Shown: positions 1 to 64,000 of the stretch, in pieces | Layout of the letters: each line of letters begins with the position of its first letter | Position numbering within the stretch: the first letter of the stretch is position 1 | DNA from: Polynucleobacter brandtiae | GTDB taxonomy: Bacteria > Pseudomonadota > Gammaproteobacteria > Burkholderiales > Burkholderiaceae | Assembly (NCBI RefSeq): GCF_002797575.1 | Contig: NZ_PGTX01000002.1 | Span: forward strand, 310,001-374,000 | Reading direction: 5' to 3' | Length of the DNA stretch: 64,000 bases | Notes under the pieces: generated by a model | What the model was told of the DNA's origin: nothing | Database searches by the model: none | Seen by the model: only the letters and a program-made list of their open reading frames with translations | Program-made: the position numbers and the translations under genes

Positions 1-148
1 AAACGTCATTTTCTTGCTTCAAACCAACTGATGCGTGCAAATTATGTGTCAAAGTTCCTAGTGGCCCTTTGACAGTGATCATTGCACCATTAATACTGAT
101 TTCAGCGCCCTTAGGGACTGTAATAGGTGATTTACCAACGCGAGACAT
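1..148 (-). CDS. rplF: 50S ribosomal protein L6 (partial, N-terminal part)
   Basis: Only the first 49 codons lie in the window; the rest runs off the left edge. The visible start MSRVGKSPITVPKGA is the typical L6 N-terminus, a protein of the large subunit near the sarcin-ricin loop and the GTPase factor site. The ATG is at 146-148 with a purine-rich GGAGAG ribosome binding site a few bases upstream. It follows rpsH by 10 bases in the spc operon, the usual order. Identification rests on the N-terminal sequence and the synteny. Confidence 0.95.
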   Translation of the reverse strand, partial: MSRVGKSPITVPKGAEISINGAMITVKGPLGTLTHNLHASVGLKQENDV

Positions 149-158
149 ATTTCTCTCC

Positions 159-554
159 TTACGCGACGTAGCAAATAACTTCGCCACCAACGCCGTTTGC
201 ACGGGCTTTGCGGTCTGTCATTACGCCTTGTGGGGTTGAAATAATTGCAATGCCCAAACCATTCATTACTTCAGGAATGTCGTGGCGTCCTTTGTAGATA
301 CGTAGACTTGGTGTTGATACACGGTCAATACGCTCAATTACAGGGCGGCCTGCATAGTACTTAAGATCAATGTGGAGCACTGGCTTAGCTGCTTCACCTT
401 TGATTTCAAAACTATCAATATAACCTTCATCCTGCAAGACTTTTGCAATAGCTACTTTTACTTTTGACGACGGCATCAAGACTACGGGCTTCTGCACTGC
501 TTGCGCATTGCGTATCCGGGTCAACATGTCGGCGATTGGATCGCTAATACTCAT
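159..554 (-). CDS. rpsH: 30S ribosomal protein S8
   Basis: Full-length S8 (131 residues), a primary 16S rRNA binder of the small-subunit platform. The start [18 protein letters not shown] and the C-terminal part with [13 protein letters not shown] and GGEVICYVA are diagnostic. It sits between rpsN and rplF, as in other proteobacterial spc operons. In E. coli S8 is also the translational repressor of the spc operon, binding near the start of rplE. I did not identify that site here, so regulation by S8 is inference from the family. Confidence 0.98.
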
Positions 555-578
555 GAGTTCTCCTAATTCTTTCGCCGC

Positions 579-884
579 TTACCAGCTGGCCTTGGTTAAT
601 CCGGGGATTTCGCCACGGAAGGCGATTTCGCGAATCTTGCTACGGGCTAATCCAAACTTACTGAATACACCGCGTGGACGACCTGTTAATGAACAACGAT
701 TTCTTTGACGAATCGGGCTTGCATTCCGTGGAAGCGCTTGCATTTTCAAACGTGCTTCATACCGCTCTTCATCACTGCGAGACTGGTCAGCGATGATTGC
801 TTTTAGTTCAGCGCGCTTAACAGCGTACTTCTCTACAGTTTTAGCGCGCTTATTCTCGCGCTCAATCAGGGATAGTTTTGCCAC
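579..884 (-). CDS. rpsN: 30S ribosomal protein S14 (zinc-free long form)
   Basis: S14 of 101 residues, a small-subunit head protein. The start [20 protein letters not shown] and the core [21 protein letters not shown] are characteristic. It is the long form that lacks the four zinc-binding cysteines of the short paralogue, having only one cysteine in the [10 protein letters not shown] loop. It lies between rplE and rpsH with gaps of 9 and 24 bases, in keeping with one spc transcript. Confidence 0.98.
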
Positions 885-893
885 GTTAGCCTC

Positions 894-1436
894 TTAATTG
901 CGGAATGGGAATTTGAACGCTGCTAACAAAGCTTTTGCTTCTTCGTCAGTTTTAGCGGTCGTCGTAATACTAATATTGAGACCACGAAGGGCATCAATTT
1001 TGTCGTACTCGATTTCAGGGAAAATAATTTGCTCTTTAACGCCAATATTGTAGTTACCACGGCCATCAAATGCCTTACCAGAGATTCCCCGGAAGTCACG
1101 AACACGTGGTAATGCAACAGTAACAAAGCGATCTAAAAACTCATACATGCGCTGACCACGTAGTGTCACCATGGCACCAATTGGGTAGCCTTGACGAATC
1201 TTGAAACCAGCGATAGCTTTTTTTGCCTTCGTTACGACTGGCTTCTGACCTGCTACTTTTGTCAAATCACCAACAGCATTTTCGATAATTTTTTTGTCAT
1301 TTACCGCATCACCCAAACCCATATTCAGGGTAATCTTGGTGATACGTGGAACTTGCATTACTGACTTATAACCAAACTTGGTCATTAAGTCAGCCATGAC
1401 TTTTTCTTTGTAATGCTCTTGAAAACGTGTGCTCAT
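894..1436 (-). CDS. rplE: 50S ribosomal protein L5
   Basis: L5 of 180 residues, which binds 5S rRNA in the central protuberance and contacts the P-site tRNA. It begins [18 protein letters not shown]. Conserved segments include [24 protein letters not shown], and the C-terminal [18 protein letters not shown]. The length is normal for the family. It is placed between rplX and rpsN with short gaps. In E. coli the S8 repressor site overlaps the start of this gene; that is family knowledge, not something shown here. Confidence 0.98.
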
Positions 1437-1452
1437 AATTTTTCCGTATCCC

Positions 1453-1761
1453 TTATGCGCTCAATGTTGCGCCGGTAGTTTTCAGGAAACGCTGCTTTTT
1501 ACCGTCAACGAGTTTGATACCAACACGTGATGGCTTGCCGTTTCCGTCAACCAAAGCAACATTAGAAATGTGAACTGGCATTACCTTGTCAATCATTCCA
1601 CCAGTGATACCGGCAGCTGGATTAGGTTTTACGCTCTTCTTATAAATATTTACACCTTCAATTACTAACTTATGCTCAAGAACTGTCGTTACAGTTCCTT
1701 GCTTGCCCTTGTCGCGGCCAGTTAATAAAATGACGGAATCACCTTTACGAATCTTTTTCAT
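1453..1761 (-). CDS. rplX: 50S ribosomal protein L24
   Basis: L24 of 102 residues, an early assembly protein of the large subunit that binds the 5' domain of 23S rRNA near the exit tunnel. The N-terminal KOW motif is clear (residues about 4-22, [19 protein letters not shown]). The C-terminus [14 protein letters not shown] is also typical. It lies 9 bases downstream of rplN and 16 upstream of rplE, in the same spc transcript. Confidence 0.98.
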
Positions 1762-1770
1762 ATCAGCCTC

Positions 1771-2139
1771 TTAAATGACTTCGGGGGCGAGAGAAACGAT
1801 CTTCATGAACTTTTCAGTACGCAATTCGCGCGTTACTGGTCCAAAGATACGTGTGCCAATTGGCTCTAGCTTTGCGTTGAGAAGTACCGCAGCGTTTGCA
1901 TCGAATTTAATCAATGAACCGTCTGGACGGCGAACACCCTTAGCAGTTCTCACTACTACAGCGTTGTATATGTCACCTTTTTTTACACGGCCACGTGGAG
2001 CAGCGGATTTCACGCTTACCTTGATAACATCACCAATACTGGCGTAACGACGCTTAGAGCCGCCTAACACCTTGATGCACAAGACTTCACTGGCGCCAGT
2101 ATTATCGGCAACCTGTAATCTACTTTCGGTCTGAATCAT
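1771..2139 (-). CDS. rplN: 50S ribosomal protein L14
   Basis: L14 of 122 residues, at the subunit interface (bridge B8) beside L19. It begins [19 protein letters not shown], a signature stretch, and ends [14 protein letters not shown]. It is the first gene of the spc unit: 187 bases separate it from rpsQ, far more than the 2-16 bases seen between most neighbours. A separate promoter or a regulated leader in that gap is therefore likely. Confidence 0.98.
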
Positions 2140-2326
2140 TTTTTAATCCCCAACTTGTTAGCCAAAGGCAAACAGTCTTGGTTCCGTCTATGGGCTAAAG
2201 CGAAAGCGAAAGCCCGGAATTAATGAAAAAACACTGCTTCACCTAATAAAACTAGCGAAGCCGCCTATTCTACTACGAAATGCAGGGGAAAGGTAAATAA
2301 ATTTACCAAATTCCCTTTATATTTCT
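2140..2326 (-). promoter_or_regulatory. S10/spc intercistronic region with two hairpins
   Basis: A 187-base gap between rpsQ and rplN. Just after rpsQ a palindrome GGTAAAT-AA-ATTTACC (2292-2307) is flanked by GGGAA/TTCCC and could form a hairpin without a strong T tract. A smaller hairpin GGGCT/AGCCC lies at 2192-2215, before rplN. A weak -10-like TAGAAT with a poor -35 is present on the minus strand near 2270. In E. coli the spc promoter lies at this same junction. I see structure but no convincing promoter. Confidence 0.4.
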
Positions 2327-2596
2327 TTAAATACCTTTTGAAGCCTCTACTAAACGGGTTACAACCCAAGATTTAGTACGTGAAATTGGTCTTGATTCTG
2401 CAATTTCAACCGTGTCACCCATCTTATATGTACCAGCTTCGTCATGCGCATGGTATTTTTTTGACTTTCCAACATACTTGCCATACAGAGCGTGCTTTAC
2501 TTGACGCTCGACTAGCACAGTCACGGTTTTTTGCATTTTATCGCTAACGACACGGCCCACTAGGGTCCGGCGCAAGGGTTTAGATAATTCTGTCAT
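2327..2596 (-). CDS. rpsQ: 30S ribosomal protein S17
   Basis: S17 of 89 residues, a primary 16S rRNA-binding OB-fold protein of the small-subunit body. It has the family motif [22 protein letters not shown] near the N-terminus (residues 9-30) and the Y-H-AHDE core. It is the last gene of the S10 unit, 12 bases after rpmC and followed by a 187-base gap that contains a hairpin. Confidence 0.97.
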
Positions 2597-2608
2597 ATCC
2601 CTTTATCC

Positions 2609-2803
2609 TTATTTCTGTGCAGTTTTTTGAGTAATAAAAGTTTTTACACGAGCAATTTCGCGCTTATTCTTACCCAATTGGCTGGTATTGGTGAGTTGCT
2701 GTGTACCCTTTTGCATACGGAGCTTGAAGGTTGTCTTCAGAAGCTCAGTTAATTCTGCATTCAAGGCAAGCAGATCTTTTGATGCTAATTCTGTCTTTTT
2801 CAT
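2609..2803 (-). CDS. rpmC: 50S ribosomal protein L29
   Basis: L29 of 64 residues, a helical hairpin protein at the polypeptide exit that helps dock trigger factor and SRP. I chose the ATG at 2801-2803 ([20 protein letters not shown]). A TTG six codons upstream overlaps the end of rplP and has no better ribosome binding site. The sequence [24 protein letters not shown] is the family core. It lies between rplP and rpsQ in the S10 operon. Confidence 0.96.
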
Positions 2804-2817
2804 AATCTCTATTCCAA

Positions 2818-3231
2818 TCAACCTAAGTGGCGAATTACGAATGTTGTTTGTAAAGGCAACTTAGCTGCAGCAAGCTTAAAAGCTTCGCGTGCCAAAGTCT
2901 CATCTACGCCATCCATCTCGTACAAAATCTTACCTGGTTGAATTTCAGCTACGTAGTACTCTGGATTACCTTTACCGTTACCCATACGTACTTCAGCTGG
3001 CTTTTGTGAAATTGGCTTATCTGGGAAAATACGAATCCAGATCCGGCCACCACGTTTGATGTGACGTGTCATAGCGCGGCGAGCAGATTCAATTTGACGT
3101 GCTGTCAAACGACCGCGACCAACAGCTTTCAAACCGAAGTCACCAAAAGCTACAGAACTACCGCGTGTTGCCACTCCGGTATTGCGACCCTTTTGTTCCT
3201 TGCGATACTTACGACGCTTTGGCTGTAACAT
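2818..3231 (-). CDS. rplP: 50S ribosomal protein L16
   Basis: L16 of 137 residues, which helps position A-site tRNA and organises the peptidyl transferase region. The start [17 protein letters not shown] and the motifs [14 protein letters not shown] and [15 protein letters not shown] are characteristic. It lies 2 bases after rpsC and just before rpmC, which suggests translational coupling. Confidence 0.98.
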
Positions 3232-3233
3232 GC

Positions 3234-4067
3234 TTACTCTCCTGACTTCTGCGCATCAGCAGCTGCAACTTCTACAGTAGCTTCAACGGCTTTACGTACA
3301 CGCTTCACAGCTGGCTTAGCAACTACTAATGGCTTATCTTCGCCTGCTGGTTTGCGTGTAGTTGTTTTAGATGGTGCACGACGTGGTTTTCTATCATCGG
3401 CTGCTGGCTCTGCTGTAACTACTGGAGCATCTGCACCACGACCAAGTGTGTCGCCTTTGTAGACCCACACCTTTACACCGATAATGCCGTACGTTGTTTC
3501 CGCTTCAGATGTAGCGTAATCAATGTCAGCCTTCAAGGTGTGAAGTGGAACACGGCCTTCACGATACCACTCACGACGAGCAATTTCAGCACCATTTAAA
3601 CGGCCAGAAGACATAATTTTAATTCCGAGTGCACCAAGGCGCATTGCATTTTGCATAGCACGCTTCATTGCACGACGGAACATAATGCGCTTCTCAAGCT
3701 GTTGCGTAATTGAATCGGCAATTAACTGGGCATCTACTTCAGGCTTACGAATCTCTTCAATATTGACGTGAACAGGAACGCCCATGCGCTTTTGCAATTC
3801 GCGACGGAGCACTTCAATATCTTCGCCTTTTTTACCGATAACAACACCGGGACGTGAGCTATAAATCGTAATGCGAGCATTCTTTGCAGGACGCTCGATG
3901 ATTACCTTGCTCACTGATGCATTCTTTAATTTTTTCTTCAGGTAGATGCGGACATCTACGTCTTCTTTGAGCATCTTCGCAAAATCAGTGTTATTTGCAT
4001 ACCACTTTGATGTCCAGTTCTTCGTTACCGAGAGTCGGAATCCGGTGGGGTTTATCTTTTGGCCCAT
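3234..4067 (-). CDS. rpsC: 30S ribosomal protein S3 with long basic C-terminal tail
   Basis: S3 of 277 residues, in the small-subunit head at the mRNA entry tunnel, where it contributes to helicase activity. The start [18 protein letters not shown] and the KH-domain GxxG loop VIGKKG (residues 76-81) are clear. The usual S3 fold ends near residue 210. The remaining roughly 67 residues are a low-complexity tail rich in Ala, Lys, Arg, Pro and Val. E. coli S3 is about 233 residues, so the tail is longer here. It lies 8 bases after rplV. Confidence 0.97.
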
Positions 4068-4075
4068 ATCTTTCC

Positions 4076-4411
4076 TTAGTTACTCAAGGTCACGGTGATG
4101 TGACATGTTTGTTTTTCAATTTGATTGCCACGACCCTTAGCGCGCGCAGTAAAGCGCTTTAAAGACGTACCTTTATCAACAAGAATGGTTGATACCTTGA
4201 GTTCATCAATATCAGCGCCATTATTATGTTCAGCGTTGGCCATTGCTGACTCAACTACTTTCTTTACAATAAAAGCAGCTTTTTTAGGGCTGAAATTCAA
4301 AATGTTCATAGCGCGCGAAATTGGCAATCCACGAATCTGATCAGCGACCAAACGTGTTTTTTGCGCAGAAATGCGGGCACCGCGGTGCATTGCTTTAACT
4401 TCCATCATCAT
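4076..4411 (-). CDS. rplV: 50S ribosomal protein L22
   Basis: L22 of up to 111 residues; its long beta hairpin lines the peptide exit tunnel, and mutations there give macrolide resistance. The start is uncertain by one or two codons because the protein begins with three methionines in a row ([11 protein letters not shown]); related betaproteobacterial proteins begin MMEVKA. The motifs [16 protein letters not shown] and [20 protein letters not shown] are diagnostic. It lies between rpsS and rpsC in the S10 operon. Confidence 0.97.
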
Positions 4412-4415
4412 CCCC

Positions 4416-4694
4416 TTACTTCTTCGTTACTTTCTTGTCAGCAGCGTGACCTTTGAAAGTACGGGTCAAGGCAAATTCGCCTAACTTATGACCCACCATG
4501 TTTTCTGATACATAAACCGGAACGTGCTGTCGACCGTTGTGAACTGCAATTGTCAAACCAATGAAGTCTGGCAATATCGTTGAACGGCGTGACCAAGTTT
4601 TAATCGGCTTCTTGTCTTTGTTTGCCTGTGCAACTTCAACTTTTTTTACCAAGCTGGCGTCGCAAAAAGGACCTTTTTTAGCTGAACGTGTCAT
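4416..4694 (-). CDS. rpsS: 30S ribosomal protein S19
   Basis: S19 of 92 residues, in the small-subunit head near the A-site finger bridge. It begins [19 protein letters not shown] and contains [21 protein letters not shown] and [18 protein letters not shown], all classic. Its stop is 4 bases before rplV and its start follows rplB by 19 bases, the standard S10 operon order. Confidence 0.98.
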
Positions 4695-4713
4695 ATCTAT
4701 TTATCCTTGTCGC

Positions 4714-5544
4714 TTAACGTTTTTGACGACGTTGAACGATCATCGAAGTTGTGCGCTTATTGCGACGTGTACGATAACCTTTGGTTGGAGTGCCCCATGG
4801 AGATACTGGTACACGGCCTTCGCCTGTCTTACCTTCACCACCACCGTGTGGGTGATCTACTGGGTTCATTGCCACACCGCGAACGGTTGGGCGAATACCA
4901 CGCCAGCGGTTTGCACCAGCTTTACCAATAACGCGCAAGCTATGCTCTTCGTTTCCAACTTCACCAATAGTGGCGCGGCACTCGATCAAAATACGACGTA
5001 CCTCACCGGAACGTAAACGCACCTGAGCATATACACCTTCACGCGCTAACAGTACTGCGGACCCGCCAGCAGAACGAGCAATCTGCGCACCTTTACCAGG
5101 CAACATTTCCACGCAGTGGATTGTGCTACCAACAGGTATATTGCGAATCGGTAAATTGTTACCAGACTTGATTGGCGCTTCTGAACCACTCATCAGCGGC
5201 TGACCAACAACCATACCCTTAGCTGCCAAAATATAACGACGCTCACCATCAGCAAACAAAACCAACGCAATATTTGCACTGCGGTTTGGATCGTATTCTA
5301 GACGCTCAACTTTTGATGGAATACCATCTTTGTCGTTTCGCTTAAAGTCTACAACGCGATAGTGATGCTTATGTCCACCACCTTTATGACGAGTAGTAAT
5401 GTGGCCGTTATTATTACGACCCGCTTTTTGAAATTGTGGCTCCAACAATGCTGCAAAAGGTTTGCCTTTATGCAGATCGGGATTTACCACCTTGACCATT
5501 GAACGACGACCTGGTGAGGTCGGTTTTGTCTTCATCAAAGGCAT
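4714..5544 (-). CDS. rplB: 50S ribosomal protein L2
   Basis: L2 of 276 residues, a primary 23S rRNA-binding protein needed for subunit association and peptidyl transferase activity. It contains the signature near residues 218-240, [20 protein letters not shown], which includes the conserved functional histidine. The length is standard. It follows rplW by 2 bases, consistent with coupled translation. Confidence 0.98.
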
Positions 5545-5546
5545 GA

Positions 5547-5861
5547 TTAATTCGCCTCCGCTTCAAAGTTAATTTCTTGACCTGGCTTCAAACTGACATA
5601 AGCCTTCTTTGTGTGATCGCGACGACCTTCAAAACGGCCATAGCGCTTTGGCTTACCTTTTTGATTCACGATTTGAACTGAGTCAACTTGCACCTTAAAG
5701 AGCAATTCAACTGCTTGTTTTACATCGCTTTTGTTTGCATCGCGCATAACCTGGAAAACTACTTGTTCGTTTTTCTCTGCAACCATTGTCGCTTTTTCAG
5801 AGATAACCGGTCCAAGCAGCACCTTCATCAAATTATGATCATTTTTACGAATTTGGGTCAT
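5547..5861 (-). CDS. rplW: 50S ribosomal protein L23
   Basis: L23 of 104 residues, at the tunnel exit, the main docking point for trigger factor and SRP. I chose the ATG at 5859-5861 ([19 protein letters not shown]) over a longer reading frame. It has a strong GAGGAG site upstream, and the longer version would overlap rplD by 100 bases. The start overlaps the rplD stop as ATGA, the usual mark of translational coupling. The core [20 protein letters not shown] is typical. Confidence 0.96.
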
Positions 5862-6478
5862 TTGAGCATCTCCTCGATTTTTGCAATCGCAGCTTTGCTT
5901 ACCAATATCTTTTTGTAGCCTACTAAAGCTAATGGATCGGCATGCTGTGGCTCGCACACTGCAACTTTATGCAAGTTGCGTGATGCTAAGAATAAATTCT
6001 CGCTAACTTGATCAAGAATGATCAACACTGAATCCAGTCCCATGGCCTTAACTTTGTCAGCTAAGACTTTAGTTTTTGGAGCATCAAGCTTGAATTCGTC
6101 AACAATATTTAAGCGGCCTTCGCGTGCTAACTGAGAAAGAATAGATCTCATACCAGCGCGATACATTTTCTTGTTAACTTTTTGGCTGAAGTTTTCTTCA
6201 GGTGAGTTCGGGAATATACGACCACCTCCACGCCACAGCGGGGAAGAACTCATACCAGCACGAGCACGTCCAGTACCTTTTTGACGCCAAGGTTTTTTGG
6301 TGGTGTGCTTAACTTGTTCACGGTCTTTTTGTGCACGATTACCGCTTCGTGCATTTGCTTGATACGCCACAACAACTTGGTGTATCAATGCCTCGTTATA
6401 TTCACGTTCGAATACTTCTGGTGAGCCTTGAATGCCTGCACCTAAAGTACCGTTATCTTGGAGAAGCTTAAGTTCCAT
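5858..6478 (-). CDS. rplD: 50S ribosomal protein L4
   Basis: L4 of 206 residues, which binds 23S rRNA domain I and reaches into the exit tunnel. The motif [21 protein letters not shown] (residues about 63-83) is the tunnel loop. In E. coli L4 also represses the S10 operon through the rpsJ leader. Here rpsJ is separated from rplC and travels with tuf, so any L4 control may act in the rpsJ-rplC gap instead; this is inference. The gene overlaps rplW by 4 bases. Confidence 0.97.
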
Positions 6479-6489
6479 ATTCGTTCTCC

Positions 6490-7146
6490 TTATTTCTTCA
6501 TCAACGGTGTTTTAACCGCTGGAGTAACGATTACTTTACCGCCTGGGGCACCTGGAATAGCGCCTTTAACCATGATCAGATTGCGTTCTGTATCAATGCG
6601 TGCGATGACTAAATTTTGTACTGTACGTGTTTCATCACCAAGGTGGCCTGTCATGCGCTTACCTGGAAATACGCGACCTGGATCTTGCGCCATACCGATA
6701 GAACCTGGCACGTTATGTGAACGTGAGTTACCGTGTGAGGCGCGACCTGATGCGAAGTGGTGACGCTTGATGGTTCCGGCATAACCCTTACCAATTGTCA
6801 CACCCTGAACGTCCACTTTTTGACCCGCAGCAAATGCAGTGTCAGCAGGTATAACTTGACCTGTTGTCATTTCAGCTATTTTCGCAGCATCTAAATGAAA
6901 TTCGTTCAGTGCGTTACCAGCCATCACACCAGCTTTAGCGAAGTGTCCGGCCATTGATTTGGTTACGCGAGTAGCTCTACGTGTGCCATGTGCTAACTGG
7001 ATAGCGTTATAGCCATCAGTTGCCTGGGTCTTGATTTGAGCGACTCTGTTATCGCTCACGTCAATTACAGTAACGGGAATTGCTTCCCCTTCGTCTGTAA
7101 ATAGACGGGTCATGCCGATCTTGCGACCGATTAAGCCTAAGCTCAT
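6490..7146 (-). CDS. rplC: 50S ribosomal protein L3
   Basis: L3 of 218 residues, an early assembly protein reaching the peptidyl transferase centre. I chose the second ATG ([16 protein letters not shown]), which sits 7 bases from a GGAG motif. The first ATG, two codons upstream, is only 1 base from that motif. The signature [20 protein letters not shown] and the [11 protein letters not shown] loop are present. Rather than lying directly behind rpsJ, it follows a gap of about 200 bases with a hairpin just upstream of the ribosome binding site. Confidence 0.96.
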
Positions 7147-7344
7147 ATTCATGCTCCACGCCGACTTCGATTGGTCGGCAAAATTTAATTTAAGTGATTT
7201 ACAAGTAAAAGTACTTCTAAATCAATAAGTTACGACATTTTTGATGCTAATAGAAACTTTAAATTCGCCCAACTAAATATGCGAAGCTTTAGATTTTATC
7301 CCGAAAGTCCTGTCGATGCAAGTGTAAAGACAGGAAATACTTAA
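7147..7344 (-). promoter_or_regulatory. rpsJ-rplC leader region with hairpins
   Basis: About 200 bases that read as the leader of rplC on the minus strand. A hairpin with arms 7308-7314 and 7329-7335 (TCCTGTC/GACAGGA) lies directly after rpsJ. A second, GCCGAC/GTCGGC (7160-7165 with 7174-7179), ends close to the rplC ribosome binding site. The middle part is AT-rich and contains weak promoter-like hexamers. The S10-unit genes downstream probably have their own control here, but no decisive promoter is visible. Confidence 0.4.
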
Positions 7345-7656
7345 TTATTGCAACTTAATTTCTACGTCCACACCAGCTGGTAAGTCTAATTTCATCAATG
7401 CATCTACTGTTTTTTCTGTAGGATCAACAATATCCATTAGGCGTAAGTGTGTACGAATCTCTAACTGATCACGTGATGTTTTATTTACGTGCGGTGAACG
7501 CAAAATATCAAAACGCTCAATGCGAGTTGGCAAAGGAACTGGGCCCTTAACCACTGCGCCTGTGCGCTTAGCTGTATCGACAATCTCAGCTGCTGATTGG
7601 TCAATTAAACGGTAATCAAATGCTTTAAGACGAATACGAATTTTTTGGTTTTGCAT
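7345..7656 (-). CDS. rpsJ: 30S ribosomal protein S10 (NusE)
   Basis: S10 of 103 residues, a small-subunit head protein that, as NusE, also joins the NusB-boxA antitermination complex on rRNA transcripts. The start [21 protein letters not shown] and the motif [21 protein letters not shown] are diagnostic. It lies 122 bases downstream of tuf and 198 bases upstream of rplC, so it appears to be the last gene of the str group rather than the first of S10. Confidence 0.98.
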
Positions 7657-7777
7657 ATTAATTCCAAAGAGCGTTGCGGTGCTGCCGCGTTATGTTTCTA
7701 AAGAGCTCGGTGACATCAACAGCACTGATGTCACCGGTTAGCAAACCGCTAAATATAGTTACTAAATAAACCTTAAA

Positions 7778-8968
7778 TCAAGCCAAAATCTTAGCAACCA
7801 CTCCGGCGCCAACTGTACGGCCACCTTCACGAATCGCAAAACGTAAGCCTTCTTCCATCGCGATTGGCGCGATGAGTTTGACAGTAATGGTTACGTTATC
7901 ACCAGGCATCACCATTTCTTTGTCTGTTGGCAACTCAATTGAACCTGTTACGTCCGTAGTACGGAAGTAAAACTGAGGACGGTAGTTGTTAAAGAATGGC
8001 GTATGACGTCCACCTTCATCTTTACCCAAGATATAAACCTCAGCTGTAAAGTGAGTATGTGGTGTGATTGAGCCTGGCTTAGCCAAGACTTGACCGCGCT
8101 CTACTTCTTCACGCTTTGTACCGCGCAACAAGATACCGACGTTATCGCCTGCTTGACCTTGATCGAGCAGTTTACGGAACATCTCTACACCAGTACAGGT
8201 TGTTTTGATTGTTGGCTTAATACCGATGACTTCGATCTCTTCACCAACCTTAACAATACCGCGCTCGATACGGCCAGTAACTACAGTACCGCGACCGGAG
8301 ATAGAGAACACATCTTCTACAGGCATCAAGAACGCACCATCAACAGCACGCTCTGGAGTTGGGATATAAGAGTCCAATGCATCAGCCAATTTCATAATGG
8401 CTTCTTTACCCATTGGGCCTTCATCGCCCTCAAGTGCTAACTTAGCAGAACCTTGAATGATTGGAGTGTCATCACCAGGGAAGTCGTATTTAGAAAGAAG
8501 CTCACGCACTTCCATTTCGACTAATTCTAATAACTCAGCATCATCAACCATATCGCATTTGTTTAAGAACACGATGATGTATGGAACGCCTACTTGGCGG
8601 GCCAAGAGGATATGCTCACGCGTTTGTGGCATTGGGCCATCGGCTGCAGAGCAAACCAAAATAGCGCCGTCCATCTGGGCAGCACCGGTAATCATGTTCT
8701 TGACATAGTCAGCGTGTCCTGGGCAATCAACGTGAGCGTAGTGACGATTCGCTGTCTCATACTCAACGTGTGCAGTATTAATCGTAATACCGCGTGCCTT
8801 TTCTTCAGGAGCTGCATCGATCTGATCGTATGCTTTTGCTTCGCCACCGAATGCTTTTGACAGCACAGTAGCAATCGCTGCTGTTAAGGTAGTTTTACCG
8901 TGGTCAACGTGACCGATGGTACCAACGTTTACGTGCGGTTTTGTCCGCTGAAACTTTTCTTTTGCCAT
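7778..8968 (-). CDS. tuf: Elongation factor Tu (first copy)
   Basis: EF-Tu of 396 residues, the GTPase that delivers aminoacyl-tRNA to the ribosome. The P loop [11 protein letters not shown] (residues 19-29), the switch region [14 protein letters not shown], the [21 protein letters not shown] segment and NKCD are all present. The protein is identical to the second copy at 24586-25776, and the DNA also appears identical, with sharp ends a few bases outside the gene. It follows fusA as in other str operons. Confidence 0.99.
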
Positions 8969-9018
8969 TTTTTGTCTGCTTTCTTTAGCTAGTCAATATT
9001 CAAAATAATGTGGATAAA

Positions 9019-11121
9019 TTACTTCGCTTTAGCAGCCATCACTGCTTCCGCTACGTTCTTAGGTGCTTCGGAATAATGCTTAAATTCCATAGTGTAAGTG
9101 GCACGACCTTGGGTCAACGAGCGCAAGCCAGTTGAATAACCAAACATCTCTGCTAACGGTACTTCTGCACGAACAATCTTGCCGCCGCCTGGAATGTCAT
9201 CCATACCTTGCAAAATACCGCGACGTGATGAGAGATCACCCATCACGTTACCCATGAAATCTTCTGGTGTTTCTACTTCAACAGCCATCATTGGTTCGAG
9301 CAATACTGGAGATGCTTTACGCATACCATCTTTAAACGCCATCGAACCCGCCATCTTAAATGCGTTTTCGTTTGAGTCAACGTCATGGTATGAACCAAAG
9401 AACAATGTTGCTTTGATATCTACGACTGGGTAACCAGCCAAAATACCGGAGTTCAAAGTTTCGATAATGCCTTTTTCTACTGCAGGGATGTACTCACGAG
9501 GAACAACACCGCCCTTAATAGCATCAACAAATTCAAAACCTTTACCTGGTACCTGTGGCTCCAACTTCAATACTACGTGGCCATACTGACCGCGGCCACC
9601 AGATTGCTTAACAAATTTACCTTCAACTTCTTCGCAAACTTTACGAATGGTTTCGCGGTACGCAACTTGTGGCTTACCAACAGTTGCTTCAACACCAAAC
9701 TCACGACGCATACGATCAACTAAGATTTCTAAGTGGAGCTCGCCCATTCCAGAAATAATAGTTTGACCTGATTCTTCATCTGTTTTTACGCGGAATGATG
9801 GATCTTCTTGTGCCAAGCGATTTAAAGCCAGACCCATTTTTTCTTGGTCAGGCTTCGTCTTTGGTTCTACAGCTTGGGAAATTACTGGCTCTGGGAATAC
9901 CATGCGCTCCAAAATAACGATACCGTCTGGATCGCACAATGTTTCACCTGTAGTTGCATCTTTGAGGCCAACTGCAGCTGCGATGTCGCCTGCGTATACT
10001 TCTTTAATTTCTTCACGTTGATTTGCATGCATCTGCAATAAACGTCCCACACGCTCTTTTTTGCCCTTGATTGGGTTGTAGATGGTGTCGCCTGACTTCA
10101 TCATGCCTGAGTAAACACGGAAGAAAATAAGCTGCCCAACAAATGGGTCAGTCATGATCTTAAATGCCAATGCAGAGAATTTCTCTTTATCGTCAGCTTT
10201 GCGGGTTGTCGGTGTACCGTCTTCCAGCTCACATGGAACTGGGGGTACGTCTAACGGTGATGGCAGTAACTCAACCACTGCGTCCAACATCGCCTGAACA
10301 CCTTTGTTTTTGAAAGCAGTTCCGCACAACATAGGAACGATTTCATTGGCAATGGTGCGTTGACGCAATGCAGTCTTGATTTCTTCTTCGGTCAGCTCTT
10401 CGCCGCCTAGATACTTCTCCATTAACTCTTCAGAGCTTTCGGCAGCTGCTTCAACTAATTTTTCACGCCATTCATCTGCAGATGCTTTTAATTCAGCTGG
10501 AATCTCTTCATAGTTGAATTTAATACCCTGTGACTCGTCATCCCAAATAATGGCTTTCATCTTCACCAAATCAATCACGCCTTTGAAGTTTTCTTCAGCG
10601 CCGATCGGAATTTGAATCAAAATTGGATTTGCTTTAAGGCGTAACTTCATCTGGTCATAGACCTTGAAGAAGTTTGCACCAGTACGGTCCATCTTGTTGA
10701 CGAATGCCAAACGAGGCACCTTGTACTTGTTAGCTTGGCGCCATACAGTTTCAGACTGTGGCTGAACACCACCAACAGCACAGTACACCATGCATGCACC
10801 ATCAAGTACGCGCATAGAACGTTCAACTTCAATCGTGAAGTCTACGTGGCCCGGGGTATCAATAATGTTGATACGGTGCTCTGGAAAATTACCAGCCATA
10901 CCTTTCCAGAACGTAGTAGTAGCAGCAGAAGTAATCGTGATACCACGCTCTTGCTCTTGCTCCATCCAGTCCATGGTCGCTGCGCCATCATGCACTTCAC
11001 CAATTTTGTGATTAACACCGGTGTAGAACAAAACGCGCTCTGTAGTTGTTGTCTTGCCTGCGTCAATGTGCGCAGAAATACCGATGTTACGGTATCTTTC
11101 GATGGGGGTTTTACGTGCCAC
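9019..11121 (-). CDS. fusA: Elongation factor G
   Basis: EF-G of 700 residues, the GTPase that drives translocation and, with RRF, ribosome recycling. The P loop [12 protein letters not shown], the switch [35 protein letters not shown] and [10 protein letters not shown] are clear in the first 150 residues. Domains IV-V end with [20 protein letters not shown]. The start codon is GTG (11119-11121), preceded by an AAGG motif. It lies 27 bases after rpsG and 50 before tuf. Confidence 0.99.
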
Positions 11122-11148
11122 TGTTAGTGCCTTTTCTTTGCTGTGCGA

Positions 11149-11619
11149 TTAGAAGCGGAAATGTGAGAAAGCTTTGTTAGCTTCAGCCATACGGTGAACT
11201 TCTTCACGCTTCTTCATTGCGCCGCCACGACCTTCAGCGGCTTCTAATAGTTCATTTGCTAAACGCTGAGCCATGGATTTCTCTCCACGCTTCTTTGCAG
11301 CTTCGCGCACCCAACGCATTGCTAAAGCAGAACGGCGTGATGGGCGAACTTCAACTGGAACCTGGTAGTTTGCGCCACCAACACGACGACTCTTTACCTC
11401 AACCATTGGCTTTACGTTACCCATGGCTGTTGAGAAAACTTCGAGCGGCTCTTTATTTGCTTTTTTCTCGATATGGTCAAAGGCACCGTACACGATACGC
11501 TCTGCAACCGATTTTTTGCCGTCCAACATCAGGACGTTCATGAATTTTGCTACTTCTACATTGCCAAATTTTGGATCAGGCAAGATTTCCCGTTTAGGGA
11601 CTTCACGACGACGTGGCAT
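11149..11619 (-). CDS. rpsG: 30S ribosomal protein S7
   Basis: S7 of 156 residues, the primary assembly protein of the small-subunit head. It begins [19 protein letters not shown] and contains the [18 protein letters not shown] core. An AAGGAG site lies 6 bases from the ATG. In E. coli S7 represses its own synthesis through the rpsL-rpsG spacer. Here that 167-base spacer holds a stable hairpin 23 bases before the start, a plausible binding site. Confidence 0.98.
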
Positions 11620-11786
11620 AACAACTCCTTCAGTTCAGTTAGGGATGACCCACATGGATCATCCGCTCCGGCCGTTCTACTATTTAGAAATACAACTGCT
11701 ATCTAAACGGAACAGCCACTTACTTGTCTTTTAAGTCTGACAAACGAAGACTTACTACAAAATTCTTTGCAATACTCAGCGGCTAA
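11620..11786 (-). promoter_or_regulatory. rpsL-rpsG spacer with hairpin, possible S7 control site
   Basis: A 167-base gap in the str operon. On the minus strand the arms 11656-11664 and 11643-11651 can pair over 9 positions (one G-U) around a 4-base loop, giving a stem just upstream of the rpsG ribosome binding site. In E. coli S7 binds this intercistronic region to repress its own translation. The position matches, but binding is inferred only. Confidence 0.4.
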
Positions 11787-12167
11787 TTAAGCTGCCTTCT
11801 TAGCGCGCTTAGCACCATACTTGGAGCGTGACTGCTTACGGTCTTTAACGCCTTGCAAGTCGAGTGATCCACGAACGATGTGGTAACGAACACCTGGTAA
11901 ATCCTTTACACGACCGCCACGGATCAATACAACTGAGTGTTCCTGGAGGTTATGGCCTTCACCACCAATGTATGAAATAACTTCAAAACCATTGGTTAAG
12001 CGCACTTTAGCTACTTTACGTAACGCAGAGTTTGGCTTTTTTGGAGTAGTTGTGTACACGCGCGTACAAACGCCACGACGCTGCGGACTGTTTTGCAGTG
12101 CTGGGCTCTTGCTTTTAACAGTCAGCCGGCTTCTTGGCTTACGTAATAATTGATTAATTGTTGGCAT
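11787..12167 (-). CDS. rpsL: 30S ribosomal protein S12
   Basis: S12 of 126 residues, at the decoding centre. It has the conserved segment [21 protein letters not shown] containing the lysine whose mutation gives streptomycin resistance. It also has [25 protein letters not shown]; the protein shows the wild-type lysine in KKPNS. It is the first gene of the str operon, and a strong promoter lies about 100 bases upstream. Confidence 0.99.
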
Positions 12168-12270
12168 AAATAGCTCGGTTAGTACTTCTTTGTTGCTTTC
12201 TTTAAGAAAATCAATGACTTAGATAATTTCTAGGTCAAAAAGACCCTCTTCTCAATCAGTAGAACTCAGC

Positions 12271-12299
12271 ATTCTAGCCTGGCCAGCTCTTCCCGTCAA
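12271..12299 (-). promoter_or_regulatory. Promoter of the str operon (rpsL)
   Basis: On the minus strand, -35 TTGACG (12294-12299) and -10 TAGAAT (12271-12276) are separated by exactly 17 bases. It lies about 100 bases upstream of rpsL and directly downstream of the rpoC terminator, so it fits as the start of the rpsL-rpsG-fusA-tuf-rpsJ transcript. Confidence 0.8.
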
Positions 12300-12310
12300 C
12301 CTACAAGGGG

Positions 12311-12332
12311 AAAAACTGGCCATTTCTGGCCA
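12311..12332 (-). terminator. Intrinsic terminator after rpoC
   Basis: On the minus strand a TGGCCA-GAAA-TGGCCA hairpin (six base pairs, tetraloop) is followed by GTTTTT. It begins 11 bases after the rpoC stop and ends the long tRNA-tuf-secE-rpoBC transcript. Confidence 0.75.
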
Positions 12333-12343
12333 AAAATACCAAA

Positions 12344-15300
12344 TTAGCTTGGATCCGCCTCTGCAGCAGGAGCAATTACCTCTGCCTCTATTTCTACAGG
12401 CATATCGGCTATCGCCTCTTCTTCAGCAGCAATCATTTGCGCGCGATCACGCTCGAATTGCTCCCTGACCTTGCGTGCACGGCGATAAGCCAAGCCAGTA
12501 CCAGCAGGGATCAAACGGCCAATAATGACGTTTTCCTTGAGGCCACGCAGTGTATCGGTCTTGCCCATAATGGCGGCTTCGGTCAATACACGAGTGGTTT
12601 CTTGGAAAGAAGCCGCTGAAATAAAGCTGTCTGTAGACAAGGATGCTTTAGTAATGCCCAACAATACATTCTCAAACTGAGCTGGGCGCTTACCTGCAGC
12701 GATCACTAAATCATTTGCATCATAGAGTTTGGATCGCTCAACTTGCTCACCCGTGATGTAGGCCGTATCGCCGCCATCCGTAATCTGCACGCGACGCAAC
12801 ATCTGACGCACGATCACTTCGATGTGCTTGTCGTTGATCTTTACCCCTTGCAAGCGGTAAACGTCTTGAACTTCATCGACAATATAGATCGCCAATTCTT
12901 CGATGCCTCTGAGAGTCAAAATGTCATGTGGGTCAGCAGGACCTTCCACAATCATCTCGCCCTTATTCACAACTTGACCGTCATGAACAAGAACTTGCTT
13001 CTCTTTAGGAATCAAGAATTCATTAGATTCGCCATCCATATCGGTAATCACTAAACGCTGCTTACCTTTGGTTTCTTTACCGAAGGAAACGGTTCCAGTG
13101 ACTTTAGCCAATACAGCAGCATCTTTTGGTGAGCGAGCTTCGAATAATTCAGCAACGCGTGGGAGGCCGCCGGTGATATCGCGAGTCTTCTGTGATTCAA
13201 TTGGAATACGCGCTAATACCTCGCCAACCTCAACTTTTTGACCGTCCTTAACAGTAATCAACGCGCCCACCTGCAGCCCGATATTCACTGGATGATCAGT
13301 ACCCGCAATCATTACTTCTCCGCCCTTGTCATCAACTAAGTTGATCATGGGACGAACGCCTTTGCTTGCAGCACTTCGACGCTTACCGTCAATCACCACC
13401 AGAGTGGACAGGCCAGTTACCTCGTCAACCTGCTTGGCGACAGTAACACCCTCTTCGACGTTATCGAATCGAGCAATGCCGGCATACTCAGAAATGATTG
13501 GACGAGTTAATGGATCCCAAGTTGCTAAGCTTGCGCCAGCTTTTACTAGTGCATCTTCTTTGACGGCCAGAGTTGCGCCGTAAGGCACCTTATGACGCTC
13601 ACGCTCACGGCCATTGTCATCAACAATGAGGACTTCGCCAGAACGTGAAATAACGATCTGCTCACCTTTTGCATTTTTAACAACGCGCATCGTGCCAGAG
13701 AACTTCAATGCGCCATTAGACTTAGCTTCAATATTACTTGCCACCAAGGCGCGTGAAGCTGCACCACCAATGTGGAAGGTACGCATTGTTAACTGAGTAC
13801 CTGGCTCGCCAATGGACTGGGCAGCGATCACGCCAACTGCTTCACCGACGTTCACCATTCCGCCACGACCAAGGTCACGACCGTAGCACTTAGCGCACAA
13901 ACCAAAGCGAGTTAAGCAAGACAAGACTGTACGCACTGTCACTTCATCGATGCCAAGGGCAACGATTTCATCAACATGGTCTTCATCCAATAATGTGTCG
14001 TGCGCAACGATAACCGCCTGAGTATCAGGGTGAACAACATCACCAATACAGACACGACCCAAAATACGATCGCGTAATGCCTCGATGATTTCACCGCCCT
14101 CAACCAAGGCCTTCATCTTCACACCGCTTGTTGCGCCACAGTCATCCTCAATTACCACGAGGTCTTGTGTGACGTCACATAAACGACGGGTCAAGTAACC
14201 AGAGTTTGCTGTCTTGAGCGCTGTATCGGCCAAGCCTTTACGTGCACCGTGAGTGGAAATGAAATACTGCAATACGTTCAAGCCTTCACGGAAGTTCGCA
14301 GTAATTGGCGTTTCAATAATCGAGCCATCAGGCTTGGCCATCAAACCACGCATACCAGCCAACTGACGAATCTGCGCTGCAGATCCACGTGCCCCAGAAT
14401 CCGCCATCATGTAGATGGAGTTGAAAGATTCTTGACGAACAGTTTTACCGTTACGGTCGAGTACGTCAACGTGTGACAACTCATCCATCATCGCCTTACC
14501 AACTTGGTCACCAGCTGCACCCCAAATGTCTACCACGTTGTTATAACGCTCTTGGTTGGTTACAAGGCCTGACATAAACTGCTTGTCATACTCTTTAACC
14601 TTGGTGGATGCCTCGCTGATGATGCGCTCTTTTGAAGTTGGAATCAACATATCGTCAATTGCAACCGAAATACCCGCATTAGTTGCTAAACGGAAACCAG
14701 ATTGCAAAAGTCGATCAGCAAAAATAACCGTCTCACGTAGACCGCACTTACGGAACGAAGTGTTGATTAAGCGAGAAATTTCTTTTTTCTTCAGCGGCTT
14801 ATTAATTTCCTCAAAAGTCATACCTTTAGGTAAGATCTCTGACAAAATGGCACGGCCCACTGACGTTTGATAAATCTTGGTCTTTTCAGCAAAGCGGGCT
14901 TCGCCCTCTGCCTTCTTGTTTACAATCTCATGCTCAGTAATGCGCACCGCAACACGCGAAGCTAACTCTACTTCACCCGCTTCATAAGCACGCACAACTT
15001 CAGTAATATTGGCGAAAACCATGCCTTCGCCCTTACCGTTGATCTTGTCACGAGTAGCGTAGTACAGGCCCAACACGACGTCCTGGGAAGGAACAATCGA
15101 TGGCTCGCCGTTAGCTGGGAACAGTACGTTGTTCGAGGCCAACATTAATGTACGCGCTTCCATCTGCGCTTCCAATGACAAAGGAACGTGAACCGCCATT
15201 TGGTCACCGTCAAAGTCGGCGTTAAATGCCGCGCAAACTAATGGGTGCAATTGGATCGCCTTGCCTTCAATCAGCATTGGCTCAAAAGCCTGAATACCAA

Positions 15301-16606
15301 GTCGGTGCAATGTAGGCGCACGGTTCAACATGATTGGATGCTCACGAATGACTTCTTCGAGAATATCCCAAACGATTGGCGTCTGACTTTCAACTTCTTT
15401 CTTTGCAGCCTTAATAGTAGTTGCAATTCCTAAAGTCTCAAGCTTGTTAAAAATAAATGGTTTGAATAATTCCAAAGCCATTAATTTTGGCAAACCGCAC
15501 TGATGTAACTTGAGCGTAGGACCAACCACGATGACTGAACGACCTGAGTAGTCAACGCGCTTACCTAACAAGTTTTGACGGAAACGGCCACTCTTACCTT
15601 TAATCATTTCAGCTAAAGATTTGAGAGGGCGCTTATTTGCGCCAGTCATCGCCTTACCGCGACGACCATTGTCAAGCAATGAGTCAACCGCTTCTTGCAA
15701 CATGCGTTTTTCGTTACGAACAATAATTTCTGGTGCGCGCAACTCTAATAAGCGCTTTAAGCGATTATTGCGGTTGATAACGCGACGATAAAGATCGTTT
15801 AAATCGGAAGTAGCAAATCGGCCGCCATCCAATGGCACTAACGGACGCAATTCTGGTGGCAATACTGGCAACACTTCCATGATCATCCAGTCAGGCTTAA
15901 TTCCTGAAGTCTGGAATGCCTCTAACACTTTTAAGCGCTTGGCATATTTTTTAATCTTGGCATCACTACCAGTCGCTTTTAGATCTGCGCGAATGACTTC
16001 TACTTCTCGATCTATATCAATACCGCGCAATAGATCACGAATACCTTCTGCACCCATAATGGCGGTAAATGCGCCATCACCGTACTCTTCAGTCTTGGCA
16101 ATGAACTCGTCTTCAGACATGATCTGTCCACGCTTCATTACACCCTCAGGAGTCATACCAGCATCTACAACTACATAGGCTTCAAAATAGAGTACGCGCT
16201 CAATATCACGTAAGGTCATATCGAGAACCATGCCCAAGCGGGATGGCAATGACTTTAAGAACCAAATATGAGCAACTGGCGCTGCCAACTCAATATGGCC
16301 CATACGCTCACGGCGCACCTTAGCTAGAGTTACCTCTACGCCGCACTTTTCACAAATAACGCCACGGAACTTTAAGCGCTTGTACTTACCGCATAAGCAC
16401 TCGTAATCTTTGGTTGGTCCAAAAATTTTGGCACAAAACAGACCATCACGCTCGGGTTTAAAAGTCCGATAGTTAATGGTTTCTGGTTTGCGAACTTCAC
16501 CAAAAGACCAAGAGCGAATTTTCTCAGGAGAAGCAAGACCAATTTTAATTACGTCAAATTGTTCGTCGCCCTGCGTTTGCTTAAATAAATCGAGCAATGC
16601 TTTCAT
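12344..16606 (-). CDS. rpoC: RNA polymerase subunit beta prime
   Basis: RpoC of 1420 residues. I chose the ATG at 16604-16606 ([18 protein letters not shown]), two bases after the rpoB stop with GGAGCG upstream; a longer frame would extend into rpoB. The first zinc site uses C70, C72, C85 and C88 ([19 protein letters not shown]), and the catalytic loop NADFDGDQM binds the active-site magnesium. The second zinc cluster and the trigger loop region ([13 protein letters not shown]) are present. It is the last gene of its operon, followed by a clear terminator. Confidence 0.99.
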
Positions 16607-16607
16607 A

Positions 16608-19600
16608 TCAGTTGCGCTCCATGTCAATGTCAATACCCAACGAGCGGATTTCTTTTACCAACACGTTGAAGGATTCGGGCATGCCAGCATCAATAGTGTG
16701 CTCGCCCTTGACGATGTTTTCATAAACCTTGGTACGGCCTGCGACGTCATCGGACTTCACTGTCAGCATTTCCTGCAAGACATATGAAGCGCCGTATGCT
16801 TCGAGGGCCCAGACTTCCATCTCACCAAAGCGCTGACCACCAAACTGTGCTTTACCGCCAAGTGGCTGTTGCGTTACTAAAGAGTAAGGTCCGGTCGAGC
16901 GAGCATGCATCTTGTCATCCACTAAATGGTGAAGCTTCAAGACATGCATCACGCCAACAGTTACTGGACGCTCAAACTGATCGCCAGTACGGCCATCGCA
17001 CAGAATCATTTGCTGACGGGATGGCGTCATCTTCAAAGAAGTTGCAACTTCTTCTGGATAGGCCAACTCAAGCATTCTGCTAATTTCCGCCTCAGTAGCG
17101 CCATCAAATACTGGCGTTGCAAATGGCAATCCTTGGCGCAAGTTCTCCGCCAAAACCATTACTTGCTCATCGGTAAAGTTGTCTAAGTCCTCAATGCGGC
17201 CTGTTTCGTTATAAAGCTGCTTTAAAAACTTACGGAGTTCAACTTGTTTAGCCTGCTCACGAACCATCTCGTCGATCCGTTTTCCAATGCCTTGGGCAGC
17301 CCAACCTAAGTGGGTTTCCAAGATCTGTCCAACGTTCATACGGGAAGGTACGCCCAATGGGTTCAAGACGATATCAACAGGTCGTCCGTCGGCCATAAAT
17401 GGCATGTCTTCAGCAGGAGCGATTTTAGAAACCACCCCTTTATTACCATGACGACCGGCCATCTTGTCACCAGGCTGCAATCGACGTTTAACTGCTAAGT
17501 AGACCTTGACCATCTTGGTTACGCCAGGCTGTAAATCATCACCCTGAGTTAACTTAGTACGCTTTTCTTCAAAAGCATCGTCAAACTGCTTACGCTTGGC
17601 TTCAATAGAAGATTTCACCGCTTCAACTTGTGCGGCAACATCTTCCTCTGCAGGACGAACATCGAACCAATGGTATTTATCCAAGTCGGCAAGGTATTCC
17701 TTATCGATTTTGCTGCCTTTAGCTAACTTTTTAGGTCCGCCGTTGGCAACTTTACCAATCAACAGTTTTTCTAAACGCATGAAGGCATCACCTTCAACTA
17801 TACGCAGCTGATCATTTAAGTCCAAACGATAGCGCTGTAGTTCTTCTTGAATAATGGCTTGTGCACGTGCATCGCGCTCAATTCCTTCGCGGGTGAAGAC
17901 TTGAACGTCAATAACTGTACCGATCATTCCGGAAGGAACGCGCAAGGATGTATCTTTTACATCAGATGCTTTCTCACCGAAAATCGCACGAAGTAACTTC
18001 TCTTCAGGCGTCAGCGTTGTCTCGCCCTTCGGAGTTACCTTGCCGACTAGTACGTCGCCGGCCTGAACTTCAGCACCAATATAAACGATACCGCTTTCAT
18101 CTAAACGGGAGAGTTGTGACTCTGCTAAATTTGAAATGTCACGTGTAATCTCTTCTGAGCCTAGCTTTGTATCGCGAGCAACAACGGACAATTCCTCAAT
18201 ATGAATCGAGGTGTAACGATCATCAGCAACCACCTTCTCAGAGATCAAAATTGAATCTTCAAAGTTGTAACCGTTCCATGGCATAAATGCCACGGTCATG
18301 TTTTGACCCAAGGCTAACTCACCCAGGTCTGTCGATGCACCGTCAGCCACCACGTCACCACGAGCTACACGATCGCCAACCTGAACGATCGGACGCTGAT
18401 TGATGTTGGTATTTTGATTTGAGCGGGTGTACTTAATGAGGTTATAAATCTCCACACCAACTTCACCAGCAGCAGTTTCATCATCATTTACACGAATAAC
18501 GATACGGTTTGCATCAACGTAATCCACAATACCGCCACGGTTAGCCAATACAACTGTGCCGGAATCCACTGCCACAATACGCTCTAAACCTGTTCCCACT
18601 AATGGCTTATCAGGACGTAAGCAAGGAACTGCTTGGCGTTGCATGTTCGCACCCATCAAAGCGCGGTTCGCATCATCATGCTCTAAGAATGGAACTAGTG
18701 AAGCAGCAGCAGAAACGATCTGACTAGGAGCAACGTCAATAAAATCAACGCGCTCTGGACTGACCATCATGGTTTCACCGGCTTGACGAGCTGAAACCAG
18801 TTCGTCAGCTAATTTGCCGCTCTTGTCGATAGTTGCATTCGCCTGCGCGATAACATATTTAGCCTCTTCAATTGCGGAGAGATACATCACTTCATCACTT
18901 ACTTTGCTGTTCGCTACTTTACGATACGGCGTTTCTAAAAAACCGTGCTCGTTTAAGCGTGCAAATAGCGCGAGTGAGTTGATCAGACCAATGTTTGGTC
19001 CCTCTGGTGTTTCGATTGGACAAACACGACCGTAGTGAGTAGGGTGCACGTCACGCACTTCAAAACCTGCGCGCTCGCGTGTCAAACCACCAGGTCCCAG
19101 TGCTGAGATACGACGCTTGTGCGTGATCTCTGACAATGGGTTGGTTTGGTCCATAAACTGAGACAACTGTGAGGAACCGAAGAACTCACGAATCGCCGAA
19201 GAGATTGGCTTGCTGTTAATCAAATCATGCGGCATGAGGTTTTCTGTTTCGGCCTGGCCGAGACGCTCTTTCACAGCACGCTCTACGCGTGATAAGCCTG
19301 CACGAAATTGATTCTCTGCCAACTCACCTACGCAACGTACGCGACGATTACCTAAGTGGTCAATGTCATCAACCTCACCTTTGCCGTTACGTAAATCAAC
19401 GAGTGACTTAATGGTTTCCAGGATATCTTCATCTGATAAAACCATTGCGCCTTCCATCTCTGAACGACCGAGACGGCTGTTAACTTTCATACGACCAACG
19501 CGAGACAAATCATAACTATCTTCGTTGTAGAACAAGCGCTGGAATAAAGCTTCAACAGCATCTTCTGTTGGAGGCTCGCCAGGACGCATCATGCGATAGA

Positions 19601-20708
19601 TGGCAATACGAGCTGCCATCTGATCAGCGGTTTCATCTGTGCGCAGTGTTTGAGAGATATAAGCACCAGAATCTAGATCATTGGTATAGATAGTCTCTAG
19701 TTGCTTGATGCCTGCATCACGCAATGTAGCCAATAACTCTTCCGTGATTTCATCATTGGCATAAGCTAAGATTTCACCTGTATCTGGATCAATGGTGTTT
19801 CGCGCAACTACACGACCAACTAAATAGTCATCAGGAACAATAATGTTCTTGGTTTTGGCTGCTTCGAGCTCGCGAATATGCTTTGCATTAATGCGCTTGT
19901 CTTTTTGAATGACAACAACGCCATTCTTATCAAGCACATCAAAGTTAGCCATCTGACCACGCAAACGCTCTGGAACAAATTCCATTGCAGCGCCATTGGC
20001 TGTCAATGCAAAATGATCAAAGTTAAAAAAGTTTGCCAGTATCTGCTCGTTGTTCAAGCCAATTGCTTTGAGCAAAATGGTAACTGGCATCTTACGACGA
20101 CGGTCAACGCGGAAATACAACACGTCCTTAGGGTCAAACTCAAAATCAAGCCATGAACCACGGTAAGGAATAATGCGCGCTGAGAACAGAAGCTTTCCGG
20201 AACTATGCGTCTTGCCTTTATCGTGTTCAAAGAACACGCCTGGAGAGCGATGCAACTGAGACACAATGACGCGCTCAGTGCCGTTAATGACAAACGATCC
20301 GTTATCAGTCATGAGTGGAATCTCACCCATGTAAACTTCACTCTCTTTTACTTCCTTAACATTAGTAGGTGCTTCGCGATCGTAAATGATCAAGCGAACC
20401 TTTGCACGTAAAGCCGAGTGATAGGTATAGCCACGTTGCTGACATTCTTTAACATCAAATGGTGGCTGTGCCAATTGGTACGACACATATTCCATGCGTG
20501 CGTAGCCATTGTTTGACGTAATAGGAAATGCTGATGTAAAAGCAGCTTGAAGTCCCTCAGTGAGACGAGAGATTGCCGGCTTATCAGCCTGTAAAAATTT
20601 AGCGTAGGATTCCAGCTGTGTTGCGATCAGGTACGGAACCTGGTGATTATTTACTCGCTTAGCAAAGCTTTTACGGACTCGCTTGCGTTCGGTGAAGCTG
20701 TAGTTCAT
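16608..20708 (-). CDS. rpoB: RNA polymerase subunit beta
   Basis: RpoB of 1366 residues, forming the active-site cleft with beta prime. It begins [18 protein letters not shown]. The rifampicin-binding region reads [19 protein letters not shown] and [20 protein letters not shown], both wild-type. The C-terminal [25 protein letters not shown] segment is intact. It is separated from rplL by 227 bases that hold two overlapping hairpins, and its stop is 1 base from the rpoC start. Confidence 0.99.
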
Positions 20709-20836
20709 TTCATCTCCGAATTCAGCGACTGTACAAAGATTTGGCGGTTGGCCACTACCAACCTCTGGCGGACAACACTCAATCGTATAGATTCAGTGCC
20801 CGACCAAACTTGCATTCTGCAGTCGTATCAGAAGGC

Positions 20837-20890
20837 AAACCCGATTTCAATCACACATGAAATCGGGTTTGACCACTAATGGTCAAACCC
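20837..20890 (-). promoter_or_regulatory. Mutually exclusive hairpins between rplL and rpoB
   Basis: Two perfect inverted repeats share a middle arm. The first pairs 20881-20890 with 20865-20874 (10 base pairs, 6-base loop). The second pairs 20837-20849 with 20858-20870 (13 base pairs, 8-base loop). Since 20865-20870 belongs to both, only one can form at a time. Neither is followed by a T tract. In E. coli the rplL-rpoB spacer holds an attenuator and an RNase III site; an equivalent role is plausible here. Confidence 0.6.
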
Positions 20891-20935
20891 AACTGAGCTA
20901 ACGCTTCTTTTTCAGAAACGTTAGCGATTGTTTTA

Positions 20936-21307
20936 TTACTTAATTTCTGACTTCGCGCCTGCATCGTCTAGCTTCTTCTTGGCTTCTTCAGCGGTCTTTT
21001 TATCAACAGCTTCTTTGATTGGCTTTGGTGCACCATCAACCAAGTCTTTTGCTTCTTTTAGACCAAGACCAGTAATTTCGCGAACAGCCTTAATTACTGA
21101 CACTTTGTTTGCGCCGGCTTCAAGCAAGTTCACGGTAAATTCTGTTTGCTCTTCAGCTGCAGCAGCGCCAGCACCAGCTGGGCCAGCAACAGCCATAGCT
21201 GCTGCTGATACGCCAAACTTCTCTTCGAACGCCTTAACTAAGTCGTTCAAATCCATTACGGACATGCTGCCTACTGCATCAATGATTTCTTCTTTAGTAA
21301 TCGCCAT
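20936..21307 (-). CDS. rplL: 50S ribosomal protein L7/L12
   Basis: L7/L12 of 123 residues, the multicopy stalk protein that recruits translation GTPases. The N-terminal dimerisation segment [20 protein letters not shown] is followed by an Ala-rich hinge (residues about 38-52). The C-terminal domain has the factor-binding [20 protein letters not shown]. It lies 35 bases after rplJ. More stalk copies than L10 are needed, so it is usually translated at a higher rate. Confidence 0.98.
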
Positions 21308-21342
21308 TTTTAGCTCCTAATACTTTAATAGTTAACTGTCGC

Positions 21343-21987
21343 TTACTCAGCGGCAGGGGTTTCAACGTTTGGTTCTGTTCCAGCTTCTGGAGCAGCTGCA
21401 GGTTCTGCACTAGCTTCTGTCGCTGCGGCTTCAGCAGTAACTTCTGCTGGAGCTGCTACTACTGTGGCTGGCGCTTCTTCGGCAACTGGAGCGGGAGCTC
21501 CTGTTGCCTTTTGTGCTGCTACTGCACCTAATACGCGAGCCATTGCAGAAACTGGTGCCAACATCACACCCAATAACTGAGATAACAACTCATCGCGACT
21601 AGGAATTGCCGCTAAAGCCTTAACGGCTGCTACATCTAGCAATTTACCGTTGTATAAGCCAGCTGTAATGACGAGCTTGTCCTGAGTTTTAGCAAAGTTC
21701 TGCAATACTTTCGCCGAAGCAATCGGATCAGCAGAGATGCTATAAATCAAGGGCCCAATCATCGAATCAGCAAGAGGCTCAAACTGTGTGCCTTGTGCAG
21801 CACGGCGCGCCAATGTGTTCTTCAAAACGCGAAGATAGACACCATGGTCACGTGCGCTTGCACGAAGCTTTGTCAACTGCTCAACTGGAATACCACGGTA
21901 TTCAGCAAGCACGACTGTTTGAGCTCCCGCCAATTGAGCGCCGACATCAGCAACAATCGCTTTTTTGTCTTGTACATTCAAAGGCAC
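21343..21987 (-). CDS. rplJ: 50S ribosomal protein L10 with acidic C-terminal tail
   Basis: L10 of 214 residues, the stalk base that anchors the L7/L12 dimers. It begins at a GTG codon (21985-21987) with AAGGAG upstream ([20 protein letters not shown]). The family core ends near residue 162. The last 52 residues contain only Ala, Glu, Pro, Val, Thr, Ser, Gly and one Asn, with no Lys or Arg. E. coli L10 is about 165 residues, so the tail is unusual. The leader has two strong hairpins. Confidence 0.96.
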
Positions 21988-22230
21988 GGTTTAACTCCTT
22001 AAAAACCAACTGTTAACAGTTGGGGTTACACACCAGCGTCTGATCATTTGTCACAAAAAATTGTGAAATCTTTTCAGGGTCGCCATCTGCGCTGGCCATC
22101 ACTCTCGTAACGATTAAGAATTTGTTTCTAGGCTAGCAAACTCATCCACCAACGGTCTTTGATGTTCGGCTTTTTATTACGATAAAAAGCCGACCCAAAG
22201 TTCTTTTGCTACAAAAAGCGCATTACAGTA
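21988..22230 (-). promoter_or_regulatory. rplJ (L10) leader with two strong hairpins
   Basis: A 243-base gap between rplA and rplJ. On the minus strand there is first a 12-base-pair hairpin with a 4-base loop at 22166-22193 (TCGGCTTTTTAT/ATAAAAAGCCGA). Then comes a perfect 18-base palindrome at 22006-22023 (CCAACTG-TTAA-CAGTTGG) followed directly by TTTTT and the AAGGAG of rplJ. The second looks like an intrinsic terminator placed against the start site. L10 autoregulation of this leader is known in other bacteria; the mechanism here is inferred. Confidence 0.5.
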
Positions 22231-22932
22231 CTACTGCGCTGCCTGTATCGATGCCTGGTCAACTCGTACGCCCGCACCCATGGTGCTGCTTACGGCAACC
22301 TTTCTTAAATAAATACCTTTTGATGCTGGAGGTTTTGCTTTATTCAAAGCCTCAAGCAATGCAAGTAAATTGGACTTTAATGCAGCTGGCTCGAATGAAC
22401 GACGTCCAATACTAGCGTGCACAATACCGGCTTTATCGACACGGAATTGCACTTGACCTGCTTTTGCATTTTTTACTGCAGTAGCAACGTCCGGAGTTAC
22501 TGTTCCTACTTTTGGATTCGGCATTAAGCCACGGGGGCCTAATACTTGACCCAATGTACCAACAATTTTCATGGTGTCTGGAGAGGCGATCAAAATATCA
22601 AAATCAATTTTTCCACCTTTGATTTGCTCGGCTAACTCTTCCATGCCAACAATCTCTGCACCAGCTGCTTTAGCTTGTTCAGCTTTTTCACCTTGGGCAA
22701 AAACTGCTACGCGTACATGTCTACCAGTACCAGCAGGAAGCACAACCGCTCCGCGCACTACTTGATCAGATTTTTTTGCATCGATACCAAGCTGTACTGC
22801 TACATCGATAGACTCATCAAATTTTGCAGTTGCACACTCTTTAACTAAATTCAGTGCATCTTCTAATGCATAGAATTTATTACGATCTACTTTAGCTTCG
22901 ATTGCTTTTAAACGCTTAGATAACTTAGTCAT
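22231..22932 (-). CDS. rplA: 50S ribosomal protein L1
   Basis: L1 of 233 residues, on the mobile stalk that guides E-site tRNA release. In many bacteria it also represses the L11 operon by binding its own mRNA. Conserved parts include [16 protein letters not shown] (residues about 127-142), [20 protein letters not shown] and [19 protein letters not shown]. It lies 2 bases after rplK, the usual L11-L1 pair. Confidence 0.98.
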
Positions 22933-22934
22933 GA

Positions 22935-23366
22935 TTACAGGCCTTCCACTGTGATGCCCATTGATCGGGCGCTACCAGCGATTGTTCTTACAGCAGCATC
23001 CATATCAGCAGCTGTTAAATCGGGCATTTTTGCTTTAGCAATTTCTTCTGCTTGAGCACGAGTAATTGTTCCTACCTTATCGGTATGGGGGCGTGGTGAA
23101 CCTTTTTCAATTTTCGCAGCCTTCTTAATCATGATTGTCGCTGGAGGCGTCTTCATGATGAATGTGAAGCTCTTGTCTGCGAAAGCAGTAATCACAACTG
23201 GAATAGGTAGACCGGGCTCCATGCTCTGTGTTTGAGCGTTGAAGGCCTTACAAAATTCCATAATATTGAGTCCACGCTGACCTAAAGCTGGTCCGACTGG
23301 TGGTGATGGGTTTGCTTTGCCTGCAGGTATCTGCAGTTTAATAAAACCAATAATCTTTTTTGCCAT
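22935..23366 (-). CDS. rplK: 50S ribosomal protein L11
   Basis: L11 of 143 residues, at the GTPase-associated centre and needed for RelA activation and thiostrepton sensitivity. The start [30 protein letters not shown] is split by prolines typical of the N-terminal domain, and the C-terminus binds rRNA ([20 protein letters not shown]). It is preceded by 153 bases after nusG, in which a small stem GCTAG/CTAGC (23428-23432 with 23445-23449) could belong to an L1 control site; this is weak. Confidence 0.98.
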
Positions 23367-23519
23367 TAATTGCTCCTTAAAGCGCGCCTTATTGTTATCA
23401 ATGAGACCGCCGTTGAGTAAACGCTTCGCTAGTTTTTTGGCTTTCTAGCTCCGCTCCTCGGTTATTGCTAACCACTTATTCCGCTTTTTAACCTACACAA
23501 AGCCTTAACCTTTGTTTTA

Positions 23520-24092
23520 TTACATTTTTTCCACTTGCCCGAACTCCAGCTCAACTGGGGTACCACGGCCAAAAATTGTAACAGAAACGCGCAATCTAGA
23601 CTTTTCGTAATTTACTTCTTCAATATTTCCGTTGAAGTCTAAGAACGGACCCTCTTTAACTCGAACCATCTCGCCTACTTCAAATAAAGTCTTAGGCTTA
23701 GGCTTGTCAACACCAGCCTGCATTTGATCCATAATTTTTGTTACTTCAGCAGTGGAAATGGGGCTTGGACGATTTCGAACGCCACCAACAAATCCAGTTA
23801 CTTTTGGAGTGTTTTTGACTAAATGCCAACTTTCATCAGTCATTTCCATTTCAATCAATACATATCCTGGAAAGAAACGGCGCTCACTAACTGACTTTTG
23901 ACCCGCTTTAATTTCGACAACTTCTTCTGATGGCACTAAAATGCGGCCAAATTTATCAAGCATTCCAGAACGTGCAATGCGTTCCTCGAGCCCGCGCTTC
24001 ACACTTTTTTCCATTCCAGAATAAGCATGGATTACATACCAGCGCATATTGCTAGTAGCTTGTGGATTCGAGACTAATTCAGCATCAATCAT
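23520..24092 (-). CDS. nusG: Transcription antitermination protein NusG
   Basis: NusG of 190 residues, a processivity factor bound to RNA polymerase that also contacts Rho and, through its KOW domain, ribosomal protein S10. The NGN domain begins [20 protein letters not shown] after a 15-residue lead. The KOW motif is [21 protein letters not shown] (residues about 134-154). The first ATG was kept because a GTGAG stretch precedes it; a start 15 codons later is possible. It follows secE by 7 bases. Confidence 0.97.
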
Positions 24093-24099
24093 TATTTAC

Positions 24100-24477
24100 T
24101 CACTTCCAGCCAAGAAAGACTGAAAAAACTAGCCATTCAATTAATTTGTCTGCAACCCACAAAAATATGGACATTACCAAGACAAAGCCAAATACGACTA
24201 GGGTCATTTGGGTTGCCTCTTTACGAGTAGGCCAAACAACCTTTTTTACTTCGTACCAAGAATCTTTTGCGTAGGCGATAAAACGTCGCCCATCTGGAGA
24301 AATAGCCACAATTAAAACTGCAAATGCTATGCCACCAAATAAAACCAGAAGACGAATTAATAAAGATTGATCAGCTAGCGTGTAGTAAAGCACCAACGCA
24401 GCAACGACAATTAAAGCAGCAAGTCCGGAGACCCAGCTACTTTTTTCTTCAGAATTACCTACTGTTTGTTGAGACAT
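24100..24477 (-). CDS. secE: Preprotein translocase subunit SecE
   Basis: SecE of 125 residues, the clamp subunit of the SecYEG channel in the inner membrane. It has three hydrophobic segments (about residues 16-34, 40-60 and 95-115), the long proteobacterial form. The conserved cytoplasmic amphipathic part DSWYEVKKVVWPTRKEATQ precedes the last helix. It lies between tRNA-Trp (20 bases upstream) and nusG, the usual order. Confidence 0.97.
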   Translation of the reverse strand: MSQQTVGNSEEKSSWVSGLAALIVVAALVLYYTLADQSLLIRLLVLFGGIAFAVLIVAISPDGRRFIAYAKDSWYEVKKVVWPTRKEATQMTLVVFGFVLVMSIFLWVADKLIEWLVFSVFLGWK

Positions 24478-24497
24478 ATCACTTCCAGTTCAAATCG

Positions 24498-24573
24498 TGG
24501 CAGGGGCGGAGGGCATCGAACCCCCAACCTTTGGTTTTGGAGACCAACGCTCTGCCAATTGAGCTACACCCCT
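24498..24573 (-). tRNA. tRNA-Trp (anticodon CCA)
   Basis: A full cloverleaf reads on the minus strand, with acceptor arms AGGGGTG/CGCCCCT (one G-U pair), D arm GAGC, anticodon stem TTGGT/ACCAA around loop CTCCAAA, the GTTCGA T loop and an encoded CCA end. It lies 12 bases after tuf and 20 before secE, so it must be cut from the same transcript. Confidence 0.97.
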
Positions 24574-24585
24574 TCATCCTATAAA

Positions 24586-25776
24586 TCAAGCCAAAATCTT
24601 AGCAACCACTCCGGCGCCAACTGTACGGCCACCTTCACGAATCGCAAAACGTAAGCCTTCTTCCATCGCGATTGGCGCGATGAGTTTGACAGTAATGGTT
24701 ACGTTATCACCAGGCATCACCATTTCTTTGTCTGTTGGCAACTCAATTGAACCTGTTACGTCCGTAGTACGGAAGTAAAACTGAGGACGGTAGTTGTTAA
24801 AGAATGGCGTATGACGTCCACCTTCATCTTTACCCAAGATATAAACCTCAGCTGTAAAGTGAGTATGTGGTGTGATTGAGCCTGGCTTAGCCAAGACTTG
24901 ACCGCGCTCTACTTCTTCACGCTTTGTACCGCGCAACAAGATACCGACGTTATCGCCTGCTTGACCTTGATCGAGCAGTTTACGGAACATCTCTACACCA
25001 GTACAGGTTGTTTTGATTGTTGGCTTAATACCGATGACTTCGATCTCTTCACCAACCTTAACAATACCGCGCTCGATACGGCCAGTAACTACAGTACCGC
25101 GACCGGAGATAGAGAACACATCTTCTACAGGCATCAAGAACGCACCATCAACAGCACGCTCTGGAGTTGGGATATAAGAGTCCAATGCATCAGCCAATTT
25201 CATAATGGCTTCTTTACCCATTGGGCCTTCATCGCCCTCAAGTGCTAACTTAGCAGAACCTTGAATGATTGGAGTGTCATCACCAGGGAAGTCGTATTTA
25301 GAAAGAAGCTCACGCACTTCCATTTCGACTAATTCTAATAACTCAGCATCATCAACCATATCGCATTTGTTTAAGAACACGATGATGTATGGAACGCCTA
25401 CTTGGCGGGCCAAGAGGATATGCTCACGCGTTTGTGGCATTGGGCCATCGGCTGCAGAGCAAACCAAAATAGCGCCGTCCATCTGGGCAGCACCGGTAAT
25501 CATGTTCTTGACATAGTCAGCGTGTCCTGGGCAATCAACGTGAGCGTAGTGACGATTCGCTGTCTCATACTCAACGTGTGCAGTATTAATCGTAATACCG
25601 CGTGCCTTTTCTTCAGGAGCTGCATCGATCTGATCGTATGCTTTTGCTTCGCCACCGAATGCTTTTGACAGCACAGTAGCAATCGCTGCTGTTAAGGTAG
25701 TTTTACCGTGGTCAACGTGACCGATGGTACCAACGTTTACGTGCGGTTTTGTCCGCTGAAACTTTTCTTTTGCCAT
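24586..25776 (-). CDS. tuf: Elongation factor Tu (second copy)
   Basis: EF-Tu of 396 residues, identical in sequence to the copy at 7778-8968, with the same P loop [11 protein letters not shown] and NKCD. It sits between tRNA-Thr and tRNA-Trp, as tufB does in E. coli (tyrU-glyT-thrT-tufB). The identity with the first copy extends only 4 bases past the stop and 11 bases before the start. Such sharp limits point to gene conversion between the copies rather than a recent block duplication. Confidence 0.99.
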
Positions 25777-25837
25777 TTTTTGTCTGCCTTTAATTTACTC
25801 GTAAATCAAAAAGTTACATGCTAGTTAATTTCAATCA

Positions 25838-25912
<75 letters not shown>

Positions 25913-25955
25913 TGTTACTTACAAATATCTAATAAACAACGGTGGTTGGAGTGAT

Positions 25956-26029
25956 TGGAGCGGGATAAGAGAATCGAACTCTTGACCGAAGATTGGAAAT
26001 CTGCTGTTTTACCATTAAACTAATCCCGC
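25956..26029 (-). tRNA. tRNA-Gly (anticodon TCC)
   Basis: Acceptor arms GCGGGAT/ATCCCGC, T loop GTTCGAT and an encoded CCA end on the minus strand. The anticodon loop TTTCCAA gives TCC. The anticodon stem seems to contain one mismatch (C against T). It matches glyT of the E. coli tufB operon by position. Confidence 0.94.
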
Positions 26030-26113
26030 AGTAATCTCACCAAATCACGTCAACTACAGAAGCAATTATCAATCAAATACCTCTCAATACAAACAGACCG
26101 TTAATACAGTCTG

Positions 26114-26198
26114 TGGTGGAGGGGGTAGGATTCGAACCTACGTAGGCATAGCCAACAGATTTACAGTCTGCCTCCTTTAGCCGCTCGGACACCCCTCC
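26114..26198 (-). tRNA. tRNA-Tyr (anticodon GTA)
   Basis: A class II tRNA of 85 bases with a long variable arm. The acceptor arms GGAGGGG/CCCCTCC, the anticodon stem CAGA/TCTG with the GTA anticodon and an encoded CCA end are clear on the minus strand. It is the first gene of the tRNA-tuf-secE transcript and begins only about 12 bases after the promoter's -10. Confidence 0.97.
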
Positions 26199-26209
26199 GT
26201 CAACCTAAT

Positions 26210-26238
26210 ATTCTGACTCCGAATGGAGCATCTGTCAA
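26210..26238 (-). promoter_or_regulatory. Promoter of the tRNA-tuf-secE-rpoBC transcript
   Basis: On the minus strand a perfect -35 TTGACA (26233-26238) lies 17 bases from a -10-like CAGAAT (26210-26215). It is placed just upstream of tRNA-Tyr and just downstream of the rRNA operon terminator, with almost no leader, as usual for tRNA transcripts. Confidence 0.7.
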
Positions 26239-26262
26239 TCTCTCTAAACGCTTTGCACAAGT

Positions 26263-26294
26263 AAAAACGCCCAGACCTAAGAGGGTCTGGGCGT
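26263..26294 (-). terminator. Intrinsic terminator of the rRNA operon
   Basis: On the minus strand an 11-base-pair stem ACGCCCAGACC/GGTCTGGGCGT with a 6-base loop is followed by TTTTT. It lies about 10 bases after the end of 5S rRNA. Confidence 0.88.
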
Positions 26295-26303
26295 CGCATT
26301 GGT

Positions 26304-26418
26304 GCCCGGCAGTTACCTACTTTCACACGGGTAATCCGCACTATCATCGGCGTAAAGTCGTTTCACTGTCCTGTTCGGGATGGGAAGGAGTGGTTCCAAC
26401 TTGCTATGGTCACCGGGC
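26304..26418 (-). rRNA. rrf: 5S ribosomal RNA
   Basis: About 115 bases on the minus strand with closing helix GCCCGG/CCGGGC. The internal features of bacterial 5S rRNA include the TTCACTGTCCTGTTCGGGAT stretch (shown on the plus strand). It lies about 105 bases after 23S rRNA and is followed by a strong terminator. The ends are set from the helix and may be off by a few bases. Confidence 0.95.
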
Positions 26419-26523
26419 GTAGAGGGTCGAACTGTTGATAAATCAACAGTTCTATTTGAGTAAGCATGTAATTTGGGTTGCAGAATGAATCTGGCAAACA
26501 TCCAACACAATAGTGCTGGTTAT

Positions 26524-29397
<2,874 letters not shown>

Positions 29398-29597
29398 CTA
29401 TAACGAGCACCATTGCTAGCAACCGTTACAGGTTTTACTTCTACAACTGACATGTTTGCCGTAATCCAAACTATAAGTACGTATTAAAGAACTTTAAAAA
29501 CTCGTTTGATATTACTGATTGATGATTCAATCTTTACCCTATTACATTGTCTAATGCTCTCTCAAAGAAACATTAGACACTTTGCTTACTCAAATTT

Positions 29598-29609
29598 TTA
29601 AAGAACAGC
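29598..29609 (-). promoter_or_regulatory. boxA-like element before 23S rRNA
   Basis: On the minus strand TGTTCTTTAAAA lies in the 16S-23S spacer between tRNA-Ala and 23S. It resembles the boxA antitermination signal (TGCTCTTTAACA) bound by NusB-S10. A similar site precedes 16S. Confidence 0.6.
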
Positions 29610-29664
29610 CATAAATGGCAAAACTAAACAATTAAATGTTTGTTTAGTTTTGACATTTAGATGA

Positions 29665-29740
29665 TGGTGGAGGATGACGGGATCGAACCGACGACCCCCT
29701 GCTTGCAAAGCAGGTGCTCTCCCAGCTGAGCTAATCCCCC
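29665..29740 (-). tRNA. tRNA-Ala (anticodon TGC)
   Basis: Acceptor arms GGGGGAT/ATCCTCC, anticodon stem CCTGC/GCAGG with loop TTTGCAA, T loop GTTCGAT and an encoded CCA end on the minus strand. It lies in the rRNA spacer, downstream of tRNA-Ile. Confidence 0.97.
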
Positions 29741-29770
29741 AACGTCCCACTAAGTCTTGTTTCTGGCTGG

Positions 29771-29847
29771 TGGTGGGTCTGGTAGGACTTGAACCTACGA
29801 CCCCTGCGTTATCAACACAGTGCTCTAACCAGCTGAGCTACAGACCC
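29771..29847 (-). tRNA. tRNA-Ile (anticodon GAT)
   Basis: Acceptor arms GGGTCTG/CAGACCC, anticodon loop TTGATAA giving GAT, T loop GTTCAAG and an encoded CCA end on the minus strand. It is the first tRNA of the rRNA spacer, about 57 bases after 16S. Confidence 0.97.
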
Positions 29848-29901
29848 GTGGCTTTTATTGTCAACCGATAAGTGTGGGCACTAAAATCCAGCATCTTTCT
29901 C

Positions 29902-31437
<1,536 letters not shown>

Positions 31438-31650
31438 AATTCCTGTGATCCTTGCGGATCGTCGCACTCATTCAAAAGAAATTGACTTGGTAATAAAACC
31501 AAATCTTTTTACTGTCTATGAGTACTATTTATTTACATCTGTCCCGAAGGACTTGATGCTTTCACTTAGTACCCACAATTATCGGTTGACTAATTTTTAA
31601 AGAGGGCTGACTTGTTTCGTATTTCAAATAACATTCAGCAGAGAGATAAG
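31438..31650 (-). promoter_or_regulatory. rRNA operon leader with boxA-like element
   Basis: Transcribed leader upstream of 16S. A boxA-like CCTCTTTAAAA lies at about 31595-31605 on the minus strand, matching the element before 23S. The rest holds the sequence expected to pair with the 16S 3' flank for RNase III processing, which I did not map base by base. No gene is seen here. Confidence 0.55.
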
Positions 31651-31679
31651 ACTATAGCGCACTAATTTTGGGTCGTCAA
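31651..31679 (-). promoter_or_regulatory. rRNA operon promoter
   Basis: On the minus strand -35 TTGACG (31674-31679) and -10 TATAGT (31651-31656) are spaced by exactly 17 bases. It has the same -35 and spacing as the str promoter. It lies about 210 bases before 16S, with very AT-rich DNA upstream. Confidence 0.85.
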
Positions 31680-31933
31680 CACCTTTCGTAGTCTTTTTCC
31701 TCAAATAACCATCTTTTTTTCCTACTTCTGAATAAATATGTTTAAAAACAAAGACTTATATTTTTAAAATAATTTATCTTTTTTTAAAAAATTTTCTATT
31801 TAATCTGTCTTTTTAGCCTCCTCTATACATTTTCATGCCATCCGCATCCGTTTTTCATTCTTTTTGGAGTGGATTGTCTTGTGATTTAAGGGAAAACCCT
31901 AATATTTTGAGTAAAAACTGCTAATATGGTGCT
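31680..31933. promoter_or_regulatory. AT-rich region upstream of the rRNA promoter and of the GNAT gene
   Basis: About 250 bases without a gene. Positions 31730-31800 consist of A and T runs next to the rRNA promoter and could act as an UP element for RNA polymerase alpha; this is inferred from composition. On the plus strand, TAATAT hexamers at about 31900 and 31922 precede the GNAT gene, but I see no good -35 at the right spacing. Confidence 0.4.
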
Positions 31934-32590
31934 ATGAACAAAAATGTTCTTACCAGTCATGCCGCTACCCAGCCTAGCGCCGCCATCCTATCTATTCCGG
32001 TGCTTGAGCTACATGCAGGCTATAAAGACAAAATCCTACTTCATCTCTTGGAGCTTAACGATGATGATCGTCGCTTGCGCTTCGGTACGCAAACATCGAA
32101 TAAAGTCATTGAACGCTATGTTGACCGCATTGATTTCAACAATGCTGCTGTGTTTGCCAGCTTTGACTCCAACTTAAACTTAATAGGAATGGCTCATTTA
32201 GCCTATCTACCTAGAGTAATCGGTCGAGTTAGTGCTGCAGAACTGGGCGTCTCGGTTCTTTCAGAGGCTCGAGGCAGAGGGGTGGGAGCGGCATTATTTC
32301 AGCGCTCAGCTGTACATTCTCGCAACACGAAGATTGATTCTCTATTTGTGCATTGCCTAGCAAACAATAAGGCCATGATGAATCTGGCCCAGAAGGCCGG
32401 TATGCGAGTTGAATATGCTGATGGTGATGCTGATGCCTACCTAAAGCTCTCTCCGGCTACGTCGGGAACAATAGTAGATGAAGCTATCAATGAGCAATGG
32501 GCGGGCCTCGACTATTCCCTAAAAGAAAATATCAAGCACTCTAACTATCTATGGCATTGGTTGTTAGGGCTCCACCACACCTCACCCTAA
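31934..32590 (+). CDS. GNAT family N-acetyltransferase
   Basis: A 218-residue protein of the GNAT superfamily, which moves an acetyl group from acetyl-CoA to an amine. The acetyl-CoA-binding motif A is seen at residues 107-120 (VSVLSEARGRGVGAA, with RGRGVGAA as the pyrophosphate loop), followed by LFVHCLANNKAMMNLAQKAGM typical of the C-terminal half. The substrate cannot be told. It is read against the rRNA operon and its stop overlaps by 4 bases the stop of the cytochrome gene on the other strand. The ribosome binding site is weak. Confidence 0.85.
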   Translation: MNKNVLTSHAATQPSAAILSIPVLELHAGYKDKILLHLLELNDDDRRLRFGTQTSNKVIERYVDRIDFNNAAVFASFDSNLNLIGMAHLAYLPRVIGRVSAAELGVSVLSEARGRGVGAALFQRSAVHSRNTKIDSLFVHCLANNKAMMNLAQKAGMRVEYADGDADAYLKLSPATSGTIVDEAINEQWAGLDYSLKENIKHSNYLWHWLLGLHHTSP

Positions 32591-32952
32591 TTCGGAACAA
32601 TTGCCCCGCGCAATATCCAAGTAACTAGGCTGGCTATTTCATCATCACTCAATTTAGTATTCCCAGGCATCGGCACTACACCCCAGGATCCCGCACCACC
32701 TTTATGAATTTTATTTTTTAACAAATCTGCCGCGCTTGGATCGCTTCTATACTTTTTTGCAATGTCTTGAAAGCTGGGGCCTACAATTTTTTTATTGACT
32801 GCGTGACATCCTAAGCAAGCATTTTGTTTGGCAAGCAGAAGGGCGGCTTGGTCTTGAGTTAAGACATTCGCAGCATTCGCACCTTGCGAATGGGGCACCA
32901 TAAAAAATGAAAGGAAAAATATCCCCAGTATAAATTTTGATAGTGCCGCCAT
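32587..32952 (-). CDS. Small periplasmic c-type cytochrome
   Basis: A 121-residue protein with a signal peptide (hydrophobic residues 5-20, likely cleavage near residue 28) and one haem site CLGCH (C46-H50). The probable axial methionine is M95 in VVPMPGN. This layout fits class I cytochromes c of the c551/c552 type, soluble electron carriers of the periplasm. It lies 15 bases downstream of the lipoprotein gene, so it is likely in the same transcript. Its partner oxidase or reductase is not in the window. Confidence 0.9.
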   Translation of the reverse strand: MAALSKFILGIFFLSFFMVPHSQGANAANVLTQDQAALLLAKQNACLGCHAVNKKIVGPSFQDIAKKYRSDPSAADLLKNKIHKGGAGSWGVVPMPGNTKLSDDEIASLVTWILRGAIVPN

Positions 32953-32967
32953 TGTTTAAAAAAGCTT

Positions 32968-33627
32968 TTAAAAGTTCGGAGGGGAAGTAGGTTGAGCTTC
33001 TTCTGCTTTACCTTGCTTTTCTAGACGCACTTTTTCTGCATCGGAAATAATATCAAAAAATACATAAACATCTTTCACGCCCGTAGCATTACTGGCAATT
33101 TTCTTAGCAATTTCTGCTTCATTTTTCGTCAACATCCCCATCAGGAAAATACTACTTCCTTCAGCAATAATTGCCATTGAGTTCGATGGCAGATTATTAA
33201 TAAAAATCATTTGGGTTTTGATCTTTGATTCCAGGTAAGCGTCGTTGGCACGAGCAGAAAAGCTACTATTGGGCCCAATAAGGAGCTCATTAAATACTGC
33301 GCGCGCATTCTTCATCGCTTTTACGTACTCAGTAGCCTGAGACTTTATGTCAGTATTTTTTACTTCTCCAGTCAACAGCACTTTCTGATTAAATGACGTA
33401 ACGGTTATATGTGCGCTATCGCCAAATTTTTTAATCAGGGCATTGCCTGCCTCCAGCTCAATGCCTTTATCAATCGCTTGCACGCCCGGAGTACGACGAT
33501 CTGCCATTACGGCGATGCCGCCAACCGCGCCCGCAGATGCGGCGCCAACAGCAACTACTGCGCAAGCAGAGAGCTGAGACAGGATGGTCAAAAGAATAAC
33601 TAATTTACTGAAGACTTGAATTCGCAT
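32968..33627 (-). CDS. dolP: BON-domain outer-membrane lipoprotein (DolP-like)
   Basis: A 219-residue protein starting at the ATG 33625-33627 (MRIQVFSKLVILLTILSQLS). The lipobox LSAC puts the acylated cysteine at residue 22. Two BON-type domains follow (about residues 60-125 and 140-200), with GEVKNTDIKSQATEYVKAM and GMLTKNEAEIAKKIASNATG. DolP (YraP) of E. coli binds phospholipid at the outer membrane and division site. The locus order rsmI, SIS protein, dolP matches the E. coli yraL-yraP region. A longer frame upstream would overlap the next gene and lacks the signal-peptide start. Confidence 0.85.
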   Translation of the reverse strand: MRIQVFSKLVILLTILSQLSACAVVAVGAASAGAVGGIAVMADRRTPGVQAIDKGIELEAGNALIKKFGDSAHITVTSFNQKVLLTGEVKNTDIKSQATEYVKAMKNARAVFNELLIGPNSSFSARANDAYLESKIKTQMIFINNLPSNSMAIIAEGSSIFLMGMLTKNEAEIAKKIASNATGVKDVYVFFDIISDAEKVRLEKQGKAEEAQPTSPPNF

Positions 33628-33658
33628 TTGGGCACTCTCTAAAAAGATTGGATATTTT

Positions 33659-34261
33659 TTAATCCAAAAGAAGATGGTCAACGCCATCACACAACGCATG
33701 AAGCAAAACTAAATGGGTTTCTTGAATACGGGCAGTACGCGTAGAGGGTGCGCACAGGTGAATATCATCGGCCCCTAATAATTGCGCAATTTTTCCTCCG
33801 CCGTTGCCAGTAAGTGCAATAATTTGAATGCCCATTTTTTTGGCTGCCTCAATTGCTGCAACGACATTTTTTGAGTTTCCGGAAGTAGAGATGCCCAATA
33901 GGACGTCTCCAGACTTACCAAGACCGCGCACCTGCTTGCTAAATACTTCATCGTAACTATAGTCGTTCCCAACAGCTGTCAAAATAGAGGAATCGGTTGT
34001 CAGCGCTATGGCCGCCAACTCTTGACGCTCTCGCTCAAATCTCCCAATGAGTTCTGCGGCAAAATGTTGTGCGTCTGCTGCTGAGCCTCCGTTTCCGCAA
34101 GCCATTACCTTTCCGCCGGCGCGTAAACAACTTGTCATTGCAACAACTCCATGAGCCACTTGATCTGGAAGTATTTTTTCTGCCTCTTGCTTAACGGCAA
34201 TACTATCGAAAAAGTGCTGTGATGTGCGTGCGCTTAACCGCTCTAAGGTGTCTTTGTCCAT
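33659..34261 (-). CDS. gmhA: SIS-domain protein, phosphoheptose isomerase or DiaA-like
   Basis: About 200 residues with one SIS domain. I prefer the ATG at 34261 (MDKDTLERLSARTSQHFFDS); one six codons upstream is possible. The overall sequence and the C-terminal LCDGVDHLLL resemble E. coli DiaA, which binds DnaA, and the position next to rsmI and dolP is that of diaA. However, the residues used by the isomerase GmhA are kept: QHFAAEL has the His and Glu, RIQETH the Gln, and LLHAL the second His. Either lipopolysaccharide heptose synthesis or replication control is possible, so the symbol is tentative. Confidence 0.75.
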   Translation of the reverse strand: MDKDTLERLSARTSQHFFDSIAVKQEAEKILPDQVAHGVVAMTSCLRAGGKVMACGNGGSAADAQHFAAELIGRFERERQELAAIALTTDSSILTAVGNDYSYDEVFSKQVRGLGKSGDVLLGISTSGNSKNVVAAIEAAKKMGIQIIALTGNGGGKIAQLLGADDIHLCAPSTRTARIQETHLVLLHALCDGVDHLLLD

Positions 34262-34369
34262 CACAATATTATGCGCCAAAAGGAAGCTAAATTCACTTGC
34301 TGACTATCGAATTGAAAAGGGACGTATTCTCTTACTTATTCATACCCCCCTAAGCAGAAGATTCCCTTC

Positions 34370-35275
34370 ATGGATTTAAGTAACCTCGATTTTTTAAAAC
34401 AGCAAGATATGCCAAGCGGCGCCCTATACATGGTTGCCACTCCGATTGGAAACATGGGAGACATCACTTTGAGGGCACTACACATCCTGAATTCAGTAGA
34501 TGGTATTGCCTGCGAAGATACCCGCCACAGTGGGCCGCTATTGCAGTATTTCGGTATCCATAAAAAATGCCTAGCACTACACGAACATAACGAAATTACG
34601 GGGGCACAGACCATCATTGAGCGTCTTTCCCAAAATGAGCGATGGGCCTACATATCAGATGCGGGGACTCCAGGAATATCAGATCCTGGGGCAAGACTTG
34701 TAAATGCAGTTCAAAAAGCAGGCTTTCGAATTATTCCCGTGCCGGGTGCCAGCGCCATTTCTACTGCCATTTCTGCAAGTGGTACGGTTATGCTGCCATC
34801 CGAGGGGCGCTTTCAGTTTCTGGGCTTTTGGCCAAATAAGGCAAAGGAACGAGATGTTTTTATTCAGGAGCTCCAAACGAGCTCCAAAACTACTATCTTT
34901 TTTGAGTCGCCCCATCACATTCAAGCAACCCTTGCATTACTGGGCAAGCAACTAGAGCCCGATCGCCAAATAGTAGTCGGCCGAGAGCTTACTAAAAAAT
35001 TTGAACAGCTAGTTTCCCTAAAAGCCGCAGACATTGCGCAATGGCTTAAAGAAGCAGAAAGTCTTCGGGGGGAATTCATTATTTTAGTAGCGGGGCGTCA
35101 AGCCAATGGGAGCGAGGCCCCAGAACATGCAAGCCTACTATTATGGGCAAATGCCCTCAGCCCCTATTTAGCGAGCAAAGAAATCGCGGCCGTACTTGCA
35201 CAGGTACTGGGAATGAGCAAGAAAGAAGCCTATCAGGTTGCATTGGCTGCGAAAGAGCAAAATCCTGAAAAGTAA
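34370..35275 (+). CDS. rsmI: 16S rRNA 2'-O-ribose methyltransferase (C1402)
   Basis: RsmI of 301 residues, a SAM-dependent enzyme that methylates the ribose of C1402 in the 16S decoding centre. The tetrapyrrole-methylase fold is shown by LYMVATPIGNMGDITLRAL, CEDTRHSGPLLQYF and YISDAGTPGISDPGARLV in the first 110 residues. It is divergent from the SIS gene with 108 bases between the chosen starts. In many relatives yraN and lpoA lie here and they are absent. A strong terminator follows the stop. Confidence 0.95.
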   Translation: MDLSNLDFLKQQDMPSGALYMVATPIGNMGDITLRALHILNSVDGIACEDTRHSGPLLQYFGIHKKCLALHEHNEITGAQTIIERLSQNERWAYISDAGTPGISDPGARLVNAVQKAGFRIIPVPGASAISTAISASGTVMLPSEGRFQFLGFWPNKAKERDVFIQELQTSSKTTIFFESPHHIQATLALLGKQLEPDRQIVVGRELTKKFEQLVSLKAADIAQWLKEAESLRGEFIILVAGRQANGSEAPEHASLLLWANALSPYLASKEIAAVLAQVLGMSKKEAYQVALAAKEQNPEK

Positions 35276-35303
35276 AAAAGCTGGCGTTAAGCCAGCTTTT
35301 TTG
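35274..35303. terminator. Bidirectional intrinsic terminator after rsmI
   Basis: AAAAAAGCTGGC-GTTAA-GCCAGCTTTTTT: a stem rich in G-C at its top, flanked by A and T runs on both sides. It ends rsmI on the plus strand and the cytochrome gene on the minus strand, which converge here. Confidence 0.9.
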
Positions 35304-35321
35304 TTTCATTTTTACTGAAGT

Positions 35322-35813
35322 TTATTTCTCAGCAGGGGCCTTAGGCTCTACTAGTTTTCCACCGGCCGCATTAGCCATATAAACAACTGCACGACCCAGC
35401 TCATAGTCGCTTATATCTGCCGGATTTGCACCACCGCGGGCGGGCATTGCGCCCTTGCCTTTAATCACCGAAGTAAGCAGCACATCGTAACCCTTGCCTA
35501 GGCGTGCAGCCCAAGCGCTGGTATCGCCGAATTTAGGGGCTCCAGCCGCGCCAGTCGCGTGACAGGAGGAACAGACCGCTTTGTAAACCTGTTCGCCTGT
35601 TTGCATTTCCCGTGGCGCACTAGCGTCTTTAAAGTTCAGCTGAGCCACCGGCTTAATCAGCTGCTCCGCCGAAGCCTCGGTATCGGCCCGCTTTCCACTG
35701 TTGACATAGACTAACAATAATAAAATGATGATTAGCGGCACAAAAAAGCACGCAAACACCATGATGATTAACTGTTTAGGGGTCTTAATTAGATTTCCGT
35801 GCTCTTCGCTCAT
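35322..35813 (-). CDS. Membrane-anchored c-type cytochrome (c5 type)
   Basis: A 163-residue protein with one N-terminal membrane segment (residues about 14-36, IIMVFACFFVPLIIILLLL). A periplasmic haem domain follows with CSSCH (C81-H85), GAPKFGDTSAW and a likely axial methionine in GKGAMPARGG. This is the usual make-up of cytochrome c5-like proteins of beta- and gammaproteobacteria that pass electrons to terminal oxidases. It stands alone, with no oxidase genes nearby. Confidence 0.92.
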   Translation of the reverse strand: MSEEHGNLIKTPKQLIIMVFACFFVPLIIILLLLVYVNSGKRADTEASAEQLIKPVAQLNFKDASAPREMQTGEQVYKAVCSSCHATGAAGAPKFGDTSAWAARLGKGYDVLLTSVIKGKGAMPARGGANPADISDYELGRAVVYMANAAGGKLVEPKAPAEK

Positions 35814-35919
35814 AGGACTTTTTATTATTTAACGGGTTTAAAGTAGATTTCGACAGATTATAACGAGAGCTCAGCCCTATAGGCACTTACAATGTGCGAG
35901 CATGCGTTTTTCTCAATAA

Positions 35920-35995
35920 GCGCCCGTAGCTCAGTGGATAGAGTATTGGCCTCCGAAGCCAAGGGTCGCAGGTTCGATTCCTGCCGGGCGCACCA
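35920..35995 (+). tRNA. tRNA-Arg (anticodon CCG)
   Basis: Full cloverleaf on the plus strand with acceptor arms GCGCCCG/CGGGCGC, anticodon stem TTGGC/GCCAA, loop CTCCGAA, T loop GTTCGAT and an encoded CCA end. It is a lone tRNA gene in the mixed-strand region, 80 bases before the desaturase. Confidence 0.97.
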
Positions 35996-36075
35996 ATGTG
36001 AGGGGTTTTTGACTCACGTCATGCGAGAAGTTATGAATAAGGCTATCATTTCTGTCTAACTTATTGATTCTAATC

Positions 36076-37218
36076 ATGTCCACACACTTAAATACTACCC
36101 TTTCTGAGCCATCCATACTCAATCCATTGGCCCCCGAGCTACCATTACCGCACCGAAAAATTATTCGTAGCTGGTTAATTCCTATGGCACAGGGCGAAAC
36201 AGCGAAGGCACTGCTATTACTGGTGACCGATGCCGTCTTGTGGCTTGGCTGTATTGCTGGAACCATTTTTGTAGAAAGTATTTTGCTCAAAATTGTTTTT
36301 GGTATCGTGGCTGGTTTTGTAACTGGACGCATCTTTATATTGGGCCACGATGCGTGCCATCAAAGCTTCACGCCCCACCGCGAACTAAACAAAGTGCTAG
36401 GTCGTATTGCTTTCTTGCCATCCCTAACACCATATAGCCTATGGGACGTAGGCCATAATGTGGTTCACCACGGCCAAACCAATCTAAAGGGCTTTGACTT
36501 TGTTTGGGCCCCATTGTCCAAATCTGAATTTGACGCCTTACCTGCTTGGCGTAAAAGTCTAGAGCGCTTATATCGAAGCGGCTGGGGACCTGTCTTTTAT
36601 TACCTCATTGAAATTTGGTGGAGACGGGAGTACTTTCCTAACGCACAAAATAAACCCGGTAATCGCCCAATTTTTCTGAAGGACAACCTACTCGTTACCG
36701 CATTTGCCATTATTTGGATTGCCTGCCTGATTGTTGGCGCCCTAGCTACAGACCAATCAGTATTAACTGGCTTACTTGCTGGCTTTGCACTGCCTTTCTT
36801 GTTTTGGAATGGCATGATTGGTTTTGTGGTGTATGTTCACCATACCCACCCAAATGTATCCTGGTATGACAAGAAATCAGAGTGGTTACGTGCCCAGCCC
36901 TTTGTTTCCACCACCGTCCACCTTACTTTTAACTGGATCTGGGGCAAACTGATGCACCACATCATGGAGCATACTGCACATCATGTAGACATGAGTGTTC
37001 CCCTGTATCGGTTACCAGAAGCACAAAATACGCTTGAAACTATCCTTCCGGAGCGTATTTTTATTCAAAAGTTTTCCTGGGCTTGGTATTTTGATACTGC
37101 CCGCAAATGCAAACTATATGACTTTGAAAACAAAGCTTGGCTTGATTTTGATGGCAATAAGATGGCCGAATCTGTCAGGGTTGTTTTAAGTCCAGCTCCG
37201 TCAGTACAAAACGGGTAA
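36076..37218 (+). CDS. Membrane fatty-acid desaturase
   Basis: A 380-residue integral membrane desaturase starting at the ATG 36076 (MSTHLNTTLSEPS). Three histidine clusters that hold the di-iron centre are present: HDACH (91-95), HNVVHH (127-132) and HTAHH (299-303). Hydrophobic spans lie at about residues 45-90 and 205-252. This layout is that of acyl-lipid omega-3/omega-6 (delta-12) type desaturases, which introduce double bonds and keep membranes fluid in the cold. Substrate and position are inferred. It is next to tRNA-Arg, apart from any lipid gene. Confidence 0.88.
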   Translation: MSTHLNTTLSEPSILNPLAPELPLPHRKIIRSWLIPMAQGETAKALLLLVTDAVLWLGCIAGTIFVESILLKIVFGIVAGFVTGRIFILGHDACHQSFTPHRELNKVLGRIAFLPSLTPYSLWDVGHNVVHHGQTNLKGFDFVWAPLSKSEFDALPAWRKSLERLYRSGWGPVFYYLIEIWWRREYFPNAQNKPGNRPIFLKDNLLVTAFAIIWIACLIVGALATDQSVLTGLLAGFALPFLFWNGMIGFVVYVHHTHPNVSWYDKKSEWLRAQPFVSTTVHLTFNWIWGKLMHHIMEHTAHHVDMSVPLYRLPEAQNTLETILPERIFIQKFSWAWYFDTARKCKLYDFENKAWLDFDGNKMAESVRVVLSPAPSVQNG

Positions 37219-37259
37219 AATAGGTCTCCTGTAAAAGATTTGGATTACCCGGATTGCCC

Positions 37260-37445
37260 ATGACTACATCTACTCCAGCCGCCACTCAAGACACCTCTCA
37301 GAGCCTGAAATTTTGCTCATCTTGCAGTCGAGAGAAGCGTCTGGAAGGCGGCACCTGGATACCAACCAGCAATCGTAAGCAACGCTGGATTTGTGCCAGT
37401 TGTTTGTACAATCGCACCCATCGCACCGGCTCTGCAAAAACCTAA
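37260..37445 (+). CDS. Small zinc-ribbon protein of unknown function
   Basis: A 61-residue protein from the ATG at 37260, just after the desaturase. It has two CxxC knuckles, CSSC (C19, C22) and CASC (C45, C48), spaced 22 residues apart, the usual pattern of a zinc ribbon. The 5' part is rich in Ser and Thr; the end is basic. I do not recognise a named family. The paired cysteines and placement between two real genes favour a true gene. It may share the desaturase transcript; nucleic-acid binding is only a guess. Confidence 0.65.
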   Translation: MTTSTPAATQDTSQSLKFCSSCSREKRLEGGTWIPTSNRKQRWICASCLYNRTHRTGSAKT

Positions 37446-37510
37446 CTACCACTTTTGGATTTGTCGTAGTTAGCGTCATGCGCTCCATCCTGCCATGGAG
37501 TTCTTCTTTT
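37442..37510 (+). terminator. Two hairpins before gcvH, possible weak terminator
   Basis: Arms CTAACTAC (37442-37449) and GTAGTTAG (37466-37473) form one stem. CTCCAT/ATGGAG (37483-37488 with 37495-37500) forms another, followed by TTCTTCTTTT. The second might end transcription from the zinc-ribbon gene. Confidence 0.4.
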
Positions 37511-37529
37511 GTTCGCAATAGGTTAACTC

Positions 37530-37922
37530 ATGAACACTCAAGATACATTTAAGTTTGCACAAACCCATGAGTGGGCCAGTGCGGAAGCAGATGATTTAAT
37601 TTGGGTTGGAATAAGTCACCATGCCCAAGAGGCGCTTGGTGACGTTATGTTTTTTCAGGCGCCCACAATTGGTCAACAGGTAAAGCAAGGCGAAGCAATA
37701 GCAGTCATCGAATCGGTAAAGGCAGCGAGTGATATTCATGCGCCGATTAGCGGGGAGATTGTTGCCCTTAACGCCGACATGGATTCATCCCCAGAATCAG
37801 TCAATCAAAGCCCGTATGCAATGTGGCTTTTTAAAATCAAACCTCATTCTTCCCAGACCCTTGATAAAGAATTGAGCTCCCTAATGAACTTGGATCAATA
37901 CAGCGCTAATGCTGGGAACTAA
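37530..37922 (+). CDS. gcvH: Glycine cleavage system H protein
   Basis: GcvH of 130 residues, the lipoylated carrier of the glycine cleavage system, which moves the aminomethyl group between the P, T and L proteins. The lipoyl lysine is K64 within ESVKAASD, and the start FKFAQTHEWASAE is typical. The genes for P and T are not beside it or elsewhere in the window. It could act with distant gcvP/gcvT or in lipoate transfer to other enzymes. Its stop overlaps the priA stop by 4 bases. Confidence 0.93.
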   Translation: MNTQDTFKFAQTHEWASAEADDLIWVGISHHAQEALGDVMFFQAPTIGQQVKQGEAIAVIESVKAASDIHAPISGEIVALNADMDSSPESVNQSPYAMWLFKIKPHSSQTLDKELSSLMNLDQYSANAGN

Positions 37923-40099
37923 ATAGCAATCGGGTCGCGCTCAATTAACCAGCGCACTCTTGATGTCTTACTAATACGTCCTTGAGAATTGTGACGCAAA
38001 TGTTGATCAATGACTTCAAGAGCCTCTTGTAATGTTTTGCGATTCATAGACTCAATTACCAATTGGGCTCGCTCAGATCCGGCAACCCGCATGATGGGCT
38101 TAGGAACGGGATCATAAATCTTCAATTCTTTTGTAATAACACCACGCGCCCTTAAAAACTGCTTTAGCTCATTTAAAAATTGAATTGCCTTCTCTAAGCT
38201 TTTTCCCTCGGCATGAATCAAGGCTTGATAAGAGCAGGGCGGTAGTTTAGCCTCTTCTCTTTCATTCGCAGTAAACGCTAAAAAACCATCAACGTCATGA
38301 TGTAATAAGTATTGATAAACGGGCGACTCTGGATATTGTGTTTCAATATAAATAGCGCCACCGTCCTCCCCATCTGTACCTGCTCTTCCAGCGCGCCCAG
38401 CTACTTGTACCAATTGCGCAAATAATCGTTCCGCCGCTCTAAAGTCAGCAGAATATAAACGGCTATCGGCGTCCAGTACCGCTACCAGCCCTATGTTCTG
38501 GTAGTCATGGCCTTTTGCGATCATTTGCGTGCCAACGATAATATCGACATGGCCCTCATGTATTTTTTGAAAAAGCGCTTCTGCTCCCTTGCTCTTTCTA
38601 CTTGAATCTATATCCACTCTTAATACACTTGCATTGGGCCACATTTCTTCAATAGCATCTTCTAGTTTTTGCGTTCCATGCCCCAGTGTTTTAAGATCAG
38701 CGTTGCCACAGTCTGGGCAAAAACTAGGAATACTTTTGACTAATCCACAATGATGACAATTTAATAGTGCTTTGTTTCCAATAGATCCTGCCTTATGCAT
38801 GACGGTATAAGTCGAACACTGCGTACACTTTGATAGCCAATTGCATGCATTGCAACTGAGCACCGGTGCAAAGCCACGTCGATTAATCAGTATTAAACTT
38901 TGTTTTTTTGCCTCTAGATTTTTTGTAATTGCTAGCGCTAATGTTTTAGTTATTAAGCTTTTCTGTTTGGGTGCGCCAACGTCACCAGGGCTATATTGAT
39001 TTTGTGGGTCACGCGTATTGATTAAATGTACTTTAGGTAAGGCCGCTCCCTGCGCGCGCTGATCTAGTCTTATATTTTCATATCGACCTGACTGTGCGGC
39101 CATCCACGTTTCTAGTGATGGCGTTGCGGAAGACAATAAAATTGGAATGCCCAGATCATGCGCCCTCCATATTGCTAAGTCCCTAGCAGAGTACCTTATT
39201 CCATCCTGCTGCTTGTAAGAGGCATCATGTTCCTCGTCTACTACAATTGCACTGAGATAGGGGAGGGAGGTTAAAGCGGCCAATCTCGTTCCTAAAATAA
39301 TTTTGGCCTTTCCTGTCATTGCCTCGTACCATGCAATGCCCCTCTTTTTTTCGCTAATGCCGCTGTGTAACACCACCATCTTTTTTTCTGGAAAATATGC
39401 GTTAACCCTTCTTTCCAGCTGTGGGGTTAAGTTTATTTCTGGCACCAGCAAAAGCACTTGCGCACTTTCGTCTTCTAAAATATCAGCAAGCCAATTGAGA
39501 AATACTGCTGTTTTGCCGCTACCTGTTTGTCCTTGCAACAAGATTGCTCTAAAGCCGCCGGCTTTTTCCTTATTTGCAATTAGTGCATCAAGGGCTTCTT
39601 TTTGATTAGGGTTTAACCGGTCTTTTGTAATTAAGCCTTCCGTAACAAGGGCTTTATTTTTGGCTTTCTTTTTTTCTGCAACTTCTATTTTTTGAAGGAT
39701 TTGACCCCATTCATCTGACTTTTTCCACATTTGTGGAATGGTCGGCAAGATCGTTTCTCCTAGCGAGTGGACGTAGTACTGGCTGGCAAAATTGATTAGG
39801 CGCAACATAGAGGGGTCTAACGCCGGTAACGGCGCTAAATAATTTACTGATTTAAGCTTTTTAATATCAAAATCGGAGTGATCGCTTACTTTTATAACAA
39901 GCCCAACACTCTTTGACCTAGCAAGTGGCACTTCTACTAAATTACCTATTTCTGGTAATTTGCCTATTTTTTCAGCATCCCAGAGATAGTCAAATCCTTG
40001 GGCCAAAGGCTTATCGAATACCACTTGAACCACAATAGGCTTAAGCATCATTTGCCCTAGATTGCCGCCTTTGCTTGTGGATAAGTCTGTGGATATCAT
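37919..40099 (-). CDS. priA: Primosomal protein N', replication restart helicase PriA
   Basis: PriA of up to 726 residues, a 3'-5' helicase that restarts stalled forks by reloading the replisome. The Walker A GQTGSGKT is at residues 190-197 and the DEEH box near 288. The zinc cluster CNACNWLSKCTQC with CHHCG and CPDCG is complete. The start is doubtful. The first 16 codons (MISTDLSTSKGG...) are unlike the family and cover two DnaA boxes. Starts at 40051 or 40048 (MMLKPIVVQVVFDKPLAQG) fit other PriA proteins better. Confidence 0.95.
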   Translation of the reverse strand: MISTDLSTSKGGNLGQMMLKPIVVQVVFDKPLAQGFDYLWDAEKIGKLPEIGNLVEVPLARSKSVGLVIKVSDHSDFDIKKLKSVNYLAPLPALDPSMLRLINFASQYYVHSLGETILPTIPQMWKKSDEWGQILQKIEVAEKKKAKNKALVTEGLITKDRLNPNQKEALDALIANKEKAGGFRAILLQGQTGSGKTAVFLNWLADILEDESAQVLLLVPEINLTPQLERRVNAYFPEKKMVVLHSGISEKKRGIAWYEAMTGKAKIILGTRLAALTSLPYLSAIVVDEEHDASYKQQDGIRYSARDLAIWRAHDLGIPILLSSATPSLETWMAAQSGRYENIRLDQRAQGAALPKVHLINTRDPQNQYSPGDVGAPKQKSLITKTLALAITKNLEAKKQSLILINRRGFAPVLSCNACNWLSKCTQCSTYTVMHKAGSIGNKALLNCHHCGLVKSIPSFCPDCGNADLKTLGHGTQKLEDAIEEMWPNASVLRVDIDSSRKSKGAEALFQKIHEGHVDIIVGTQMIAKGHDYQNIGLVAVLDADSRLYSADFRAAERLFAQLVQVAGRAGRAGTDGEDGGAIYIETQYPESPVYQYLLHHDVDGFLAFTANEREEAKLPPCSYQALIHAEGKSLEKAIQFLNELKQFLRARGVITKELKIYDPVPKPIMRVAGSERAQLVIESMNRKTLQEALEVIDQHLRHNSQGRISKTSRVRWLIERDPIAI
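40076..40096. promoter_or_regulatory. Tandem DnaA boxes at the 5' end of priA
   Basis: TGTGGATAA (40076-40084, an exact DnaA box in reverse) and TGTGGATAT (40088-40096, one mismatch) are in the same orientation 12 bases apart. A third match to the relaxed consensus TTATNCACA lies at 40263-40271. Between them the DNA is very AT-rich. Confidence 0.6.
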
Positions 40100-40311
40100 A
40101 CAAAATTTGGTTTTCTGTTATTTATTCTATAGCAATTGATTTTGAAATCATAATTCAGTATTTTCATTAATAACTATATTAATCAAGTACTTATAAGATT
40201 TATTAAATGTAGCTATTGAAACTTGCTTCCAATCTCACTGTATTTATATGTCTGCACTAATATGTGCATAACTTTTCCCAAAATTGGGCCTAAGTTAGCA
40301 TTTACTTTGAA
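40100..40311. other. AT-rich spacer between hemE and priA
   Basis: About 210 bases with no gene, strongly AT-rich, holding a DnaA-box-like TGTGCATAA at 40263-40271. It must carry the priA promoter, but no hexamer pair stands out. Confidence 0.4.
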
Positions 40312-41424
40312 TTATTCGACGGCTCTGAGTGCTTTTGACTTTGAAATTACCGCTGCAGATAGGGCGCTTACACTTTCTGGCGGAGTAAATTGATTAATAC
40401 CATGTCCCAGGTTAAAAATATGTCCATCAAGTGGATGTAGTCCGGACTTAAGTGGGGGCGCCTTTGCTAAATCATCAAGCAAGGCTGAAGTTGCCGCTTC
40501 AATCTGACTGGGGTCAGAAAATAGAATTAGTGGATCTAAATTGCCCTGCAAGGCTAAGGGCTTGTTGATTTCTAGTAACTGCTTCCGGGCTCGGCTTAAC
40601 GGCATTGTCCAGTCTATTGCAATTACATCGGCACCCGCTTGTGCAATGTCATTCAACCAGATGCCGCCACCCTTTGTAAACATAATGACGGGTATTTTTT
40701 TACCCTCATATTCACGCGGTAACAACTCAATCACTCTTTGCATTGAAGACAATGACATGCGCTGGTACCAGCCATCTGGCAACAAGCCTCCCCAAGTATC
40801 AAAAATCATTAATGCTTGAGCGCCTGCTTTAACCTGTTCATGTAAATAGGCCGCAACTGACTGTATGTTGATCTCTAAAATATGGTTTAGCAAATCGGGA
40901 CGGCTGAACATCATTGTTTTTGCATGGCGGAAATCATCAGATCCCGATCCATCAATCATGTAACAAGCTAAAGTCCAAGGGCTTCCTGAAAAGCCTATTA
41001 AAGGAACCCGCTGCTTCCCATCTTGTATGAGCGCTTTTCGAATCTCTGAAACTGCATCAAAAACATATCTGAGTTGGTCCATATCGGCAACTCGTAATTT
41101 CTTTACTGCTTCTTCTGTGCGAAGTGGCTTATCAAAACTTGGGCCTTCACCTGCTGTAAATTTCAGACCCAAACCCATTGCATCGGGAATGGTCAAAATA
41201 TCAGAGAATAAAATTGCTGCATCTAGTGGGTAGCGATCCAGTGGTTGCAATGTTACTTCAGTTGCATAGGCTGGGTTTTTTGCAAGGCCAAGAAAGCTGC
41301 CAGCTCTTGCACGTGTGGCGTTATATTCTGGAAGATAGCGCCCCGCTTGACGCATGAGCCAAAGCGGGGTTTGGTCAACCGCTTCGCCTAAGCAGGCCCT
41401 TAAAAACCGATCATTTAACAGCAA
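40312..41424 (-). CDS. hemE: Uroporphyrinogen decarboxylase
   Basis: HemE of 370 residues, which turns uroporphyrinogen III into coproporphyrinogen III in haem synthesis. The signature [19 protein letters not shown] (residues 20-38) and [20 protein letters not shown] are present. The start is a TTG at 41422-41424 with no clear ribosome binding site, 14 bases after the atpC stop. No in-frame ATG exists nearby, so translation is probably coupled to atpC. Co-transcription with the ATP synthase genes is likely. Confidence 0.94.
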
Positions 41425-41438
41425 AGGATGGCCGGTTT

Positions 41439-41855
41439 TTATTTTTTACGCCGAAAACGCGCAAGCGCCGCCAACTGTGCTGCTGCCATCGCAAACTCTG
41501 ACTGGGCCAAAGCTAAATCAAAGTCTGTTCCACGATTCTGCATTGCTTCTTCTGCGCGCTTCTTCGCTTCAATCGCTTTTGCTTCGTCTAGATCATGGCC
41601 ACGAATAGCGGTATCGGCTAAAACTGTAACGTGATCAGGCTGTACTTCTAAATAGCCGCCCGCAACAAATACAAACTCCTCATCACCGTCTGCTTTTTCA
41701 ATGCGTACTGAGCCAGGGCGAATACGAGTAATTAAAGGGGTGTGGCCACGCAAGATACCGAGCTCGCCATTTTCACCGGGAAGCGCTACAAATTTGGCTT
41801 CGCCACTGAAAATAGACTGCTCAGCACTCACAACATCAACGCGTATGGTAGACAT
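41439..41855 (-). CDS. atpC: ATP synthase epsilon subunit
   Basis: AtpC of 138 residues, the small F1 stalk subunit whose C-terminal helices can brake ATP hydrolysis. The start [34 protein letters not shown] is typical (given here in part), and [18 protein letters not shown] is the helical domain. It is the last atp gene in the usual order, 21 bases after atpD and 14 before hemE. Confidence 0.96.
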
Positions 41856-41876
41856 GATTTCCCTAGATGAGTTCGA

Positions 41877-43292
<1,416 letters not shown>

Positions 43293-43334
43293 TTAATTCT
43301 GTAAATTCTTTTCGTATTCCTAAACGCTGACCGC

Positions 43335-44204
43335 TTAAACAGCAGCCGCTCCACCAACAATCTCTGACAGCTCTTTAGTAATAGCCGCTTGTCGTGTCTT
43401 GTTGTATTCCAACTGCAACTCACCAATCACATTCTTTGCATTATCCGAAGCAGCCTTCATCGAAACCATCCTTGCAGATTGTTCAGAGGCCATATTTTCG
43501 GTAACCGCTTGATAAATCATTGCTTCAACATAACGCTTTAACAAGCCATTCAAAATAGATTCGGCATCAGGCTCATAGATATAGTCCCAAGAGTTTCCTG
43601 CCTTTTCCTCCGGAGTTAAGGCAGCCGGCTCTAAGGGCAATAACTTTTCCAAAACGGGCTCTTGTTTCATCGCATTAACAAAGCGGGTATACGCCAAATA
43701 GACAGCGTCAATCTCGCCGCGTTCGAATGCCTCTAATTGCGCGATAATTGCCCCAATCAATACATCCATATGTGGCGTGTCGCCAATCTGAATAATTTGG
43801 GATAGTAGCTTTGCTTTAGAGCGATTCAAAAATTGCAGTCCTTTTGAGCCAATCGCCGTATAGGAGATTTCAATCTTTTGCTCTTGAAAGTCGCGTACTT
43901 GATTTGCAATCAAACGCAGTACGTTGGTATTTAGACCGCCGCACAAGCCCTTGTCTGTTGTAACTAGAATCGTGCCAACTTTCTTAATCTCACGAGTCGC
44001 CATATAAGCAGGACGAAACTCTGGATTTGCTTTAGAGAGATTGGCGACAATTTCACGAATTTTTTCAGCGTACGGGCGCGCATTTCGCATGCGCTCCTGA
44101 GCGCGACGCATCTTGGATGCGGCGACCATTTCCATTGCCTTCGTGATCTTGCGCGTATTTTGTACGCTCTTGATCTTAGATCGTATTTCTTTTGTACTTG
44201 CCAT
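43335..44204 (-). CDS. atpG: ATP synthase gamma subunit
   Basis: AtpG of 289 residues, the rotating central shaft of F1. The N-terminal coiled coil begins [20 protein letters not shown] with [30 protein letters not shown] and the C-terminal [20 protein letters not shown] are also family marks. It lies 17 bases after atpA and 57 before atpD. Confidence 0.98.
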
Positions 44205-44221
44205 GATTTATGCGGATCCTC

Positions 44222-45763
44222 TTAGAAAGAGGCTGAACGCTTGTAGTCCTCGATCGCAGCACGTAAGGCAGCTTCGTCATCTTTGTTCAGATCTTTAGTC
44301 TCTTCAATACGCGCAACTAAATCTGCGTATTTTGATTTCAAATGATCTTGAAGACCTTTTTCAAATGCGAGCACATGCTTTACTTCGAGGTCATCAAAGA
44401 AGCCATTATTAACCGCGTAAAGTGAAGCGGCCATTTCCCAAACCTGCAAAGGCTTGTATTGGGCTTGCTTACACAATTCAGTAACGCGACGACCGCGCTC
44501 TAATTGCTTGCGTGTTGCCTCATCAAGATCGGAAGCAAACTGCGCAAAGGCGGCTAATTCACGATACTGCGCTAAGTCGGTACGAATACCGCCGGACAAT
44601 TTCTTGATCACCTTAGTTTGAGCTGCTCCGCCAACACGAGAAACTGAAATACCCGCATTGATCGCAGGGCGTACGCCTGCGTTAAACAAATCGGTTTCTA
44701 GGAAGATCTGGCCATCGGTAATGGAGATCACGTTGGTTGGAACGAATGCAGAAACGTCACCTGCTTGAGTCTCAATAATAGGCAATGCAGTCAATGAGCC
44801 TGTTTTACCTTTAACTGTGCCATTAGTAAACTTCTCTACATAATCTGCGCTTACACGAGCAGCGCGCTCCAGCAAACGTGAGTGAAGATAAAACACATCG
44901 CCAGGATAGGCTTCGCGACCTGGTGGACGACGTAGTAGCAAAGAAATTTGGCGGTAGGCAACAGCTTGTTTTGTAAGGTCGTCATAAACAATCAACGCAT
45001 CTTCACCGCGATCACGGAAGTATTCGCCCATGGTGCAGCCAGCATAGGCTGAAAGATATTGCATGGCCGCTGATTCAGAGGCACTCGCCGCAACAACAAC
45101 GGTGTACTCCATCGCGCCCAACTCAGTCAGCTTGCGGACTACGTTTGCAATAGTGGAGGCTTTTTGACCGATCGCAACGTAAACGCAATATACGCCTTTA
45201 CCTTTTTGGTTAATGATCGCATCTACTGCAACCGCTGTTTTACCTGTTTGACGATCGCCAATGATCAACTCGCGCTGACCGCGGCCGACGGGAACCATCG
45301 CATCGATAGCCTTCAGGCCTGTTTGTAGTGGCTGGCTAACAGATTGACGCGCAATAACTCCTGGCGCCACTTTTTCAATAAAGTCTGTTAACTTCGTGTT
45401 GATTGGGCCCTTGCCATCAATTGGCTGCCCAAGTGCGTTTACCACTCGGCCAAGAAGCTCTGGGCCAACCGGCACCTCTAAAATGCGGCCCGTACACTTT
45501 ACTGGATCGCCTTCTTTAATATGGGTGTATTCACCTAACACTACCGCGCCAACTGAATCACGCTCAAGGTTCAGAGCAAGGCCGATCGTGTTGTTAGGGA
45601 ACTCCAACATTTCACCCTGCATCACGCCAGATAAGCCATGTACACGGCAGATACCATCGGTTACTGAAATAACAGTACCCTCGTTACGAACTTGGGAGTC
45701 AATGCCCATTTCGCTAATTCGGCTTTTAATCAGTTCACTGATTTCGGAAGGATTGAGTTGCAT
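44222..45763 (-). CDS. atpA: ATP synthase alpha subunit
   Basis: AtpA of 513 residues, the non-catalytic nucleotide-binding F1 subunit. The P loop GDRQTGKT (residues about 170-177) and the [17 protein letters not shown] segment are intact, as is [22 protein letters not shown]. The length equals that of E. coli AtpA. It is in the canonical place between atpH and atpG. Confidence 0.99.
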
Positions 45764-45807
45764 TACTTACTCCTGGGTCTTATTTCGTATGTTCTTAATA
45801 GGGATAT

Positions 45808-46344
45808 TTATGCGCCAAGACTTATTTGCATTTGAGCTAATTGTGCTTTTACAGAACTATCCATTACCTCATCGCCAACTTGAATGCGAACACCACCAAT
45901 CAAAGCTGGGTCAACTTGAATAGTTGGACGCAATTCTTTGCCCCCAAAGCGCTTCTTCAAACTTGACAACAAATCAATTAACGCAGATCCCTCTAAGGGA
46001 AAAGCGCTAGTAATCATTACCTCTGCGGCGCCTTCGCTTTTATTTTTCATGCCTTCAAATTGACTCGCAATTTCGGGCATGGCTGATAAGCGATGGCTTT
46101 GAATTACTAAACTCAAAAAGCTAGCAACCTGGCTGTCTAATTTCGTCTTCATCATGCCAGAAAGAAGCTTACCTAGATCAGTCGCAGAAACTTTTGGATT
46201 ATTTGATAGGCCAGCAACTTCTGGTAGCGCAGCTAACTGGGCCAACTCATTTAGCTGGTCTATGAAGCTAGCAAAATCAGCAGGCTTAGCGCTTTGAAAA
46301 ATCGCTTCAGCGTAGGGGCGTGCAATCGTTGCTAAATCGGCCAT
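45808..46344 (-). CDS. atpH: ATP synthase delta subunit
   Basis: AtpH of 178 residues, which ties the peripheral stalk to the top of F1. It begins MADLATIARPYAEAIFQSAK and ends VGDEVMDSSVKAQLAQMQISL, both typical. It lies 1 base after atpF, consistent with translational coupling, and 44 bases before atpA. Confidence 0.97.
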   Translation of the reverse strand: MADLATIARPYAEAIFQSAKPADFASFIDQLNELAQLAALPEVAGLSNNPKVSATDLGKLLSGMMKTKLDSQVASFLSLVIQSHRLSAMPEIASQFEGMKNKSEGAAEVMITSAFPLEGSALIDLLSSLKKRFGGKELRPTIQVDPALIGGVRIQVGDEVMDSSVKAQLAQMQISLGA

Positions 46345-46345
46345 A

Positions 46346-46816
46346 TCAGAGCTCTGTCTTCAGTTGATCAAGCAAAGCACCGTGTGTCTTTGCGTCCACT
46401 TCACGACGCAAAATTTGCTCGGCGCCTTTAACGGCTAGAAATGCCACTTCGGCACGCAACACCTCACGGGCTTTAGTAGCCTGTTGATCAGCGTCTTGTT
46501 TAGCTTGAGAAATAATACGAGCAGCTTCGGCTTGTGCATTCGCCCGAATTTCTTCTGCGGACATTTGTGCACGTTTTTCAGCTTCAGCAACGCGCTGCAC
46601 ACCTTCTTGGCGTGCCTTTGTTAATTCTTGTTCGGCTGCATTGTTAGCAGATGCAAGCGCTTCTTTACCACGCTCAGCAGCAGCCAAACCATCGGCAATT
46701 TTGGATGAACGCTCATCTAATGCCTTAACTAGCGGTGGCCACACAAAGCGTGCAACAACCCACCATAAGACAAAGAAAACGATCATTTGCGCGAATAGGG
46801 TCGCGTTCAGATTCAC
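46346..46816 (-). CDS. atpF: ATP synthase subunit b
   Basis: AtpF of 156 residues, the dimeric peripheral stalk. One N-terminal membrane helix ([20 protein letters not shown], residues 1-20 and a little beyond) leads to a long charged coiled coil ([20 protein letters not shown] onward). It is 156 residues as in E. coli. It lies between atpE and atpH. Confidence 0.97.
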
Positions 46817-46879
46817 GATATTCCTTTCAGTATTGTAGTGAACGGTTGGACGACCAAATGGTCATCCACGCCAAAACAA

Positions 46880-47176
<297 letters not shown>

Positions 47177-47192
47177 TTAAAAATAAAAAATC

Positions 47193-48071
<879 letters not shown>

Positions 48072-48101
48072 TTAACTAGTCCTTTGGTTCAATCTTGTTT
48101 A

Positions 48102-48602
48102 TTACTTTTGGCGCCAAAACCACGCCAGCCACACACATTTGAGGGCAAGCACATAAGTCACCAACAGAGGGACCCACATAACACCCGGAATTAAGACCGC
48201 AACTCCCAAAAACATCATTAGCGTAGCGACGATTTTAATAAATTCGCCGGAAACTAATGCTGCTAAAAATTTACCTGGATTTAACTGTTGCGTCTTTTTT
48301 GCCGCTTCAAGCCTCAATAAAAATAAAGCAGAAGGCAACGCGCTAGTTAAACCACCTAAAAAGGCCGACTGAGTATAAACGCTTATCCCTCTCGGCTCCC
48401 CAAAAAATGACCAAATCACCATGCTAAGCATGGTGAGCACTATCTGTGCAAGCAAAATTTTCCAAGGCGACAGGGAGGGATACTTTATGGCGTTGCTTTT
48501 TTGAAGCTCCGCCATCTCTGCCTTGCTTAAAACCCGATAAACCTCTTCTTCGGGCTTTTCCCAATCGTTTGCCTCAGAAAATTGATTTTTTTGAGGAATC
48601 AA
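48102..48602 (-). CDS. atpI: ATP synthase subunit I
   Basis: AtpI of 166 residues, a membrane protein that assists assembly of the c ring. Four hydrophobic segments are seen after a charged N-terminal part of about 50 residues. The start is a TTG (48600-48602) with GGAG five bases upstream; the next ATG is 29 codons in. It is the first gene of the atp operon, 67 bases after parB, with a promoter in that gap. Confidence 0.88.
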   Translation of the reverse strand: MIPQKNQFSEANDWEKPEEEVYRVLSKAEMAELQKSNAIKYPSLSPWKILLAQIVLTMLSMVIWSFFGEPRGISVYTQSAFLGGLTSALPSALFLLRLEAAKKTQQLNPGKFLAALVSGEFIKIVATLMMFLGVAVLIPGVMWVPLLVTYVLALKCVWLAWFWRQK

Positions 48603-48614
48603 TTTAGCTCCGTG

Positions 48615-48643
48615 AGTTTAAGGTGCGCCCTGCAATTGGTCAA
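48615..48643 (-). promoter_or_regulatory. Promoter of the atp operon
   Basis: On the minus strand -35 TTGACC (48638-48643) and -10 TAAACT (48615-48620) are 17 bases apart, in the short parB-atpI gap. The transcript start would be very close to the ribosome binding site of atpI. Confidence 0.6.
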
Positions 48644-48669
48644 TTGTTTTAAGGTCATTTGAGGGGCAT

Positions 48670-49560
48670 TTACGCTTGAATACCTAGCTTTTTTAGCAAA
48701 GAGTCCAGCTCATCAAATTGGCTAAAGCGAATTCTGAGCTCACCCCCTTGGCCCTTAAACTTAAAATCCACACTCAAACCGATTAAATCGGCAATCTCTT
48801 GCGTCAAACTACGCATATCAGGGTCGCTGCTGGGTGTACTGCTATCGCCTGACTTTATTTTTGTCTTTTTATCACCAATTTGACCCCCTGCTAAAGCCAA
48901 GGCTGTAGACATTCTTTCGGCCTCACGAACTGATAAGCCTTGGGCAGCAATTCTTTGCGCCAAAGCAACTTGGCTGGCTCCAGGCAAGGGAAGCAATGCG
49001 CGTGCGTGCCCCATGTCAATAGCGCCCGCCAAAAGCATTGCCTGAACCGGCTTTGCTAACTGACTTAAGCGTAATAAGTTTGTAATGGCACTGCGAGACT
49101 TTCCAACTGCTTTGGCGGCCTGCTCATGGGTAAACCCAAACTCTTCAATTAGGCGCGCCAATCCTTGAGATTCTTCCAGCGGATTTAAATCCTCTCGCTG
49201 CATATTTTCGACCAAAGCCATTGCAGCAGCAGCTTGATCGTCTGCACCGGAAACCAGCACAGGAACCTCTTTTAATCCAGCTAAAGTTGCAGCCCGAAAG
49301 CGTCGCTCGCCCGCAATAATTTCATATTTCCCTGGAGAAACCAAACGAACCAACAGCGGCTGCATTACACCTCGCTCACGAATACTTTCCGCCAGCTCCT
49401 GAAGGGCGCTCAATTCCATTTTTTGACGTGGTTGATATTTTCCGGCTTGTAATGCCGTTAATGGCAGACAATTAATTTGAGCAACAGCGTCTTTAGGCGC
49501 CTTGTTACCTAATAATGCATCGAGCCCGCGACCCAAACCTTTTTTCTTAATTGCAACCAT
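48670..49560 (-). CDS. parB: Chromosome partitioning protein ParB
   Basis: ParB of 296 residues, a CTP-dependent DNA clamp that loads at parS and spreads. The start [17 protein letters not shown] is classic for chromosomal ParB. The [13 protein letters not shown] motif (residues about 79-91) is the CTP/arginine patch, and a helix-turn-helix follows ([22 protein letters not shown]). Two parS-type sites lie within 4 kb, in and before mnmG. It follows parA by 23 bases. Confidence 0.97.
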
Positions 49561-49583
49561 AATATTTTTACCTGTCCCTGGCT

Positions 49584-50354
49584 TTACATTTGCTTAATAC
49601 GTTCGATCATTTCAGCGCCAAAATCCAAATAGGATTTAGCGCCTCGTGATGCTTTATCGAAAACCACCCCAGGGAGCCCATAGGACGGGGCTTCTGCCAG
49701 GCGTACATTGCGAGGAATAATAGTTTTAAATACCTTATCGCCAAAGTGCTCCAGCAGTTGATCTGATACCTGTTGCTGCAATGTCATCCGAGAATCAAAC
49801 ATCACGCGCAAAAGACCAATGATGACTAAATCAGGATTGAGGTTGGCATGTACCTGTTTAATCGTGTTTACTAAGTCCGACAAACCTTCAAGCGCAAAGT
49901 ACTCGCACTGCATTGGCACAATCACACCATTGGCCGCACATAATCCATTTAGCGTTAACAAAGAAAGAGCGGGCGGGCAATCAATCAAAATAAAATCATA
50001 ATCATTGGCCACTTCAGAGAGCGCTGCTTTCAAACAACCTTCGCGGTCATCAAAATCTACTAACTCTATTTCAGCGCCCGCTAAATCACGATTTGCTGGC
50101 AAAACATCATAGCCCGCACTTTCACATCGCAGCGCGCTTGCCTTGACTGAAGAGAGCCCGATTAGCACCTGATAAACCGTGTTTTTTAAATCTGCTTTTT
50201 CAATGCCTGAGCCCATCGTTGCATTGCCTTGTGGATCCAAGTCCACCAATAGAACGCGCTGCTGATGGCCCGCTAATCCAGCGGCCAAGTTAACAGCGGT
50301 GGTCGTTTTACCGACCCCCCCTTTTTGGTTTGCAATACAGAATATTTTCGCCAT
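49584..50354 (-). CDS. parA: Chromosome partitioning ATPase ParA
   Basis: ParA (Soj) of 256 residues, a DNA-bound ATPase that moves the ParB-parS complexes. It begins [20 protein letters not shown] with the deviant Walker A KGGVGKTT at residues 11-18; [19 protein letters not shown] is Walker B. It lies 6 bases after rsmG in the mnmG-rsmG-parA-parB operon, the order common near bacterial origins. Confidence 0.97.
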
Positions 50355-50360
50355 TTTTTC

Positions 50361-51026
50361 TTAAAGAGTGGAAGGGGTTATTGCAGGGGACAACACCAGT
50401 AGGCGTCGTTCCACCGCTAAAAGCGGAATATGTAAAGCCTCATCAGCCAACAATGTCCAGTTACTCATGGAAACCTCCAGCAACTCTTCGTCCGCACGCT
50501 TTGCTTTCATAGCAAACACCAAGCCGCCAGGCTTCAATAAAGGCAAAGATAAGTCTAAAAAATGATTGAGATTGGTAAATGCCCTAGAAATAACAGCATC
50601 AAATTGTCTGGGTCTAGATTGCGCTACCGCCTCAACGCGCTCACTCAGCACCTCGATATTTTTTAGGGCCAACCTTCCTCGAACATGTTGCAAAAAAGCG
50701 GTTTTCTTGCGAACTGCTTCAATCAGCGTTAAATGCCAAGTTGGCTGCACAATGGCTATTGGAATTGCAGGCAAACCTCCGCCCGAGCCAAGATCAGCGA
50801 TTTTGGGGTTTGCGGCCGTCAAAAACTGACGCATGACTGGTAAAACTGTAATAGAATCAATGAGATGCAATCGAACTGACTCTTCAGCCCCCTCAATTGC
50901 CGTTAAGTTATGTACCCGATTCCAGCGGCCCATTTCCTGCAAAAATAAGTCTAGATCCGCAATATTTGAGGAGCTTAAATCGAGCCCTATATTTTCAATG
51001 CCTAAAGCCATTAATTCGCTACTCAT
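50361..51026 (-). CDS. rsmG: 16S rRNA (G527-N7) methyltransferase
   Basis: RsmG (GidB) of 221 residues, which methylates G527 in the 530 loop of 16S rRNA; its loss gives low-level streptomycin resistance. I chose the ATG at 51024-51026 ([20 protein letters not shown]), with AGGAGG seven bases upstream. It overlaps the end of mnmG by 8 bases. The SAM loop [17 protein letters not shown] is present. A longer open frame would lie inside mnmG and is rejected. Confidence 0.96.
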
Positions 51027-52944
51027 GAATTTCCTCCTGAGCGCGCCCCAAGCCTTTTTTGAGATAGACCAGCAATAAGGAAAGGGCGGCAGGAGTGACC
51101 CCAGAAATTCTACCGGCCTGACCCAAGGTTTCTGGCTTATGGAGATTAAGCTTTTGCTGAACCTCTTTGGATAGGCCGACAACCTCGGTATAGTCTAAAG
51201 ACTCGGGCAAGGGAAAGGATTCGTTATAGGCTTGACGTGCAATTTCTGCCGTTTGTCGATCTATATATCCTTGATATTTAATCGATATTTCAACTTGATC
51301 ACTAATTTGACTCGCTAAACCTAAATCGTCATCCAGGCTGCCCACAGACCACAAGCCGTTTTCTAACCCAGTAATCGCGTCGTAAGTGAGGCCTGGTCGA
51401 CGTAAGATTTCAGCCAAACTGCACTCATGGGATAGGTCTTGACCTAAAAGCTGTGAGAGCGCCTTTGCTGCATGGTGTTTTGGGCCCACCCAAATGTCTT
51501 GCAGGCGCGATGTTTCACGTGAAACACCGTCCTGCTTTCTACAGAAGGTTCTCCAGCGGTGCTCATCAACCAAGCCAAAATCATGCCCTGTGGTTGTTAG
51601 ACGCAAATCGGCATTATCTTCCCGCAAGCTTAGCCGGTATTCAGCGCGGCTAGTAAACATGCGATAGGGCTCTTGGACCCCCATAGTAATCAGATCATCA
51701 ACTAAAACACCAATATAAGACTCACTTCGCTTAGGCACCCAAGGCTCTTTACCTTGAGCCGCCAAGCCCGCGTTAATGCCGGCAAGCATACCCTGAGCAG
51801 CCGCCTCTTCATAGCCTGTTGTACCGTTAATCTGGCCAGCAAAATAAAGTCCGCCAATAGCCCTAGTCTCCAGACTATGGCGCAAGTGACGGGGATCAAA
51901 AAAATCATACTCAATGGCATAACCAGGTCGCACAATTACGGCGGCCTCCAACCCTCGAATACTGCGCACCAAATCCCACTGAACATCGAAGGGAAGGCTC
52001 GTAGAGATACCATTGGGATAAAACTCATTAGTTGTAAGGCCCTCAGGCTCCAGAAATATTTGATGGCTGTTTCTAGAGGCGAAGCGGTGGATTTTATCTT
52101 CGATAGAAGGGCAGTAACGGGGCCCAACCCCCTCAATCACGCCGGTATACATTGGAGATCGGTCTAGGCCACCACGAATGATGTCATGCGTTTGTTCATT
52201 TGTATGAGAAATCCAACAAGGAACCTGCTTAGGGTGCTGCTCGGGACGACCCAGGTAGGAAAACACTGGCACGGGATCTAAGTCGCCAGGTTGCTCCAGC
52301 ATGACAGAAAAATCAATGGTCCGGCCATCAATTCGGGGTGGGGTGCCTGTTTTTAATCTTCCCTGCGGAAGCTTTAACTCTTTTAGACGATCAGATAAAG
52401 AAACGGCCGCGGGATCGCCCGCCCTTCCCCCAGCATAGTTATTTAGTCCTACGTGGATTTTTCCATTCAGAAATGTCCCGGCAGTAAGTACCACCTTCTT
52501 GGCGGTGAACTCCAAACCCATCTGAGTAATAACACCCTGAACCTCATAGCCCTTAACGACCAAATCATCAACAGCAGCCTGAAAAAGGGTGAGATTTTCC
52601 TGGTTCTCAAGGCGATGCCGAATAGCTGCCTTATACAGAACACGATCAGCCTGAGCACGAGTTGCGCGTACCGCAGGCCCCTTACTTGAATTTAAAATTC
52701 GAAATTGAATTCCAGCTTCATCTGTTGCTGCAGCCATGGCACCACCCATCGCATCAATCTCTTTAACTAGGTGACCTTTGCCAATACCTCCAATGGAGGG
52801 GTTACAGCTCATAGCACCCAAACTTTCAATACTATGGGTAATCAATAAGGTATCGCAGCCCATGCGCGCAGAAGCAAGTGCGGCCTCAGTCCCAGCGTGA
52901 CCGCCACCAACCACAATGACATCGAAATTTTTTAAATAGCGCAT
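51019..52944 (-). CDS. mnmG: tRNA uridine 5-carboxymethylaminomethyl modification enzyme MnmG
   Basis: MnmG (GidA) of 641 residues, the FAD enzyme that with MnmE modifies the wobble uridine of several tRNAs. The dinucleotide fold [21 protein letters not shown] lies at residues 9-29, and [18 protein letters not shown] is a family mark. A perfect 16-base parS lies inside the coding sequence (51511-51526). It is first in the operon with rsmG and parAB. Confidence 0.97.
51511..51526. promoter_or_regulatory. parS site inside mnmG
   Basis: TGTTTCACGTGAAACA, an exact match to the conserved 16-base parS consensus. It lies in the same operon as parA and parB and is the expected loading site for ParB. 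Confidence 0.9.
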
Positions 52945-52967
52945 GAATTGCCTTAGATAGGGCGATG

Positions 52968-52996
52968 ATCATAGCATTTTGTGGGTTTCACGTGAA
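52968..52996 (-). promoter_or_regulatory. Likely mnmG operon promoter overlapping a parS-like site
   Basis: On the minus strand -10 TATGAT (52968-52973) is 17 bases from -35-like TTCACG (52991-52996), about 24 bases before the mnmG start. The -35 lies within the parS-like palindrome at 52984-52999. Confidence 0.55.
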
Positions 52997-52999
52997 ACA
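52984..52999. promoter_or_regulatory. parS-like site upstream of mnmG
   Basis: GGTTTCACGTGAAACA matches 15 of 16 bases of the parS consensus, differing only in the first base. It lies 40 bases upstream of mnmG and covers the likely -35 element. Confidence 0.8.
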
Positions 53000-53128
53000 A
53001 TTGACTACTTTAATGTCAATATTGTGGTGATAAATAACGCAAGTTATTGATTTAATTAAATATTTATAATTATTGAAATTAATACCGTAAATCCACCCCA
53101 AAACAAAAACGGCCTAGAAAGGGTAGGG

Positions 53129-54058
53129 CTAGCTTTTGCTTTTGAAGAAATGCGCAATCTCACCAACGACACCACGTCGAAACGCCAAAACACAGACAAC
53201 AAAGATAAAGCCAGTAGCAATAGTGCTCCAAGAGCCTATGTTGGCTAGATAATTTTGCAACCCAACAACAATGCTGGCGCCCAATACTGGGCCAAGAATA
53301 GTTCCCACGCCACCCAAAAGCGTCATTAGTACTACTTCGCCCGACATATGCCAATGGACATCTGTCAGTGTCGCCAACTGAAAAACTAGGGTCTTCAACG
53401 ATCCAGCCAGACCAGCAAGCGCGGCAGAAAGCACAAACGAAATCAACTTAAAACGATCAACGTTGTAGCCAAGAGAAATAGCGCGCGGCTCATTCTCTCG
53501 AATAGCCTTAAGCACCTGCCCAAAAGGTGAATGCACCGTGCGCAAGATCAAAGCAAAGCCGCCCAAGAAAACGGCCAATACAAAGTAATACATCGTGACA
53601 TCATTTTTAAGATCAATAAAACCAAACAGCATGCCGCGGGGTACACCCTGAATACCGTCTTCACCACCAGTAAAGGGAAGTTGTACTGCTAAAAAATATA
53701 CCATTTGAGAAAGGGCCAAAGTCACCATCGCAAAATAAATACCTTGGCGACGAATAGCTAGCGAACCAATTAAAAAGCCCAACACTGCAGAACTCAGAAC
53801 GCCTAAGAGAATGGCAAGCTCAGGGGATAGGCCAATCTCTTTACATAAATAGGCGGTAATGTAAGCAGAAGTTCCAAAGAAGGCTGCATGCCCAAAAGAA
53901 AGAAGCCCTGTAAAGCCCAATAGCAAATTAAACGCGCAAGCAAAAAGGGCGAAGCACAACACCTTCATCGCAAATACTAAATAAATAAATTCTTGAAAGG
54001 GGAAAATCAAAGACAACAAAACCAAAACAGCATAGACCCACTTAACATTTAAACTCAT
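53129..54058 (-). CDS. livM: Branched-chain amino acid type ABC transporter permease LivM
   Basis: About 309 residues with eight or nine hydrophobic segments; LLGFTGLLSFGHAAFFGTSA (near residue 44) is the LivM signature, and EVVLMTLLGGVGTILGPVLG is the loop touching the ATPase. I chose the ATG at 54058; a TTG six codons upstream is possible. It overlaps or abuts livH and is last in the transport operon. The true substrate (Leu/Ile/Val, urea or amide) cannot be told. Confidence 0.9.
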   Translation of the reverse strand: MSLNVKWVYAVLVLLSLIFPFQEFIYLVFAMKVLCFALFACAFNLLLGFTGLLSFGHAAFFGTSAYITAYLCKEIGLSPELAILLGVLSSAVLGFLIGSLAIRRQGIYFAMVTLALSQMVYFLAVQLPFTGGEDGIQGVPRGMLFGFIDLKNDVTMYYFVLAVFLGGFALILRTVHSPFGQVLKAIRENEPRAISLGYNVDRFKLISFVLSAALAGLAGSLKTLVFQLATLTDVHWHMSGEVVLMTLLGGVGTILGPVLGASIVVGLQNYLANIGSWSTIATGFIFVVCVLAFRRGVVGEIAHFFKSKS

Positions 54059-54059
54059 T

Positions 54060-54980
54060 TTATTTTTCCCGCCCAAAAAGACCGGCAGGGCGAATTAATA
54101 AAACAATCGCCATGATCACAAAAATAATAACGCCGGATGCTTGAGGATAAAAGACTTTAGTGAGCCCCTCTATTAGACCCAAAGCGAGACCCGTCAAGAT
54201 CGAGCCCATGATGGAGCCCATACCACCAATAACAACGACAGCAAAAACAACAATAATTAAATTAGAACCCATTAATGGGTTTACTTGAAAAATAGGGGCG
54301 GCCAGAACACCAGCAAAACCTGCAAGGCCAACACCGTATGCATAAGCCAACGAAATCATTAGTGGCACATTAATACCAAAAGCTTGAAGTAGTTTTGGGT
54401 TTTCTGTACCTGCACGAAGATAGGCACCCAGCTTTGTTCTCTCAATAACATACCAAGAAGAAAAGCAAACTGTTAAAGACGCGACTACTACCCAGAGGCG
54501 ATATTTGGGCAAGATAATGCCGATGGCTTCTAGTGGGATTGCCCCTTGCAAAATTTCTGGTGCGGAATAACTCTCACCCGAAATACCATACCAGTGCCGG
54601 AACATTCCCTCAATGATGAGCGCCAAACCAAAAGTGAGCAGCAGCCCATATAAATGGTCTAAATGATAAAGGCGTCGCAACATGGTGCGCTCTAGAATTA
54701 AACCAAACCCCGCCATCACCAAAGGAACAAGAATTAGAGCAAACCAATAATTAATTGAAAAATCAGGGAAGCCAAACCATTGCCCAACTTGAGTTAACCC
54801 AATCCAAGCAATAAAAGCACCCATAGTGTACTGAGCACCATGAGAAAAATTAATGATGTTGAGAAGGCCAAAAATAATAGCTAAGCCCAAACTTAGGATC
54901 GCATAGAACGATCCATTGATAAGCCCCACCAAGAGCTGAGCAGCCAGCCCTTGGGGGGTAATTCCTAAAATTTCAAACAT
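54060..54980 (-). CDS. livH: Branched-chain amino acid type ABC transporter permease LivH
   Basis: LivH of 306 residues with about eight hydrophobic segments. LIFGLLNIINFSHGAQYTMGAF-type sequence near residue 35 and VIGGMGSIMGSILTGLALGL near residue 250 are family marks. It pairs with LivM to form the membrane channel. It lies 16 bases after the binding-protein gene. Confidence 0.92.
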   Translation of the reverse strand: MFEILGITPQGLAAQLLVGLINGSFYAILSLGLAIIFGLLNIINFSHGAQYTMGAFIAWIGLTQVGQWFGFPDFSINYWFALILVPLVMAGFGLILERTMLRRLYHLDHLYGLLLTFGLALIIEGMFRHWYGISGESYSAPEILQGAIPLEAIGIILPKYRLWVVVASLTVCFSSWYVIERTKLGAYLRAGTENPKLLQAFGINVPLMISLAYAYGVGLAGFAGVLAAPIFQVNPLMGSNLIIVVFAVVVIGGMGSIMGSILTGLALGLIEGLTKVFYPQASGVIIFVIMAIVLLIRPAGLFGREK

Positions 54981-54996
54981 ATGAGTTAAGACTCAA

Positions 54997-56223
54997 TTAC
55001 TTATTAGTAACTAATTTACATTTTGATAATGCAAGGGGCTGTGTTGCTTCGGCGGCAGGAATCACTGCGCGCACATTGTAATAATCCCAAGGGCTTTTTG
55101 ATTCAGATGGTTTTTTCACTTCCAACAGATACATATCATGCTCGAACTTTCCATCAGCACGAATCTTGCCTTTGAACAAACCATCATCAATATTTGTAGA
55201 CTTCAACACTTTCATAACCGCTTGGGTGTCGTCAGTGCCAGCTTTTTGAACCGCATTTAAATAAGCAAGGACTGATGAATAAACGCCGGCCTGAACCATG
55301 GTTGGCATACGCTTATGTTGCAAAATAAAGCGCTTAGAAAACTCACGTGTCTTATCGTCTTTATCCCAGTAGAAACCCTCTGTCAAATACATTCCTTGCG
55401 CAGCATTCAAACCCAAAGAATGCACATCAGAAATAAACATGAGCAAAGGAACAACCGTTTGCTTTTTATTAACGCCAAATTCGGAGGCTTGCTTAACGGT
55501 GTTAATCGTATCAGCACCAGCATTGGCTAAAGCAACCACATCAGCGCCACTAGCTTGCGCCTTTAATAGATATGAAGAAAAGTCGCTATTGGGAAATGGG
55601 TGTTTACTGGTGCCCAAAACCTTACCGCCATTTGAAGTAACCACGGCAGTAGCGTCTTTTTCAAGCGCAGCCCCAAATGCATAGTCTGCCGTAATGAAAT
55701 ACCAATTCTTTTTTCCCTGCTTAACTACGGCCTTGCCGGTGCCATTTGATAACGCGTAAGTATCATATGCCCAATGAACATTATTTGGAGTGCACTTTTC
55801 ATTGGTAATGGTTACTGAGCCAGCGCCCGAGACTAGGGTAATTTTATTTTTTTGTTCAGCCACTTCCATAACCGCTAGGGCAACGTTGGTGGATACCAAT
55901 TCAACAATGACATCTACACCATCTTTGTCGTACCACTCTCGCGCTTTATTGGCGGCAATATCAGCTTTATTTTGATGGTCGGCACTGACCAACTCTATCT
56001 TTTTGCCAATTACTGTGCCATCTTTTGAAAAGTCAGCAATCGCCATTTTTGCTGCGATAACGGCGCCAGGACCCGCCAAATCTGAGTATATTGAGGATAA
56101 ATCCGTCAGCACTCCAATTTTGACAACATCGCCACTTACTTTAGAGGCGCCTTGAGCGAACGCTGGATTGGTGCCGAACAAGGCGCCCGCAACCAGACAT
56201 GCGGTTATTTGCTTTAACTTCAT
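54997..56223 (-). CDS. ABC transporter substrate-binding protein (LivK type)
   Basis: A periplasmic binding protein of about 408 residues (type 1 fold, Peripla_BP_6). I chose the second ATG (MKLKQITACLVAGALFG), with GGAG at proper distance. The signal peptide probably ends after NPAFA. The mature start SGDVVKIGVLTDLSSIYSDLAGPG resembles the amino acid/urea/amide binding group. It sits between livF and livH, so it is the specific receptor of this transporter. Confidence 0.9.
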   Translation of the reverse strand: MKLKQITACLVAGALFGTNPAFAQGASKVSGDVVKIGVLTDLSSIYSDLAGPGAVIAAKMAIADFSKDGTVIGKKIELVSADHQNKADIAANKAREWYDKDGVDVIVELVSTNVALAVMEVAEQKNKITLVSGAGSVTITNEKCTPNNVHWAYDTYALSNGTGKAVVKQGKKNWYFITADYAFGAALEKDATAVVTSNGGKVLGTSKHPFPNSDFSSYLLKAQASGADVVALANAGADTINTVKQASEFGVNKKQTVVPLLMFISDVHSLGLNAAQGMYLTEGFYWDKDDKTREFSKRFILQHKRMPTMVQAGVYSSVLAYLNAVQKAGTDDTQAVMKVLKSTNIDDGLFKGKIRADGKFEHDMYLLEVKKPSESKSPWDYYNVRAVIPAAEATQPLALSKCKLVTNK

Positions 56224-56245
56224 TCCCATCTCCTATAGAAAATCA

Positions 56246-56950
56246 CTAAATACCAAGATACTCGTTTAACAGGGCGGCTTTTTCTGCCAACTCTCTTTGC
56301 TCAACCACCTCAACCACTCTACCGTGCTCTACAACATAATGCCGATCCGCCAAAGGTGCCGCGAACCTAAAATTCTGCTCCACCAAAATAATAGTGAACC
56401 CTTTGCTCCTTAGGCTGCTTACCACTTCAGCCAATTTCTCAACGATAACCGGGGCAAGACCTTCTGTAATTTCATCCAATAGTAGTAATTTGGCGCCAGT
56501 CCTTAAAATCCGGGCCATTGCCAACATTTGCTGCTCCCCACCAGACAGTCGGGTGCCAGGGCTATTGCGCCGATCATATAAGTTAGGAAACATCTCGTAG
56601 ATTTCATCCAAACCCATACCGCCCGCGGCTATCTCAGGCAATAGAAGTAGGTTTTCTTCTGCGCTTAGGCTGGCAAAAATACCTCTCTCTTCGGGGCAAT
56701 AACCAATGCCTAATCGTGCAACCCTATATGTTGGCATAGCAATGGTCTCTTCACCATAGATGCGGATGGAGCCTTTTCTCTTGCTGGTTAAACCCAAGAT
56801 AGTTTTAAGAATTGTGCTTCTGCCGGCGCCATTGCGGCCCAATAATGTGACTACCTCCCCATTATTTACAGAGAAATCTACCCCATGCAAAATGTGGGAC
56901 TCTCCATACCAAGACTCTAGGCCCTCAACCTTAAGCGCAACCGAACTCAC
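56246..56950 (-). CDS. livF: ABC transporter ATP-binding protein LivF
   Basis: LivF of 234 residues. Walker A reads GRNGAGRST, in which Arg stands in place of the usual Lys (GRNGAGKST), a notable change. The signature TRLSGGEQQMLAMARIL and Walker B LLLLDEITEGLAPVIVE are otherwise normal. Its start overlaps livG by 4 bases. The partner LivG has the canonical lysine. Confidence 0.92.
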   Translation of the reverse strand: MSSVALKVEGLESWYGESHILHGVDFSVNNGEVVTLLGRNGAGRSTILKTILGLTSKRKGSIRIYGEETIAMPTYRVARLGIGYCPEERGIFASLSAEENLLLLPEIAAGGMGLDEIYEMFPNLYDRRNSPGTRLSGGEQQMLAMARILRTGAKLLLLDEITEGLAPVIVEKLAEVVSSLRSKGFTIILVEQNFRFAAPLADRHYVVEHGRVVEVVEQRELAEKAALLNEYLGI

Positions 56951-57714
56951 AACACCCCCCCGCCTTGACTGCCCATATAAGCCTCAACAACCAACGGATT
57001 GCAAGAAACCTCTTGATAAGAGCCCTCAGCCAGAACCGAGCCACGCTGCAAAACAGTGATGCGATTAGCAATTGAAGAAACCACCTTCATGTTGTGCTCC
57101 ACCATTAGGATGGTGCGGCCTTTGGACACACGCTCAATTAACTCGGTTACCCGCTCTACATCCTCATGCCCCATGCCTTGGGTCGGCTCATCCAACAGCA
57201 TGAGCTCAGGCTCCATCGCAAGGGTGGTTGCAACCTCTAAGGCTCTTTTGCGACCATAAGCCAAGTTGACGGCCTCTACGTCGGCAAAGTCAGCCAAACC
57301 CACCTCACACAAAAGCTCCTCTACCCTCTCATGAAGAACCTTCAGTGAGGCGCCAGATTTCCAAAAATGGAAGCTAGAGCCCAACCCCTGCTGGAGTGCA
57401 ACACGAACATTCTCTAAAACACTAAGGTGCGGAAAAACCGCTGAAATTTGAAAAGAGCGAATGATGCCGCGCCGCGCTATCTGGGCTGGTCGCTCTTTGG
57501 TAATGTCTAGGCCATTAAATATAATTTGACCGTTAGATGGCTCTAAAAATTTAGTAAGTAAATTAAAACAGGTTGTTTTGCCGGCACCGTTTGGCCCAAT
57601 GAGCGCATGAATAGAGCCACGAGCTACATTTAAATTAACATCACTAACCGCTTGAAAGCCTTTAAAGGTCTTCCCAAGACTGACGGTTTTTAATATGGTG
57701 TCTTGCAAACGCAA
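56947..57714 (-). CDS. livG: ABC transporter ATP-binding protein LivG
   Basis: LivG of 255 residues with Walker A GPNGAGKTT (residues about 38-46) and Walker B LMLLDEPTQGMGHEDVE. The ABC signature region reads NLAYGRKRALEVATTLA, as usual for LivG (a degenerate LSGGQ). It is the first gene of the livG-livF-binding protein-livH-livM operon and overlaps livF by 4 bases. Confidence 0.94.
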   Translation of the reverse strand: MRLQDTILKTVSLGKTFKGFQAVSDVNLNVARGSIHALIGPNGAGKTTCFNLLTKFLEPSNGQIIFNGLDITKERPAQIARRGIIRSFQISAVFPHLSVLENVRVALQQGLGSSFHFWKSGASLKVLHERVEELLCEVGLADFADVEAVNLAYGRKRALEVATTLAMEPELMLLDEPTQGMGHEDVERVTELIERVSKGRTILMVEHNMKVVSSIANRITVLQRGSVLAEGSYQEVSCNPLVVEAYMGSQGGGVL

Positions 57715-57804
57715 TTCCTTGGATTATTTAAAAATAAAGATTAAGAATACCTTAAGCAATCATTTATCTGTATAGCGGTAACCCTAAAAGGGTAATGTTA
57801 GCTT

Positions 57805-58029
57805 TTAATTGTTTTGTGTATTTTTTAGATAACCTTGAATAGCAACCATTGCAGATTCATCCAAAATATCCATAGGCACCCTTTGGGCGCCCTGCATAAT
57901 CATCAGAGCATAAGGCTTGGCCAGCGCTGCAACCTCGGGGCAAAGGTAAAGCTCTTCCCCTAGCGCGGGTAATTGGCTACGCCAGTAGTTAATTGCTAAT
58001 TCTAGTTCTTGAATGGATAAAAATACCAT
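57805..58029 (-). CDS. DUF3717 protein
   Basis: A 74-residue protein from the ATG at 58029 (MVFLSIQELELAINYWRSQL), 10 bases after the SET gene. The sequence SIQELELAINYWRSQ ... GEELYLCPEVAALAKPYALMI matches DUF3717 as I remember it, a family common in Burkholderiales and of unknown function. The longer open frame overlaps the SET gene and is not preferred. It is last in the dnaN-gyrB-SET series. Confidence 0.75.
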   Translation of the reverse strand: MVFLSIQELELAINYWRSQLPALGEELYLCPEVAALAKPYALMIMQGAQRVPMDILDESAMVAIQGYLKNTQNN

Positions 58030-58039
58030 TGAGGGTAGG

Positions 58040-58534
58040 CTACTTTGTATCAAGGGAAAGCATGGTGCCACGACACTTCTTTGCACCGCAGCGACAGCTG
58101 TAATCTTTTTTCATCTGCTTTGTGATGGGGCCCTCAACATCAAGCGAGTAATCATAAAACAGCTCCTCACCAACCTTGAGATCGCGCTTAGCGTAAATAA
58201 AAACACGAGGCTCCCCAGAAAAGCTTTCTTCGCGGGTTTCGCAGCTAGGCTTACAGGAGTGGTTAATCCAGCGCGCTGCATTGCCACCATACTTTGCATC
58301 AATGCACCGACCATCTTCAAGAGAAAAATAAAAGGTATGGTTTGGATCGCTAGGATCGTGTGGATGACGCTTTTCAGCGAGCTTCCAACTAATGCGTTCA
58401 CCCTTGTATTCAATAATGGCCGCACCTTTTTTAATCGCCTTAGCTACAAACACACCCCTCCCGTGAATAGGAGAGGATTGCACAACAATTCGAGTGCGAT
58501 CAATATCAGGGGCCAGCAACTTCTTTTTACTCAT
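58040..58534 (-). CDS. SET-domain protein lysine methyltransferase
   Basis: A 164-residue SET protein. Motifs in order: HGRGVF (24-29), the SAM-binding pseudoknot RWINHSCKPSCE (88-99), EELFYDY (123-129) and a post-SET zinc cluster CRCGAKKC (C147, C149, C154). All catalytic parts including the tyrosine of YDY are present, so it is probably active. The substrate is unknown; ribosomal, DNA-bound or other proteins are possible. It starts 5 bases after gyrB, so it should be made together with dnaN and gyrB. Confidence 0.9.
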   Translation of the reverse strand: MSKKKLLAPDIDRTRIVVQSSPIHGRGVFVAKAIKKGAAIIEYKGERISWKLAEKRHPHDPSDPNHTFYFSLEDGRCIDAKYGGNAARWINHSCKPSCETREESFSGEPRVFIYAKRDLKVGEELFYDYSLDVEGPITKQMKKDYSCRCGAKKCRGTMLSLDTK

Positions 58535-58539
58535 ATAAA

Positions 58540-61044
<2,505 letters not shown>

Positions 61045-61049
61045 CTAAA

Positions 61050-62165
61050 TTAAATACGCATTGGCATTACGACATACTTGAAATCTTCTGAGTTTGGAAG
61101 AGTGACTACCGCACTACTATTGGCATCACCTAAACTAATTTGAATATTCTCATTTTTTAAATTCGACAAAACGTCTATTAAATAACTTACGTTAAACCCA
61201 ATCTCAACATCTTCACTGTCATATTCGATGACAATTTCTTCCTGTGCCTCTTCTTGTTCTGCATTTGTTGATTGAATTGTGATTTTGTTTAGTGAGAGTG
61301 AAAAACGAACACCTTTGAATTTGTCCGTAGTCAAAATGGCTGCGCGTTGCAGTGCCGACTGTAAGAGTTCTCGACCAACAACCAATGTGTTTTTATGGCC
61401 TTTCGGAATAACTCGCTGAAAGTCCGGAAATTTTCCTTCAACTAATTTGGAGATGAGTTCAATGTCTCCGAAGGAAAACTTGATTTGATTTGAGGTTAAG
61501 CTCATTTCAAGTGTGTCGTCAGAGTCTCCTAACAAGTGTTGACACTCGAGAATGGTTTTACGCGGAATAATAATTTCTTGCTTTTCACCAGAACCGATCG
61601 GCGCCTCTAATAAATCTACTTGCGAAAAGGCGAGTCGATGCCCATCAGTTGCAACAGCGATCACTTTTTTACCTTCGACTACTAAAAGCATCCCATTTAA
61701 GTAGTAGCGAATATCTTGCTGTGCCATAGCAAAGTGCACCTGGCTAATTAACTGACGAAAACTTTTTTGCGTCATCTTCCAACTGGCCGTTACTTCTCCA
61801 ACACTCTGCATAACCGGAAATTCGGCAGCAGAAAGAGTCTGCAAAGAAAAGCGGCTTTTACCGCTTTGAACAACCATCTTGTTATCTTTTAAATTTAATG
61901 CAACCGGCCCCTCAGGAAGCGCCCTCAAAATATCGAGCAACTTTCTTGCAGCTACTGTCGTTGTTACTTCCTCGGACCCAATCCCAAAATTGGCGCTAGT
62001 TGTAATTTGTATTTCAATATCTGTTGAAACAAATGAAATCTTGTCACCCGACTTTTTAAAAAGAAGGTTTGCGAGTATTGGCAGGGTGTGTCTACGTTCA
62101 ACAATTCCACTTACAACCTGTAATGGTTTTAATAGACTGTCACGCGAAGCATTTACGAGTTGCAT
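61050..62165 (-). CDS. dnaN: DNA polymerase III beta subunit (sliding clamp)
   Basis: DnaN of 371 residues, the ring clamp that gives the replicase its processivity. The start MQLVNASRDSLLKPLQVVSG and the segments RHTLPILANLLF, YYLNGMLLVVEG and ATDGHRLAFSQV are family marks; the end KYVVMPMRI is typical. Its 264-base upstream spacer to dnaA holds DnaA boxes and a triplet repeat, so its promoter lies within the likely origin. Confidence 0.98.
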   Translation of the reverse strand: MQLVNASRDSLLKPLQVVSGIVERRHTLPILANLLFKKSGDKISFVSTDIEIQITTSANFGIGSEEVTTTVAARKLLDILRALPEGPVALNLKDNKMVVQSGKSRFSLQTLSAAEFPVMQSVGEVTASWKMTQKSFRQLISQVHFAMAQQDIRYYLNGMLLVVEGKKVIAVATDGHRLAFSQVDLLEAPIGSGEKQEIIIPRKTILECQHLLGDSDDTLEMSLTSNQIKFSFGDIELISKLVEGKFPDFQRVIPKGHKNTLVVGRELLQSALQRAAILTTDKFKGVRFSLSLNKITIQSTNAEQEEAQEEIVIEYDSEDVEIGFNVSYLIDVLSNLKNENIQISLGDANSSAVVTLPNSEDFKYVVMPMRI

Positions 62166-62429
62166 TGTTTTTAAATCCTTGTATATATCTTATTAGTAGT
62201 AGTAATAAGGCCTGCATTTTCTGTGGGTAAGTCAAAATTCCCATTAAAAACAAGCAATTAAGACAACTAAAACCTGTGGAAATCTTTTGTATAAATGCTT
62301 CATAAGTTGTGTATAACATTCTACTGTGCCACTATTTTTGCATGAAGCACTGTCTTTTTACAACTTATCCACAAACAATCCCCATACTTATTCATTAACT
62401 TATCCACAACCTTTTTTCACCTAAGAAAG
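62166..62429. other. oriC: Likely chromosome replication origin (oriC), dnaA-dnaN spacer
   Basis: An AT-rich 264-base spacer with exact DnaA boxes TTATCCACA at 62365-62373 and 62400-62408. A TTATACACA-type box lies at 62308-62316 (reverse) and a one-mismatch box TGTGGGTAA at 62222-62230 (reverse). Next to the last box lies a run of TAG/TAA triplets (62194-62208) with very AT-rich DNA beyond. The flanking dnaA, dnaN, gyrB and nearby parAB/parS also fit an origin. Confidence 0.8.
62194..62208 (+). repeat. DnaA-trio-like triplet run
   Basis: Five in-phase triplets TAG TAG TAG TAA TAA, followed by a GC-richer stretch GGCCTGC and, 13 bases on, the DnaA box at 62222. The order triplets, GC cluster, DnaA box matches the unwinding element described for the B. 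subtilis origin. Confidence 0.6.
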
Positions 62430-63869
62430 TTATGATTTTAATGTTTGCTCTATTACATGGACCTCATGATTCAGTTGGCTGTTGTGGGAACGCTCTTCAC
62501 CAATTTTACGCACTGCGTGCAATACAGTGGTGTGGTCCCGGCCACCAAATAACTCGCCAATTTCCGGCAGACTCTTTTGGGTTAACTCTTTTGCCATAAA
62601 CATAGCAATTTGCCGAGGTCGCGCAATGTTTGCTGGACGTTTTTTGGAGTACATATCAGCGACTTTAATGCTATAAAAATCTGCAACAGCCTTTTGGATA
62701 CTATCCACCGAGATTTGTCGGTTTTGGATGGATAAAAGGTCCCTAAGTGCCACTTTAGCAACTTCAATAGTGACTTCTTTGCCATGAAAACGAACATAGG
62801 CTAGGATTTTTCTTAACGCCCCCTCAAGCTCTCTTACGTTTGACCTTAGGTGTTTGGCAACGAAAAAGGCAACATCCTCGCTCATGGGAATCCCCTCGCT
62901 TAGTGCCTTTTTCATCAGAATAGCGACGCGCATTTCTAACTCTGGTGGTTCGATAGCTACAGTAAGACCAGAATCAAAGCGAGAAATAAGGCGATCATCA
63001 ATACCCGCTATTTTCTTTGGATAGGTGTCGCTAGTAATAATGACCTGCGCTTTATTGCCTAAAAGGGCCTCAAAGGCATAAAAAAACTCTTCCTGGGTTC
63101 TTGATTTGCCGCTAAAAAACTGAATATCATCAATTAGCAGTAGGTCTAAGGAGTGGTAGTAGCGCTTAAAACGATCAAACGCTTTCTGTTGATAGGCCCT
63201 AACCACATCTGAAACATACTGCTCAGCGTGAATATATCGAATGCGGGCGTTTGGTTTTTCCTTCAGGAGGTGATTTCCAATCGCATGAATTAGGTGCGTC
63301 TTTCCAAGCCCAACCCCACCATATAAAAACATGGGGTTATAAGAGGTTCCGGGGTTGTGGGCAACTTGAATAGATGCCGCCCGAGCTAGCTGGTTGGCTT
63401 TACCCGTAACAAACGTTTCGAACGTAAGGTTGGGGTTTAGTTTTGAATGATCCTCAATTTCAAACGCCTGTTCATTAACCAAAGAGTCTTCCTTGGTGGT
63501 AATTTCTTCCTTAAAAGATGGATTACCTATAGGCGATGACAGTTGGCCAACATCTTCTCTAGCCCCATCAACGCTCAATACCAGGTGAACCGTCATAGCA
63601 CAACCAAAATAATCGCATGCTAGCGCCTGGAAACGATCTGAAAAAGTCTTTTTAATCCAGTCTAATTTGAATCTGTTTGGCGCTCCTATAGTGAGTGATT
63701 GCTCACTTTCGTCTTGGCCAACAAAAATCAAAGGCTGTATCCAAGTTTTGTATTGTTGAGGTGAAAGCTCTCGCGCTAATTTACTAAGCGCATCATCCCA
63801 AAATCTCGGAGGACTAAGCGCATTTAATGTGGGTGAGTTTTGTAAGTTGTTCATTTTTAGAGGATTCAT
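62430..63869 (-). CDS. dnaA: Chromosomal replication initiator DnaA
   Basis: DnaA of 479 residues, the AAA+ protein that opens the origin. Domain I begins near residue 22 ([20 protein letters not shown]), and a variable linker spans about 100-145. Walker [11 protein letters not shown] is at 184-193 and Walker [11 protein letters not shown] follows. The DNA-binding signature [15 protein letters not shown] is near the end. The start is uncertain between the ATG at 63869 and one five codons later; neither has a clear ribosome binding site. DnaA boxes lie just upstream. Confidence 0.97.
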
Positions 63870-63887
63870 TGTAGCGATTTCGCGAAG

Positions 63888-63938
63888 TTATCCACAAGCT
63901 CCGAAAACGTGGAAAAGCTGTGGATAACTTGGGGATAA
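63888..63938. promoter_or_regulatory. DnaA boxes upstream of dnaA
   Basis: TTATCCACA (63888-63896) and TGTGGATAA (63919-63927, reverse) are exact boxes facing each other. TGGGGATAA (63930-63938) is a one-mismatch box directly next to the second. They lie 19 to 70 bases upstream of the dnaA start, the place for autoregulation, and could also belong to the origin. Confidence 0.8.
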
Positions 63939-64000
63939 AAATGAAAACCCCATAAAAAACAACAAGCTAGCTACTTTTGATCAATAAAACCTAAGAAATC
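63939..64000. other. AT-rich end of the window upstream of dnaA
   Basis: The last 62 bases are AT-rich and contain no visible gene or clear promoter. In relatives rpmH lies beyond, outside the window. Confidence 0.3.

Follow-up and report, generated by a model that had tools for sequence, protein, structure and literature searches.

A probable basal unwinding system in the dnaA–dnaN spacer of Polynucleobacter brandtiae and its conservation in the genus

Between dnaA and dnaN, Polynucleobacter brandtiae carries a short run of TAG and TAA triplets close to a DnaA box, and the question raised by this locus is whether the chromosome is opened there by its initiator. We examined a window of 64,000 nucleotides (the whole stretch of DNA analysed, positions 310001-374000 of contig 2 in a 2.0 Mb genome of 19 contigs), in which the dnaA–dnaN spacer measures 264 bp and is 69% AT. 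The genes concerned are:

62430..63869, minus strand: dnaA (initiator), an open reading frame of 479 aa with a phmmer match to the DnaA of entry 8btg (E 7.4e-105) and a PF00308 match
61050..62165, minus strand: dnaN, an open reading frame of 371 aa, conserved in the genus
58540-61038, minus strand: gyrB-like open reading frame, after dnaA and dnaN

The names dnaN and gyrB are those we assume from gene order and knowledge of the families. Directly after the gyrB-like frame there is a further open reading frame of 164 aa (58040-58534, minus strand), presumably with SET-domain-like motifs. An Rfam search of 58000-64000 returned no matches at the gathering threshold, and a reading of the region as an RNA element was dropped on that ground.

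The trio array, its DnaA box and the initiator

Our reference point is the basal unwinding system (BUS) of B. subtilis oriC (incC), which comprises DnaA-boxes 6/7, GGCC (PMC8235120) and six DnaA-trios; publications are cited here by PMC number. The dnaN-proximal end of the P. brandtiae spacer contains:

62166..62193: AT-rich flank, the 28 bp between array and dnaN, 82% AT, holding GATATATAC and a Shine-Dalgarno sequence
62194..62208, plus strand: DnaA-trio array 5'-TAG TAG TAG TAA TAA-3', read from the sequence, unique in the window and conserved in the genus
62209..62212: GGCC, the GC cluster separating trios from box
62209..62221: the 13-bp spacer GGCCTGCATTTTC from array to DnaA box
62222..62230, minus strand: BUS DnaA box, TGTGGGTAA on the plus strand, reverse complement TTACCCACA, one mismatch to TTATCCACA

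The preliminary description had claimed five in-phase TAG/TAA triplets with a DnaA box 13 bases away, a GC-rich patch after the triplets and very AT-rich DNA on their other side, and each of these is found where the list puts it; the patch amounts to the 4-bp GGCC, and the whole gap, GGCC plus nine bases, is 46% AT. Read 3' to 5' starting from the box, the array is AAT AAT GAT GAT GAT, and TAT at 62191-62193 (plus strand) is possibly a sixth, imperfect trio. The AT-rich flank, which would likely be the first stretch to melt, includes the dnaN Shine-Dalgarno AAGGA at 62176-62180 and GATATATAC (dnaA sense) at 62181-62189. The latter motif is conserved nearly as closely as the array, its last base excepted, and is perhaps the first DNA to melt.

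We compared this layout with what is expected of a BUS. At least three in-phase NAN trios, preferably 3'-(G/A)AT-5', are looked for, and here there are five TAG/TAA triplets; a box with at most two mismatches should follow the trios in the 3' direction of their strand, no more than 16 bp away, and here it has one mismatch and lies at 13 bp, common spacings being 10-13 bp (PMC8287927); the GC-rich motif between trios and box is GGCC. A tandem second box (at most four mismatches) is present in 57% of predicted origins and is not required, according to the same paper (PMC8287927). A search of 62209-62268 for such a box in the same orientation gave a single hit, 62258-62266, which is 27 bp away and is not in tandem.

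Arrays of this kind were rare by chance. Ours is the one run of at least four in-phase TAG/TAA triplets on either strand of the 64 kb, and none occurred in 161 kb (161,312 bases) of further stretches of the same contig, where at least three triplets with a box were found in two places. Among 20,000 dinucleotide shuffles of the spacer, a run accompanied by a box (at most two mismatches, 0-16 bp from the run) arose 63 times for at least three triplets, twice for at least four and once for at least five. When any NAN trio was accepted, one other candidate appeared in the spacer, near 62273, and it had no TAG/TAA run.

Residues 23-478 of the 479 of DnaA match the DnaA chain of entry 8btg, which we take to be the B. 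subtilis protein in its own numbering. When the two were mapped by eye, R297, K255 and E261 proved identical to B. subtilis R264, K222 and E228, the hydrophobic V223 occupied the place of I190 (V223 and K235 being similar residues), and S220, K229 and Y226 differed from N187, N196 and I193, respectively. Of the features expected of a DnaA acting on a BUS, the arginine finger and several of the ssDNA-binding residues are thus present. The differences at S220, K229 and Y226 count against the BUS reading; in B. subtilis it is N187, replaced here by S220, that recognises the middle adenine of a trio.

Conservation and substitution pattern in Polynucleobacter

A DnaN search of 186 Polynucleobacter genomes matched 169. 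From 211 loci (131 that represent 129 of the 169 matched genomes, plus 80 named ones, for the most part the same records) we derived 141 distinct dnaA–dnaN spacers, the window's included and one of them, L175, cut by a contig end. The named records among close relatives were mostly Polynucleobacter, the others being metagenome bins with broader names.

Aligning the spacer across the genus was a check proposed in the preliminary description, and the triplet run came through it: none of the 141 distinct spacers has fewer than three strict in-phase trios, the longest strict run being five in 78, six in 48, four in 5 and three in 10. By the strict search, the gap between the array and its best box is 13 in 127/141 and 14 in 4/141; the other 10 are split arrays, described below. 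When rows were anchored on the box alone at gap 13, TAG/TAA (YTA in the dnaA sense) stood at triplets 1 to 5 in 137, 137, 127, 127 and 123 of 141. The misses at triplets 1-2 match in number the four gap-14 rows, those at triplets 3-4 match these plus the 10 split arrays, and at triplet 5 four further rows read CGA.

For columns and parsimony we used the 127 rows selected by two requirements, gap 13 and four or more strict trios, and a tree of dnaA–dnaN coding DNA with 125 tips, two rows being without enough coding sequence. The 14 rows outside this set are register shifts, one of which (L119) also ends its array with CCA. On the tree, the first trio base changed 45 times, always between G and A, the middle A once and the third T never, while the seven variable gap columns s5-s11 accumulated 176 changes. 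Because of the way these rows were selected, triplets 1-4 are bound in part to look invariant; the box-anchored tally (n = 141) is free of that selection and serves as an independent check. In the gap, letters vary far more than length: C (dnaA sense) occupies the two positions adjoining the array in 119 and 120 of the 127 in-register rows, and of the GC motif these two Cs nearest the array are all that is near-constant across the genus.

This pattern is the published DnaA-trio consensus, 3'-(G/A)AT-5' (PMC10797057). It also fits the B. subtilis structure, in which the first two trio bases sit in a pocket and the third faces away (PMC10721633). In Polynucleobacter, the third T is nevertheless near-invariant along with the middle A, and it is stricter than in the relaxed complementary motif YTD of B. 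subtilis and H. pylori together (PMC8235120). H. pylori by itself has YTR, whereas the last base is A in all in-register rows of Polynucleobacter, for triplets 1-4 partly by selection.

The same data bear on whether the conserved AT-rich block might be a dnaN promoter or leader in which the triplets are incidental. The array does start 28 bp before dnaN, and the Shine-Dalgarno and GATATATAC beside it are conserved too. A promoter, however, would confine changes neither to one position in three nor hold a 13-bp distance to a DnaA box, and a consensus scan of 62000-62450 found no sigma-70-like site on the dnaN strand. The promoter reading was dropped on the last result, and we regard it as very unlikely. 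In the window, the central triplets are also flanked by perfect 7-bp arms, CTTATTA-N7-TAATAAG, as in a palindromic operator or a hairpin. Across the genus, the arms are perfect in just 42/141 distinct spacers, yet the triplets are kept, which largely refutes this reading; we dropped it, considering it extremely improbable.

Three features of the alignment stand out as unusual: trio identity, base 9 of the box and a split array. Trio 1 is AAT in 123/127 in-register rows, trio 2 AAT in 108/127 and trio 3 GAT in 118/127; trio 5 has G as its first base in 125/127. In a published survey, GAT was the most frequent trio, especially adjoining the box (PMC8287927). A comparable order is seen in T. maritima, whose AT-rich proximal trios play an assisting part only, whereas binding requires the distal TAG repeats (PMC10316083).

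The box itself has the genus form TTATCCAC-N, with base 9 unconstrained: it is A in 26/139, as against 135/141, 127/136 and 141/141 in the three other boxes of the spacer, one of which is loose at base 3 (A in 49/141). All four boxes were picked by fewest mismatches per spacer part, a procedure that favours the consensus in each of them.

In 10/141 spacers (L120, L122-L130) one extra base separates trios 2 and 3; the first TTA still starts 13 bp after the box, and a box qualifies for these arrays only when the first two trios are counted. All belong to a divergent clade of 12 (support 1.0); the remaining two, L121 and L210, keep the array whole, at gap 14. The tree puts L121 inside the group of ten, though with weak support (0.657), and the split arrays may therefore not form one lineage. 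The distal trios start 20 bases from the box in both the split (13+7) and the gap-14 (14+6) forms, and 19 in the main group. Changes of 1-2 bp in the stretch between box and DUE reportedly have drastic effects in E. coli (PMC8235120), and we counted the 10/141 split arrays and the 4/141 arrays at gap 14 against the BUS reading.

These features could tentatively be combined, by analogy with what was proposed for T. maritima, into an opening site of two modules, where the proximal AAT AAT might help melting and the distal GAT trios might hold the DnaA filament, with one clade having an extra base between the modules and a box needing eight of its nine bases; we think this rather doubtful. In that clade, the filament would need to accommodate a slip of one base from the second trio to the third.

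Position of the origin

The remaining boxes of the region are distributed as follows:

62308..62316, minus strand: DnaA box TTATACACA, one mismatch
62365..62373, plus strand: DnaA box TTATCCACA, perfect and pointing the other way from the BUS box; in 103/141 spacers a perfect box lies in this part
62400..62408, plus strand: DnaA box TTATCCACA, perfect; this part of the spacer has a perfect box in 127/141
63888-63896 (plus), 63919-63927 (minus) and 63930-63938 (minus, one mismatch): three DnaA boxes upstream of dnaA, from the box scan

A BUS should lie at the chromosome origin, and the GC skew switches at this locus. On the contig itself, six 20-kb samples ahead of C2:290001 have negative skew, as do 17/17 of the 5-kb bins that cover C2:290001-375000; past that point the next four bins are positive and the final 312 bases negative. 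The minimum of the joined stretch falls at window position 63807, inside dnaA, which bears out, within the stretch examined, another check that had been proposed. In the relative G125 (DnaN 98% identical, dnaN 1.8 kb from the record start), the switch is at the record ends: skew is positive in 10/10 samples from the first half, though at just 0.003 in the tenth, and negative in 10/10 from the second. The skew places the origin at dnaA, and does not tell the dnaA–dnaN spacer from the region upstream of dnaA.

Opening might take place upstream of dnaA, with the dnaA–dnaN element as an accessory. Three DnaA boxes are present there (63888-63938), and the skew minimum is nearer to them than to the array. 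Against this, 63870-64000 and the next 1.2 kb contain no run of at least four NAN trios 10-16 bp from a box, so that even the relaxed rule gives no second BUS there; we judge upstream opening to be unlikely. The three boxes are possibly the second lobe of a bipartite origin, one without trios.

Three known systems come closest to the dnaA–dnaN element. As in B. subtilis, the origin lobe is beside dnaA, GGCC and box lie 3' of the trios on the strand that carries them, and the GC cluster is GGCC; the box-proximal trios are GAT there and AAT here, and here there is no tandem second box. The order and orientation claimed in the preliminary description to match the B. subtilis BUS do so, with strand, GGCC and 13-bp spacing agreeing with published BUS descriptions. 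The DUE of T. maritima consists of TTATT, three TAG repeats (eTrio), AT-rich DnaA-trios, a GC-rich stretch and box 1, and the order here is the same, TTATT (62190-62194) overlapping three TAG, then TAA TAA, GGCC and box (PMC10316083). The box sequence differs, and TTATT is not constant in Polynucleobacter, because the base after triplet 5 varies; we claim no relatedness. With H. pylori oriC2 the shared features are a bipartite gene order and an arrangement in which a GC-rich stretch and a box come after the trios (PMC8235120).

Taken on layout, conservation and analogy, the element is very probably a BUS, the module by which the strands are opened at the chromosome origin. The proposal that the strand-opening site lies at the dnaN start is thereby supported as a prediction from sequence, by layout, genus conservation and a skew minimum in dnaA.

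Proposed opening and its taxonomic reach

If opening proceeds as in B. subtilis and H. pylori, domain IV of DnaA would bind the box at 62222-62230. DnaA-ATP would assemble from there over the 13-bp gap onto the plus strand, with about one protomer per trio, and would capture the (G/A)A bases of each trio, 3'-AAT AAT first and then 3'-GAT GAT GAT. Starting at GGCC, the duplex would open towards dnaN through the AT-rich DNA, and there the helicase would be loaded; the boxes at 62308, 62365 and 62400, together with those upstream of dnaA, may raise local DnaA.

Beyond the genus, we scanned 39 distinct spacers from 40 loci of other Burkholderiaceae genera, having dropped L302, L304 and L309 (dnaA not found beside dnaN); of the genera seen, g4 (0.2 Mb genomes) and those of the dropped loci, g8, g13 and g18, are outside this set. 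At least four NTN triplets at gap 10-16 were present in 0/39 and three in 2, and 25/39 had no box with at most two mismatches; by eye, many of these spacers look GC-rich. As this comparable rule gave 0/39, the BUS is not to be generalised to betaproteobacteria. That result and the missing tandem second box were also counted against the BUS reading.

A further scan of 40 loci (20 of which repeat genomes already counted) for at least three NTA triplets at gap 9-16 matched one spacer, that of the family member L351, with four NTA at gap 13. For L337, L338, L349, L350 and L354, where dnaN was unmatched, the scan took the last 450 bases; in L352 neither gene was matched. A trio scan of 800 bp upstream of dnaA, in the 20 loci reaching there, gave no match. 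Class-wide, 111 of 115 genomes searched were matched, and among the 29 distinct spacers of the best-scoring 29 (the window's excluded) at least four NTN triplets occurred in 6/29, five of these at gap 13. By eye, L299 and L258, from two other family genera, seem to show a TTATTA-N-CTA array as in the split clade.

We found no paper joining 'DnaA-trios' with 'betaproteobacteria' in those spellings, and the supplementary BUS list of PMC8287927 possibly has a Polynucleobacter entry. The element is a known kind of BUS, well preserved in Polynucleobacter, and our evidence does not extend to betaproteobacteria as a whole. To an element class already described as widespread, the genus adds a natural mutational record of one BUS, in which the first trio base alternates between G and A and the gap drifts in sequence but holds its length. 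How rigid the DnaA-trio register is can be tested directly on the clade with a one-base slip and on the free base 9 of the box.
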